Shown here piece after piece: positions 1-64,000 of a DNA stretch of 64,000 nucleotides. The notes under the pieces were generated by a model. The model ran no database searches and had not been told where the DNA came from. It worked only from the letters and a program-made list of their open reading frames with translations. Each line of letters opens with the position of its first letter. The stretch's first letter is position 1. The position numbers were made by a program, and so were the translations under genes. This DNA comes from Citrobacter sp. R56 (GTDB lineage Bacteria; Pseudomonadota; Gammaproteobacteria; Enterobacterales; Enterobacteriaceae): the NCBI RefSeq assembly GCF_016811995.1, contig NZ_CP069159.1, positions 3,410,001-3,474,000 of the forward strand, given 5' to 3'.

Positions 1-48
1 TTGGTTGCGTCTACCGTGCAGGAAGGGGTCATGCGTAATCACAATTGA
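1..48 (+). CDS. tesB: Acyl-CoA thioesterase II, 3' end only
   Basis: Only the last 15 codons and the TGA stop are inside the window. The translated tail ends in STVQEGVMRNHN, which matches the C-terminus of E. coli TesB as I remember it. tesB is the neighbour of amtB, convergent with it, in E. coli and Salmonella, so the context agrees. TesB is a cytosolic double-hotdog thioesterase that hydrolyses medium and long acyl-CoAs; no catalytic residue can be seen in this fragment. The gene is partial because of the window edge, not because it is broken. Confidence 0.85.
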   Translation: MVASTVQEGVMRNHN

Positions 49-53
49 AAAAA

Positions 54-116
54 GCCGGATGGCGCTAACGCTTATCCGGCTTTTTGTAGGCCCGGTAAGC
101 GACAGCGCCACCGGGC
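54..116. repeat. REP/BIME pair between tesB and amtB
   Basis: Two consecutive palindromic units lie here. The first (54-80) begins GCCGGATGGCG and ends TATCCGGC; the second (90-116) begins GCCCGGTAAGC and ends CACCGGGC. Both have the enterobacterial REP form. The first is flanked by A and T runs and probably also acts as a bidirectional terminator for the convergent tesB and amtB genes. Confidence 0.85.
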
Positions 117-124
117 AATCTGCG

Positions 125-1411
125 TTACGCGTTATAGGCATTCTCGCCGTGACTGTTCACATCCAGCCCCTCGCGCTCTTGTTCTTCCGGTACGCGCAGC
201 CCCACGGTTAAATCCGCCAGTTTGTAACCGATAAACGCGACCACGCCGGACCAGAGGATTGTAATCCCAATACTTTCTAACTGCACCAGCACCTGATGCC
301 CCATCGTGACGCCTTCGGCAAAGCCCACGCCGCCGAGCGAGCGAGAAGCGAAGACCCCGGTCAGGATACACCCAACGATGCCGCATACGCCGTGAACGCC
401 GAACACATCGCAAGGATCGTCAACGCGCAGCAGGCGTTTAAGCATTGTAACGCCCCATAATCCCGCCAGCCCCGCCACAACGCCAATAATTAACGCGCCG
501 CCGACTCCGATGTAGCCACAGGCAGGCGTGACGCCAACCAGACCGGCAATGGCGCCAGAACAGGCCCCCAGCAGAGACGGTTTACCGCGCAGGGCCCATT
601 CGCCAAATATCCATCCGAGGATCGCCGCTGCCGTTGCAACCACGGTGTTGACGAAAGCCAGCGCCGCGATCTCATTCGCCGCACTGGCAGAACCGGCGTT
701 AAAACCGAACCAGCCAAAATACAGGATCGCCGTACCGGTAAAGACCATCGGCAGGTTATGCGGTTTAAACGCCTCTTTGCCAAAACCAACGCGTTTGCCG
801 ATCAAATAAGCGCCAACCAGACCGGCAATCGCCGCGTTAATATGCACCACGGTACCGCCCGCGAAATCCAGCGCGCCATGCGATGCCAGCAAACCGCCGC
901 CCCACACCATGTGCGCAATAGGAATGTAGGAAAGCGTCAGCCAGACCACCACGAAAATCAGCACCGCCGAAAAACGAATACGCTCAGCCAATGCCCCCAC
1001 GATAAGCCCAACAGTGATACAGGCGAACGAACCCTGGAACGCAACGTGAATATACTGATAGAAACTGCCCATCACCGCCGTGAGTTCAATATTCTTCAGC
1101 ATCGTCCAGTGGAAGTTACCGAAGAAATTATTGCCTTCGCCAAAGGCCAGCGAATAGCCGTAAACAACCCATAAAATACAGACCAGCGCAAACGTCACGG
1201 TGACCTGGGTGAGCATTGACAGCACGTTCTTTCCACGAATCAAACCACCGTAGAACAGGGCAATGCCGGGGATCGTCATGAACAGCACCAGCGCGGTACA
1301 AATCATCATAAAGGCATTATCGGCTTTGTCAGCGACCGCAGGAGCCGCCATCGCCAGACCTGGCAGCAGCGCCAGTGAAGCCAGGCCCGTTTTCATCGTT
1401 GCTATCTTCAT
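125..1411 (-). CDS. amtB: Ammonium channel AmtB
   Basis: This is the trimeric inner-membrane channel that conducts ammonium/ammonia when nitrogen is scarce. The 428-residue protein has an N-terminal signal peptide ending near AMA and then about 11 hydrophobic segments, as in E. coli AmtB (428 aa). The twin pore histidines are visible in TVVHINAA and FGVHGVCG, and the pore-gate phenylalanine region is in AFQGSFACITVG. The gene lies directly downstream of glnK with a 32-bp gap and no terminator, so the pair should be co-transcribed from the sigma-54 promoter upstream of glnK. GlnK is known to plug AmtB when ammonium rises, so operon partners are also physical partners. Confidence 0.97.
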   Translation of the reverse strand: MKIATMKTGLASLALLPGLAMAAPAVADKADNAFMMICTALVLFMTIPGIALFYGGLIRGKNVLSMLTQVTVTFALVCILWVVYGYSLAFGEGNNFFGNFHWTMLKNIELTAVMGSFYQYIHVAFQGSFACITVGLIVGALAERIRFSAVLIFVVVWLTLSYIPIAHMVWGGGLLASHGALDFAGGTVVHINAAIAGLVGAYLIGKRVGFGKEAFKPHNLPMVFTGTAILYFGWFGFNAGSASAANEIAALAFVNTVVATAAAILGWIFGEWALRGKPSLLGACSGAIAGLVGVTPACGYIGVGGALIIGVVAGLAGLWGVTMLKRLLRVDDPCDVFGVHGVCGIVGCILTGVFASRSLGGVGFAEGVTMGHQVLVQLESIGITILWSGVVAFIGYKLADLTVGLRVPEEQEREGLDVNSHGENAYNA

Positions 1412-1443
1412 TTTTTCGTTCCTATCACTGTGTAGCCTGAAAG

Positions 1444-1782
1444 TTACAGTGCCGCTTCGTCGGCTTCACCGGTACGAATACGAATAACGCGTTGCAGTTC
1501 AGCAACGAAAATTTTGCCGTCGCCAATTTTTCCGGTCCATGCAGACTTGCTGATGATATCGATCACCTCCTCAAGCTGATCGTCCGCGATGGCCACATCA
1601 ATTTTTACCTTGGGTAGAAAGTTAACGCTGTATTCCGCGCCGCGGTACAGCTCAGCATGCCCTTTCTGACGCCCAAAACCTTTCACTTCAGTGACTGTTA
1701 ACCCCTGAATGCCTATGGAAGACAGCGCTTCACGAACGTCTTCCAGTTTGAACGGTTTGATTACCACGGTAACCAGCTTCAT
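1444..1782 (-). CDS. glnK: Nitrogen regulatory PII protein GlnK
   Basis: GlnK is the second PII signal protein. It binds ATP/ADP and 2-oxoglutarate, is uridylylated on a T-loop tyrosine, and blocks AmtB when nitrogen is plentiful. The 112-residue product starts MKLVTVVIKPFKLE, the canonical PII start, and the uridylylation tyrosine is Tyr51 in RGAEYSVNF. A longer reading frame runs upstream to 2049, but the ATG at 1782 is preceded by a strong GAGGGG ribosome site and gives exactly the family length. A sigma-54 promoter lies about 54 bp upstream. The gene is followed by amtB. Confidence 0.97.
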   Translation of the reverse strand: MKLVTVVIKPFKLEDVREALSSIGIQGLTVTEVKGFGRQKGHAELYRGAEYSVNFLPKVKIDVAIADDQLEEVIDIISKSAWTGKIGDGKIFVAELQRVIRIRTGEADEAAL

Positions 1783-1835
1783 AGATCCCCTCCTGTCTGA
1801 AATGGGTAATAGCTGCAGCGACACGAGGGAACTAT

Positions 1836-1851
1836 TGCAAGGGGTGTGCCA
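1836..1851 (-). promoter_or_regulatory. Sigma-54 promoter of glnK-amtB
   Basis: On the minus strand the sequence reads TGGCAC, five bases, TTGCA. This is a full match to the -24/-12 consensus of RpoN promoters (TGGCAC-N5-TTGCA). It lies 54 bp upstream of the glnK ATG. Nitrogen-limited, NtrC-dependent transcription of glnK-amtB is well established in enterobacteria. Confidence 0.93.
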
Positions 1852-1861
1852 CATTGATAAA

Positions 1862-1878
1862 TGCGCCAATCCGGCACA
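1862..1878. promoter_or_regulatory. Candidate NtrC (NRI) binding site
   Basis: The 17-bp sequence TGCGCC-N5-GGCACA is an imperfect palindrome close to the NtrC consensus TGCACC-N5-GGTGCA. It lies just upstream of the -24 element of the glnK promoter, closer than is usual for an enhancer-type site. Assignment is by consensus only. Confidence 0.5.
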
Positions 1879-2026
1879 AGATTGCACAAAAAACAGGCAA
1901 CAAAACAGGAGGAGAGAAATGTGAAGTGCGTCAGAAGCGAAGCGGGAAACAAAAAACGCACCATGCCAGTGCATGATGCGTTTCATTTTTGCACCGCCCG
2001 CGGGAGTGGCGGGCAACGCTGGTGCA

Positions 2027-5570
<3,544 letters not shown>

Positions 5571-5614
5571 GTATTCTTTCCTGACATGATTTCCGGCAAT
5601 CAACGCCGGGAGAA

Positions 5615-6073
5615 TTATTCAATGGGTAGAGCGGTAGTATATTTAATCTGTTCCATCGCAAAGCTTGATGTGACATCTGACAGTCCGGGAACACTGTTCA
5701 CCAGGCGTTTGTAGAAATCGTCATAGCGTTTCATGTCCGCCACCTGGACCCGCATCAGATAGTCGTATTCACCTGCCATGCGCCAAAAGCCCAGAACTTC
5801 CGGCATCTCGGTGACCACGGTCACGAATCGACAGTACCATTCGCTGCTGTGATGCTGCGTTTTTATCAGCACGAAGGCCGTTAAGCCCAACCCCAGCTTT
5901 TCAGGGTCCAGCAACGCGACTTTTCCTATCAGAACGCCGTCATCTTCCAGACGTTTTAGTCGTTTCCAGCAGGGTGTGGTGGTCAGATTAACGGCATCGG
6001 CTAACGCCTGCAAAGAGAGGGTACAGTCCTGCTGCAGCAAGGCGAGCAGCTTACGGTCAATTTTATCTAACAT
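5615..6073 (-). CDS. decR: Lrp/AsnC-family cysteine-responsive regulator DecR (YbaO)
   Basis: A 152-residue feast/famine regulator with an N-terminal helix-turn-helix (about residues 1-60, starting [16 protein letters not shown]) and a C-terminal RAM effector domain. In E. coli, DecR activates the cysteine-detoxification operon cyuPA; in Salmonella the same regulator (YbaO) controls the adjacent desulfhydrase gene. Here cdsH is divergent across 115 bp, which supports the same role. The frame extends upstream, but the ATG at 6073 gives the standard family N-terminus and length. A 15-bp palindrome in the spacer is a candidate operator. Confidence 0.95.
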
Positions 6074-6085
6074 GCCCACCTCACA

Positions 6086-6100
6086 GAGAAGAATTTTCTC
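6086..6100. promoter_or_regulatory. Candidate DecR operator palindrome
   Basis: The sequence GAGAA-GAATT-TTCTC is a perfect 5-bp inverted repeat with an AT-rich centre, in the 115-bp spacer between decR and cdsH. Lrp-family sites often take this form: short palindrome, A/T centre, about 15 bp. The assignment rests on position and shape only. Confidence 0.4.
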
Positions 6101-6188
6101 CTTACATTCTATTTTAAAGGTTAAATGGCAACAATTTTTTCTGTGCTTTCCGCTAATCTGGGCACAAAATGACAAATGGAAAACACCG

Positions 6189-7241
6189 ATGAATAACGCC
6201 TGGGTTAAAAACGCCATTAATGAAATTAACGCTGACTACCAGCGTTCAGCAGATACGCATCTCATCCGGCTGTCGCTGCCTGCGTTCCCGGGGATTCAGC
6301 TCTATCTGAAAGATGAAAGTACGCACCCCACCGGCAGTCTGAAACATCGACTGGCGCGTTCACTGTTCCTGTACGGACTGTGCAACGGCTGGATCAAAGA
6401 AGGCACGCCAATCATTGAATCATCATCGGGTTCAACCGCAGTTTCCGAGGCCTATTTCGCTCGCCTTCTGGGTCTGCCCTTTATCGCCGTCATGCCTTCC
6501 TGTACGGCAAAACGCAAAGTTGAACAAATAGAGTTTTACGGCGGTCGCTGCCATTTTGTAGAAAGCGCCTGCGAGATTTACGCCGCCTCAGAACAGCTGG
6601 CGCGTGAACTGAACGGTCACTATATGGATCAGTTCACCTATGCTGAACGCGCGACTGACTGGCGCGGGAATAACAACATTGCCGACAGTATTTTTCGCCA
6701 GATGCAGTGCGAGCCAAACCCGGTGCCCAAACACATTGTCATGAGCGCAGGCACGGGCGGGACCTCAGCCACCATTGGTCGCTACATTCGCTGCCAGGGC
6801 TACGACACGCGTCTGATGGTCGTTGACCCGGAAAACTCGGTCTTTTTGCCCTACTGGCAGGAACGTGATGCCACACTGCGCAGTCCGGTCGGCAGCAAAA
6901 TCGAAGGTATCGGCCGTCCACGCGTGGAGCCGTCTTTCATTCCGGATGTGGTGGATGAGATGTTACGCGTGCCGGATGCTGCCAGCATCGCGACCGCGCA
7001 CTGGCTGGAAACGCAGTTGGGTCGTAAAGTGGGCGCCTCAACCGGCACCAATATGTGGGGAACGCTGCAACTCGCGGCCCGTATGCGCGATGCCGGAGAA
7101 ACAGGTTCTCTCGTTACGTTGCTGTGCGACAGCGGCGAACGTTATCTCGACACCTACTACAATCCGGAATGGGTCAGCGCGCAGATCGGCGATTTAGCGC
7201 CGTGGCAGGCTGAACTTGCCAGGATGCTGAACGTCCGCTAA
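6189..7241 (+). CDS. cdsH: PLP-dependent L-cysteine desulfhydrase
   Basis: A 350-residue fold-type II PLP enzyme of the cysteine synthase / cystathionine beta-synthase superfamily. The PLP lysine is in [10 protein letters not shown] (about Lys52), the substrate loop is [13 protein letters not shown], and the phosphate-binding loop is SAGTGGTSA. Salmonella has the same gene next to ybaO, where it was named cdsH and shown to degrade cysteine to sulfide, pyruvate and ammonia. E. coli K-12 lacks it at this place. The frame is open to 5976, but the ATG at 6189 is where similarity begins and lies outside decR. It should be induced by cysteine through DecR. Substrate is inferred from Salmonella synteny. 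Confidence 0.88.
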
Positions 7242-7248
7242 AGCAGTA

Positions 7249-7286
7249 TAAAAAAAGCCAGACAATGACTGTTCATGTCTGGCTTG
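7249..7286 (-). terminator. Terminator between convergent cdsH and cof
   Basis: AAGCCAGACA and TGTCTGGCTT form a perfect 10-bp stem (7255-7264 with 7276-7285). The A run at 7250-7256 becomes the U tract for leftward cof transcription. It may also slow rightward transcription from cdsH. Confidence 0.8.
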
Positions 7287-7300
7287 CTGGAAGGGATCTC

Positions 7301-8119
7301 TCATTCGGGGGAATAAGGTAGATGTGGATTATCCAGCCAATGCGTTAAATAGTGAGAGACAGCCTGATTACGGCAATGCCCAATCACCGATAAATGCGGT
7401 AGTTCGGCAATCAGTTGCGGCATGGCGTTACCCATGATCAAACCGCGTCCGACGCTCCCCAGCATTTCACGATCGTTCATGGCATCGCCAAACGCCATAC
7501 ATTCAGCCAGGGTAAAACCCAGATGATTGCTCAGTACCGTCATGGCGGCGCCTTTATTGCAGCCTAACGGTAACACTTCCAGGCAATCGACTGCGGAAAA
7601 ACAGAGGTTTGCCCGCTCGCCCAGCGCGTCGTTCAATTGAATACCAAGCCGGATCAGATCATCGTGATCGCCACAGAAACAGATCTTCGTCACCTCGTGG
7701 GCCGGGATCCGTTTGACATCCACTATCTGATACCGAAATCCGCTGTAGACGTGCGCATGCAATATCGACGGGATTTCCTGTCCGGTAAACCAGCCATTGT
7801 CATTGAAAATATGCATGCTGGCCTGCGTGTCCCACGCCTGATGCAGCACAATATCCGCGATGGCCGGGTCAAGATCCTGGCGATGCAACACTTCGCCCTC
7901 CAGCGAATGAACGCGCGTACCGTTACCGGTGATCAGGAAGGCTTCCAGCGAAAACGAGCCCAAAATATGCTGCATCTCCAGTACATGTCGACCCGTCGCA
8001 AAGGTCAGGGTAATGTCGCGTTCGCGCAACCGAGCCAGTGTTGAAAGGGTTTCATCGCCCAAATGGTGGTTTGGCATCAGTAGCGTGCCATCCATATCAA
8101 ATGCTGCCAGACGAGCCAT
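7301..8119 (-). CDS. cof: HAD phosphatase Cof (HMP-PP phosphatase)
   Basis: A 272-residue HAD superfamily type IIB hydrolase. Motif I is FDMDGTLL near the N-terminus, with the aspartate nucleophile, and motif IV is GDAMNDREM near residue 210. E. coli Cof hydrolyses the thiamine-pathway intermediate 4-amino-2-methyl-5-hydroxymethylpyrimidine pyrophosphate and other sugar or vitamin phosphates such as pyridoxal phosphate. An upstream in-frame start at 8131 exists, but the ATG at 8119 follows GGAGAAAG at normal spacing and reproduces the E. coli start [12 protein letters not shown]. It is divergent from ybaE. Confidence 0.95.
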
Positions 8120-8217
8120 CTCTTTCTCCACTCTGTGACACGATTAACTTGTGGTTCAGTATCACCTGAGATATACGGAAGTAATAGTGAATAGATAAAA
8201 GGAATTGTTCCGGGTTT

Positions 8218-9954
8218 ATGCGACTTCTCAATCGACTCAAACAATACCAGCGCCTCTGGCAACCTTCCGCCGGTGAACCTCAGTTTGTTACCGTGAGCGA
8301 ACTGGCAGAACGCTGTTTTTGTAGCGAACGTCATGTGCGGACACTGCTTTGCCAGTCGCAGGACGCAGGATGGCTGACGTGGGAGTCGCAGTCCGGGCGT
8401 GGAAAACGCGGGCAACTCCGTTTTTTGGTCACGCCGGAATCATTGCGCAATTCCATGATGGAGCAAGCGCTGGAGAAAGGGCAGCAACTCAATGTGCTGG
8501 AGCTGGCGCAACTGGCGCCGGGCGAACTGCGCACAATGTTGCAACCGTTTATGGGCGGGCAATGGCAAAACGATACGCCGACGCTACGTATTCCCTATTA
8601 TCGTCCTCTTGATCCGCTCCATCCTGGATTCCTCCCCGGGCGCGCGGAACAACATCTTGCCGGGCAGATTTTCTCCGGATTAACCCGCTTCGACAGTCAT
8701 AATCAGCGTCCTTGCGGAGACCTGGCACATCACTGGGATGTCTCCCCCGATGGGTTACGCTGGGATTTTTATATTCGCTCGACACTTTACTGGCACAATG
8801 GCGATGTGGTGGCAACCTCGCAGCTACATGAACGGCTACTGATGCTGCTCAACCTCCCGGCGCTCAATAAGTTGTTCATTAGCGTGAAGCGTATTGAGAT
8901 TAGCCACCCGCAATGCCTGACGTTCATTCTGCATCGACCTGATTACTGGCTGGCGCACCGCCTGGCGAGCTACTGCAGCCATCTGGCGCATCCACAGCAA
9001 CCGCTGGTCGGTACCGGCCCTTTCCGGCTGGCGTTATTTACGCCGGAGCTGGTCCGCCTTGAAAGTCACGATCATTATCATCGGAGCCACCCGCTGCTTA
9101 AGGCGGTTGAATACTGGATAACACCGCAACTTTTCGCACAAGACCTGGGGACCAGTTGCCGACACCCGGTACAGATTGCGATCGGGAAACGAGAAGAGCT
9201 GACCACGCTCACTCAGGTAAGTAGCGGTATCAGCCTCGGATTTTGCTATTTAACACTCAAGAAAGGGCCGAGGCTGAGCGTGCAACAGGCGAGAAGATTG
9301 GTGGATATCATTCATCACACATCGCTCCTGCAAACACTGCCTGTTGATGAAAATTTGATTACGCCAAGCCAGGCGTTGCTGCCCGACTGGACCATGCCCC
9401 AGTGGGAAAGCCTGGATGAGGTAGAACTGCCGGAAAGGCTCACGCTGGTCTACCATCTGCCCGTTGAGCTGCATACCATGGCAGAACAGCTCAAGCACTA
9501 TCTGGCCACGCTCGGCTGTGAATTAACGATTATTTTTCATAACGCTAAGAACTGGGACAACAGCGCTATTCTGGCAGATGCCGATTTGATGATGGGCGAC
9601 CGACTCATTGGCGAAGCGCCAGAGTACACGCTTGAGCAATGGCTACGCTGCGATCAGCTCTGGCCGTATGTCTTAGACGCTCCCGCCTTTTCCCATCTAC
9701 AGGCAACGCTTGATGCGCTACAGATTCAGCCCGACGAAAGAGATCGTTATGCTGCACTTGCGCAGGTGTTCGCAAACCTGATGAATGATGCCACGCTCAC
9801 ACCGCTCTTCAATTATCACTATCGCATTAGCGCGCCACCGGGCGTTAATGGGGTCCGACTAAACGCACGAGGCTGGTTTGACTTCACCGAAGCATGGCTG
9901 CCTCCCCCTCGTCATGAAGAAGCTGGTCGGCGTCCCCCTCAGACGCTACCATAG
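8218..9954 (+). CDS. ybaE: SgrR-family regulator / solute-binding-like protein YbaE
   Basis: A 578-residue protein with an N-terminal winged-helix SgrR_N-type DNA-binding domain (about 1-115; ELAERCFCSERHVRTLL is the helix-turn-helix core) and a C-terminal oligopeptide-binding-protein-like domain (SBP_bac_5 type, roughly 155-500). SgrR, the best known relative, activates sgrS during glucose-phosphate stress; the target of YbaE is unknown. There is no signal peptide, so it is cytoplasmic. It is about 12 residues longer than the E. coli protein as I recall it, with a tail rich in R, E and P. queC follows 26 bp downstream on the same strand. Confidence 0.88.
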   Translation: MRLLNRLKQYQRLWQPSAGEPQFVTVSELAERCFCSERHVRTLLCQSQDAGWLTWESQSGRGKRGQLRFLVTPESLRNSMMEQALEKGQQLNVLELAQLAPGELRTMLQPFMGGQWQNDTPTLRIPYYRPLDPLHPGFLPGRAEQHLAGQIFSGLTRFDSHNQRPCGDLAHHWDVSPDGLRWDFYIRSTLYWHNGDVVATSQLHERLLMLLNLPALNKLFISVKRIEISHPQCLTFILHRPDYWLAHRLASYCSHLAHPQQPLVGTGPFRLALFTPELVRLESHDHYHRSHPLLKAVEYWITPQLFAQDLGTSCRHPVQIAIGKREELTTLTQVSSGISLGFCYLTLKKGPRLSVQQARRLVDIIHHTSLLQTLPVDENLITPSQALLPDWTMPQWESLDEVELPERLTLVYHLPVELHTMAEQLKHYLATLGCELTIIFHNAKNWDNSAILADADLMMGDRLIGEAPEYTLEQWLRCDQLWPYVLDAPAFSHLQATLDALQIQPDERDRYAALAQVFANLMNDATLTPLFNYHYRISAPPGVNGVRLNARGWFDFTEAWLPPPRHEEAGRRPPQTLP

Positions 9955-9980
9955 CGTTTTATCATTTTTCAGGATAAGCC

Positions 9981-10676
9981 ATGAAACGTGCCGTCGTAGT
10001 ATTCAGTGGGGGTCAGGACTCCACAACCTGCCTGGCGCAAGCACTACATCAATATGATGAAGTCCATTGCGTCACCTTTGATTATGGTCAGCGCCATCGC
10101 GCTGAGATTGATGTCGCACGTGACCTGGCCTTAAAACTCGGCGCCCGTTCGCACAAAGTGCTCGATGTCACTCTACTGAACGAACTGGCGATCAGCAGCC
10201 TGACTCACGACAACATTCCGGTGCCGGACTACGAACCGGATGCGGATGGCATTCCCAACACCTTCGTGCCAGGGCGCAATATCCTGTTTTTGACGCTGGC
10301 GGCCATCTACGCCTACCAGGTAAAGGCCGAGGCGGTGATCACCGGTGTTTGTGAAACGGATTTCTCCGGTTATCCCGATTGCCGCGATGAATTTGTCAAA
10401 GCGCTAAATCACGCGGTTAGCCTGGGGATGGCAAAGGATATCCGCTTTGAAACGCCGTTGATGTGGATTGATAAAGCCGAAACCTGGGCGCTGGCCGATT
10501 ACTGGGGCAAACTGGATCTCGTACGTCAGGAGACGTTGACCTGCTATAACGGGATCAAAGGCGACGGCTGTGGGCACTGTGCCGCCTGTACCCTGCGAGC
10601 AAACGGACTGACCCATTATCTGGCAGATAAACCTGCAGTAATGGCGGCGATGAAGCAGAAAACCGGACTGAAGTAA
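9981..10676 (+). CDS. queC: 7-cyano-7-deazaguanine (preQ0) synthase QueC
   Basis: QueC makes preQ0 from 7-carboxy-7-deazaguanine and ammonia with ATP, a step of queuosine biosynthesis. The 231-residue protein has the PP-loop SGGQDSTT at its N-terminus and a zinc site formed by the cysteines in [21 protein letters not shown] near the C-terminus. Its length equals E. coli QueC. Two later enzymes of the same pathway, Tgt and QueA, are encoded at the right end of this window. The SD is AGGATAAGCC just before the ATG. REP elements follow. Confidence 0.97.
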
Positions 10677-10710
10677 TTTCGGTCGATTTTGCCAGGTGAC
10701 AGTTTAAACA

Positions 10711-10776
10711 CCTTATCCGGCCTACTCGTTACGCAAGATGAACATGTAGGCCTGATAAGCGCAGCGCCATCAGGCA
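10711..10776. repeat. REP/BIME between queC and fadM
   Basis: Inverted REP-type units: CCTTATCCGGCCTAC at the left, and GTAGGCCTGATAAGCG...GCCATCAGGC at the right. They sit between the convergent ends of queC and fadM. Confidence 0.7.
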
Positions 10777-10784
10777 ATAAGACG

Positions 10785-11183
10785 TTACTTCACCATCTGC
10801 TCCAGTTTTTCGCGTAACTCCCCCTCCAACGGCAGCGCTTTCTGCGTTTTCAAATCAATACACACAAACGTAATCTGCGCATCCACCACGACTTGTCCTT
10901 CTGGCTCCAACGTGATGACCTGACTTAACACACCGCTCTTACCGTTGATTTGCTGCACCTGACTGGTCACGGTCAGCAGGTCACTCAGCACCGCCGGGCG
11001 ACGGTAGTTAATATTGATGTTTACCACCACAAAAGCGATGTTATGAGCCGTCATCCACTGGAAGCTGTCACTGTTTTCCAGGCCGTCCCAGCGCGCCTCT
11101 TCCAGAAACTCAAGATAGCGGGCATTGTTGACATGTTGATAGACATCGAGATGATAACCACGGACTTTAATCTGTGTTTGCAT
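10785..11183 (-). CDS. fadM: Long-chain acyl-CoA thioesterase FadM (YbaW)
   Basis: A 132-residue single-hotdog thioesterase that, in E. coli, hydrolyses long-chain acyl-CoAs that resist beta-oxidation. The N-terminal segment carries the YQHVNNARYLEFLEEAR motif of the 4HBT family, with the Asp/Asn-containing active-site loop. E. coli fadM is repressed by the fatty-acid regulator FadR, and a FadR-like site is visible upstream here at 11237-11253, so fatty-acid induction is likely conserved. ybaV lies upstream on the same strand, 103 bp away. Confidence 0.95.
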   Translation of the reverse strand: MQTQIKVRGYHLDVYQHVNNARYLEFLEEARWDGLENSDSFQWMTAHNIAFVVVNININYRRPAVLSDLLTVTSQVQQINGKSGVLSQVITLEPEGQVVVDAQITFVCIDLKTQKALPLEGELREKLEQMVK

Positions 11184-11236
11184 AGCGCAGAAACCTTAGT
11201 TTGTTTTTATGGGTAAGATGACTGTATAGAGGCCAC

Positions 11237-11253
11237 AACTGGTATGACCTCTA
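11237..11253. promoter_or_regulatory. FadR-like operator upstream of fadM
   Basis: The sequence AACTGGTATGACCTCTA closely follows the FadR consensus AACTGGTCGGACCTGTT, with both half-sites TGGT and ACC preserved. It lies 54-70 bp upstream of the fadM start. FadR repression of fadM is established in E. coli; the site here is assigned by consensus. Confidence 0.75.
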
Positions 11254-11286
11254 TAGCATGGCAAATTTTTGCCACTACGCAAGTTA

Positions 11287-11676
<390 letters not shown>

Positions 11677-11744
11677 TTATTAACAGCGAAGCCACGATAA
11701 CGGGGCGAAGAATCAGGAACAAATGGCAAATATCAGAAATGGAA

Positions 11745-11765
11745 AAGGCCGCGAAAGCGGCCTTT
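11745..11765 (-). terminator. Terminator downstream of ppiD
   Basis: GGCCGC-GAAA-GCGGCC forms a six-pair GC stem at 11747-11762, flanked by AAAA and TTT. It lies 42 bp past the ppiD stop and should end leftward transcription. Confidence 0.8.
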
Positions 11766-11806
11766 GGGGATTACAACTTTTTGCAAATTTTTGCGAAGCG
11801 TCTCGA

Positions 11807-13681
11807 TTACTGCTGCTGTTCCAGCGCATCACCCACTTTAATTTTCGCCGCTTTACGCAGGTTACTCATCAGTGCTTCAAAGACAATTTGCGCGTTGTTC
11901 TGGGTGATCCCCTGAACCATCGCTTTTTTCTGTTCTTCCGGCATTGAACCCGCTTTCACAGCATCCAGCGCCAGCAGAACCACGTTACCCTGCATGTCAT
12001 TGGCAACACCATAGACGGGCTTGTCTTTCGCAGGCAGGCTCAGACCAAATGCAGCCTGACTCACCGGATCCTGAGCCGTACGGCTCAGGGTTTTAGACTC
12101 ACCAAAGCTCAGACCAGCCGCTTTCATCGCCTCATCACCTTTACCGGCTTTCAGGTCAACCAGCAGTTTGTCCGCATCCAGTTTCGCCTGTTGCACCGCT
12201 TTGTTATGCTTAACCAGTGCAGTCACCTGGTCTTTCACTTCAGCCAGCGGTTTAACCGCTTCTGCTTTGTGCTCGGCAACACGCAGTACGAAGGCACGAT
12301 CGCCATCAACGGTGATGATGTCGGAGTTGTTACCCGGCGTACCGTTCTGCCCCACCAGACCACCATTAAAGATCGCATCAGAAACCGGTTTGAAATTCAG
12401 TTCTTCCGGTAAGCTGTCGCGGTTGAACCAGCCTGTCTCAACGGCTTTCATACCAGCGGCCTGTTCTGCGCCCGCCAGAGATTCATTGTCATTGCTCGCC
12501 GCATCGCTCACTTTCTGCTGCAACGCATAGTACGCATCCAGCGCTTTTTCTTGCTTCACTTTCGCGGCAATGTCGGCACGCGCTTCGCTCAGCGGTTTGA
12601 CTTTTGCAGGCTGGACGTCATCCAGACGCGCTACCAGATAACCGACAGACGACTTGATGACGCCGGACAGCTGGCCTTTTTCTTTCAGGCCGGCATTTTT
12701 CAGCTCATCCGGGGTCGTGGCGTCTTCCAGCCATCCCATATCGCCGCCGTTACGGGCCGAAATGATGTCAGCGGATTTCTCTTTCGCCAGGGCGGCAAAA
12801 TCACCGCCTTTGTTCAGTGCATCCAGTACTGCTTTCGCGTCATCTTCCGTTTTGGTCTGAATGATGCTGTAACGGTTACGCTGCGGCTGAGTGAACTGAT
12901 CCTGGTGCTGGTCATAATACGCCTGGATATCGGCATCGCTAGCCGTCTCCTGCATCGCCGCGGCATCCAGCTTGATGTAGCTCACGCGGAACTGCTCCGG
13001 CATCATAAAGCTATTTTTATTCTGCTCGTAGTAGCTGGAAACTTCCTGATCGGTAACCTGCTGCTTCGCCGCCAGGGCATTCACATCGATCGTCGCTTCA
13101 CGAACGACACGCTGCTGGGCAACCAATTCCGCCAGTTCGTCAGTTTCGCCCTTCAGCATAAACTCGGTGCCTGCAACGCCGTTGATCACCTGTTGCGTCG
13201 TCAGTTGGTTACGCAGCGCCTGCGCGTACTGATCGGCCGTCATTCCCATCTTGTTAACGATCGCGTTATAGCGGTTGTTATCAAATTTACCGTCGACCTG
13301 GAAAGCTGGCGTTGCGAAGATAGCCTGCTTGACCTGCTCATCGCTGATGTTCAGTTTGAGTTCGCGAGAATACTGGTCCAGCAGCGCTTCGTCGATAAGA
13401 CGGTTCAGCGTCTGCTGACGCAGCGTTTTCATGTAGCTTTCGTTCGCCGCCAGTTCAGAGAACTGATCGCCTAACTGTTGCTGCATGCGGTTGCGTTCAT
13501 TGTTAAACGCATTCTCAAACTGCCCACGGCTGATTTCCTGGCCATTCACTTTTGCGGCGTAGTTATCGCTTCCGCCAATCAGGTAACCACTCACGCCGGT
13601 CAAAATGAACGACACGATAATGATACCGAAAATAATCTTGAGCACGAGACTGTTAGCAGCCGTGCGTAAGCTGTCCATCAT
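11807..13681 (-). CDS. ppiD: Periplasmic folding chaperone PpiD
   Basis: A 624-residue inner-membrane-anchored chaperone that works at the exit of the Sec translocon together with YfgM. One N-terminal transmembrane helix (about 14-35, LKIIFGIIIVSFILTGV) anchors a large periplasmic part: a SurA-like N domain, a parvulin-type domain (about 265-355, containing FAALAKEKSAD and GDMGWLEDA) and a C-terminal chaperone region. The parvulin domain of PpiD is reported to be inactive as an isomerase. It lies downstream of hupB and lon as in E. coli. Length is nearly identical to E. coli PpiD (623 aa). Confidence 0.96.
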   Translation of the reverse strand: MMDSLRTAANSLVLKIIFGIIIVSFILTGVSGYLIGGSDNYAAKVNGQEISRGQFENAFNNERNRMQQQLGDQFSELAANESYMKTLRQQTLNRLIDEALLDQYSRELKLNISDEQVKQAIFATPAFQVDGKFDNNRYNAIVNKMGMTADQYAQALRNQLTTQQVINGVAGTEFMLKGETDELAELVAQQRVVREATIDVNALAAKQQVTDQEVSSYYEQNKNSFMMPEQFRVSYIKLDAAAMQETASDADIQAYYDQHQDQFTQPQRNRYSIIQTKTEDDAKAVLDALNKGGDFAALAKEKSADIISARNGGDMGWLEDATTPDELKNAGLKEKGQLSGVIKSSVGYLVARLDDVQPAKVKPLSEARADIAAKVKQEKALDAYYALQQKVSDAASNDNESLAGAEQAAGMKAVETGWFNRDSLPEELNFKPVSDAIFNGGLVGQNGTPGNNSDIITVDGDRAFVLRVAEHKAEAVKPLAEVKDQVTALVKHNKAVQQAKLDADKLLVDLKAGKGDEAMKAAGLSFGESKTLSRTAQDPVSQAAFGLSLPAKDKPVYGVANDMQGNVVLLALDAVKAGSMPEEQKKAMVQGITQNNAQIVFEALMSNLRKAAKIKVGDALEQQQ

Positions 13682-13821
13682 GGTGTAACCACACTCCGCT
13701 GTAGGTGATGTAAAACCTCACGCAGCATAGCGTTTCCAGAACGCTGCGCGGAAAGGCCTATTGTGACAAGAAACGGGGGCAATTGTCAGCCCACAACGTG
13801 TAGAAAGTCCCGGATCACAAA

Positions 13822-13848
13822 TAAAAAAGGCACATCTGATGATGCGCC
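13822..13848 (-). terminator. Terminator downstream of hupB
   Basis: On the minus strand GGCGCATC-ATCA-GATGTGCC is followed by six T. It contains one mismatch and starts 36 bp past the hupB stop. Confidence 0.7.
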
Positions 13849-13883
13849 CTTGTACTTTGTCACATCCCCTGGGGGGATCACTC

Positions 13884-14156
13884 TTAGTTTACCGCGTCTT
13901 TCAGCGCTTTACCTGCACGGAAACCCGGCACTTTAGCAGCAGCGATGGTGATCTCTTTACCTGTTTGCGGGTTGCGACCAGTACGGGCAGCACGCTCTTT
14001 AACAGCAAAAGTACCAAAACCTACCAGTGCAACATCATCCCCTTCTTTCAGAGATTCAGTAACAGAAGCAATAATTGCATCTAACGCACGTCCAGCCGCA
14101 GCCTTAGAGATATCAGCCCCTGCAGCAATTTTGTCGATCAGTTGAGATTTATTCAC
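13884..14156 (-). CDS. hupB: DNA-binding protein HU-beta
   Basis: The 90-residue beta subunit of the HU nucleoid protein. It starts [28 protein letters not shown] and has the conserved arm [10 protein letters not shown] (about residues 55-65) that wraps DNA through an intercalating proline. HU forms homo- or heterodimers with HupA and bends DNA non-specifically. The gene sits between lon and ppiD, its invariant enterobacterial location. It has its own terminators on both sides, so it is a single-gene transcription unit. Confidence 0.98.
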
Positions 14157-14295
14157 TCTTCTCTTCCTCTTTATAATTTATATCGCACCTGAATCCTTCA
14201 AAGTGCGACCGCGCAGCAGTTATATCAGGCCTGCCATGCCCTTACAACACCCGTTAATGATGGCAAGCCTAATTCAGCATCTAAGTTAGCGATAC

Positions 14296-14335
14296 AAAAA
14301 AAGGCTGGCAAGCCCGAAATGGCCTGCCAGCCCTG
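14296..14335 (-). terminator. Terminator downstream of lon
   Basis: GGCTGGCA (14303-14310) pairs perfectly with TGCCAGCC (14325-14332), with further pairing of GCC/GGC inside. The A run at 14296-14302 gives the U tract in the leftward transcript. Confidence 0.85.
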
Positions 14336-14364
14336 TTTTTATTAGCGCTCTTTGCGCGAGGTCA

Positions 14365-16719
14365 CTATTTTGCGGTTACAACTTGTATTCCAGAGGGTTC
14401 ATTTTGCAGCGCAAGCGCCAGAACTTCCTCAATACGTTTCACCGGGTGAATATCAAGATCCGCAATGACGTTGTCCGGAATCTCTTCCAGGTCACGTTTA
14501 TTTTCGTCAGGAATTAACACTGTCTTGATCCCGCCACGGTGTGCAGCCAGCAGTTTTTCTTTCAAACCACCGATAGGCAGCACCTGACCACGCAGGGTGA
14601 TCTCACCGGTCATTGCCACATCAGCGCGAACCGGGTTACCGGTCAGACAGGAAACCAGGGCTGTACACATCGCAATACCGGCACTCGGACCGTCTTTCGG
14701 GGTCGCGCCTTCTGGTACGTGAACGTGGATATCGCGTTTCTCGTAAAAGTCCGGATTAATACCCAGTTTTTCCGCACGCGCACGCACCACCGTCAACGCA
14801 GCCTGAATGGACTCCTGCATGACTTCGCCCAGAGAACCCGTATAGGTGAGTTTCCCTTTACCCGGTACACAGGCCGTTTCGATGGTCAGCAGATCACCGC
14901 CCACTTCCGTCCACGCCAGACCCGTCACCTGACCCACGCGATTTTCGCTGTCCGCACGACCATAGTCGAAGCGCTGCACACCGAGGTAATCGTGCAGGTT
15001 ATCGCCATTGATCTCAATGTGTTTCAGTGACTTATCCAGCAGCAACTGCTTAACGGCTTTACGGCACAGTTTGGAGATTTCACGCTCCAGGCTACGCACG
15101 CCCGCTTCACGGGTGTAATAACGAATAATGCCAATAATGGCGCTATCGTCGACCGTCAGCTCGCCTTTTTTCAGTGCGTTACGTTCAATTTGCTTCGGCA
15201 GCAGGTGACGCTTCGCAATGTTCAGCTTCTCGTCTTCGGTATAACCGGACAGACGGATCACTTCCATACGATCCAGCAGCGGTGCCGGAATGTTCATGGA
15301 GTTAGAGGTCGCGACAAACATCACGTCACTGAGATCGTAGTCCACTTCCAGGTAGTGATCGCTGAACGCCACGTTCTGCTCAGGATCCAGAACCTCAAGC
15401 AGTGCGGAAGCAGGATCGCCACGCATGTCAGACGACATTTTGTCGATCTCATCAAGCAGGAACAGCGGGTTTTTAACCCCCACTTTCGCCATTTTCTGGA
15501 TCAGTTTGCCCGGCATAGAACCGATGTACGTACGACGGTGACCGCGAATTTCGGCTTCATCACGCACGCCGCCCAGCGCCATACGGATGTATTTGCGACC
15601 GGTCGCTTTCGCAATAGACTGACCCAGAGAGGTTTTACCTACCCCCGGCGGTCCAACCAGACACAGGATTGGTCCCTTGATTTTGTTCACACGGCTCTGT
15701 ACCGCGAGGTATTCAAGGATGCGGTCTTTCACTCGCTCCAGACCGTAATGATCGGTATCGAGGATTTCTTGCGCCTGACGCAGATCTTTTTTGACCTTGC
15801 TACGCGCATTCCACGGTACCTGCACCATCCAGTCGATGTAACCGCGCACCACGGTCGCTTCTGCCGACATCGGAGACATCATTTTCAGCTTCTGCAATTC
15901 TGCTTCCGCTTTCTCTTTTGCCTCTTTCGGCATTTTCGCCGCGTCGATTTTGCGTTTCAGCGCTTCGTTTTCATCCGGCGCGTCGTCCATTTCGCCGAGT
16001 TCTTTCTGAATGGCTTTCATTTGCTCGTTCAGATAGTACTCGCGCTGGGATTTCTCCATCTGCTTTTTCACACGGTTGCGAATACGCTTCTCAACCTGCA
16101 GCAGATCGATTTCGGACTCCATCATCGCCATCAGATATTCCAGACGTTCGTTGACGTCGGACATTTCCAGCACAGATTGCTTGTCTGCCAGTTTAAGCGG
16201 CATGTGCGCAGCGATGGTGTCGGCCAGGCGGGCAGGATCGTCAATGCTATTGAGCGATGTCAGCACTTCTGGCGGAATTTTTTTGTTCAGCTTGATGTAG
16301 CCTTCGAACTGGCTAATCGCGGTGCGTACCAGCACTTCCTGCTCGCGCTCGTCAATGGCTGGCGACTCGAGGTACTCTGCCTTCGCAGAGAAATGCTCGC
16401 CATTGTCCGACAGGGCAGAAATACGCGCGCGCTGTAACCCCTCGACCAGAACCTTTACGGTACCGTCAGGGAGTTTCAACATTTGCAAAATAGAGGCCAC
16501 GGTCCCGACGGTGAAAAGATCGTTTACACCCGGCTCATCCGTTGATGCTTCTTTCTGGGCGACCAGCATGATTTTTTTATCATGGTCCATGGCCGCTTCC
16601 AGACAACGGATAGATTTTTCCCGCCCTACAAATAAGGGTATGACCATGTGCGGATAAACCACCACATCGCGCAACGGCAATACGGGGATTTCAATGCGTT
16701 CAGAACGCTCAGGATTCAT
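14365..16719 (-). CDS. lon: ATP-dependent protease Lon
   Basis: The 784-residue homohexameric AAA+ protease degrades misfolded proteins and regulators such as SulA and RcsA. The order is a substrate-binding LON domain (about 1-300), a AAA+ module with Walker [10 protein letters not shown] and Walker B FLLDEIDK, and a serine/lysine protease domain with the catalytic serine in PKDGPSAG (Ser679 in E. coli numbering) and the lysine in [10 protein letters not shown]. Length and all motifs match E. coli Lon. A sigma-32 promoter lies upstream, consistent with heat-shock induction. The long open frames on the opposite strand are shadows. Confidence 0.98.
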
Positions 16720-16799
16720 AGAGCTCTCTCTTAGTTTAGTGTCCGCCAGGTAATCTGGTTATGTGACTGTGTTTCACACGACCATTAACATGTAAGCAG

Positions 16800-16829
16800 T
16801 ATATGGGGATGTTTCCCACACATTCAACG
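16800..16829 (-). promoter_or_regulatory. Sigma-32 heat-shock promoter of lon
   Basis: On the minus strand TTGAA is followed by 14 bases and CCCCATATA, an almost exact match to the RpoH consensus (CTTGAA-N13-17-CCCCATNTA). It is about 80 bp upstream of the lon ATG. lon is a classic heat-shock gene. Confidence 0.9.
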
Positions 16830-16847
16830 GCGTGTTTACAGGAAAAA

Positions 16848-16877
16848 TAAAAGGGGGGATAAAATCCCCCCTTTTTG
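16848..16877 (-). terminator. Terminator downstream of clpX
   Basis: GGGGGGAT-AAAA-TCCCCCC makes an all-GC stem of six pairs (16853-16858 with 16866-16871), flanked by A and T runs. It closes the clpP-clpX operon before the lon promoter. Confidence 0.9.
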
Positions 16878-16903
16878 ATTAACTGATTGTATGAAATGGC
16901 TAA

Positions 16904-18178
16904 TTATTCGCCAGATGCTTGCTGCGCTTCTGGCTTACCATAAATCAGCAACGGCTTGCTCTGGCCGCCGATGACGGACTCATCGATCACCACTTTTTCA
17001 ACATCTTCCATTGAAGGCAGATCGTACATTGTGTCGAGCAGAGCGGCTTCTACGATAGAACGCAGACCACGCGCCCCCGTTTTACGCGCCATCGCTTTAC
17101 GGGCAATAGCGTCCAGCGCTTCATCACGGAACTCTAAATCCACGCCTTCGAGATTAAACAGCGCCTGATACTGCTTGGTCAGCGCGTTTTTCGGCTCTTT
17201 CAGAATTTGGATCAGCGCTTCTTCGCTCAGTTCGTTCAGCGTTGCGACCACAGGCAAACGACCAATGAACTCAGGGATCAGACCGAATTTGATCAGATCT
17301 TCTGGCTCAACCTGCGACAGCAGTTCGCCTTCGCTGGCCTTATCAGATTTCGCTTTTACCGTCGCGCCAAAACCAATGCCTGACCCGGTCTCCACACGAT
17401 GCGAGATAACTTTATCCAGCCCCGCAAACGCACCGCCACAGATAAACAGAATCTTAGAGGTATCAACCTGCAAGAATTCCTGCTGCGGGTGTTTACGACC
17501 GCCCTGCGGCGGAACTGCGGCAACCGTCCCTTCGATCAGTTTCAACAGTGCCTGCTGTACACCTTCACCGGAAACATCACGGGTAATAGACGGGTTGTCT
17601 GATTTACGGGAAATCTTGTCGATTTCATCGATGTAGACAATACCGCGCTGTGCTTTCTGCACGTCGTAGTCGCATTTCTGCAACAGTTTCTGAATGATGT
17701 TCTCAACATCCTCACCCACATAACCCGCTTCGGTCAGGGTGGTGGCGTCGGCCATGGTGAACGGTACGTCCAACAGGCGTGCCAGCGTTTCGGCCAGCAA
17801 CGTTTTCCCGGAACCCGTTGGACCAATCAGCAGAATGTTACTTTTGCCCAACTCGATGCCATTGCTGGTATCGCCGTTGCGCAGACGTTTGTAATGGTTG
17901 TATACCGCGACCGCCAACACTTTTTTCGCCTGCTCCTGGCCGATAACATAATCGTCCAGGTGATTGCGAATTTCATGCGGCGTCGGCAGCGCACTACGCT
18001 CACGGTGCGGTGCCACTTCCTTAATCTCTTCGCGAATGATGTCGTTACATAAATCAACACATTCGTCGCAGATATACACGGATGGACCGGCGATCAGCTT
18101 ACGCACTTCATGCTGGCTTTTGCCGCAAAAAGAGCAGTACAACAATTTGCCCGAGCCATCTTTGCGTTTATCTGTCAT
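16904..18178 (-). CDS. clpX: ATP-dependent unfoldase ClpX
   Basis: The AAA+ hexamer recognises tagged substrates (for example ssrA tags) and threads them into ClpP. The 424-residue protein starts with a zinc-binding adaptor domain ([14 protein letters not shown]...ICDECVDLC, about 15-41), followed by Walker A GPTGSGKT (about 120) and Walker [10 protein letters not shown]. The length equals E. coli ClpX. It follows clpP on the same strand with a 126-bp spacer and no terminator, so the two share the clpP promoter; the protease partner is therefore co-expressed. Confidence 0.98.
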
Positions 18179-18304
18179 GAGTCAAAACCTCTTCTTTGTT
18201 CTTTGTGCCGCACACGACGACGCAAATGCCATTCTCAGGCGCAAGTCGCTTGTCTGCGTTGTGCCGCCCTTAGATATTATAGCGGCACACTTGCGCCCTG
18301 GGCA

Positions 18305-18928
18305 TCAATTACGATGGGTCAAAATCGAGTCGACTAATCCATACTCCACCGCTTCAGAAGCGGAGAGGAAGCGATCACGCTCAGTATCACGTTCAATCTG
18401 CTCAAGAGATTGACCCGTATGGTGCGCCATAAGTTCATTCATGCGCCCTTTCACTTTCAGAATTTCACGGGCATGAATTTCAATATCCGTCGCCTGGCCC
18501 TGGTAACCGCCCAGAGGCTGGTGGATCATGACGCGAGAATTCGGCAGGCAGAAACGTTTACCTTTTGCGCCTGCCGTCAGCAAGAACGCCCCCATTGAGG
18601 CAGCCTGGCCCATACAAATGGTGCTGACGTCCGGCTTAATGAACTGCATGGTGTCATAGATAGACATCCCTGCGGTAATCACCCCGCCAGGGGAGTTGAT
18701 GTAAAGATAGATATCTTTTTCCGGGTTTTCCGCTTCCAGGAACAGCATCTGCGCCACAATCAGGTTAGCCATGTGGTCTTCAACCTGGCCGGTCAGGAAA
18801 ATGACACGTTCCTTAAGTAGACGAGAATAGATATCAAAAGAGCGCTCACCACGTGAGGTCTGTTCAATGACCATCGGCACCAGCGCCATATGGGGTGCAA
18901 AGTTATCTCGTTCGCCGCTGTATGACAT
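18305..18928 (-). CDS. clpP: ClpP protease proteolytic subunit
   Basis: A 207-residue serine protease that forms a double heptameric barrel, working with ClpX or ClpA. The first 14 residues ([14 protein letters not shown]) are the propeptide known to be removed by self-processing. The catalytic serine is in GQAASMGAF, the histidine in [10 protein letters not shown] and the aspartate near the C-terminal DRDRFLSA region. The frame is open upstream to 19045, but the ATG at 18928 is preceded by a good SD and gives the standard ClpP start. A sigma-32 promoter is visible upstream. Confidence 0.98.
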
Positions 18929-19006
18929 TTCCGTCTCCTGGATAAAAAATGAAAAAACCTGCTGTACCGATTGTAACCTTATGGACGGATTATCAGCTAG
19001 TCCCTC

Positions 19007-19037
19007 TGTTATGGGTACGGCATCGCCATAATTCAAG
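19007..19037 (-). promoter_or_regulatory. Sigma-32 heat-shock promoter of clpP-clpX
   Basis: On the minus strand GCTTGAA and ACCCATAACA are separated by about 15 bases, matching the RpoH consensus (-35 CTTGAA, -10 CCCCATNTA) with one lost C. It is about 80 bp upstream of the clpP start. clpP is a known heat-shock gene. Confidence 0.8.
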
Positions 19038-19109
19038 CATAACAATCTTTTGTTGTAACGCTAACACTGAAACGCTGTTTTCGCACTCTTCCCATGCAAA
19101 ATGCGTGAC

Positions 19110-19145
19110 AAAAAAAAACCCGCCACCGGGCGGTGACGGGCTTTT
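19110..19145 (-). terminator. Terminator downstream of tig
   Basis: CCCGCCACC (19119-19127) pairs with GGTGACGGG (19132-19140) around a GGGC loop. The A run at 19110-19118 gives nine U at the end of the leftward tig transcript. Confidence 0.9.
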
Positions 19146-19175
19146 GTGCGAATTTCGTGCTACTTAAGCAACGAA

Positions 19176-20821
<1,646 letters not shown>

Positions 20822-21139
20822 CTACGCGATGCTTCCCGCTCCACGACAAGGAGGCGACGCGAATATCGTATCCTGCAATCCTTCCCACTCCTTAATGGTG
20901 TAGGTATGCAGCGCCAGCGCATGTACGGTTGTGGAGAGTTCCGCCGTTAACGTACCGTAAATCATCCGATGACGATTAAGAAAACGTTCGCCAATGAAGC
21001 GATCGCTGACCAGCACAACTTTAAAATGGCTTTCAGAGCCTGCCGGAACATTGTGACGATAGCTTTCATCCACAACTTCAAGGAACACGGGTTGGAACGT
21101 TGTCCTTAATTTTTCTTCTATTTGCTCACGTATCATCAT
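20822..21139 (-). CDS. bolA: Transcriptional/redox regulator BolA
   Basis: A 105-residue stress and stationary-phase morphogene product with the BolA/IbaG fold, which pairs with monothiol glutaredoxin Grx4 through a shared [2Fe-2S] cluster and also binds DNA. Core motifs [23 protein letters not shown] and RHRMIYGTL...HALALHTYT are conserved, including the histidine ligands. The ATG at 21139 was chosen over the upstream 21172 start because it is preceded by GGAGGAG and gives the E. coli length. A gearbox-type promoter is present upstream, consistent with growth-rate and RpoS control. Confidence 0.97.
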
Positions 21140-21458
21140 GAAATATCTCCTCCGACAACGCTGAGATGTCACCCATCCCTTTAAATACTAGCCGCTTTTA
21201 CCGCTTCCATTACACTCTTACAACAAAAATTTAGCGTTCGTCTGATTTTCTCATTCAAACGTATGAAGTTTACTGACTTATCTGCCCAATCGGGGGCCAA
21301 AAACCGGGGTATTGTGCCTTGAGGGTCAGAAAACCGACAACGCAATGAATTTACATGCGTTGAGCTCTTCCCCTCGCCGTTGGCGATGTTATGATGGCGT
21401 GAATTTTTTCTATCACGCTTAATTTCTATTACGCTTAAGAGTCACTGAGAGTTCGAAC
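21140..21458. other. Divergent promoter region bolA / yajG (319 bp)
   Basis: This gene-free spacer holds the bolA leader and gearbox promoter at its left end and the yajG promoter at its right. CTATCACGCTTAATTTCTAT and a following leader precede the yajG ATG at 21459. No further motif can be supported. Confidence 0.55.
21186..21194 (-). promoter_or_regulatory. Gearbox -10 element of bolA
   Basis: On the minus strand CGGCTAGTA matches the gearbox -10 consensus (CGGCAAGTA) described for the E. coli bolA1 promoter, and the flanking sequence TTTAAAGGGATGG also resembles that promoter. It lies about 50 bp upstream of the bolA start. Confidence 0.75.
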
Positions 21459-22037
21459 ATGTTAAAAAAAATCCTCTTTCCGTTAGTTGCTCTGGTTATG
21501 CTGGCAGGATGCGCAACACCGCCAACAACGATTGATGTCTCTCCCAAAATTTCCCTGCCGCAGCAGGACCCGAGTCTGATGGGAGTTACCGTCAGCATTA
21601 ACGGTGCCGATCAGCGTCCGGATCAGGCGCTGGCAAAAGTGACCCGCGACAACCAAATGGTTACCCTGACCGCGTCTCGCGATCTGCGTTTCTTGCTGCA
21701 AGAAGTTCTGGAAAAACAGATGACCGCGCGTGGCTACATGGTGGGACCGAACGGTCCGGTTAACCTGCAAATCATTGTTAGCCAACTGTACGCCGATGTG
21801 TCTCAGGGCAGCGTCCGCTACAACATCGCGACCAAAGCTGACATCGCTATCATCGCGACCGCGGCAAACGGGAACAAGATGACCAAAAACTACCGTGCCA
21901 GCTACTCTGTCGAAGGCGCACTGCAGGCCTCTAACAAAAATATCGCTGACGCGGTTAACAGCGTGCTGACCGACACTATCGCTGATATGTCTCAGGACAC
22001 CAGCGTTCACGATTTCATTAAGCAGAACGCACGTTAA
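21459..22037 (+). CDS. yajG: Putative lipoprotein YajG
   Basis: A 192-residue lipoprotein of the YajG family. The signal sequence ends in the lipobox LAGC (acylated Cys about residue 18), and the residue after the cysteine is Ala, not Asp, so outer-membrane sorting by Lol is expected. The rest is a single soluble domain with no known activity. In E. coli, yajG is directly upstream of ampG and contributes to its transcription; here the gap is 43 bp and carries a GC-rich hairpin but no U tract. Confidence 0.94.
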   Translation: MLKKILFPLVALVMLAGCATPPTTIDVSPKISLPQQDPSLMGVTVSINGADQRPDQALAKVTRDNQMVTLTASRDLRFLLQEVLEKQMTARGYMVGPNGPVNLQIIVSQLYADVSQGSVRYNIATKADIAIIATAANGNKMTKNYRASYSVEGALQASNKNIADAVNSVLTDTIADMSQDTSVHDFIKQNAR

Positions 22038-22050
22038 TTTCTGCCCTCAG

Positions 22051-22068
22051 GCCCGGCATACGCCGGGC
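22051..22068 (+). other. GC-rich hairpin in the yajG-ampG junction
   Basis: GCCCGGC-ATAC-GCCGGGC forms a perfect seven-pair stem 12 bp before the ampG ATG. No T run follows, so it is not a standard terminator. It could be a remnant REP unit, an mRNA stabiliser for yajG, or a structure that limits ampG translation. Confidence 0.55.
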
Positions 22069-22080
22069 CCGTAGAAGCCC

Positions 22081-23556
22081 ATGTCCAGTCACTATTTACG
22101 TATATTTCAGCAACCGCGTTCCGCTATCCTGTTGATTCTGGGGTTCGCTTCCGGTTTACCTCTCGCGCTGACGTCAGGCACACTTCAGGCCTGGATGACC
22201 GTTGAGAACATCGATCTTAAAACCATTGGTTTCTTTTCCTTAGTGGGACAGGCCTACGTTTTTAAGTTTCTCTGGTCGCCCATTATGGACCGCTACACGC
22301 CGCCTTTTTTAGGCCGTCGTCGCGGCTGGCTGCTCACCACACAGTTTCTGTTGCTGATTTCAATTGCGGCAATGGGTTTCCTGGAACCCGGAACGCAATT
22401 GCGCTGGATGGCCGCGCTGGCGGTCGTTATCGCCTTCTGCTCGGCGTCGCAGGATATTGTTTTTGATGCCTGGAAAACCGATGTGTTACCCGCTGAGGAT
22501 CGCGGGACTGGCGCAGCGATCAGCGTGTTAGGTTATCGCCTGGGAATGTTGGTTTCCGGTGGACTGGCCCTCTGGATGGCCGACCGCTGGCTCGGCTGGC
22601 AAGGCATGTACTGGCTGATGGCGGCCTTACTGCTCCCCTGCATTATTGCCACACTGCTCGCCCCTGAACCCGCCGATAGCATCCCGGTACCCAAAACGCT
22701 GGAACAGGCGGTCGCAGCGCCATTGCGCGACTTTTTTGGTCGCAACAATGCCTGGCTGATTTTGCTGCTCATCGTGCTGTATAAACTGGGCGATGCCTTC
22801 GCCATGAGCCTGACCACCACCTTTTTGATTCGCGGCGTCGGTTTTGACGCTGGTGAAGTTGGCGTGGTGAATAAAACGCTGGGATTGCTGGCTACCATTG
22901 TCGGTGCGCTTTACGGCGGAGTTCTGATGCAACGTCTTTCGCTGTTCCGCGCGTTATTGATCTTCGGCATGCTTCAGGGCGCGTCAAACGCCGGGTATTG
23001 GTTACTGTCTGTCACCGATAAGCACATGTTCAGCATGGGCGCGGCCGTGTTTTTCGAAAACCTGTGTGGCGGTATGGGGACGGCAGCATTTGTCGCGCTG
23101 CTCATGACTCTGTGCAACAAATCATTTTCCGCTACTCAATTTGCCCTTCTCTCCGCGCTCTCTGCGGTAGGCCGCGTCTATGTCGGCCCCGTCGCGGGCT
23201 GGTTTGTAGAGGCCCACGGCTGGCCAACGTTCTATCTCTTTTCCGTCGTCGCCGCCGTTCCAGGGCTACTGCTACTGCTGGTTTGTCGTCAAACGCTGGA
23301 ACACAGTTGGGAAAGCGAAGGCTTTATTCCACGAACGGAATTTCGCAGAGCCTATAGCCTGGCTTTGCTCACGCTGACAACAGGCTGTTGCTTACTGGTT
23401 GTGTGGCTGCTGTTGCTGACAATGAATGCTGCAGATTACACCAATTTCTCGTTCCTGCCTGCGATGCTGGAAACGGGCGTTGTGGTCGCCGTGTGCGGCA
23501 TTGTGTTCGGCGGATTGCTCGATTATCTGGCGCTACGGAAAACACGCTTGCTGTAA
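22081..23556 (+). CDS. ampG: Muropeptide permease AmpG
   Basis: A 491-residue MFS-type inner-membrane permease that imports GlcNAc-anhydroMurNAc peptides from the periplasm for cell-wall recycling. Its activity generates the AmpR ligand where an inducible ampC is present. The sequence has 12-14 hydrophobic segments and conserved loops such as FKFLWSPIMDRYTPPFLGRRRGW and SASQDIVFDAWKTDVLP. The length equals E. coli AmpG. The ribosome site is poor, and the start is preceded by a hairpin, so translation may depend on coupling with yajG transcription. Confidence 0.97.
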   Translation: MSSHYLRIFQQPRSAILLILGFASGLPLALTSGTLQAWMTVENIDLKTIGFFSLVGQAYVFKFLWSPIMDRYTPPFLGRRRGWLLTTQFLLLISIAAMGFLEPGTQLRWMAALAVVIAFCSASQDIVFDAWKTDVLPAEDRGTGAAISVLGYRLGMLVSGGLALWMADRWLGWQGMYWLMAALLLPCIIATLLAPEPADSIPVPKTLEQAVAAPLRDFFGRNNAWLILLLIVLYKLGDAFAMSLTTTFLIRGVGFDAGEVGVVNKTLGLLATIVGALYGGVLMQRLSLFRALLIFGMLQGASNAGYWLLSVTDKHMFSMGAAVFFENLCGGMGTAAFVALLMTLCNKSFSATQFALLSALSAVGRVYVGPVAGWFVEAHGWPTFYLFSVVAAVPGLLLLLVCRQTLEHSWESEGFIPRTEFRRAYSLALLTLTTGCCLLVVWLLLLTMNAADYTNFSFLPAMLETGVVVAVCGIVFGGLLDYLALRKTRLL

Positions 23557-24013
23557 AGAAAATGTTATTTGCCGTTGTAATAACCTGCCGTAATTATAAC
23601 GGTCAAATAACCACCAGTTGATAAAAATTATATTTGTTCTTTTGTGCTCAATAGAATTTGGAAATTATTGACAATTTCACCGCCCCCTATTTTCCTTACA
23701 CGATTCAGCCGATGAGTATTTAATTTTCCGTTTTTTAATTGTCCAGTTATTGATAATGGATTGTTAATTAATTGTTTTATTTTAACATTGGTTATACCAA
23801 TTGCCCTCCCTGACTCATCGGATCACCCACTTTCGTTATAACGTCATGTTGCAACAGGTTCTTAAAGTCAATTCAACACCCCGTGCAACATATGTGACAC
23901 GTGCGGCAGAACCCGGTAACACAGATCCATTGATGTTTACAGTAATGTAACCTTCCCGTAAAATGCCCACACACTTTAAACGCCACCCGGTCCCGTGGAA
24001 TTGAGGTCGTTAA
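23557..24013. other. Promoter region of cyoABCDE (457 bp)
   Basis: No protein-coding gene is supported in this AT-rich spacer between ampG and cyoA. It contains an ArcA-like site (23762-23777) and AT tracts typical of a strongly regulated promoter. In E. coli the cyo operon is repressed by ArcA and Fnr when oxygen is low. I see no clear FNR palindrome here. The cyoA ribosome site is GAGGTCG just before the ATG. Confidence 0.65.
23762..23777. promoter_or_regulatory. Candidate ArcA-P binding site
   Basis: TGTTAATTAATTGTTT matches the ArcA core GTTAATTA exactly, with a second imperfect repeat following. ArcA repression of cyo under microaerobic conditions is established in E. coli; the site here is a consensus match about 240 bp upstream of cyoA. 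Confidence 0.6.
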
Positions 24014-27905
<3,892 letters not shown>

Positions 27906-27916
27906 GAGCGGCGAGT

Positions 27917-28807
27917 ATGATGTTTAAGCAATACCTGCAAGTAACGAAACCAGGCATCATCTTTGGCAACCTGATCTCGGTGATTGGGGGGTTCCTGCTG
28001 GCCTCAAAAGGCAGCATCGATTACCCCCTGTTTATCTACACGCTGATCGGTGTGTCACTGGTTGTGGCGTCGGGTTGTGTATTTAACAACTACATCGACA
28101 GGGATATCGACAGGAAGATGGAAAGGACCAAGAATCGGGTGCTGGTAAAAGGCCTGATCTCTCCTAACGTCTCGCTGGTGTACGCCACCCTGCTGGGTAT
28201 TGCTGGCTTCATGCTGCTGTGGTTTGGCGCTAACCCTCTGGCCTGCTGGCTGGGGGTGATGGGCTTCGTGGTGTATGTTGGCGTCTATAGCCTGTACATG
28301 AAACGCCACTCCGTTTACGGCACGCTGATTGGCTCTCTCTCCGGCGCTGCGCCGCCGGTGATTGGCTACTGCGCCGTAACGGGTGAGTTCGACAGCGGCG
28401 CATTGATTCTGCTGGCGATCTTTAGCCTGTGGCAAATGCCGCACTCCTATGCCATCGCGATTTTCCGCTTTAAGGATTATCAGGCAGCCAATATCCCGGT
28501 TCTGCCGGTGGTCAAAGGTATTTCGGTCGCGAAAAACCACATCACGCTGTACATCGTGGCGTTTGCTATCGCCACCCTGATGCTGACCCTTGGCGGCTAC
28601 GCAGGTTACAAATACCTGATCGTCGCAGCGGCAGTAAGCGTCTGGTGGCTTGGCATGGCGCTGCGCGGTTACAAAGTGGAAGATGATAAAGTCTGGGCGC
28701 GCAAGCTCTTCGGCTTCTCCATCATCGCCATTACCGCGCTCTCCGTGATGATGTCCGTCGACTTTATGGTGCCGAATTCGCAAAACCTGCTAACGTATGC
28801 CTGGTAA
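27917..28807 (+). CDS. cyoE: Protoheme IX farnesyltransferase (heme O synthase)
   Basis: A 296-residue polytopic UbiA-superfamily prenyltransferase that adds a farnesyl group to heme B to make heme O for the bo3 oxidase. The conserved aspartate-rich motif is [18 protein letters not shown] (about 70-87), and the second is YSLYMKRHS (about 130). The ATG at 27917 was chosen over the earlier in-frame start because it gives the E. coli start [14 protein letters not shown] and length. It lies 11 bp after cyoD, as the last gene of the operon, and a strong terminator follows. Confidence 0.97.
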
Positions 28808-28821
28808 GTAAAACATCGCAC

Positions 28822-28850
28822 AAAAAGGGCGCTCCGGCGCCCTTTTTTAT
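28822..28850 (+). terminator. Terminator of cyoABCDE
   Basis: GGGCGC-TCCG-GCGCCC (28827-28842) followed by six T, 20 bp after the cyoE stop. This is a textbook intrinsic terminator. Confidence 0.95.
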
Positions 28851-28955
28851 TCACATCGCAAATTAATTAGGCACGTAATATTTTCTCATTAACCGCGTAT
28901 TTACCCCGCTGGCGTACCGCTTTACACTAGTCGCGAATTGTATACAGAGGTGGGA

Positions 28956-30320
28956 ATGAACGATTACAAAATGACGCCAGGCGAGTTGCGCGCCACCTGG
29001 GGTTTAGGGACCGTATTTTCTTTGCGCATGCTCGGCATGTTTATGGTCCTGCCTGTTCTGACCACTTACGGTATGGCGCTACAAGGTGCCAGCGAAGCCT
29101 TGATTGGACTTGCCATCGGCATTTACGGGCTGGCGCAAGCCGTTTTCCAGATCCCCTTCGGATTGCTCTCTGACCGTATTGGTCGCAAGCCGCTTATTGT
29201 CGGCGGCCTGGCGGTGTTTGTCGCCGGTAGCGTGATCGCCGCCCTCTCCCACTCTATTTGGGGAATCATTCTGGGGCGTGCGCTGCAAGGGTCCGGTGCC
29301 ATCGCCGCCGCCGTCATGGCGCTGTTATCGGATTTAACCCGCGAGCAAAATCGCACCAAAGCGATGGCGTTTATTGGCGTCAGTTTTGGTATTACCTTCG
29401 CCATTGCGATGGTGCTCGGGCCAGTCATCACCCACGCCCTGGGGCTGAATGCCCTGTTCTGGATGATTGCGGTACTGGCCACACTCGGTATTATTCTGAC
29501 TGTCTGGGTGGTGCCGAACAGTACTAACCATGTGCTGAACCGCGAATCCGGGATGGTAAAAGGCAGTTTCAGCAAGGTACTGGCCGAACCCAAACTGCTA
29601 AAGCTCAACTTCGGCATTATGTGCCTGCACATCCTGTTGATGTCTACCTTCGTTGCCCTCCCCGGTCAACTCACCGCCGCAGGTTTTCCCGCCGCCGAGC
29701 ACTGGAAGATTTACCTGGTCACCATGTTGATCTCTTTTGGTTCCGTGGTGCCCTTCATTATTTATGCGGAAGTAAAACGCAAGATGAAGCGGGTGTTTCT
29801 GTGGTGCGTGGCGCTGATCCTGATAGCGGAAATTGTGCTGTGGGGAGCGGATGTCCATTTCTGGGGACTGATTGCCGGGGTTCAGCTTTTCTTCCTCGCC
29901 TTCAACCTGATGGAAGCCCTCCTTCCTTCGCTTATCAGCAAAGAGTCCCCCGCCGGTTATAAAGGAACCGCAATGGGCGTCTACTCCACCAGCCAGTTCC
30001 TGGGCGTGGCGATTGGCGGTTCGTTGGGCGGCTGGGTCGATGGGATGTTTGACGGTCAGGCAGTGTTTCTGGCGGGGGTCGTGCTGACGGCCGTGTGGCT
30101 GGCGGTTGCCAGTACCATGAAAGAACCGCCGTATGTCAGCAGCTTACGCGTCGAAATTCCAGCGGATGTTGCCGCTGATGACGCCCTCAAACAGCGCCTG
30201 ATGGCAAAAGAGGGGGTGAGTGAAGTGCTGATTGTGGCGAGCGAACATTCCGCCTACGTGAAGATCGACAGCAAAATCACCAATCGGTTTGAGGTTGAGC
30301 AAACCATCAAACCCGCGTAA
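28956..30320 (+). CDS. yajR: MFS transporter YajR
   Basis: A 454-residue major facilitator superfamily protein with 12 transmembrane helices and a soluble C-terminal YAM domain (about 390-454), as in the crystal structure of E. coli YajR. Motif A is visible as GLLSDRIGRKPLI (about 70-82). The substrate is unknown; it is usually classed as a proton-driven drug efflux pump. I chose the ATG at 28956 because it follows AGAGGTGG and gives the E. coli length; a slightly longer frame starts at 28938. It is convergent with yajQ. Confidence 0.94.
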   Translation: MNDYKMTPGELRATWGLGTVFSLRMLGMFMVLPVLTTYGMALQGASEALIGLAIGIYGLAQAVFQIPFGLLSDRIGRKPLIVGGLAVFVAGSVIAALSHSIWGIILGRALQGSGAIAAAVMALLSDLTREQNRTKAMAFIGVSFGITFAIAMVLGPVITHALGLNALFWMIAVLATLGIILTVWVVPNSTNHVLNRESGMVKGSFSKVLAEPKLLKLNFGIMCLHILLMSTFVALPGQLTAAGFPAAEHWKIYLVTMLISFGSVVPFIIYAEVKRKMKRVFLWCVALILIAEIVLWGADVHFWGLIAGVQLFFLAFNLMEALLPSLISKESPAGYKGTAMGVYSTSQFLGVAIGGSLGGWVDGMFDGQAVFLAGVVLTAVWLAVASTMKEPPYVSSLRVEIPADVAADDALKQRLMAKEGVSEVLIVASEHSAYVKIDSKITNRFEVEQTIKPA

Positions 30321-30330
30321 TTCTTCATTA

Positions 30331-30410
30331 CGCCGGATGGCGGCGTTCAGCCTTACCGGGCCTACACATTACGTTGATATTGTAGGCCTTAATGCTGTGC
30401 GCCATCCGGC
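30331..30410. repeat. REP/BIME between yajR and yajQ
   Basis: The outer arms are GCCGGATGGC and GCCATCCGGC, exact inverse complements; the inner arms CCTTACCGGGCCTACA and TTGTAGGCCTTAATG are also REP-like. The element separates two convergent genes and could act as a bidirectional transcript barrier. Confidence 0.85.
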
Positions 30411-30418
30411 ATGACCAC

Positions 30419-30910
30419 TTAGTCGCGGAAGTTTTTAAACTGGAACGGCTGCCCCAGATCGCCGCCGCGCACCAGCGCCATCACGGACTGCAGATCGTCA
30501 CGTGCCTTACCGGTCACACGAATTTCCTCGCCCTGAATCTGCGTCTGCACTTTCAGCTTGCTGTCTTTAATCAGCTTGACGATTTTCTTCTGCACGGCGC
30601 TTTCAATGCCCTGTTTCAGCTTCGCTTCAACAAACCAGGTTTTACCGCTGTGGACGAAGGTTTCCGGTACGTCCAGAGACGTCCCTTCAATGCCGCGTTT
30701 CAGCAGCTTGGCACGCAAAATATCCAGCAACTGATTGACCTGAAAATCAGATTCGCTCAGGACTTTGATCGTCTTATTCGCCTCGTTCAGCTCAAAAGTG
30801 GCCTCAACGCCCCGAAAATCAAAGCGTGACTCAACTTCGCGGCTCGCATTATCGACTGCGTTACGCGCTTCCTGAAGATCAACTTCAGACACAATATCGA
30901 AAGATGGCAT
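30419..30910 (-). CDS. yajQ: Nucleotide-binding protein YajQ
   Basis: A 163-residue protein of the UPF0234 / YajQ family, two RNP-like ferredoxin folds. Members bind nucleotides and RNA, and in Xanthomonas and Pseudomonas a homologue is a cyclic di-GMP effector; the role in enterobacteria is not settled. It starts [20 protein letters not shown], the family hallmark, after a GAGGAAAAG ribosome site. The upstream in-frame start at 30955 was rejected. It is divergent from panE. Confidence 0.95.
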
Positions 30911-31023
30911 CTTTTCCTCTCCCTCTGTTTTTGATGCGAAGCATAATACCTGCAAAGTTCCCTGACAGACAGCGCTATACTATGTGGAAGAACGCCCGGT
31001 GCTGTTGCGGGTGAGGAGGAAGA

Positions 31024-32488
<1,465 letters not shown>

Positions 32489-32537
32489 TTTCAAGGCCAC
32501 TTCAGCGGCCGGCTTAATCTTAATAAAGGAATAACAG

Positions 32538-33617
32538 ATGAAGGGATGTCTGACCGGAGTGGCTTTATGGTTGTATTCTGGCTGCGTGATGGCGACGCAG
32601 TTAGACATTAAGAACCTCAGCTTCAACTATCCTGAGAGCACGGAAATTCAGTATCGTCTCCCCTGGTTCACCTCAGCGGATAACCCACAAGCCGCAAAAC
32701 GCATCAACGATTTTATCTTCTCCCGTTTTCTGAACCAGTTGCCGGGTAACGATCCGCAGGCCACGTTGAATAAACTGGCAAAAAGCGGCATTGATGCCAC
32801 CGCCAATCTGGACTACACCGTCGAATATCGTGACAGCAAAATACTGACATTAAACCTTTTTGTGGAAGGCTGCGGCGCCTATTGCGAGTCTTACAATGTT
32901 CCACTGAGCTTCGATCTAGCGAGCGGTGCAAATATCACCCTCGACGATCTGTTTTCCCCGGCCACCATTGCCCAGTTAAACACCCGCGTCAGAAAAGATA
33001 TTCGCTCCCAGATAACCACCTTTGTTGATAAGCATAAGTCCGAGTCGGCAGAGCAAATCAAAGCGGAAAAAGGCGAAGATTTTAATTACGAAGAGTTCTA
33101 TGCCTCATGCGCGACGTATGAGGGCGGGCTGTACTATGTTGATAATTTCTCGCTCCAGAAAGGCGATCTCGTCTTCATTAATGGACGTTGCAGCAACCAT
33201 GCAAGCCGCGCGATGGATGAGCTCGGTGATTTCACGACGAAAATCGCCGCCGCAACGTTACACGACCAACTGACCCCCTACGGGAAGTCACTGACTTCCG
33301 GTAACAGTGAAAAAACCCTCTCCCCTGCCCCCTCGCTTAACGGCAAGTTAGTCTACGGCACGTTGGGAAAAAGTATGCGCATCGTGATGAATATCACCTG
33401 TAATGAAGCATCGGCCAGCGGAGCCTACTTTTATGAAAAATACGGCTCACCTATCGAACTTACCGGTAAATGCGGTACGGAGAATGCTCAGCACTATGAG
33501 CTGAGAACGAGTATTTCTGCTGAAACCGAAGAGAAGATCACGCTGGATTTAAAAGAGGGTGTCTATCAGGGTGTCTGGGAATCGAATGGGAAAACGCTCC
33601 CCATTCGCTTTGAATAA
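32538..33617 (+). CDS. Secreted protein of unknown function, possibly DUF4163/DUF3298 (RsiV/PdaC-like)
   Basis: I do not recognise this 359-residue gene by name. It has a signal peptide (about residues 1-19, cleavage near CVMA-TQ; a weak lipobox YSGC is an alternative). The central part resembles RsiV/PdaC-type modules: an N-terminal segment of the form 'NPQAAKRINDFIFSRF', then SFDLASGANITLDDLF, typical of DUF3298. Several cysteines could form periplasmic disulfides. A C-terminal domain (about 265-359) contains GAYFYEKYGSPIELTGK, a pattern seen in secreted beta-rich domains. The SD AAAGGA fits the start. It is not present at this place in E. coli K-12. A REP unit follows, so it forms its own transcription unit or a tail of panE-yajL. 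Confidence 0.7.
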   Translation: MKGCLTGVALWLYSGCVMATQLDIKNLSFNYPESTEIQYRLPWFTSADNPQAAKRINDFIFSRFLNQLPGNDPQATLNKLAKSGIDATANLDYTVEYRDSKILTLNLFVEGCGAYCESYNVPLSFDLASGANITLDDLFSPATIAQLNTRVRKDIRSQITTFVDKHKSESAEQIKAEKGEDFNYEEFYASCATYEGGLYYVDNFSLQKGDLVFINGRCSNHASRAMDELGDFTTKIAAATLHDQLTPYGKSLTSGNSEKTLSPAPSLNGKLVYGTLGKSMRIVMNITCNEASASGAYFYEKYGSPIELTGKCGTENAQHYELRTSISAETEEKITLDLKEGVYQGVWESNGKTLPIRFE

Positions 33618-33629
33618 CAGTGTCAGATT

Positions 33630-33662
33630 GCCGGATGACGGCGTAATACTTCGTCATCCGGC
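33630..33662. repeat. REP unit downstream of the unknown secreted gene
   Basis: GCCGGATGACG...CGTCATCCGGC, a perfect 11-bp inverted repeat of REP form, between this gene and the convergent molybdoenzyme operon. It may also terminate transcription. Confidence 0.85.
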
Positions 33663-33703
33663 CTGCAAAAATACTGCGTTCGAAGAGGGAAAAACATACC
33701 CGC

Positions 33704-34492
33704 TTAGAACCATGGCGCTCCGCTCATGACATTACTGTAAAACAGCATTCTTCCCGCCAGTTCGCCCGTCACAATAACGGCCCCCCACGCGTAAGCGCTT
33801 ACCCCAACATTCAGGCGAGAAATGCCCCATACGGCAACACAGATACTGGCTAATAGCTGCCACCAGAACAGAGGACTTGCAGCATCAGCGCCCGGAACCT
33901 GGAAGCGGATCAACAACGCGCCTGCGCTTAACAAAATTCCGATGATGATCCCAGATTTGCATAAGATCGGGGATGCGTTATGCCAGTAGCCAAACGCCAC
34001 CGCCACACTCATAAACCCGAGCAGAATAGCCGTTGCCAAAAAACTGACAGGTGTAGCAACCGAAGACCACAGCGGATGCAGCACCATCTGATGGTAAACC
34101 TGCGACGTCACCAGAATAGATATCAGCCCCACAAGCGCAGTGATTCCCCCCAGAAGGCCAACGGCATGATGTTCAGGCTTATACCAACACAGCACTAGCC
34201 AGCAGAATATCACGCCATTCAACGCAATAAACATCGCCACTTCCCGACTAAGCCAGGAATTCCCTAACCCGAAAAGCGAGCGATAAGCGCCTTCAGGCGA
34301 TCCCAGGTGCGCCAGCGAGGCAAACGATCCCAGCACCGTGATAACCCAGAACCATGATGCCAGCGTGCGGTATTGCATCGCGCTGAATTTTTTTGTGCTG
34401 AAATGCTGACACAGCGTTAACGCCAGTACGCCGCCAATTCCCCACTGCGCAAAGACGGTGAAGAAAACCAATGGCAATTCATAATGTTCCAT
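33704..34492 (-). CDS. DmsC-like membrane anchor subunit
   Basis: A 262-residue protein with about eight transmembrane helices, similar to DmsC, the quinol-oxidising anchor of DMSO reductase. Shared landmarks include SLAHLGSPEGAYRSLFGLGNSWLSRE in the first periplasmic region and GELAGRMLFYSN near the C-terminus. DmsC anchors take electrons from menaquinol and pass them to the FeS subunit. It is the last gene of the leftward three-gene operon, and its start is preceded by GAGGAGAAC inside the end of the FeS gene. I cannot name the substrate of the complex, so I give no dms symbol. Confidence 0.88.
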   Translation of the reverse strand: MEHYELPLVFFTVFAQWGIGGVLALTLCQHFSTKKFSAMQYRTLASWFWVITVLGSFASLAHLGSPEGAYRSLFGLGNSWLSREVAMFIALNGVIFCWLVLCWYKPEHHAVGLLGGITALVGLISILVTSQVYHQMVLHPLWSSVATPVSFLATAILLGFMSVAVAFGYWHNASPILCKSGIIIGILLSAGALLIRFQVPGADAASPLFWWQLLASICVAVWGISRLNVGVSAYAWGAVIVTGELAGRMLFYSNVMSGAPWF

Positions 34493-34502
34493 TTCGTTCT
34501 CC

Positions 34503-35048
34503 TCAATCCCTGGGGGGAATAATGACAATGTTTGGCTGACTGATCGTGTGATCGGGCAGGTTGTAGCGTTTTTCCAGTATCGCCCACTGCGTCGTGTGTT
34601 CCTTACGCAATTCCGCTATCTCACCAAAGCGTAATACGCCTGCCGGACAGGACTCCACGCAACGTGGCTGTAACCCCTCATCAAGGCGTTCGGCACACAG
34701 GTTGCATTTACTGGTTTTACCTTCTTCGGGATCGTAAACCGGCGCGCTCCACGGGCAGGCCATGATGCACATCCGACAGCCAATGCAGCGCTCGTGATCC
34801 TGTATCACGATGCCATCAGCCCGCTTCGTATACGTTCCCGCTGGACACACTTTCATACACTGCGGGTCATCGCACTGATTGCACGACATACTAATAAACG
34901 CCTGGGTGTTGGGTTCATCCGTATGACGTTCGCGAACCCGACGCCATAACACCCCAAGAGGGGTCATATTTTCCGATTTGCAGGCCATGCTACAGGTTTT
35001 GCAGCCATAGCAATTCTGCATATCAATAAGAAATCCATATTGTTTCAT
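34503..35048 (-). CDS. DmsB-like iron-sulfur electron-transfer subunit
   Basis: A 181-residue ferredoxin-like subunit with sixteen cysteines in four clusters, in the classic pattern for four [4Fe-4S] centres: Cys13/16/19/23, 56/59/64/68, 88/91/94/98 and 115/118/130/134. It has no Tat signal of its own, as expected for a partner exported with the catalytic subunit. The frame is open upstream, but the ATG at 35048 is just after the end of the catalytic gene and starts MKQYGFLIDMQNCYGCK. It passes electrons between the DmsC-like anchor and the molybdenum subunit. Confidence 0.92.
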   Translation of the reverse strand: MKQYGFLIDMQNCYGCKTCSMACKSENMTPLGVLWRRVRERHTDEPNTQAFISMSCNQCDDPQCMKVCPAGTYTKRADGIVIQDHERCIGCRMCIMACPWSAPVYDPEEGKTSKCNLCAERLDEGLQPRCVESCPAGVLRFGEIAELRKEHTTQWAILEKRYNLPDHTISQPNIVIIPPRD

Positions 35049-35053
35049 CGCGA

Positions 35054-37387
35054 TTATGCCTCCCTTCTCACATCCACCAGCGTACTGTTGCAACAGTGTC
35101 CATTCCCCAACACTTCCACCTGATCGTTAGTGACATGACTGCTGCTTCCGCCCTGTTGCTCCCACCAACCGTTATCCAGACTCACCACCCCGCGTTTGAT
35201 ATGTGTGGTCACGTCGGCAATCGCCCGATGTTGTCCGCGATGATTGAACACCACGACCCACTCTCCTGCCTGGATCTGACGCTGGCGGGCGTCTTCAGGG
35301 TGAATCATCACGTTCGGGCGGTTACGCTGAACTTCGAGGATCCATTCGTTCATGCCGTGGCTGGAATGCACACTGCGCGCCAGTTTGCGCTGCACCGCCA
35401 TTAGCGGATACTGACTCGCCAGTTCAGGCGAACCTTTTACCGACTCTTTCACCTGCTTCCAGGTCACCACCGGCAGAAAATCCTTTTTGGCCCACTCCTC
35501 TATGTAGAGGTGCGCTTTGCCGGTCGATGTGCGGAACTGCCCGTCTTTAAACGGGATCCACTCTTCCTCAACAGGACATACCGGCCCTTTTTTCAACATT
35601 TCACGGGTAATGCCCGAGCCTTTAAGACAGGTATCGATGTAGTGTTCAATGGGCTGGTTAAAGACCTCACCAAAGCCAAAGCGCTCGGCCAGGCGAGCAA
35701 AAATCCAGTAATCGGGTTTTGCTTCTCCTGGGGGTTCCACCGCTTTTTCCATCAGTTGCACATAGTGACTGCGCACGCCCGCCATTAAGCTGACATCTTC
35801 AAAAATCGTGGTTACAGGCAAAACCAGATCGGCGTACAACGCAGACGAACTCATCAGATTGTCGGCTACCACCACAAACGGCACTTTTTTAAAGGCTTCC
35901 CTGACCTGATTGGTATTCGGCAGTTGTGTCATGGCCCCCAGCGTCATGTTCCACCAGAACTTAATCGCGTGCGGTTTTTCGTTAACGACCCAGTCACCGA
36001 TTTTGGGAATAGGAATGGAGGGGATTTTGGCGGCATTGGGTGCCGGAGGGACGATGGGCGAAAATTTTGCCATCTGTCTGACGCCACCGGCATCGCAAAC
36101 CCCCGCCCCGGCTTTGCCGATATTGCCGGTGATCAGCGCGAGATAAAACTGGCTGGCCGCAACGTAAGTGCCAAACTCGGTTCGCTGCGCACCGGACATG
36201 TTCTGGACAATCATCGCCGGTTGCGTTGACGCGTAATCCCGCGCCAGGCGTAATACCGTCTGCGCGGGGACATCGGTTTCTTCCTCTACCTTTTGCGCCG
36301 TCCAGGGCTTCGCCTGTGCCCATACGTTATCAAGCACGGTGGTAAAATCACTGCTGGCGGGCAATTCATCACTCAGCAATGCAGGCATGACGCCTGGCGC
36401 ATCATGGCGTTTCAGGGTCTGGGTCAGCGTATCAAATACCAGATAGCTGTCTGCTTCCTTCGGGTCAACACGCATCAACTGCTGCTGTTTATCGACCAGG
36501 TAAACCGCTCCGGTATGCGCACGCAGGAAGTCAGCGTCATAGCGTTTCTCCTGCATGATGATGTTGATCATCCCTAACGCCAGCGCGATATCTGTACCAG
36601 GCACAATCGGCACCCACTCGTCAGCTTTCGCCGCCGTTTCGTTAAATCGCGGATCGATCACCACCAGTCGCGCACCGTTGCGTTGCGCCTGTGAGTAATG
36701 TTTAAAATAGGCGTGCATGGTGACTGCCGGATTGTTTCCCCAGCACAAGATGTAGCGGCTGTCTGCTATCGTGTCGCGGGTATCGGCATAACGCAGTCCC
36801 ACCATCGGCATCATCGCGGCGGTGACCGCTGCGCAACATAACGAGCCGGCCGTTTTTGTACTGCCACCGAGATAATCGAAGAAGGCTTTGCCCATATCAT
36901 TCTTGATGGAGTCCATGTTCCCGGAAGCGGCTGTGAGCAGTAAACCTTTATTGCCGTCAGTGCCGATTGTCTCCCTGATTTTCTTTTCAATCAGATCCAG
37001 CGCGGCATCCCAGCTGATCGGCTTAAATTTACCCTCGCCTTTTTCCCCCGTACGCAGCAGCGGTTGCGTTAAGCGTAACGGGTGGTAGACCCATTTCGTC
37101 CGGCTAATTCCCCGCAAACAGCACTTCACATTGAAGCCTTTCGTCGCTTCAATTTTCATTAAGCGGTCTTTCCAGACATACGCCGTCAGGTTGCAGTGCA
37201 AACATTCCATCGCACAGGTCGACTGAAACGTCTGGTAATCCGTTTGCTTAAGGCGAACCCGGGGCAACGGTGAACCGTTGGCCTGGCGCAGCGTCAGAAA
37301 CGTTGGCACCAGTGACGATAACCCCACTACGCCAAACCCTTTTAGCAGGGTTCTTCTTTTTAATCGGGTATTGCTCAATGCATCCAT
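35054..37387 (-). CDS. DMSO-reductase-family molybdopterin catalytic subunit, substrate unknown
   Basis: A 777-residue periplasmic molybdoenzyme. A twin-arginine signal (LKRRTLLKGFGVVG, residues 9-22) precedes an N-terminal [4Fe-4S] site with Cys58, 62, 65 and Cys89 or 90 (ending CCLRG). MGD-binding landmarks follow, such as LCWGNNPAVTMHA, VVIDPRFNET and VPGTDIALA, and a C-terminal molydopterin dinucleotide-binding domain. By eye, the Ser that binds molybdenum in E. coli DmsA (in YSSAQ) falls on Cys184/185 (LCCAAV). A cysteine ligand is typical of polysulfide, thiosulfate and nitrate (Nap) enzymes. The start at 37387 follows GGAGGCAAGGAC. No dedicated DmsD-type chaperone gene is adjacent. An FNR box and a divergent IclR regulator lie upstream. 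Confidence 0.85.
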   Translation of the reverse strand: MDALSNTRLKRRTLLKGFGVVGLSSLVPTFLTLRQANGSPLPRVRLKQTDYQTFQSTCAMECLHCNLTAYVWKDRLMKIEATKGFNVKCCLRGISRTKWVYHPLRLTQPLLRTGEKGEGKFKPISWDAALDLIEKKIRETIGTDGNKGLLLTAASGNMDSIKNDMGKAFFDYLGGSTKTAGSLCCAAVTAAMMPMVGLRYADTRDTIADSRYILCWGNNPAVTMHAYFKHYSQAQRNGARLVVIDPRFNETAAKADEWVPIVPGTDIALALGMINIIMQEKRYDADFLRAHTGAVYLVDKQQQLMRVDPKEADSYLVFDTLTQTLKRHDAPGVMPALLSDELPASSDFTTVLDNVWAQAKPWTAQKVEEETDVPAQTVLRLARDYASTQPAMIVQNMSGAQRTEFGTYVAASQFYLALITGNIGKAGAGVCDAGGVRQMAKFSPIVPPAPNAAKIPSIPIPKIGDWVVNEKPHAIKFWWNMTLGAMTQLPNTNQVREAFKKVPFVVVADNLMSSSALYADLVLPVTTIFEDVSLMAGVRSHYVQLMEKAVEPPGEAKPDYWIFARLAERFGFGEVFNQPIEHYIDTCLKGSGITREMLKKGPVCPVEEEWIPFKDGQFRTSTGKAHLYIEEWAKKDFLPVVTWKQVKESVKGSPELASQYPLMAVQRKLARSVHSSHGMNEWILEVQRNRPNVMIHPEDARQRQIQAGEWVVVFNHRGQHRAIADVTTHIKRGVVSLDNGWWEQQGGSSSHVTNDQVEVLGNGHCCNSTLVDVRREA

Positions 37388-37443
37388 GTCCTTGCCTCCA
37401 CAAAAGTTCACCATTAGTTAATCCAGGTACACCATTGATTAAC

Positions 37444-37457
37444 TTGATACAGGTCAA
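37444..37457. promoter_or_regulatory. FNR box upstream of the molybdoenzyme operon
   Basis: TTGATACAGGTCAA matches the FNR consensus TTGAT-N4-ATCAA at nine of ten positions. Its centre is 63 bp from the catalytic-gene start, which allows a class II promoter with transcription starting near 37409. It supports anaerobic induction of a respiratory reductase. Confidence 0.8.
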
Positions 37458-37557
37458 CGTCTCACCATTTAGGCGTAGCGCGCTTTTTAAATTGCGAAGG
37501 CAGTAAGGATTTCAGCCGCGATGGTATACTCGCGATGGATAAAAAAAGAGAACGCAT

Positions 37558-38253
37558 ATGGCTGAAACATCGCAAGGGGTAAATTCGGTTGATATCGCCG
37601 TCAACATTCTGACGTTTGTTGCCAGTCAAAACGGTCAGGCGCGGGCAATCGATATCGCCACCGGATGCAAATTGTCCAAAAGTCGTTTACATAAGTATCT
37701 GGTTTCGCTCTGTCGAACGGGTATGCTGGGGCAAAACGAAAAAGGGCTCTATTGCCTGGGGTCAACCCTTCTTCAGATGGCGGGAGATCCGGCGGCAGCA
37801 CGCGATCCGGTGAGTGAGCTTAATACGCTGCTGATCGCTTTTCGCGATACCTTCAACCATTCAACCGGTGTCGTCATCGCGACCGACACAGGATTGGTGC
37901 TTAAGCACTACAATCGCAGTTTTCGTAACGTGGATATCGATTTTCTGCCCAATACGCCCGTTCCGCTTGATGCCAGTTCAGCAGGGCAAGTGTTCATGAG
38001 TTATTCCCACTATCAGGCGCAGAATAAGGCGCAAGCGCAACTCATTGAACAGATACAGTCTCAGGGCTATGCGGTGCGCCACAATCCGACGCAAGGGATC
38101 CCTGGCGCACAGTCGATTGCCTGTCCGCTGCGGAATAAAAATGGAGAGCTGGTTGCGATTGCGGTGACGATGGGATTTTTTAGTACAGAAGCCATCCCGC
38201 AAATTGCCGACCAGTTGGTGAGAAGCGTCGCGACGCTTTATTCGCAGGATTAA
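37558..38253 (+). CDS. IclR-family transcriptional regulator
   Basis: A 231-residue regulator with an N-terminal winged helix (about 10-70; ARAIDIATGCKLSKSRLHKYLVSLCRTGML) and a C-terminal IclR effector domain (about 85-230) that includes PLDASSAGQVFMSYS and a distal SIACPLRNKNGELVAIAVTMG. The gene is divergent from the molybdoenzyme operon across 170 bp, so it probably controls it; the effector is unknown but IclR proteins usually sense small organic acids or aromatics. A TATACT -10 lies at 37525-37530. It is convergent with thiI over a shared terminator. Confidence 0.88.
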   Translation: MAETSQGVNSVDIAVNILTFVASQNGQARAIDIATGCKLSKSRLHKYLVSLCRTGMLGQNEKGLYCLGSTLLQMAGDPAAARDPVSELNTLLIAFRDTFNHSTGVVIATDTGLVLKHYNRSFRNVDIDFLPNTPVPLDASSAGQVFMSYSHYQAQNKAQAQLIEQIQSQGYAVRHNPTQGIPGAQSIACPLRNKNGELVAIAVTMGFFSTEAIPQIADQLVRSVATLYSQD

Positions 38254-38255
38254 AC

Positions 38256-38282
38256 TTACCCCGGCGCAGATGGCCGGGGTAA
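38256..38282. terminator. Bidirectional terminator between the IclR gene and thiI
   Basis: TTACCCCGGC (38256-38265) and GCCGGGGTAA (38273-38282) form a perfect ten-pair stem around a seven-base loop, in the 36-bp gap between convergent genes. There is no long U tract in either direction. Confidence 0.75.
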
Positions 38283-38289
38283 ACAACAA

Positions 38290-39738
38290 CTACGGGCGAT
38301 ACACCTTCACGTTCTCGAAGCCTTGCTCGCGCAGATACAGCGCCTGCAAACGGCTCATCACACCGCGTTCGCACCACAGCAACCAGGTTTTACTCTGGTC
38401 GAGATCGCCGAATTTGGTGCTCAGTTTGTAGAATGGCAGAGACACCACATCCACGCCTTCGACTTTCAGCGGTTTGTCATCCTGCTCATCGATGGAGCGA
38501 ATATCCAGAATCACATCGTTAGGGCTAAAACCGCTGACGGTCTCAACTTCCACCACGTCTTGCTGGGTCTGCTGCGCAATGTCGCGAATATCGACATTGT
38601 TTGCTTCTTCGACCACTTTATCGAGGATGCTAAAGTCGAAATTCTCTTCTTCCGCTTCAATCTTCGCTTTGATCGCTTTCACCGTCGGGCTTTTCGAGAT
38701 CACGCCGCAGTATTCCGGCATGGTCCGCGCAAAGTCTTCCGTACCAATCTGGCGCGCCAGATTGATGATGTGCTCTTTATCGTAAGAGATCAGCGGGCGC
38801 AGGATCAGCGTGTCGGAGACATTATCAATCAAACGCAGGTTGGTCAGGGTCTGGCTGGACACCTGGCCCAGCGCTTCGCCGGTCACCAGCGCCTGTACGC
38901 CATAACGTTCCGCCACTTTCGACGCCGCACGCACCATCATGCGTTTAAGTACCACGCCCATCTGGCCGTCATCTACTTTCTCAAGGATCTCGCCAACCAC
39001 TGGTTCAAAGTTGATCGCGACAAAACGCACGCGGTGCGAACTGCCGAAGCGGTTCCACAGATAGTGAGCAACCTGACGCACGCCGATTTCATGGGCAGCA
39101 CCGCCGAGGTTAAAGAAGCAGTAATGCACGCGGCAGCCGCGACGCATCAGCATGTAGCTGGAAACACCGGAGTCAAAACCACCAGAAATCAGCGACAGGA
39201 CATCTTCCTGTGTACCGATCGGGAAGCCGCCAATACCTTCGTAACGACCTTTGATCAGCAGCAGGCGATCGTCTTCCACCTCCAGATGTACGGTCACATC
39301 CGGGTGGGTCAGCTTCACACGCGCGGACTCAATGTGCTGATTCAAACCGCCGCCGACATAACGTTCGACTTCAATAGAGCTGAAGGGGTGCTTACCACGA
39401 CGCTTGACGCGGACGCAGAAGGTTTTACCTTCCAGTTGGTCGCGATACTGGACCAGCGCCTTCTCGAAAATATCGTGCATGTCGGTGAACGGCACGTCTT
39501 CCACTTCGAGAATATGGTGGATACCCGGAATGCGGGTCAGCGCGTCGCGGATTGCCAGACGCTGGTTTTCATCTTTGGCGCGAACCTCAATATTGTCCCA
39601 GTGGCGGACAACGGCAAGCGTCTCGTCATAGTGCTTTAAAACGTTACGGATGTTTCCGGTCAAAATTTTTATAAAGCGCAAACGCACAGATTGGCTTTTG
39701 ATGGTGATTTCCGGGAACAATTTAATGATAAACTTCAT
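38290..39738 (-). CDS. thiI: tRNA 4-thiouridine sulfurtransferase ThiI
   Basis: A 482-residue enzyme with two jobs: 4-thiouridine at tRNA position 8, and sulfur delivery for the thiazole of thiamine. Domain order is NFLD/THUMP (about 1-165), a PP-loop adenylation domain with [12 protein letters not shown] (about 180), and a C-terminal rhodanese domain (about 400-482) with the persulfide cysteine in [11 protein letters not shown] (Cys456 in E. coli). It is divergent from xseB. The length equals E. coli ThiI. It receives sulfur from IscS. Confidence 0.97.
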
Positions 39739-39931
39739 GGCGGCAATGGTTCGTTGGCAAGTCTAAAGGACTTGTTATGGGAAAAATACAGCAGCCCACA
39801 CCTGCGGCTGCATCCAGGGGCGCAAGTATACCACCATCGCGCGCCTCCTGTGCACATTGCACGTTATTTGATAATTGCCCTGAGTCCGTTACCATGGTGG
39901 GGCTGAAAATATTGAGAGTCAGACATTCATT

Positions 39932-40174
39932 ATGCCGAAGAAAAACGAGGCGCCCGCCAGCTTTGAAACAGCGCTGAGCGAGCTGGAACAGATTGTTACC
40001 CGTCTGGAAAGTGGCGACCTGCCGCTGGAAGAGGCGCTGAACGAATTCGAACGTGGCGTGCAGCTGGCACGTCAGGGGCAGGCTAAGCTGCAACAAGCTG
40101 AACAGCGTGTGCAGATCCTGCTGACTGATAATGAAGACGCCTCACCCACGCCTTTTACACCGGACAATGAGTAA
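39932..40174 (+). CDS. xseB: Exodeoxyribonuclease VII small subunit
   Basis: An 80-residue small subunit of exonuclease VII. Several copies bind one XseA to form the single-strand exonuclease. The helical-hairpin core [33 protein letters not shown] is the family signature. It is the first gene of the xseB-ispA-dxs block, and its stop is 4 bp before ispA, so translation is probably coupled. xseA is elsewhere, as in E. coli. Confidence 0.97.
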
Positions 40175-40178
40175 GTAA

Positions 40179-41078
40179 ATGGATTTTACGCAGCAGTTAC
40201 AGGCTTGCGTTGAGCAAGCAAACCAGGCGTTGAGTCGTTTTATCGCACCACTGCCCTTTCAGAACACTCCCGTGGTTGAAACCATGCAGTATGGCGCACT
40301 ATTAGGCGGTAAGCGCCTGCGCCCGTTCCTGGTTTACGCGACCGGTCAGATGTTTGGCGTCAGCATCACTACGCTTGATGCCCCGGCAGCCGCCGTTGAG
40401 TGCATACATGCATATTCATTGATCCATGATGATTTACCGGCGATGGACGACGATGATCTGCGTCGCGGTCTGCCGACCTGTCATGTAAAATTTGGTGAAG
40501 CCAACGCGATCCTCGCGGGCGATGCCCTGCAAACCCTGGCGTTCTCCATCATCAGCGACGCGCCGATGCCGGAAGTCGCCGATCGCGACCGTATCGCCAT
40601 GATCTCAGAACTGGCGAACGCGAGCGGTATCGCGGGCATGTGCGGCGGCCAGGCATTGGATCTTGATGCCGAAGGAAAACAGGTCCCGCTGGAAGCGCTG
40701 GAACGAATCCATCGCCATAAAACTGGCGCTCTCATTCGCGCCGCGGTTCGTCTCGGTGCCCTAAGTGCCGGAGAAAACGGACGAAATGCCCTGCCGATAC
40801 TCGATAAATACGCAGAAAGTATCGGCTTAGCCTTCCAGGTTCAGGATGACATTCTGGATGTGGTGGGCGATACTGCAACGTTGGGTAAACGTCAGGGGGC
40901 TGATCAGCAACTTGGCAAAAGTACCTATCCTGCACTTTTGGGCCTTGAGCAAGCCCGGAATAAAGCCCAGGATCTGATTGATGACGCGCGCCAGTCTTTA
41001 CGTCAACTGGCCGCATTATCACTCGATACTTCGGCACTGGAAGCGCTAGCGGACTACATAATCCAGCGTGATAAATAA
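40179..41078 (+). CDS. ispA: Farnesyl diphosphate synthase (geranyltranstransferase)
   Basis: A 299-residue trans-prenyltransferase that condenses dimethylallyl and isopentenyl diphosphates to geranyl and then farnesyl diphosphate, the precursor for undecaprenol, quinone side chains and heme O. The first aspartate-rich motif is DDLPAMDDDDLRRG (about 84-97), and the second is DDILDVVGD (about 224-232). The length equals E. coli IspA. It is between xseB and dxs, so two steps of isoprenoid supply share one operon; the farnesyl group also feeds cyoE in this window. Confidence 0.98.
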   Translation: MDFTQQLQACVEQANQALSRFIAPLPFQNTPVVETMQYGALLGGKRLRPFLVYATGQMFGVSITTLDAPAAAVECIHAYSLIHDDLPAMDDDDLRRGLPTCHVKFGEANAILAGDALQTLAFSIISDAPMPEVADRDRIAMISELANASGIAGMCGGQALDLDAEGKQVPLEALERIHRHKTGALIRAAVRLGALSAGENGRNALPILDKYAESIGLAFQVQDDILDVVGDTATLGKRQGADQQLGKSTYPALLGLEQARNKAQDLIDDARQSLRQLAALSLDTSALEALADYIIQRDK

Positions 41079-41146
41079 TTGACTACCCTGAGCAATGAAT
41101 TGCCGTGGACACACGGCAATTTGGGTAAACAAACGATGAGTCTCTG

Positions 41147-43009
<1,863 letters not shown>

Positions 43010-43019
43010 CTCCCCTCCT

Positions 43020-43061
43020 CACTCCTGCTATGCTTGAACGATGAACAGCAAAGCAGGAGTG
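43020..43061 (+). promoter_or_regulatory. Inverted repeat that covers the yajO ribosome site
   Basis: CACTCCTGCT (43020-43029) is the exact reverse complement of AGCAGGAGTG (43052-43061). The second arm holds the AGGAG Shine-Dalgarno of yajO, whose ATG starts six bases later. In the dxs-yajO mRNA this hairpin would sequester the ribosome site. It has no U tract, so it is not an intrinsic terminator. Confidence 0.65.
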
Positions 43062-43066
43062 GTATC

Positions 43067-44041
43067 ATGCAATACAATACGTTAGGAAAAACGGATCTCC
43101 GGGTCTCTCGCCTCTGCCTGGGCTGCATGACGTTCGGTGAACCGGATCGCGGCAATCACGCCTGGACGCTACCGGAAGAAAGCAGTCGCCCCATCATTCA
43201 ACGCGCACTCGCTGGCGGCATTAATTTCTTCGATTCCGCCAACAGTTATTCCGACGGGAGCAGCGAAGAAATTGTCGGACGCGCCCTGCGGGATTTTGCC
43301 CGTCGCGAAGAGGTGGTGGTCGCGACCAAAGTCTTTTATCCCGTCGGCGACCTGCCGGAAGGATTATCCCGGGCGCAAATTCTGCGTTCAATTGATGACA
43401 GCCTCACCCGCCTTGGCATGGACTATGTCGATATTCTGCAAATTCACCGTTGGGACTACAACACGCCCATTGAAGAGACGCTGGAAGCCCTGAACGACGT
43501 GGTAAAGTCCGGCAAGGCACGCTACCTCGGCGCCTCTTCTATGTACGCAGCACAATTCGCGCAGGCGCTGGCGCTCCAGAAACAGCATGGCTGGGCACAG
43601 TTCGTCAGCATGCAGGATCACTACAACCTTATCTATCGTGAAGAAGAGCGCGAAATGCTGCCGCTGTGTTACCAGGAAGGCGTGGCGGTGATCCCCTGGA
43701 GTCCGTTGGCGCGCGGACGCCTGACGCGGCCCTGGGGTGAAACCACCGCCCGTCTGGTCTCTGATGAGGTAGGCAAAAATTTGTACAATGAGAGCGATGA
43801 AAATGACGCGCAAATCGCCGCACGTCTGGCTGGCGTCAGTGAAGAGCTTGGCGCGACACGTTCCCAGGTCGCACTGGCCTGGCTGCTGAGTAAACGTGGC
43901 GTCGCTGCGCCAATTATCGGCACATCACGCGAAGAACAGCTCGATGAACTGCTGAATGCCGTGGACTTAACGCTGCAACCCGAACAGATTGCCGAACTGG
44001 AAACACCGTACAAACCGCATCCGGTGGTGGGGTTTAAGTAA
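43067..44041 (+). CDS. yajO: Aldo/keto reductase YajO
   Basis: A 324-residue NADP-dependent aldo/keto reductase with a TIM barrel. The catalytic tetrad is visible: Asp in FDSANSYSDGSSEE with its tyrosine, Lys in VVATKVFYP, and His in LQIHRWDY. In E. coli, YajO has been linked by genetics to an alternative route to deoxyxylulose 5-phosphate, which fits its place right after dxs. The ATG at 43067 was chosen; a TTG at 43034 in the same frame lacks a ribosome site. REP elements separate it from the convergent pgpA. Confidence 0.93.
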   Translation: MQYNTLGKTDLRVSRLCLGCMTFGEPDRGNHAWTLPEESSRPIIQRALAGGINFFDSANSYSDGSSEEIVGRALRDFARREEVVVATKVFYPVGDLPEGLSRAQILRSIDDSLTRLGMDYVDILQIHRWDYNTPIEETLEALNDVVKSGKARYLGASSMYAAQFAQALALQKQHGWAQFVSMQDHYNLIYREEEREMLPLCYQEGVAVIPWSPLARGRLTRPWGETTARLVSDEVGKNLYNESDENDAQIAARLAGVSEELGATRSQVALAWLLSKRGVAAPIIGTSREEQLDELLNAVDLTLQPEQIAELETPYKPHPVVGFK

Positions 44042-44050
44042 TGTGATAAT

Positions 44051-44210
44051 GCCCGGTGGCGCTACGCTTACCGGGCCTACGCTGGCACCGTGCAAACCCG
44101 TAGGTCGGATCGGACATTCATGCCGCCATCCGGCAAAATCTCGCCCGGTGGCGCTACGCTTACCGGGCCTACACTGGCGTCGTGCAAATCCGTGGGCCGG
44201 GCCATCCGGC
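44051..44210. repeat. Cluster of four REP units between yajO and pgpA
   Basis: Units at 44051-44076 and 44143-44168 are identical in their core (GCCCGGTGGCGCTACGCTTA, then CCGGGC), and a unit at 44104-44134 plus a partial one ending at 44210 have opposite form. This fills the entire 180-bp spacer between convergent genes. Confidence 0.9.
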
Positions 44211-44221
44211 AATATGCGCGT

Positions 44222-44737
44222 TTAAATCAACCCAATCGGCCAGTGATGTCCGATGAAATACAGGATTCCGGCGGAAATCACGCCCGCGACGATATCATCG
44301 ACCATAATCCCCATTCCGCCATGAACGTTGCGGTCAAACCAGCGGATCGGCCAGGGCTTCCACATATCAAGTATACGGAAAATCACAAACCCGGCGGCCA
44401 CCCACTGCCAGGCCGTGGTGGGTAATGCCATCAGGGTTATCCACATCCCGATAAACTCGTCCCACACAATGCTACCGTGATCGTGCACGCCCATATCTTT
44501 CGCCGTCTGATGGCAAAGATAAACACCGATGCAGATCCCCAGCATCACCACCAGAGAATAGAGCTGCCAGGGTAAAAATGTCATCAGATACCAAAAAGGG
44601 ATCGCCGCCAGCGACCCCATTGTACCTGGCACGACAGGGCTAAGCCCGCTGCCAAATCCTGTCGCCAATAAATGCCACGGATTACATAGTGTTAACCGAC
44701 TTTTCGCGACATCTTTATGGCGTGGCAAAATGGTCAT
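44222..44737 (-). CDS. pgpA: Phosphatidylglycerophosphatase A
   Basis: A 171-residue membrane phosphatase that converts phosphatidylglycerol phosphate to phosphatidylglycerol. Four hydrophobic segments are seen, and the family motif [10 protein letters not shown] (about residues 80-90) and the C-terminal [13 protein letters not shown] are conserved. The start at 44737 overlaps the 3' end of thiL by 23 bp and gives the E. coli start [15 protein letters not shown]; a longer frame begins inside thiL and was rejected. It is the last gene of the leftward nrdR-ribD-ribE-nusB-thiL-pgpA block. Confidence 0.96.
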
Positions 44738-45692
44738 ATCCTTTCCAGTCAAAGGTGACAGGATTCCCGTCACGCACAAAATTCATGCCTTCCACATCTG
44801 CGCTCATTTGCCCAATGCAGGTAAACGGAACGCCAAGCTGACCAATAGCCACATCCAGTGCGCCGCGGTTAATTTCCGGGACGGTAAAGCATAATTCATA
44901 GTCTTCACCGCCGGAGAGCGCCCAACGCAGAGCCTGATCTGGCGCCACATGACGGGAGAGCGCATCGGAGTACGGTAATGCGTCCACATCAACACGAGCC
45001 CCACAACCGCTGGCCGTGACGATATGGCCCAAATCGGAGATCAGTCCATCGGAGAGATCGATAGCCGCACTCGCCAGATCGCGCAGCGCCTGGCCGATCA
45101 AAATACGCGGCATAGGACGTAAATGGCGCTTCAACAGATACTCTGCATCTTTCGCCTCTGCGACCTGTAATCGATTCTGTAAAATCGCCAGCCCTGCGGC
45201 GCTGTCGCCTGGCGTTCCGGTAACGTAGATCCAGTCGCCCGGTTTCGCACCCGAGCGTTTTAAGGCACGCCCGACGGGGACATAGCCATGGATACCCAGC
45301 GTCATCGACAACGGTCCACGCGTGGTATCGCCGCCGATCAACTGCATACCGTAATAATTGAGTTGTTCAAACAGACTGTCACTGAACGCGGCAAGCCAGG
45401 CTTCATTCACCTCGGGGAGCGTCAATGCCAGTGTCAACCAGGCGGGGTCGGCCCCCATCGCAGCCAGATCGCTTAGGTTTACCGCCAGCGCCTTATAGGC
45501 CAGATCGGCAGGATCAATATCAGGAAGGAAGTGGTTGCCCGCCACCAGCGTATCGGTGCTGATCGCCAGGGTCTGTTTTTCAGGGATATTCAGGAGAGCG
45601 CAATCGTCACCAATGCCGGTCTCGACATCGAGGCGAGAGCTTCTTACACGATCAAAATAACGGGCAATCAGGGAGAACTCGCCGCATGCCAT
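44715..45692 (-). CDS. thiL: Thiamine-monophosphate kinase
   Basis: A 325-residue ATP-dependent kinase of the PurM/ThiL/HypE fold that phosphorylates thiamine monophosphate to thiamine diphosphate, the last step of cofactor synthesis. Conserved features include [11 protein letters not shown] (Mg/ATP binding, about 26-36), [19 protein letters not shown] and [13 protein letters not shown]. The length equals E. coli ThiL. It follows nusB after 76 bp that contain a terminator-like hairpin, and overlaps pgpA. No TPP riboswitch is seen here. Confidence 0.97.
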
Positions 45693-45708
45693 ACGTTATG
45701 CCTCAGCA

Positions 45709-45765
45709 GGAAAAAAGAAAAGGCCGCCAGGCAAGCGGAAACATCCCGCTCTTCTGACGGCCTGC
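45709..45765 (-). terminator. Terminator-like hairpin between nusB and thiL
   Basis: AGGCCGCCAG and the arm TGACGGCCT pair with one mismatch across a long inner segment (GCAAGCGGAA...CCCGCTCTTC) that also pairs in part. The A-rich run at 45711-45721 gives a U-rich tail in the leftward transcript. It lies inside an operon and may cause partial termination before thiL. Confidence 0.55.
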
Positions 45766-45768
45766 AGA

Positions 45769-46188
45769 TTACTTTTTGTTGGGGCGAATCACAGGTGCTG
45801 CTTTATCCAGTACGCCGTTGACGAACTTGTGGCTATCTTCGGCACCGAAGGTTTTCGCCAGTTCGATAGCTTCGTTAATGGCCACTTTGTATGGCACATC
45901 CTGACGTTTGGACAGTTCAAACAGCGCAATGCGCAGCACCGCTTTTTCTACCTGACCCAGCTCTTCCAGCAGGCGGGACAGGTACGGCTTCATCAGACCG
46001 TCGAGATACGCGCTATTAGTCGCCACTCCCGACAGCAGTTCACGGAAGTACAGGACGTCAACGTCTTTGACGTCTTGTTCCGCCAGGAACTGGTATTCAA
46101 CATCAGCGATGTCGTTCTGGGACAACTGCCAGGAGTAGAGCGCCTGGACGGCACACTCACGGGCGCGGCGACGAGCAGCAGGTTTCAC
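45769..46188 (-). CDS. nusB: Transcription antitermination factor NusB
   Basis: A 139-residue all-helical protein that binds boxA RNA with S10 (NusE) and supports antitermination in rRNA operons and processive transcription. It starts [26 protein letters not shown], with the arginine-rich RNA-binding helix. The length equals E. coli NusB. It follows ribE by 19 bp; the ribE-nusB pairing is conserved across enterobacteria and beyond. Confidence 0.98.
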
Positions 46189-46207
46189 GGATTTCCCCTT
46201 ACAAAAA

Positions 46208-46678
46208 TCAGGCCTTAATGGCTTTCAATACATTAATCATTTCAAGCGCGGTCAGTGCAGCTTCAGCGCCCTTATTACCGGCTTTAGTGCCAGCACGTTC
46301 AATAGCTTGTTCAATACTTTCAGTGGTGAGAACACCAAAGGCTACCGGGATTCCGCTTTCCTGAGCGACATGCGCCAGGCCATTGCTTGCCCCGCCAGCG
46401 ACATATTCGAAGTGTGCAGTACCGCCACGGATAACCGTACCCAGCGCAATCACCGCGTCATATTTACCGGTTTTTGCCAGTGCGCCAGCCGCCAGCGGCA
46501 GCTCATACGCGCCCGGAACCCAAACGACAGTAATGTTTTCATCTTTTACCTGACCAATACGTTTCAGGGCGTCAATCGCACCTTCAAGCAGGCTGTCATT
46601 GATAAAGTTGTTGAAACGCGCAATGGTGATGGCGACGCGAGCGTCCGGGGTAGCAACGTTAGCTTCAATAATGTTCAT
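46208..46678 (-). CDS. ribE: 6,7-dimethyl-8-ribityllumazine synthase
   Basis: The 156-residue lumazine synthase (also called RibH) joins the ribityl-aminopyrimidine with 3,4-dihydroxy-2-butanone 4-phosphate, the penultimate step in riboflavin synthesis. It forms a 60-subunit icosahedral shell in E. coli. Conserved motifs are [29 protein letters not shown] and [14 protein letters not shown] with the catalytic histidine. The length equals E. coli RibE. It lies between ribD and nusB. Confidence 0.98.
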
Positions 46679-46766
46679 ACTCTTCCTTCGGGTTCATTTG
46701 TGGCCCCGCAGGGGGGCGGATTTTATCATAATATTTTGTGCGCTGCTTCCCTTTCGAACCGGGAGA

Positions 46767-47870
46767 TCATGCGCCCACTAAATGCAGGCAAATATCCGGG
46801 CCTACATAGCGTATCTCATTGAATTTAAAATGGGGGGCCTGACTTAATTTCTCAAGCCCCGGCAGTACACATAATCCCCGGGCGTCGCTTCCTAACAGTT
46901 TAGGCGCAACATAGACGATAAGCTCATCCACTAATCCGGCTTGTAACAATGCCCCCGCCAGCGTCGGTCCCGCTTCAACCCAGAGACTGTTAATCTGCTG
47001 TTTGCCAAGCTGCATCATCAGCAGGACAAGGTCAAGATGGCCGTTGTGCTCCGGGGTAATGATTGACTTTACGCCTTCCGGCCAGTGGCGATCGTCGCTG
47101 TGCGTACGGGCAAACCAGGTTTCACCCGGCTGCTGCACAATGCGATGTTCGGGTGTGACGCGGTTTTGACTGTCGATAACAATGCGCACCGGCTGGCGCA
47201 GATTTTCCTGCGGATAAAACGCCTGCGTATCCGCGTCCAGTTCATCCCAGCGCACCGTTAATGCCGGATCGTCAGCCAGTACCGTCGCACTGCTGGTCAG
47301 AATGGCATGGCTTTGCGCGCGCAGACGCTGCACGTCACGCCGCGCCTGTGGCGAGGTGACCCACTGGCTTTCGCCGCTGGCCATCGCCGTGCGGCCATCG
47401 AGCGAGGCGCCAAGCTTCAGCTGAATATACGGAAATCCCGTACGCATCCGCTTGAGAAAGCCTTTATTCAACGCTTCCACGTCGCTCATCATCAGCCCGT
47501 GGCTCACGTCAATGCCTGCCTGTTGCAGACGATACAGTCCTCGCCCGGCCACCTGCGGGTTGGGATCCTGCATGGCCGCGACGACGCGGGTGACACCTGC
47601 CGCCACTAATGCATCACAGCACGGCGGCGTACGGCCATGATGGCTGCACGGTTCCAGCGTGACATACGCAGTGGCACCTTTGGCTTTCTCGCCCGCCATA
47701 CGCAGCGCATGGACTTCAGCATGAGGTTCACCGGCGCGGTGATGATAGCCTTCACCGACAATCTCGCCCTCTTTGACAATCACGCAACCGACGTTCGGGT
47801 TGGGATGCGTGGTGAACCGCCCGCGCGCAGCAAGTTTCAGCGCTCGCGCCATGTAAAACTCATCCAGCAT
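46767..47870 (-). CDS. ribD: Bifunctional riboflavin deaminase/reductase RibD
   Basis: A 367-residue fusion enzyme: an N-terminal deaminase (about 1-145) with zinc motif HAEVHAL and PCSHHGRTPPCCDAL, and a C-terminal NADPH-dependent reductase (about 147-367) with KLGASLDGRTA. It performs the second and third steps from GTP to riboflavin. The length equals E. coli RibD. nrdR ends 3 bp upstream, so the genes are coupled. No FMN riboswitch is visible ahead of it; in E. coli the FMN switch is at ribB. Confidence 0.97.
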   Translation of the reverse strand: MLDEFYMARALKLAARGRFTTHPNPNVGCVIVKEGEIVGEGYHHRAGEPHAEVHALRMAGEKAKGATAYVTLEPCSHHGRTPPCCDALVAAGVTRVVAAMQDPNPQVAGRGLYRLQQAGIDVSHGLMMSDVEALNKGFLKRMRTGFPYIQLKLGASLDGRTAMASGESQWVTSPQARRDVQRLRAQSHAILTSSATVLADDPALTVRWDELDADTQAFYPQENLRQPVRIVIDSQNRVTPEHRIVQQPGETWFARTHSDDRHWPEGVKSIITPEHNGHLDLVLLMMQLGKQQINSLWVEAGPTLAGALLQAGLVDELIVYVAPKLLGSDARGLCVLPGLEKLSQAPHFKFNEIRYVGPDICLHLVGA

Positions 47871-47873
47871 GGC

Positions 47874-48338
<465 letters not shown>

Positions 48339-48476
48339 TCAGTGGTTAACGAAATCTATTTTACCCTGAACTGACGTGACAACAAAGGCAGAGCGCTTTT
48401 GAGACAAAGGATCTATGCCTTTGCTCACGTAGAGACCTACCATTAGGTTATCCCGACAATGAAGGAAATAATCTAC

Positions 48477-49016
48477 ATGACAAGACGTTACCTAAGAATT
48501 CTCCTGGTGGGAAGCCTCTTTAGTCTCAGCGCCTGTGTGCAACAGAGCGAAGTACGCCAGATGCATCACAGCGTCAGTACGCTGAGTGCAGAAATGACCC
48601 AGTTGAACCAGGAAACCATAAAAATAACGCAGCAAAACACGTTGAATGCGAAATCGTCCAGCGGCGTTTACCTGTTACCGGGTTCCAAAACGCCAGCCCG
48701 TCTGAACAGCCAGATTGGCACACTGCGCATGTCGCTTATCAATATTGCCCCTAATGCCGACGGTACGCGTCTGACGCTGCGTATTCAGGGTGAGTCCAAC
48801 GATCCATTACCGGCATTCAGCGGTACGGTGGAATACGGACAGCTCCAGGGAACGACTGAAAATTATCAGGAGGTGAATGTACATAATCAATTGATTAACG
48901 CCCCTGCCAGTCTTCTTGCGCCCAGCGACATTGATATTCCGTTACAGTTAAAGGGATTGACTCCGGACCAGCCAGGGTTCATTCGCATCCACGACATCCA
49001 GCCTGTGACGCAATAA
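48477..49016 (+). CDS. yajI: Putative lipoprotein YajI (DUF3251)
   Basis: A 179-residue lipoprotein with a short basic start (MTRRYLRILLV) and lipobox LSAC (acylated Cys at about residue 20). After the cysteine comes a coiled segment of about 40 residues (SEVRQMHHSVSTLSAEMTQLNQETIKI), similar in form to Lpp-type helices, and then a beta-rich domain with GVYLLPGSKTPARL. Function is unknown. The in-frame ATG at 48459 has no ribosome site, whereas GAAGGA precedes the 48477 start, which also gives the E. coli length. Confidence 0.9.
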   Translation: MTRRYLRILLVGSLFSLSACVQQSEVRQMHHSVSTLSAEMTQLNQETIKITQQNTLNAKSSSGVYLLPGSKTPARLNSQIGTLRMSLINIAPNADGTRLTLRIQGESNDPLPAFSGTVEYGQLQGTTENYQEVNVHNQLINAPASLLAPSDIDIPLQLKGLTPDQPGFIRIHDIQPVTQ

Positions 49017-49189
49017 ACGCCCACGCGGAACGTTTTGTTCGTTCCGCAACATATCTCCGCTCAGTTTTGTTATTCCCCTTACATCCCCCTCACTTTTAGT
49101 GAAAATTGACTACATTCATTAGAGTCAGTACATTCTCATCGCTTAAAGTACGCAAACGTGAACGCAATCGATTACGTGAATGATAGAAC

Positions 49190-49231
49190 TGTGAAACAAG
49201 ACATATTTTTGTGAGCAAGGGTTTTTATAAT
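49190..49231 (+). promoter_or_regulatory. CRP-like site and -10 box of the tsx promoter
   Basis: TGTGAAACAAGACATA (49190-49205) has a perfect left CRP half-site and a weak right one. A perfect TATAAT lies at 49226-49231, which puts the CRP centre near -41, the class II position. E. coli tsx is known to use cAMP-CRP with CytR, and DeoR on a second promoter. Another CRP/CytR-like stretch, AACGTGAACGCAATCGATTACG, is just upstream. Confidence 0.7.
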
Positions 49232-49316
49232 AGGTTCCGCAGAAACACGAAATATTTAGAAACGCAATTTGCGCCTTTTTCACTCCCGCAAGGGATTTTT
49301 AAACAGTGGCATACAT

Positions 49317-50195
49317 ATGAAAAAAACATTACTCGCAGCCGGTGCAGTGCTGGCGCTCTCGTCGTCTTTCACCGTTAATGCAGCTGAAAACGACAAACCG
49401 GAATATCTTTCTGACTGGTGGCACCAGAGCGTAAACGTGGTCGGTAGCTACCACACGCGTTTCGGACCGCAGATCCGTAACGATACCTATCTGGAATATG
49501 AAGCTTTCGCGAAAAAAGACTGGTTTGACTTCTACGGCTACGCGGATGCCCCGGTATTCTTCGGTGGTAACACCGATGCGAAAGGTATCTGGAACCACGG
49601 TTCCCCGCTGTTTATGGAAATCGAACCGCGTTTCTCTATCGACAAACTGACCAATACCGACCTGAGCTTTGGTCCGTTTAAAGAGTGGTACTTCGCGAAC
49701 AACTACATCTACGACATGGGTCGTAACAAAGATGGTCGCCAGAGCACCTGGTACATGGGTCTGGGTACCGACATCGACACCGGTCTGCCGATGAGCCTGT
49801 CCATGAACGTCTATGCGAAATACCAGTGGCAGAACTACGGCGCTGAAAATGAAAACGAGTGGGATGGCTACCGTTTCAAAGTGAAATACTTTGTACCAAT
49901 CACCCAACTGTGGGGCGGTAACCTGAGCTACATCGGCTTCACCAACTTCGACTGGGGTTCCGATCTGGGCGACAAGAGCCAGTATGCTGAAAATGGTATT
50001 AAACAGCGTACTAACGACTCCATCGCGTCAAGCCACATCCTGGCACTGAACTACGATCACTGGCATTACTCTGTCGTTGCCCGTTACTGGCATAACGGTG
50101 GTCAATGGAATGACGATGCCGATCTGAACTGGATGAAAGAGAACGTCCGTTCTACCGGTTGGGGTGGATACCTGGTCGTAGGTTATAACTTCTAA
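49317..50195 (+). CDS. tsx: Nucleoside-specific channel-forming protein Tsx
   Basis: A 292-residue outer-membrane 12-stranded beta barrel that takes up nucleosides and serves as the receptor for phage T6 and colicin K in E. coli. A signal peptide ends at VNA-AEND; the barrel ends with the phenylalanine NF typical for BAM recognition. The sequence is nearly identical to E. coli Tsx up to about residue 180, with changes in the later loops (for example around [13 protein letters not shown]), which are the phage-exposed regions. The ATG at 49317 gives the signal peptide. The CRP-like site upstream suggests catabolite control. Confidence 0.97.
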
Positions 50196-50208
50196 TTGCG
50201 CTAAGTAG

Positions 50209-50268
50209 CCAGATGGCTTACCGGCCTACGTGATTATCGTAGGCCCGGCAAGCTAAGCGGCACCGGGC
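50209..50268. repeat. REP/BIME between tsx and yajD
   Basis: Two REP-type units: GCCAGATGGCTTACCGGCCTAC and GTAGGCCCGGCAAGC...CACCGGGC. They directly precede the shared terminator. Confidence 0.75.
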
Positions 50269-50308
50269 AAAAAAAGCACCGAACGAAAATAGCGTCGGTG
50301 CTTTTTTT
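50269..50308. terminator. Bidirectional terminator between tsx and yajD
   Basis: AAAAAAAGCACCGA (50269-50282) is the exact reverse complement of TCGGTGCTTTTTTT (50295-50308). With A and T runs in both arms it works in either direction. The yajD stop codon overlaps its right edge. Confidence 0.95.
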
Positions 50309-50654
50309 ATTTCTTCTTATCCATCATCGCTTTCAAATCAGCGAACGGATTGTACTTCGCTTCCCCGACATCCTTCTGCGCATCTTCCCCGGCAATGACC
50401 GTGGAACCATACAGATCGGCCTCAGTGTATTTTGAATGCTCGTGATCGTGGCAGTAGAGGCAAAGCAGTTCCCAGTTACTGCCATCTTCCGGATTATTGG
50501 TGTGGTCGTGATCCATATGATGTACCGTCAATTCACGCAGGTTCGAGTAGACAAACTCGCGCGAGCAACGCCCACAGACCCAGGGGAAGAGTTTCAGCGC
50601 TTTTTCACGATAGCCGCTTTCCAGCCGCGCATAATTTTTGGGGATTATCGCCAT
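50307..50654 (-). CDS. yajD: HNH nuclease family protein YajD
   Basis: A 115-residue HNH-domain protein. Zinc-type cysteines in CGRCSREF and CLYCHDHEH flank the HNH core VHHMDHDHTNNPEDGSNWELL. Small proteins like this are found in many genomes and are suspected nucleases; no physiological role is established. The length and sequence match E. coli YajD. In E. coli, yajD is next to secF; here about 5 kb of accessory DNA separates them. Confidence 0.95.
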   Translation of the reverse strand: MAIIPKNYARLESGYREKALKLFPWVCGRCSREFVYSNLRELTVHHMDHDHTNNPEDGSNWELLCLYCHDHEHSKYTEADLYGSTVIAGEDAQKDVGEAKYNPFADLKAMMDKKK

Positions 50655-50739
50655 GATGATGAAGTACCAGGGTTAACTATAAGGTCATGTGCAGTTTCCC
50701 GCGAAGCTGACTTTTTATCAATCCCGGAGAGAGGACTAT

Positions 50740-51432
50740 TTACGGCCTTTCTTCACATTGCACTTTACGCAAGAAATCACTCAACGAGCGGTTAGCGTCT
50801 TCACGGAAACGTCGGTCAAGCGGGGTAATCTGCAGGCAACGGTCAACGCGAAAACAGCGGTAATCTTCACGCCGCTCACACCAGGCAATCAACAGCCAGT
50901 GTTCTGCCCAGAAGAACATCCCGAGCGGCTGCACGTCCCGCCAGCTGAGATGTCCGGCTTCATCGCGATAATGCAACGCCAGTACCTGCTGCACCGATAC
51001 CGCCTGGTGAATGAGATCAAAGGCACTGCGGGAATGCGGCTGCGTACCAAAATCAGGCGCAAATATCCTCGTCTGCTCAGCCCGGCGGCGGCTCTCTTCC
51101 GGCAATATCGCCAGCACCTTCTCCTGCGCGGACTCCAGTTCCCGCGAAAGGGAATCCCCTCCCCATGTTTTCAGCAAACGAATGGCCACCATCAACGCTT
51201 CTGATTCGCGGTGCGTTAACATCAGCGGAGGCAGATCAAAGCCCGCAATTAAGCGATACCCGATCCCCGCTTCGCCTTCCACTGGTACACCGGATAATGA
51301 AAGGTCGCGGATATCGCGATAGATTGTCCGCTCGGAAACCTCGAGCCGTTCGGCCAGCAGCGCCGCCGTTGTCAGCCGCCTGCCACGCAGGATTTGCACA
51401 ATCTGAAACAAGCGGTCGGCGCGTCGGGTCAT
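50740..51432 (-). CDS. HTH/WYL-domain transcriptional regulator (YafY-like)
   Basis: A 230-residue regulator with an N-terminal DeoR-type winged helix (about 5-60; LLAERLEVSERTIYRDIRDLS) and a WYL domain (about 130-220) that probably binds a small ligand or nucleic acid. The WYL core is seen as VLALHYRDE and the later WAEHWLLIAWCERREDYRCFRVDR. I chose the ATG at 51432 because it has a spaced GAGAG; the in-frame GTG two codons upstream sits on that site. It is 24 bp after the VOC gene on the same strand, so these form a two-gene operon; it may control the VOC gene. Confidence 0.88.
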   Translation of the reverse strand: MTRRADRLFQIVQILRGRRLTTAALLAERLEVSERTIYRDIRDLSLSGVPVEGEAGIGYRLIAGFDLPPLMLTHRESEALMVAIRLLKTWGGDSLSRELESAQEKVLAILPEESRRRAEQTRIFAPDFGTQPHSRSAFDLIHQAVSVQQVLALHYRDEAGHLSWRDVQPLGMFFWAEHWLLIAWCERREDYRCFRVDRCLQITPLDRRFREDANRSLSDFLRKVQCEERP

Positions 51433-51456
51433 TTTCACTCTCTGTGTTAGCGATGA

Positions 51457-51822
51457 TTACACGGGTTGATGCAGGCCAACACGATTGCCTTCACTGTCGG
51501 TAAACAGCGCAATAGTGCCGATATTCTGCCCCAGGTCGAGCGGCCCAAAGACGCACTCGCCGCCAGCGGTAGTGACGCGTTCAAGTGATGCCGCCAGATC
51601 TGCCGTATGCAGATAAATAATAGCGCCGTGCGTCGATGGCGTAATCCCATCAAATTTTGCCAGTGCGCCCCCGGTTGCCGGTTCGTCATAGGGGAAAACG
51701 GCCAGATCAGCGCAATCCATTTTTTCACGGCGTAGCGACATCTGCATCACCGGCTCATAGAACGCAATGGCGCGCTCCATATCCGCAACCGGAATTTCAA
51801 ACCAATTAATAATGCTTTTCAT
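51457..51822 (-). CDS. VOC-family (glyoxalase/bleomycin-resistance fold) protein
   Basis: A 121-residue protein with one pair of beta-alpha-beta-beta-beta modules (INWFEIPVADMERAIAFYEPVMQM at the N-terminus and GAIIYLHTADLAASLERV in the second half). Members of this group include small metal-dependent lyases, dioxygenases and resistance proteins; nothing in the sequence fixes the substrate. The ending FTDSEGNRVGLHQPV carries the usual last metal-site glutamate region, but here the residue is shifted. The start follows AGGAGGAACC, a strong ribosome site. It is divergent from the iron transporter and upstream of the WYL regulator. Confidence 0.85.
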   Translation of the reverse strand: MKSIINWFEIPVADMERAIAFYEPVMQMSLRREKMDCADLAVFPYDEPATGGALAKFDGITPSTHGAIIYLHTADLAASLERVTTAGGECVFGPLDLGQNIGTIALFTDSEGNRVGLHQPV

Positions 51823-52005
51823 GGTTCCTCCTGCCTGTTTGGGTGAGTTCAGGAGAGATCATAAAGCAGGGCTACTGACAGCATACTGTCAGTAGTGATC
51901 ACCGTTTTTACATTCCGTCGTTCCCCTCATCGACGCCGCCGCCCCTGCCATATCACATCGTTGATTAAAGTTTTGTAAATGTGAATCAGTTGCATTTCCC
52001 CATAA

Positions 52006-52035
52006 TTGTCACTGCTACTGATTATCATTTATTGT
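52006..52035 (+). promoter_or_regulatory. Fur-box promoter of the iron ABC transporter
   Basis: TTGTCA (52006-52011) and TATTGT (52030-52035) form a plausible -35/-10 pair with an 18-bp spacer. The Fur core TGATAATNATTATCA is matched at 12 of 14 informative positions by the 15 bases at 52013-52027, which lie between the two elements. Fur-Fe would occlude the promoter, so expression should rise with iron starvation. Confidence 0.82.
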
Positions 52036-52102
52036 ATGCGCGCCTGAAGAACAGGCTCCTGTTCGGATCACGATTAGTTCCAATTACTCCGGGATAAAAA
52101 CG

Positions 52103-53140
52103 ATGAATGCTCTGCCCAGCATCAGACTGCACCGAATCACTCTTGCATCAGCCCTGGCTCTCTGTTTCAGCGCACCCGCGCTGGCCGAGGAGACATTGAC
52201 CCTCTACACCACGCGTGAACCTGGCCTGATTCAGCCATTACTCGATAGCTGGACACAATCCAGCGGCGTCAAAGTGAGCACGGTTTATATTAAAGACGGC
52301 ATGCTCGAACGCGTGAAAGCGGAAGGTAAAAATTCCCCTGCTGACCTGCTGATGACCGTCGATGCCGGTAATCTCATCGATTTAGTCGAAGCGGGCGTGA
52401 CGCAGCCGGTACAGTCAGACGCGCTGAAGGCGGCTATTCCGGCCAATTTACGCGGTGAAGATAATCAGTGGTTCGCGCTGTCTATGCGCGCCCGTGTGCT
52501 CTATGCGGACAAATCCCTGCCCATTGATAACTGGCATTACGAACAGCTTTCCAGCCCGGAATACAAAGGTAAAGTGTGTATCCGTTCCGGGCAGCATCCT
52601 TATAACACGGCGCTGATTGCCGCCATGATTGCCCACCACGGTGAAGCGAAAACCGAAGAGTGGCTGCGTGGCGTGAAGGCGAACCTGGCGCGTAAAGCCA
52701 CCGGCGGTGACCGTGACGTCGCCCGGGATATTCTCGGCGGCATTTGTGATATCGGTCTGGCGAACTCCTATTACGTCGGCCACATGAAAAATGCAAAAGA
52801 AGGCAGCGATGCGCGCCGTTGGGGTGACGCTATTAAAGTCGTTAAGCCGACCTTTGAGCAAGGCGGCACCCATGTGAATATCAGTGGTGCCGCAGTGGCC
52901 CGCTACGCGCCGAATAAAGCAGAGGCCATAAAACTGATGGAATACCTGGTGTCTGCGCCAGCCCAGCAGCTCTACGCCAAAGCAAACTTTGAATATCCGG
53001 TGTTGAAAGGCGTCACGCTTGATCCTGTTATCAGCGCGACCATTGGTGAGATTGACGTCGACAAAGTTCCGTTAACTGAAATTGTGAAATACCGTAAACA
53101 AGCAAGCCTCCTGGTTGATAAAGTTGGATTCGATCAATAA
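52103..53140 (+). CDS. Ferric-iron ABC transporter substrate-binding protein (FutA/IdiA type)
   Basis: A 345-residue periplasmic binding protein with a signal peptide ending at ALA-EET. It follows the FutA/IdiA family along its length: ADLLMTVDAGNL, SMRARVLYADKS, IRSGQHPYNTALIAAM, the hinge tyrosines in GLANSYYVGHM (usual Fe ligands), GTHVNISGAAVA and NFEYPVLKGV. The N-terminal lobe reads YTTREPGL where some family members have ligand His-Tyr residues, so iron co-ordination in that lobe may differ. The Fur box upstream and the permease/ATPase downstream support ferric-iron import. It overlaps the permease frame by 26 bp. Confidence 0.9.
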   Translation: MNALPSIRLHRITLASALALCFSAPALAEETLTLYTTREPGLIQPLLDSWTQSSGVKVSTVYIKDGMLERVKAEGKNSPADLLMTVDAGNLIDLVEAGVTQPVQSDALKAAIPANLRGEDNQWFALSMRARVLYADKSLPIDNWHYEQLSSPEYKGKVCIRSGQHPYNTALIAAMIAHHGEAKTEEWLRGVKANLARKATGGDRDVARDILGGICDIGLANSYYVGHMKNAKEGSDARRWGDAIKVVKPTFEQGGTHVNISGAAVARYAPNKAEAIKLMEYLVSAPAQQLYAKANFEYPVLKGVTLDPVISATIGEIDVDKVPLTEIVKYRKQASLLVDKVGFDQ

Positions 53141-54812
53141 GTCACTTCATCTGACGACGTTACGCGGCCTGGTTTCCGGGCCGCAGTCGTTATTAACGCC
53201 GCTGCATCTTGGCGCGCTGTGTATTGCGCTGGGCGTACTCACCCCTATCGTGGCGCTCATCTGGCAGGCAACACAGGCTGACTTCTCCCATTGGGATAAT
53301 CTCATTACCTTTGTGCTGCCCTCCGTTCTGAAAAATACCGTGCTGTTACTGGCGGGGGTAGCGGTGATGGTGGGCGTCATTGGCGTCGGCAGCGCATGGG
53401 CGGTCACGGCATGGGACTTCCCCGGGCGTAAAATCCTCAGTTGGGCGCTGCTGCTGCCGCTGGCAATGCCGACCTATATTGTGGCATTTGCCTGGCTCGA
53501 TTTAATGCATCCCATCGGCCCGCTGCAAACATTCATCCGTTTTTTATTGGGGTTTGACAGCCCGAGACAGTTCCGTCTGCCTGATTTGCGCTCACTCCCA
53601 GGCGCCATTATTCTGCTCGGTTTAGTGTTGTACCCTTATGTTTACCTGACGACCCGGGCAATGTTTATTAGCCAGCCAGCACACCTGCTGGAAGCTGCCC
53701 GCACGTTGGGCTGCGGCGCTGCCGGGACCTTCTTCCGCGTTGCGCTGCCGCTGGCACGCCCGGCGCTGGCAGTCGGTATCAGTCTGGCGTTGCTGGAAAC
53801 GCTGAACGACATTGGCGCGTCCGAATTTCTCGGCGTGCAAACCCTGACCGTCACCGTGTACACCACCTGGATTTCTCGCTCTGATTTGGCATCCGCTGCG
53901 CAAATCGCCTGCATGATGCTGATGTTTATTTTCTGCATTCTGACGCTGGAATTTTATGGCCGCAGGAAACAGGGGTTTAGCAGCCGCAGCCTGCGGGAAA
54001 TTCAACCCACACGCGTACACGGCTGGCGCGGATGGCTTCTCGGCGCGATCATTGCGCTGCCGGTGATCCTCGGGTTTCTGGCTCCGGTCCTGTTTTTGGT
54101 CTGGGAAAGCCTAAAACGGTTAGGTGAAGAGAATCCGCTTTCCGCCTCGTTACTTTCGGCATTGCAAAACACGCTGACGCTGGCGGCGGGAACCACCCTT
54201 GTGGTTGTGTGCGTCAGTTTGCTGGTGGCGTGGAGTGCGCGCCATAGTGCTGCTGACAACGCGATGCCGGGATTTCGTCGCGGCGTCATGCGCCTGGCCT
54301 CCCTGGGCTACGCGGTTCCGGGGACCATTCTGGCGATTGGTTTTCTGACGCCAGCGATGGCGGTCGATAAATGGCTGGCAGATTTACTGGAAATTCGCGG
54401 CTTGCCGTTGATGTCTGCGGGCATATTACTGGTTATCTGCTGTGCCATGCGTTTCCAGGCCATTGCCATCGGCGCACTGGATTCCGGGCTCGGCCGCATC
54501 CCCCCTTCCCTTGAGCAAGCCTCGCGTTTGTTAGGGGAGAATGGCGCAGGAACGTTTGCCCGGGTTCACTTCCCGTTATTGCGCCCGGCGTTGGTGAGTA
54601 GCGCATTATTAGTCTTTGCCGATGCGATGAAAGAGTTGCCCACGACGCTGCTTTTACGTCCGGTCAACTTCGAGACGCTGGCAACGTTGCTTTATGCAGA
54701 AGCCGCTCGCGGAACCTATGAGGAAGGGGCTATTGCCGCCTTAATGATTGTTCTTGCAGGCACACTGCCGGTTATTTTGCTGGTTCGTCATCAACTGACG
54801 CGCCGCCACTAA
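53115..54812 (+). CDS. Ferric-iron ABC transporter permease (FbpB type, fused)
   Basis: A 565-residue inner-membrane permease with about twelve transmembrane helices made of two BPD_transp_1 halves fused in one chain, the form usual for FbpB/SfuB. Each half has its EAA loop for contact with the ATPase: EAARTLGCGAAGTFFRVALP (about 190-210) and EQASRLLGENGAGTFARVHF (about 475-495). The start is uncertain: the TTG at 53115 lies inside the end of the binding-protein gene and no clear ribosome site is seen; coupling to the upstream stop at 53140 is likely. Confidence 0.88.
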   Translation: MIKLDSINKSLHLTTLRGLVSGPQSLLTPLHLGALCIALGVLTPIVALIWQATQADFSHWDNLITFVLPSVLKNTVLLLAGVAVMVGVIGVGSAWAVTAWDFPGRKILSWALLLPLAMPTYIVAFAWLDLMHPIGPLQTFIRFLLGFDSPRQFRLPDLRSLPGAIILLGLVLYPYVYLTTRAMFISQPAHLLEAARTLGCGAAGTFFRVALPLARPALAVGISLALLETLNDIGASEFLGVQTLTVTVYTTWISRSDLASAAQIACMMLMFIFCILTLEFYGRRKQGFSSRSLREIQPTRVHGWRGWLLGAIIALPVILGFLAPVLFLVWESLKRLGEENPLSASLLSALQNTLTLAAGTTLVVVCVSLLVAWSARHSAADNAMPGFRRGVMRLASLGYAVPGTILAIGFLTPAMAVDKWLADLLEIRGLPLMSAGILLVICCAMRFQAIAIGALDSGLGRIPPSLEQASRLLGENGAGTFARVHFPLLRPALVSSALLVFADAMKELPTTLLLRPVNFETLATLLYAEAARGTYEEGAIAALMIVLAGTLPVILLVRHQLTRRH

Positions 54813-54822
54813 AGGAACGACA

Positions 54823-55506
54823 ATGTCAGAAATTGCATTACGCCTTGAGGATGTGCATGTTGCCTATGGCAACAGCCAGCAATCGGTGCTGAACGGATTT
54901 TCAATGTCCTTGCGTAAAGGTGAACTGGCCTGTTTGCTGGGTGCCTCCGGCTGCGGAAAAACCACGGTGTTACGTGCCGTTGCCGGATTTGAACGGTTGC
55001 GAAGCGGTGAGATTTATGTTTCACAACGACGAGTCGCCGGACCGGGCATACATCTGCCGCCAGAGAAACGTCATGTCGGGATGGTATTTCAGGAATATGC
55101 GTTATTCCCCCATCTGACAGCGCAACAAAACGTGGCGTTTGGTTTACGCCGGATGCCGCGTGAGGCGCAACAGGCCAGAGTGACGGAACTGCTAAGAATG
55201 GTGGAATTGCACAGCCATGCGGGCCGCTATCCTCATGAGCTCTCTGGCGGACAACAGCAACGTATCGCATTAGCCCGTGCGCTGGCGCCGCATCCGGACA
55301 TCCTGCTGCTGGATGAACCCTTTTCCAGCCTGGATAAAAAAACACGCGAGCGCCTCGGCACAGAGGTTCGGGATATTTTGCGGGACGCGGGGCAAACCGC
55401 GCTGCTGGTGACGCACAGTGAGCACGAAGCGCAGTTAATGGCTGACCATATTGGTTATGTCCAAATGGGTCAATATCAAAAGAACAGAGACGCACAGTTC
55501 AACTGA
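54823..55506 (+). CDS. Ferric-iron ABC transporter ATPase, short form
   Basis: A 227-residue ABC ATPase with all catalytic motifs: Walker A GASGCGKTT (about 43-51), Q loop VFQEYALFPHL, signature LSGGQQQRIALARAL, Walker B ILLLDEPFSSLD, and H-loop LVTHSEHEA. The FbpC family normally has about 340-350 residues with a C-terminal regulatory (TOBE/OB) domain; here the chain stops right after the nucleotide-binding domain. No leftover TOBE-like sequence is found in any frame downstream, so this looks like a genuine short form and not a fresh frameshift. It is 10 bp after the permease gene. Confidence 0.9.
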   Translation: MSEIALRLEDVHVAYGNSQQSVLNGFSMSLRKGELACLLGASGCGKTTVLRAVAGFERLRSGEIYVSQRRVAGPGIHLPPEKRHVGMVFQEYALFPHLTAQQNVAFGLRRMPREAQQARVTELLRMVELHSHAGRYPHELSGGQQQRIALARALAPHPDILLLDEPFSSLDKKTRERLGTEVRDILRDAGQTALLVTHSEHEAQLMADHIGYVQMGQYQKNRDAQFN

Positions 55507-55615
55507 CAGAAGATCGCCCTTTCCTCCTGATGGCATAAAAGTGCCATCACGCACATGCAGTAACACCTCCCCCGAGAACAATGGGTTTTACTTCCGCAAA
55601 CTCAAACGGATAAGC

Positions 55616-55648
55616 AAAAAAAATCCCGGTCATTTGACCGGGATTTCT
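55616..55648 (-). terminator. Terminator downstream of secF
   Basis: AAATCCCGGTCA (55621-55632) and TGACCGGGATTT (55635-55646) are exact inverse complements with a two-base centre. The A run at 55616-55623 provides U residues to the leftward transcript. It ends the queA-tgt-yajC-secDF operon. Confidence 0.9.
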
Positions 55649-55668
55649 ATGACAGCATGAACGTCTGC

Positions 55669-56640
55669 TTAAGGCAGAATTGACGGCTGATCCGCCCCTT
55701 CTTTCTCGACTTTCTGCTGCAGCATGTGCTCGCGTTTCATCCCCAGCTTCAGCGCCAGCGCTGATGCGACATAGATGGATGAAGCCGTACCGATGGATAC
55801 ACCGATCAGCATGGTCAGTGAGAAGCCTTCCAGTACCGGACCACCGAAGAGGAACAGCATCAGGATAACCATCAAAGTGGTACCGGAAGTGATCAAGGTA
55901 CGGTGCAACGTCTGGGTCAGGGAGACGTTAAAGATCTCGTAAGGCGTACCGCGACGAATCTTACGGAAGTTTTCACGAATACGGTCAGAAACCACGATGC
56001 TGTCGTTCAGCGAGTAACCGATGACCGACATCAGCGATGCGACGATAGTCAGGTCAATCTCGATATGGAACAGCGACAGCACGCCCAGCGTAATGATCAC
56101 GTCGTGCGCAAGAGAGATAACCACACCTGCCGCCAGTCGCCACTCAAAGCGGAAACCGACGTACACCAGGATGGAGATCAGCGCCACAATCAACGCCATG
56201 GCACCCGTTTGCGCCAGATCGGCACCCACGCTTGGTCCGACAAACTCAATACGCTTCACAGCCGCATTCTGGTCGGTGGCTTCGTTGATGATCGTCAGCA
56301 CTTTGCTGCCTAACACCTGACCGCCATTTTCGCCTTCCGTCGGCGGCATGCGCACCATAATGTCGTGGCTGCTGCCGAAGTTTTGCAGTTGCGGCTCTTC
56401 AAAACCCGCCTTCTGCAACGCTTCACGCATGACATCTATTTCTGCTGGTTTTTCCAGCGTAATCTCAATAACCGTACCACCGGTGAAATCCAGCCCCCAG
56501 TTAAAGCCTCGCACGCCCATAATCACAATGGCCGCGATCAGCAAAAGACCGGAGATGCCGAAAGCCCAGTAGTCCCAGCGCATAAAGTCCCAGACTTTAC
56601 GGCCATGGTTCAATTGTTCAACAGTATATTCCTGTGCCAC
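55669..56640 (-). CDS. secF: Protein translocase subunit SecF
   Basis: The 323-residue inner-membrane partner of SecD. The pair uses the proton gradient to pull preproteins out of SecYEG. Six transmembrane helices are seen, with the first periplasmic domain around [12 protein letters not shown] and the RND-type core VEFVGPSVG...[16 protein letters not shown]. The GTG at 56640 gives the E. coli start (M)[15 protein letters not shown] with GGAG at good distance; a longer in-frame ATG at 56685 lies inside secD and was rejected. It starts 10 bp after the secD stop. Confidence 0.97.
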
Positions 56641-56650
56641 AACGCACTCC

Positions 56651-58498
56651 TCAGATTGACAGCTTGTTGATGCGTTTGCCGCCATACAACAGGTTTACGA
56701 TGGCACGCGTACCGACAATTGCGGTAAACATCGACGTTGCTACACCAATACCGGTGGTGATAGCGAAGCCTTTGATTGCGCCGGTGCCGACTGCATACAG
56801 GATCAGGACTTTAATCAGCGTAGTGATGTTCGCATCAAAGATGGAACTGAATGCACCCGCATAACCTTCGTTGATTGCCTGCTGCACTGAACGCCCGTTG
56901 CTCAACTCTTCTTTGATACGTTCGTTGATCAGTACGTTGGCGTCGACCGCCACCGCAAGGGTTAGCACGATACCCGCAATCCCCGGCATACTCAGCGTGG
57001 CCCCTGGCAGTAACGACATGATGCCGACGATCAGCACCAGGTTAGCAATCAGCGCGCTGGTCGCGATCAGACCGAACTTCTTATAGAAGAAGATCATGAA
57101 CAGAATAGAAACCGCCAGACCTGCCAGACACGCTTCCAGACCCTGTTCGATGTTCTGCATACCCAGCGTTGGGCCGATGGTACGTTCTTCAACAATCTGA
57201 ATCGGCGCAATCAGCGCACCGGCACGCAGCAACAGAGAGAGCTGACGCGCTTCGTTCGGGTTGTCGATGCCGGTAATACGGAAGCTGTTGCCCAGGCGAG
57301 ACTGGATGTTGGCGATGTTGATCACCTCTTCCTGCTTCACCAGTACTGAACGACCGTTAGCATCTTTCTTACCGCTGTCTTTGTACTCCACAAACAGGGT
57401 CGCCATCGGTTTACCGATATTGTCCTTGGTGAAGTTAGACATGATGTTGCCACCCGCGCTGTCCAGCGAGATGTTAACCTGCGGCTGGTTGTATTCGTCC
57501 TGGCTGGAAGTGGAGTCAGTGATATGGTCACCGGTCAGGATCACACGTTTGTACAGCACAACAGGCTGACCTTCGCGGGTCTGTTTCACTTCGGAATCGC
57601 CCGGTACACGCCCGGAAGCGGCAGCAGACTGGTCTACGTTGGTGTTGACCAGACGGAACTCCAGGGTCGCGGTGGCGCCCAGAATCTCTTTCGCACGCGC
57701 AGTATCCTGAATACCCGGCAGCTCAACGACGATGCGGTCTGCACCCTGACGTTGTACGACAGGCTCAGCAACACCCAGTTGGTTAACACGGTTACGCAGG
57801 ATATTGATGTTCTGCTGCACCGCATATTCGCGGGCTTCGCTCAGGCGAGCATCGGTCATTACCGCACGCAGTACATTGCTACCCTGGCTTGTGATCACCA
57901 GATCGCGATGGCGGGGCGTCAGATAAGCGATCGCCTCATCGCGGGCCTTGTCATCACGGAACGTAATGCTCAGACCGTATTTGTCTTCTTTGCGTACAGT
58001 CGTATAAGGAATGCCTTTATCGCGCAGTTCGCTGCGCAGGCTATCGATATTTTGCTCCTGCAGCTTACCCAGAGCGGTGTCCATATCCACTTCCATCAGG
58101 AAGTGAACGCCGCCACGCAGGTCAAGACCGAGTTTCATCGGTTCTGCGTGAATAGCAGCCAGCCAACGCGGGGTCGCTGGAGCAAGGTTTAGCGCCACGA
58201 CGTATTTATCACCCAGCACGCCCACCAGCGCTTCACGTGCGCGCAGTTGGATGTCGGTGGAGTCGAAGCGCGCAAGAATAGCGCCCTCTTCCAGTGCCAC
58301 AGACTTAGCAGTAATTTTTTCTTCTTGTAACGTTTTCTGGACCTGGATCAGCGTTTGCTCACTGGCGGCGACACCGCGCGCGCCAGTGATTTGAACAGCC
58401 GGATCCTCACCATACAGGTTGGGAAGTGCGTAAAGCAGGCCGACGACAATCACGACGACCAGCATAATGTACTTCCACAAAGGATAACGGTTTAACAC
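56651..58498 (-). CDS. secD: Protein translocase subunit SecD
   Basis: A 615-residue inner-membrane subunit with one N-terminal helix, a large periplasmic P1 domain (about 35-445) that binds preproteins, and five more helices at the C-terminus. The motif [15 protein letters not shown] (about 120) and the conserved core [26 protein letters not shown] carry the functional aspartate for proton movement. The length equals E. coli SecD. It is between yajC and secF in the conserved operon. Confidence 0.98.
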
Positions 58499-58525
58499 GG
58501 CAGTTCCCTTTGGGAAAACAATAAA

Positions 58526-58858
58526 TTACAGCGCCTTCATGGTGCCTTTCGGCAGAACGGCAGCTACGAAGTCACGTTTGATAACCACTTCAGTGGTGTC
58601 GTTCAGCGCGATAACAATGTAGCCAGACTCAGCTACTTTGGTCACACGACCCACCAGGCCACCATTAGTCAGTACTTCATCGCCTTTCGCAATGGAGCTC
58701 ATCAGATTTTTGTGTTCTTTGGTACGCTTCTGCTGTGGGCGAAGGATCATGAAGTAGAAAATCAGACCAAACACCACCAGCATCAGAATCAGAGACATCG
58801 GGCTGCTCTGCGCCGGAGCACCTGTTGCCGCTACCGCATCAGAAATAAAAAAGCTCAT
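58526..58858 (-). CDS. yajC: Sec translocon accessory protein YajC
   Basis: A 110-residue small membrane protein with one hydrophobic helix (about 20-40, SLILMLVVFGLIFYFMIL), followed by RPQQKRTKEHKNLM and a soluble C-terminal domain with GGLVGRVTKV. It associates with SecDF and is not essential. The length equals E. coli YajC. It lies between tgt and secD with gaps of 22 and 27 bp. Confidence 0.98.
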   Translation of the reverse strand: MSFFISDAVAATGAPAQSSPMSLILMLVVFGLIFYFMILRPQQKRTKEHKNLMSSIAKGDEVLTNGGLVGRVTKVAESGYIVIALNDTTEVVIKRDFVAAVLPKGTMKAL

Positions 58859-58880
58859 TCAAATTCCCTCATTATTAAAA

Positions 58881-60041
<1,161 letters not shown>

Positions 60042-60099
60042 TTACACATTCACCGTGGAATCACTCCACGGCGGCAAAATAGTACCTGAGATAGTCTTC

Positions 60100-61164
60100 T
60101 CAGGGTTGCTCAGAAACAGCCTGCGGATTGTACGTGATAAACATGGCATCACCGTAACTAAAAAATCGATATTCCGCTTTTACTGCTTCGTGATAGGCGT
60201 GCATGGTGTGTTTATAACCCGCAAACGCCGAAACCAACATAATCAGTGTCGATTCAGGCAGATGGAAGTTAGTCACCAGCGCATCAATCACTTTGTATTG
60301 ATAACCTGGATAAATAAAAATCTGCGTATCGCCGAAGAACGGTTCAATGAGGTCGTTTTTGGCCGCCTGCGCCGCGCTTTCCAGCGAACGCACGGAAGTC
60401 GTACCTACCGCAATCACCCGGTTGCCGCGCGCTTTCGCGGCCAGCACCGCATCCACAACGTCTTGCGGCACTTCGGCGTATTCGGAGTGCATGATGTGGT
60501 CTTCAATGGTGTCCACACGCACAGGCTGGAACGTCCCGGCGCCGACATGCAGCGTGACGAACGCCATCTCGATGCCTTTGTCACGCAGTTTGGCGAGCAA
60601 AGGATCGTCAAAATGCAGACCTGCGGTTGGCGCCGCAACGGCGCCAGGTTTTTCACCGTAAACCGTCTGATACAGCTCACGGTCGGCGTCTTCATCCGGA
60701 CGGTCGATGTACGGCGGCAACGGCATATGCCCGATGGCATTGAGGATATCCAGAACCGGACGTTCGTCGTTAAATTCGACTTCAAACAGCGCGTCATGAC
60801 GCGCGGTCATGGTGGCCTTGATGCTCTCATCATCGCCCAGCAGCAATTCAGCGCCTGGCTTCGGCGCTTTAGACGCGCGAATATGCGCCAGAATACGCTT
60901 GTCATCCAGCATACGCTCAACCAGCACTTCAATCTTGCCGCCGCTGGCCTTACGGCCGAACAGACGCGCCGGGATCACGCGGGTGTTGTTAAAGACCAGC
61001 AGATCGCCAGGGTTGAGCTTATCGAGTAAATCGGTGAAAGTACCGTGCGTCAGCGCGCCCGTCGGCCCGTCTAATGACAGTAAGCGGCAACTACTGCGCT
61101 CAGGCATCGGATAGTGGGCAATCAGGGACTCGGGTAATTCAAAGGAAAAATCGGCAACGCGCAT
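60100..61164 (-). CDS. queA: S-adenosylmethionine:tRNA ribosyltransferase-isomerase
   Basis: A 354-residue enzyme that moves the ribosyl group of SAM to preQ1 in tRNA and rearranges it to epoxyqueuosine. Family motifs include [16 protein letters not shown] at the start, [28 protein letters not shown] and [14 protein letters not shown]. The ATG at 61164 gives the canonical start; the longer frame to 61272 would cross the acpH start. It is the first gene of the queA-tgt-yajC-secD-secF operon and is divergent from acpH. Confidence 0.96.
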
Positions 61165-61254
61165 GACACTGACTCTGACTAAAATAAGAGGCGGGTAGTC
61201 TAGTGCCGGGGCGTTCTCCCTGCAACCTTTACCCCTCTGGATAAACATTAAACC

Positions 61255-61836
61255 ATGAATTTTCTTGCTCACTTACACCTGGCGTACCTCGCCGAAAGCT
61301 CACTTTCCGGCAATCTGCTGGCCGATTTTGTGCGGGGGAATCCGCAAGCGAACTATGCGCCTGATGTGGTGGACGGTATTTTTATGCATCGTCGAATCGA
61401 TGTGATGACCGACAACTTGCCGGAGGTCCGTGAGGCGCGGGAATGGTTTCGAGCGCAAACCCGTCGCGTAGCGCCCATTACGCTCGATGTAATGTGGGAT
61501 CACTTCCTGTCGCGTCACTGGACGCAACTCTCCCCGGACTTCCCATTACAGGCCTTTGTGCGGTACGCCCATGCCCAGGTTGAGATTATTCTGCCGGAAT
61601 CGCCGCCACACTTTGTGAATCTGAATAACTACCTGTGGTCAGAAAAGTGGCTGGAGCGCTACAGTGATATGGATTTCATACAGGATGTCCTGAACGGCAT
61701 GGCCAGTCGTCGCCCTCGTCTTGATGCCCTTCGCGACTCCTGGTACGACCTGGATACCCACTACGATGCCCTGGAAGCGCGTTTCTGGCAGTTTTATCCG
61801 CGCATGATGGTGCTGGCGAAAAATAAACAACTTTAA
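61255..61836 (+). CDS. acpH: Acyl carrier protein phosphodiesterase
   Basis: A 193-residue metal-dependent phosphodiesterase of the HD superfamily that removes the 4'-phosphopantetheine arm from acyl carrier protein. The N-terminal [28 protein letters not shown] is the family hallmark and carries His and Asp metal ligands; a second His/Asp pair follows in [11 protein letters not shown]. The length equals E. coli AcpH (formerly YajB). It is divergent from queA with a 90-bp spacer. Confidence 0.96.
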
Positions 61837-61840
61837 TTTA

Positions 61841-61970
61841 CACGTCATCCTTCAAACTGCCTCTGCGTTGGCTGCGTCTGCTCACCCCAGTCACTTACTT
61901 GGGTAAGCTCCTGGGGGTTCTCAGACTTGCCGCCTTGATTCAACTTGAATGATTTTATGTATAGAAGCCA
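61841..61970. repeat. ERIC (enterobacterial repetitive intergenic consensus) element
   Basis: The central part holds both diagnostic ERIC core segments: TGCTCACCCCAGTCACTTACTT (matching the reverse complement of the ERIC2 core) and GGTAAGCTCCTGGGGGTTC (close to the ERIC1 core). The ends form the expected long imperfect palindrome (CATCCTTCAAACT near 61847 against ATTCAACTTGAATGAT near 61950). About 127 bp, full length. It is entirely in the spacer between acpH and the peroxiredoxin gene. Confidence 0.92.
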
Positions 61971-62088
61971 GATTGATAGGTAAAAGCTCACTGAACGATT
62001 GTCAGCGCCTCTTTGTCTTATTGCCGAACACTCTCTATACTGGCCCGCGTTGCGTTCCAAAAAACCCTTAACTTTGCAGGAGAATTAT

Positions 62089-62691
62089 ATGGTACTGGTT
62101 ACTCGTCAGGCTCCGGATTTCACAGCAGCTGCGGTACTGGGTAGCGGTGAGATTGTTGAAAACTTCAACTTCAAACAGCACACCAACGGTAAAACAACCG
62201 TTCTGTTCTTCTGGCCGATGGATTTCACCTTCGTTTGCCCGTCAGAACTGATCGCGTTCGACAAACGTTATGAAGAATTCCAGAAGCGCGGCGTTGAAGT
62301 GGTTGGCGTTTCTTTTGACTCTGAATTTGTCCACAACGCATGGCGTAACACCCCTGTCGACAAAGGCGGCATCGGTGCAGTGAAATACGCAATGGTTGCT
62401 GACATCAAACGCGAAATCCAGAAAGCCTACGGCATCGAGCACCCGGAAGCGGGCGTGGCGCTGCGTGGTTCTTTCCTGATCGACGCGAACGGCGTTGTTC
62501 GCCACCAGGTTGTTAACGACCTGCCGCTGGGTCGTAACATCGACGAAATGCTGCGTATGGTTGACGCGCTGCAGTTCCACGAAGAGCACGGTGATGTTTG
62601 CCCGGCTCAGTGGGAAAAAGGGAAAGAAGGTATGAACGCCTCTCCGGATGGCGTTGCAAAATACCTGACCGAAAACGTCTCCAGCCTGTAA
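62089..62691 (+). CDS. tsaA: 2-Cys peroxiredoxin (AhpC/TSA family, TsaA-like)
   Basis: A 200-residue typical 2-Cys peroxiredoxin that reduces hydrogen peroxide and organic peroxides. The peroxidatic cysteine is in DFTFVCPSEL (about residue 50), with the GGIG motif at GGIGAV (about 92) and the resolving cysteine in HGDVCPAQW (about 171). It is distinct from enterobacterial AhpC, which is 187 residues. Salmonella has such a gene, tsaA, right after acpH, so I use that symbol. The ATG at 62089 follows a strong GCAGGAGAATT. No ahpF-type reductase gene is adjacent. Confidence 0.9.
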   Translation: MVLVTRQAPDFTAAAVLGSGEIVENFNFKQHTNGKTTVLFFWPMDFTFVCPSELIAFDKRYEEFQKRGVEVVGVSFDSEFVHNAWRNTPVDKGGIGAVKYAMVADIKREIQKAYGIEHPEAGVALRGSFLIDANGVVRHQVVNDLPLGRNIDEMLRMVDALQFHEEHGDVCPAQWEKGKEGMNASPDGVAKYLTENVSSL

Positions 62692-62706
62692 TTGGCATGA
62701 ATTAAG

Positions 62707-62734
62707 AAAAGGCTCGCCACGGCGAGCCTTTTTT
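62707..62734. terminator. Bidirectional terminator between tsaA and the DUF3999 gene
   Basis: AAGGCTCGCC (62709-62718) and GGCGAGCCTT (62721-62730) are exact inverse complements with a two-base centre, followed by TTTT and preceded by AA. It serves both converging genes. Confidence 0.92.
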
Positions 62735-62740
62735 ATTGTG

Positions 62741-64000
62741 TTACGCCGCGCCGCCCTTCTTCACCTCACGCCAGATTCGCCACGCCATTGTCAGCAGTAC
62801 CGCCACGCCAAGAATTAACGCTCCCCAGACCAGCAATGTTTTCCACAAACGCTGTTGTTCAGCCGCTGAGGTGGCCGTTAACCGTGCTTCTCCCCCCAGA
62901 ACCACGCGGGTATGCGGGAAAACCCTCGGCAGAGCGTCAATCTTCTGCCTTTCACGCAATGCTTTCGGGATCAGCATATCCATGCTGACATCCGCCTTGA
63001 CTGCCGCCCCGTTTCCCCACGCCAGCATGTAAGGACTCGTCCCCTGGGCATTGAAAATCACCTGATAGCTGTCGCGAACGCCTCTCACCACCGGGAGTGT
63101 CTCCGGCAATTTGGCATTCAGGGTGGTCATGCGAACCGCCTCGACTAACGCACCAGAGAGGGGAATACTGTCAGAAAACTGCCCATCCAGCCAAAAGAGC
63201 ACCGTCTTGCTCAACGGTCGCCATGCCTCTTTTTCGCTGCTGCGCCACTCCAGCTCGACAGGTAAGATCCCTTTATTGTCCAGAATGATGTCCAGCGCCG
63301 TCAGCGGTTGGGGATGATCCCATTGCCAGATAGCCTCAGTGGGTGAAATTTTACTGCCACGGGCATTCAGTAAGACGCGCTCGGCGGCAGGCGGGTTTGT
63401 GTCGGTGAGTGCGCTCACGCCATTCAGAATCAACGCCGGGCTTTGCGGATCCAGGATCACCAGCAGATAAGCGATGCTATCCGTTGACAGCGTGATGTCT
63501 GCACGGAGGGTGTCGATTTTCAGTCGATCATCGCCACGTTTCAGATCCATAAGCTGCGAGGCATCCTGAATCTCATCCCAACGATGTAAGTCACGACTGT
63601 AATACACCGAGGCTTTTCCCTGCCAGTTTTCTGCGGGATCGCGCCAGTCCAGGCGCAACCGGGAAACCTGCAGTGATTCCACCCCATTTTCCGGCAGCGT
63701 CAGCAGAAAACTTTGCCCAATCTCTTTGGCATCTTCGCTCTCAAAATGGATTTCCAGCCCGCTTTTCGAACGCAGCAGCACCGTCTGCGTACCGCTATCG
63801 TCATTTGGTTTCACCGGGACAGGTGAGGCATCAAACGCAAAGAGTCGAAGCGGAACGGCTTTTGGCTCCGTGGCCTGCGATTTCTGCACCTCAAGCGCGA
63901 AAGGCACCACGTCGCCCTGGCGGTTAAACACGCGCACATCACGTAAATCCGGCCAGACGCTGGTGGCATAGACCTCCATTGGGAGCGGGACGCGATACCA
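62741..64000 (-). CDS. DUF3999 membrane-anchored protein, 5' end outside the window
   Basis: The visible 419 residues end in one transmembrane helix (about the last 40 residues, LLVWGALILGVAVLLTMAW) and a short basic tail. The long part before it is beta-rich and without cysteines, and contains WYRVPLPMEVY...PDLRDVRVFNRQGDVVPFAL, the N-terminal pattern of DUF3999. The frame is open to the window edge, so the start, and probably a signal peptide, lies beyond 64000; the ATG at 63979 is internal. Type I topology with a large periplasmic part is likely. DUF3999 genes often pair with a DUF2339 membrane gene; none can be seen here. The function is unknown. Confidence 0.8.
   Translation of the reverse strand, partial: WYRVPLPMEVYATSVWPDLRDVRVFNRQGDVVPFALEVQKSQATEPKAVPLRLFAFDASPVPVKPNDDSGTQTVLLRSKSGLEIHFESEDAKEIGQSFLLTLPENGVESLQVSRLRLDWRDPAENWQGKASVYYSRDLHRWDEIQDASQLMDLKRGDDRLKIDTLRADITLSTDSIAYLLVILDPQSPALILNGVSALTDTNPPAAERVLLNARGSKISPTEAIWQWDHPQPLTALDIILDNKGILPVELEWRSSEKEAWRPLSKTVLFWLDGQFSDSIPLSGALVEAVRMTTLNAKLPETLPVVRGVRDSYQVIFNAQGTSPYMLAWGNGAAVKADVSMDMLIPKALRERQKIDALPRVFPHTRVVLGGEARLTATSAAEQQRLWKTLLVWGALILGVAVLLTMAWRIWREVKKGGAA

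Follow-up and report, generated by a model that had tools for sequence, protein, structure and literature searches.

An A-B-C operon and its divergent regulator gene

The window, i.e., the whole 64,000-nucleotide stretch of Citrobacter sp. R56 DNA analysed here, carries on its minus strand (33704-37387) a complete three-gene operon with the DmsABC layout, as the first-pass annotation had proposed with coordinates that proved correct. It comprises a DmsA-like catalytic Mo-bisMGD subunit, A (35054-37387, 777 aa), followed by an electron-transfer subunit, B (34503-35048), and a membrane anchor, C (33704-34492). The ATG of A at 37387 is preceded by a GGAGG ribosome site (plus-strand positions 37395-37399), and A bears the twin-arginine signal RRTLLKG; a longer version of the open reading frame (786 aa, starting at 37414) was listed, but we rejected 37414 as the less likely start. 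We also rejected the idea, judged by composition, of a recent foreign insert (53.5% GC versus 53.2% for the window).

B is DmsB-like, its alignment showing four clusters with 16 cluster cysteines; its best match is TIGR02951 (DmsB), at 174.6 bits, under the cut-off of 214.1. C is a DmsC-type anchor that exceeds the cut-off of PF04976 (79.8 bits against 22.3) and aligns with equivalents of the DmsC quinol residues His65 and Glu87, which are kept in 8/8 clade anchors aligned; an excerpt of PMC8076601 describes these two residues as acting in quinol oxidation.

The divergent gene (37558-38253, plus strand) encodes an IclR-type regulator, with PF09339 at 29.4 bits (cut-off 22) and PF01614 at 20.9, under its cut-off of 24; it is present in the window and in 24 of the 26 homologous loci. 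Both this gene and the promoter region between the divergent genes are new relative to the first-pass annotation. No sigma-70 promoter of consensus type was found. At 37444-37457 lies an FNR-type box, TTGATACAGGTCAA, conserved in position; TTGATNNNNNTCAA occurs once in the window, at this box (0.53 expected). At least eight of the ten letters of the box are matched in 26/27 upstream regions and nine of ten in 13/27, when shuffles of the same lengths give 7.1 and 0.6, respectively; the upstream region of locus L037 has just seven.

After the box come two imperfect palindromes (37427-37443 and 37406-37422), presumed operators, the second overlapping the predicted -10. Scored in two ways, they reach significance by one score or both in 25/25 regulator-bearing loci versus 0/2 loci without the regulator, and the latter two keep the FNR-type box and have no significant palindromes. 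By inverted symmetry alone, 10 of the 25 regulator-bearing loci are not significant, the window among them (p 0.085); an operator-like pattern with up to two mismatches occurs five times in the window versus 2.0 expected. This anatomy suggests an operon that would be turned on by FNR in the absence of oxygen, with the IclR-type protein sitting on the two palindromes beside the box and presumably repressing as long as it meets no inducer, which would be the acceptor or a related compound.

Cysteine motifs of A and their conservation

Near its N-terminus, A carries a [4Fe-4S] motif, C67-x3-C71-x2-C74-x24-C99 with an extra C98 (37118-37216, minus strand; residues are numbered here and below on the 786-aa reading frame): 23 residues follow C74, and then C98-C99-LRG. 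In alignments, the motif lines up with its counterparts in DmsA, NapA, and PhsA. The first-pass annotation had called this spacing (C-x3-C-x2-C, then about 24 residues to CCLRG) unusual, and rightly so: C-x3-C-x2-C is found in 0/28 reference rows (21 have C-x2-C-x3-C or C-x3-C-x3-C and 7, two of them partial rows, have neither) versus 6/6 clade rows scanned. The Pfam Fe4S4 domain PF04879, matched in 5/5 references, has no match in A even at E ≤ 10. Where C-x3-C-x2-C occurs in an excerpt of PMC11574389, it refers to radical SAM enzymes.

The second feature is the LCCAAV stretch, whose adjacent cysteines, 184 and 185 in the first-pass annotation, are Cys193 and Cys194 here (codons at 36833-36838, minus strand). 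In three profile comparisons, the first of the pair faces the ligand residue of DmsA (Ser), of NapA/Fdh, and of PhsA, and MAFFT likewise gives Cys in the Mo-ligand column. The earlier claim of a Cys where DmsA has its Mo-ligand Ser is, hence, upheld by both approaches, and no Ser appeared at that position. In one alignment, the NarG row, whose Mo ligand is Asp, is off by one at this column. Pairwise, acetylene hydratase pairs its Cys with Cys194, not Cys193, and perchlorate reductase pairs neither. Mo would, on the aligned sequences, probably be bound by Cys193; the AlphaFold model of A (13-row alignment) is too poor (mean pLDDT 49) to back this assignment.

All seven cysteines of the cluster motif and the Mo site are invariant in 27/27 homologues (the window and 26 other loci from Enterobacterales, at 74-93% identity), and we, therefore, rejected sequencing error or chance as the origin of either motif. 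B and C adjoin A in 26/26 loci. The clade is patchily distributed: it was found in 2/295 genomes of the order-level sample (first three candidates per genome scored) and in 2/3 genomes sampled in the genus. Samples at class and phylum level, which overlap one another and the order sample and in which up to three candidates per genome were scored, gave 1/274 genomes (the window's own), 2/349 at E ≤ 1e-80 and 2/299 at E ≤ 1e-45 (its own and G140). Such patchiness is what a decaying or non-functional paralogue could look like, but A is open and full-length with its cofactor residues invariant in all 27, its intact partners stand beside it at every locus, and the promoter box is conserved, so that decay is very improbable. 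Viral contigs yielded 26 pattern matches, none of them a relative; among the 40 plasmid records listed out of 1141, the best match was from Novosphingobium, at 32.2% identity. The clade is not named in the paper titles or opening parts of abstracts covered by our literature search.

Family placement of A

A belongs to the DMSO reductase (MopB) superfamily, with PF00384 at 185.7 bits and PF01568 at 72.0, both over cut-off. Assigning it to a characterised family is harder. Its best NCBIfam match is TIGR02166 (DmsA/YnfE), at 315.7 bits, and the cut-off of 777.7 is not reached; nor are those for PhsA (NF012032, 257.7 of 694 bits), TtrA (NF011567, 72.8 of 1750), ArrA (NF041714, 110.3 of 1600), NapA (125.4 of 904), or Fdh-alpha (234.4 of 666.25). 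The same genome encodes separate DmsA/YnfE-type proteins, as well as PhsA and TtrA proteins, over their respective cut-offs. In reference searches, type II enzymes numbered 0/200, ArrA 1/200 (below its cut-off), and PhsA 2/143, of which the one over cut-off is from this same genome.

In a first tree of 34 rows, long branches met; Rhodococcus, acetylene hydratase, and the clade rows L021 and L023 were removed, so that the later tree and AU tests rest on 30 rows. Nesting of the clade inside DmsA/YnfE, which the first-pass annotation had named, beside a Ser at the Mo position, as an outcome that would speak against it, is rejected (AU p 0.0123). The best tree puts the clade with Ser/Asp-ligated enzymes; grouping it with NapA/FdhF/FdnG as one clade is not rejected (AU p 0.18). 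Its nearest neighbour, with a support of only 83/78, is a plasmid-borne molybdopterin oxidoreductase of Methylophaga pinxianii (L067).

Could A be a functionally ordinary S- or N-oxide reductase whose ligand switched from Ser to Cys? The DmsB/DmsC-type partners and the best NCBIfam match would fit; that match, however, is far under cut-off, DmsA nesting is rejected, and the genome already has its DmsA/YnfE-type proteins. A also has Met at the position of DmsA Arg217 (S176 and R217 are the only DmsA residues used from the alignment with the shifted NarG row). We regard this reading as quite improbable.

Somewhat less improbable, if still unlikely, is that A falls in the Psr/Phs/Ttr/Arr half of the superfamily, reduces polysulfide, thiosulfate, or similar, and took over DmsB/DmsC-type partners. 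Both have Cys in the ligand column, PsrA is the top PDB match (3.5e-53), narrowly ahead of an HDCR formate dehydrogenase (5.6e-53), and a joint grouping with PsrA/PhsA/TtrA/ArrA is not rejected (AU p 0.176). The best tree, however, places the clade elsewhere (97/95), the motif of A differs from C-x2-C-x3-C, the PhsA, TtrA, and ArrA models remain far under cut-off, the genome already holds PhsA and TtrA, and, of the profile scores, the one with DmsA is the highest (644.8 versus 472.3, from sequence sets that differ in size).

Proposed function and comparison with known systems

Taken together, the sequence data argue for A-B-C as a Mo reductase of a distinct type, ligated by Cys, dependent on menaquinol, and equipped with DmsB/DmsC-type partners; it would be expressed anaerobically and probably induced by its substrate. 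We consider this reading likely. The complex would be a Tat-exported, membrane-anchored terminal reductase of anaerobic respiration whose catalytic subunit forms its own lineage: the DmsC-type anchor would oxidise menaquinol, electrons would travel via the four B clusters to the C-x3-C-x2-C-x24-C cluster of A and on to the Mo bis-MGD held by Cys193, and a small acceptor would be reduced there, in the periplasm.

As to this acceptor, the first-pass annotation had suggested a sulfur compound or another acceptor rather than DMSO. The second half of the suggestion stands, as the Cys at the Mo site, the unusual Fe-S motif, and the place outside DmsA/YnfE make an ordinary DMSO reductase unlikely, and the acceptor is probably another one. 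On the sulfur part, the best tree separates the clade from PsrA/PhsA/TtrA/ArrA, although a joint grouping is not rejected. A sulfur compound, be it polysulfide, an organic disulfide, or a sulfur oxyanion, is our leading guess, tentative as it is; an organic S- or N-oxide, an organic dehydroxylation or similar, and an arsenic or selenium oxyanion or other acceptor are each unlikely, and equally so. More ambitiously, we suggest as a possibility, short of an expectation, that this is an undescribed lineage of respiratory Mo reductases in Enterobacterales, on the Ser/Asp side yet Cys-ligated, with a vicinal Cys-Cys pair and a re-spaced C-x3-C-x2-C cluster, and using an acceptor new to enteric bacteria that is sensed by its own IclR-type regulator.

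According to a family table in PMC10100899, the Mo ligand follows deep lineage, being Ser/Asp in one major clade and Cys/Sec in most others. A Cys-ligated clade that has partners of the DmsB/DmsC type and sits, in the best tree, among the Ser/Asp enzymes would be a test case for the link between ligand, cluster motif, and substrate. The operon may also stand for an anaerobic respiration so far overlooked in relatives of Citrobacter, Proteus, Providencia, Serratia, and Yersinia; an inducer screen with its dedicated regulator is one way to find the substrate.

Compared with known systems, the Methylophaga protein shares the Cys in the ligand column and differs in having C-x3-C-x3-C; the genes annotated beside it encode a 4Fe-4S protein and a pyridine-nucleotide-disulfide oxidoreductase, and no membrane anchor is among the annotations. 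PsrA and PhsA also have Cys in this column, and among solved structures PsrA comes first in sequence similarity, but their C-x2-C-x3-C motif, the PhsA cut-off that A does not reach, and their place in the best tree, albeit with a joint grouping not rejected, set them apart. With DmsABC and YnfEFGH of E. coli, the operon has in common the three-gene layout, a DmsB-like B, the His65/Glu87 anchor, and the twin-arginine signal; it differs from them in the Cys of A where DmsA has Ser, in C-x3-C-x2-C instead of C-x3-C-x3-C, in a catalytic subunit below the family cut-off and outside the DmsA clade, and in an IclR-type regulator of its own.

Gene content and distribution of the operon

The operon, on the minus strand, begins with the gene for the catalytic subunit A (35054-37387), followed by those for the four-cluster electron carrier B (34503-35048) and the membrane anchor C (33704-34492); divergent from it lies an IclR-type regulator gene (37558-38253), recognized by its Pfam domains, with the helix-turn-helix above the Pfam cut-off and the ligand domain under it. 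The catalytic protein carries the Pfam domains Molybdopterin and Molydop_binding and a twin-arginine signal, spotted by eye; DmsB is the top NCBIfam model for B, at a score under its cut-off, and C is hit by the Pfam DmsC model but by none from NCBIfam.

Exact peptides of A, which pick up close relatives only, were scanned against genome_contigs (one genome per species, 84,980 species), yielding 26 loci whose A proteins are 74-93% identical to ours. All 26 are from Enterobacterales and spread over 11 genera, with seven loci in Proteus, six in Providencia, three in Serratia, two each in Buttiauxella and Citrobacter, and a single locus in each of Edaphovirga, Yersinia, Limnobaculum, Budvicia, Pluralibacter and Leminorella. 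Counting the window's own genome, matches were found in 2/3 genomes of a genus-level sample, 2/295 at order level and 1/274 at class level; a megablast search of the E. coli genome collection, which requires about 85% identity, found nothing. The B and C genes follow A in all 26 loci and a regulator gene is nearby in 24, while the window's flanking genes recur in only five (Citrobacter, Buttiauxella, Pluralibacter) and the other 21 have different neighbours; the regulator and the three genes thus behave as one module. The gene adjoining the operon (32538-33617, 359 aa) has a counterpart in one of the five loci with window-type flanks (L040) and is absent from the ORF lists of L021, L022, L037 and L039.

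Promoter region

Upstream of A, at least 8 of the 10 FNR consensus letters are present in 26/27 loci (7.1/27 in shuffles of the same lengths as the upstream regions), and 9 of 10 in 13/27 (shuffles, 0.6/27). The window's FNR-type box is the sole TTGATNNNNNTCAA in 64 kb, a single match that is by itself unsurprising, as 0.53 are expected. Two imperfect palindromes come directly after it; were the box centred at -41.5, as we assume, transcription would start at about 37409 and the second palindrome would cover the -10 position. The palindrome consensus score reached p ≤ 0.0005 in 22 of the 25 regulator-bearing loci, and inverted symmetry exceeded all 1000 shuffles in the remaining three (L028, L034, L041); symmetry by itself was not significant in 10 of the 25, including the window (p 0.085). 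Neither score was significant in the two regulator-less loci, both Serratia (p 0.40 and 0.71; 0.89 and 0.086). As the consensus was derived from the very sequences scored and the two Serratia loci are closely related, this association of palindromes with the regulator is support, not proof. Allowing up to two mismatches, the pattern has five matches in the window (2.0 expected), two of them being the promoter pair. No consensus promoter emerged from a sigma-70 scan of 33500-37700, which is expected for an activator-dependent promoter, yet lends the promoter model no support either.

Metal sites and phylogeny

The first-pass annotation had noticed a Cys at the molybdenum site and an unusual iron-sulfur motif in A, correctly so: both features are invariant in the 27 sequences of the clade (the window protein and its 26 homologues). 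Cys193 and the equally invariant Cys194 are adjacent candidates. Cys193, numbered 184 in the first-pass annotation, shares a MAFFT column with DmsA Ser176 (which we take to be the ligand's number), the Cys of NapA and PhsA and the Sec of FdhF, and is paired with the ligand column in all three profile-profile alignments (13 clade sequences against six DmsA-type, three Nap/Fdh and three Phs/Arr-type). In phmmer alignments, it stands opposite PsrA and an HDCR formate dehydrogenase; acetylene hydratase pairs with Cys194, and the Asp of perchlorate reductase, presumably its molybdenum ligand, falls on Ala195. On these alignments, Cys193 is favoured over Cys194 as the likely ligand.

The N-terminal motif reads C67-x3-C71-x2-C74-x24-C99, with an additional Cys at 98, all five being invariant (27/27). 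The C-x3-C-x2-C spacing occurs in 6/6 clade rows scanned and in 0/28 reference rows, of which 10 have C-x2-C-x3-C, 11 C-x3-C-x3-C and 7 neither; PF04879, present in 5/5 references, was not reported for the window's A.

In a 30-row tree, limited by long branches, a small reference set and incomplete PDB rows, the clade is monophyletic (100/100), falls outside the DmsA+TorA group (100/99) and sits in a set that we label the "Ser/Asp side", with DmsA, TorA, NarG, PcrA and haloarchaeal enzymes (97/95). Its weak neighbour is a Methylophaga plasmid protein (83/78), also with Cys in the ligand column. The AU test rejects a constraint that groups the clade with DmsA/YnfE (p 0.0123) and does not reject one that groups it with Psr/Phs/Ttr/Arr (p 0.176) or Fdh/Nap (p 0.18). 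On this sequence-based placement, provisional in its deeper branches, the clade is outside DmsA, which supports the earlier suggestion that this is no ordinary DMSO reductase.

On Methylophaga pinxianii pWTT2411 (L067:4004-9101), a molybdopterin oxidoreductase gene (Cys in the ligand column, C-x3-C-x3-C) precedes genes for a 4Fe-4S protein and a pyridine-nucleotide-disulfide oxidoreductase, and moaA; it may represent a further lineage of the Ser/Asp side with Cys as the ligand. The best plasmid match to A among the matches listed (32.2%) is on Novosphingobium pentaromativorans pLA3 (L066:4947-9160), where genes for a molybdopterin oxidoreductase, a 4Fe-4S protein and an FAD-dependent oxidoreductase are flanked by TonB-receptor genes. 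On the conjugative IncF plasmid pCIAM-2 of Citrobacter amalonaticus (L079:3504-8508), an A-B-C operon annotated as DMSO/selenate family, together with genes for a chaperone and NapF, adjoins an IS630 transposase; some of the matches listed are on E. coli plasmids and share this annotation. This is a DMSO-reductase-type operon carried by plasmids.

Electron path, substrate and comparison with DmsABC

Mutations tie DmsC His65 and Glu87 to quinol oxidation and coordination (PMC8076601). Equivalents of both are kept in 8/8 clade anchors aligned, the window's included, and the window's B has 16 cluster Cys, which argues for electrons flowing from menaquinol to the acceptor.

IclR-type regulators are associated with small organic inducers, so that a dedicated one hints at such an inducer here. 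Table 1 of PMC10100899 gives formate, acetylene and compounds of sulfur, arsenic, selenium or nitrogen as substrates of Cys-ligated members. The same genome already encodes PhsA (1361.7 bits, cut-off 694), TtrA (2047.4 bits, cut-off 1750) and two DmsA/YnfE-family proteins above cut-off. We rank a sulfur compound, one of the options raised in the first-pass annotation, first as putative substrate, a choice held with somewhat less than even confidence.

Compared with DmsA in profile alignment, the clade motif has its second and third Cys one residue closer together, and the loop ahead of the fourth is shorter; what is new here is a probably Cys-ligated lineage in a complex of the DmsABC type that has a regulator of its own.
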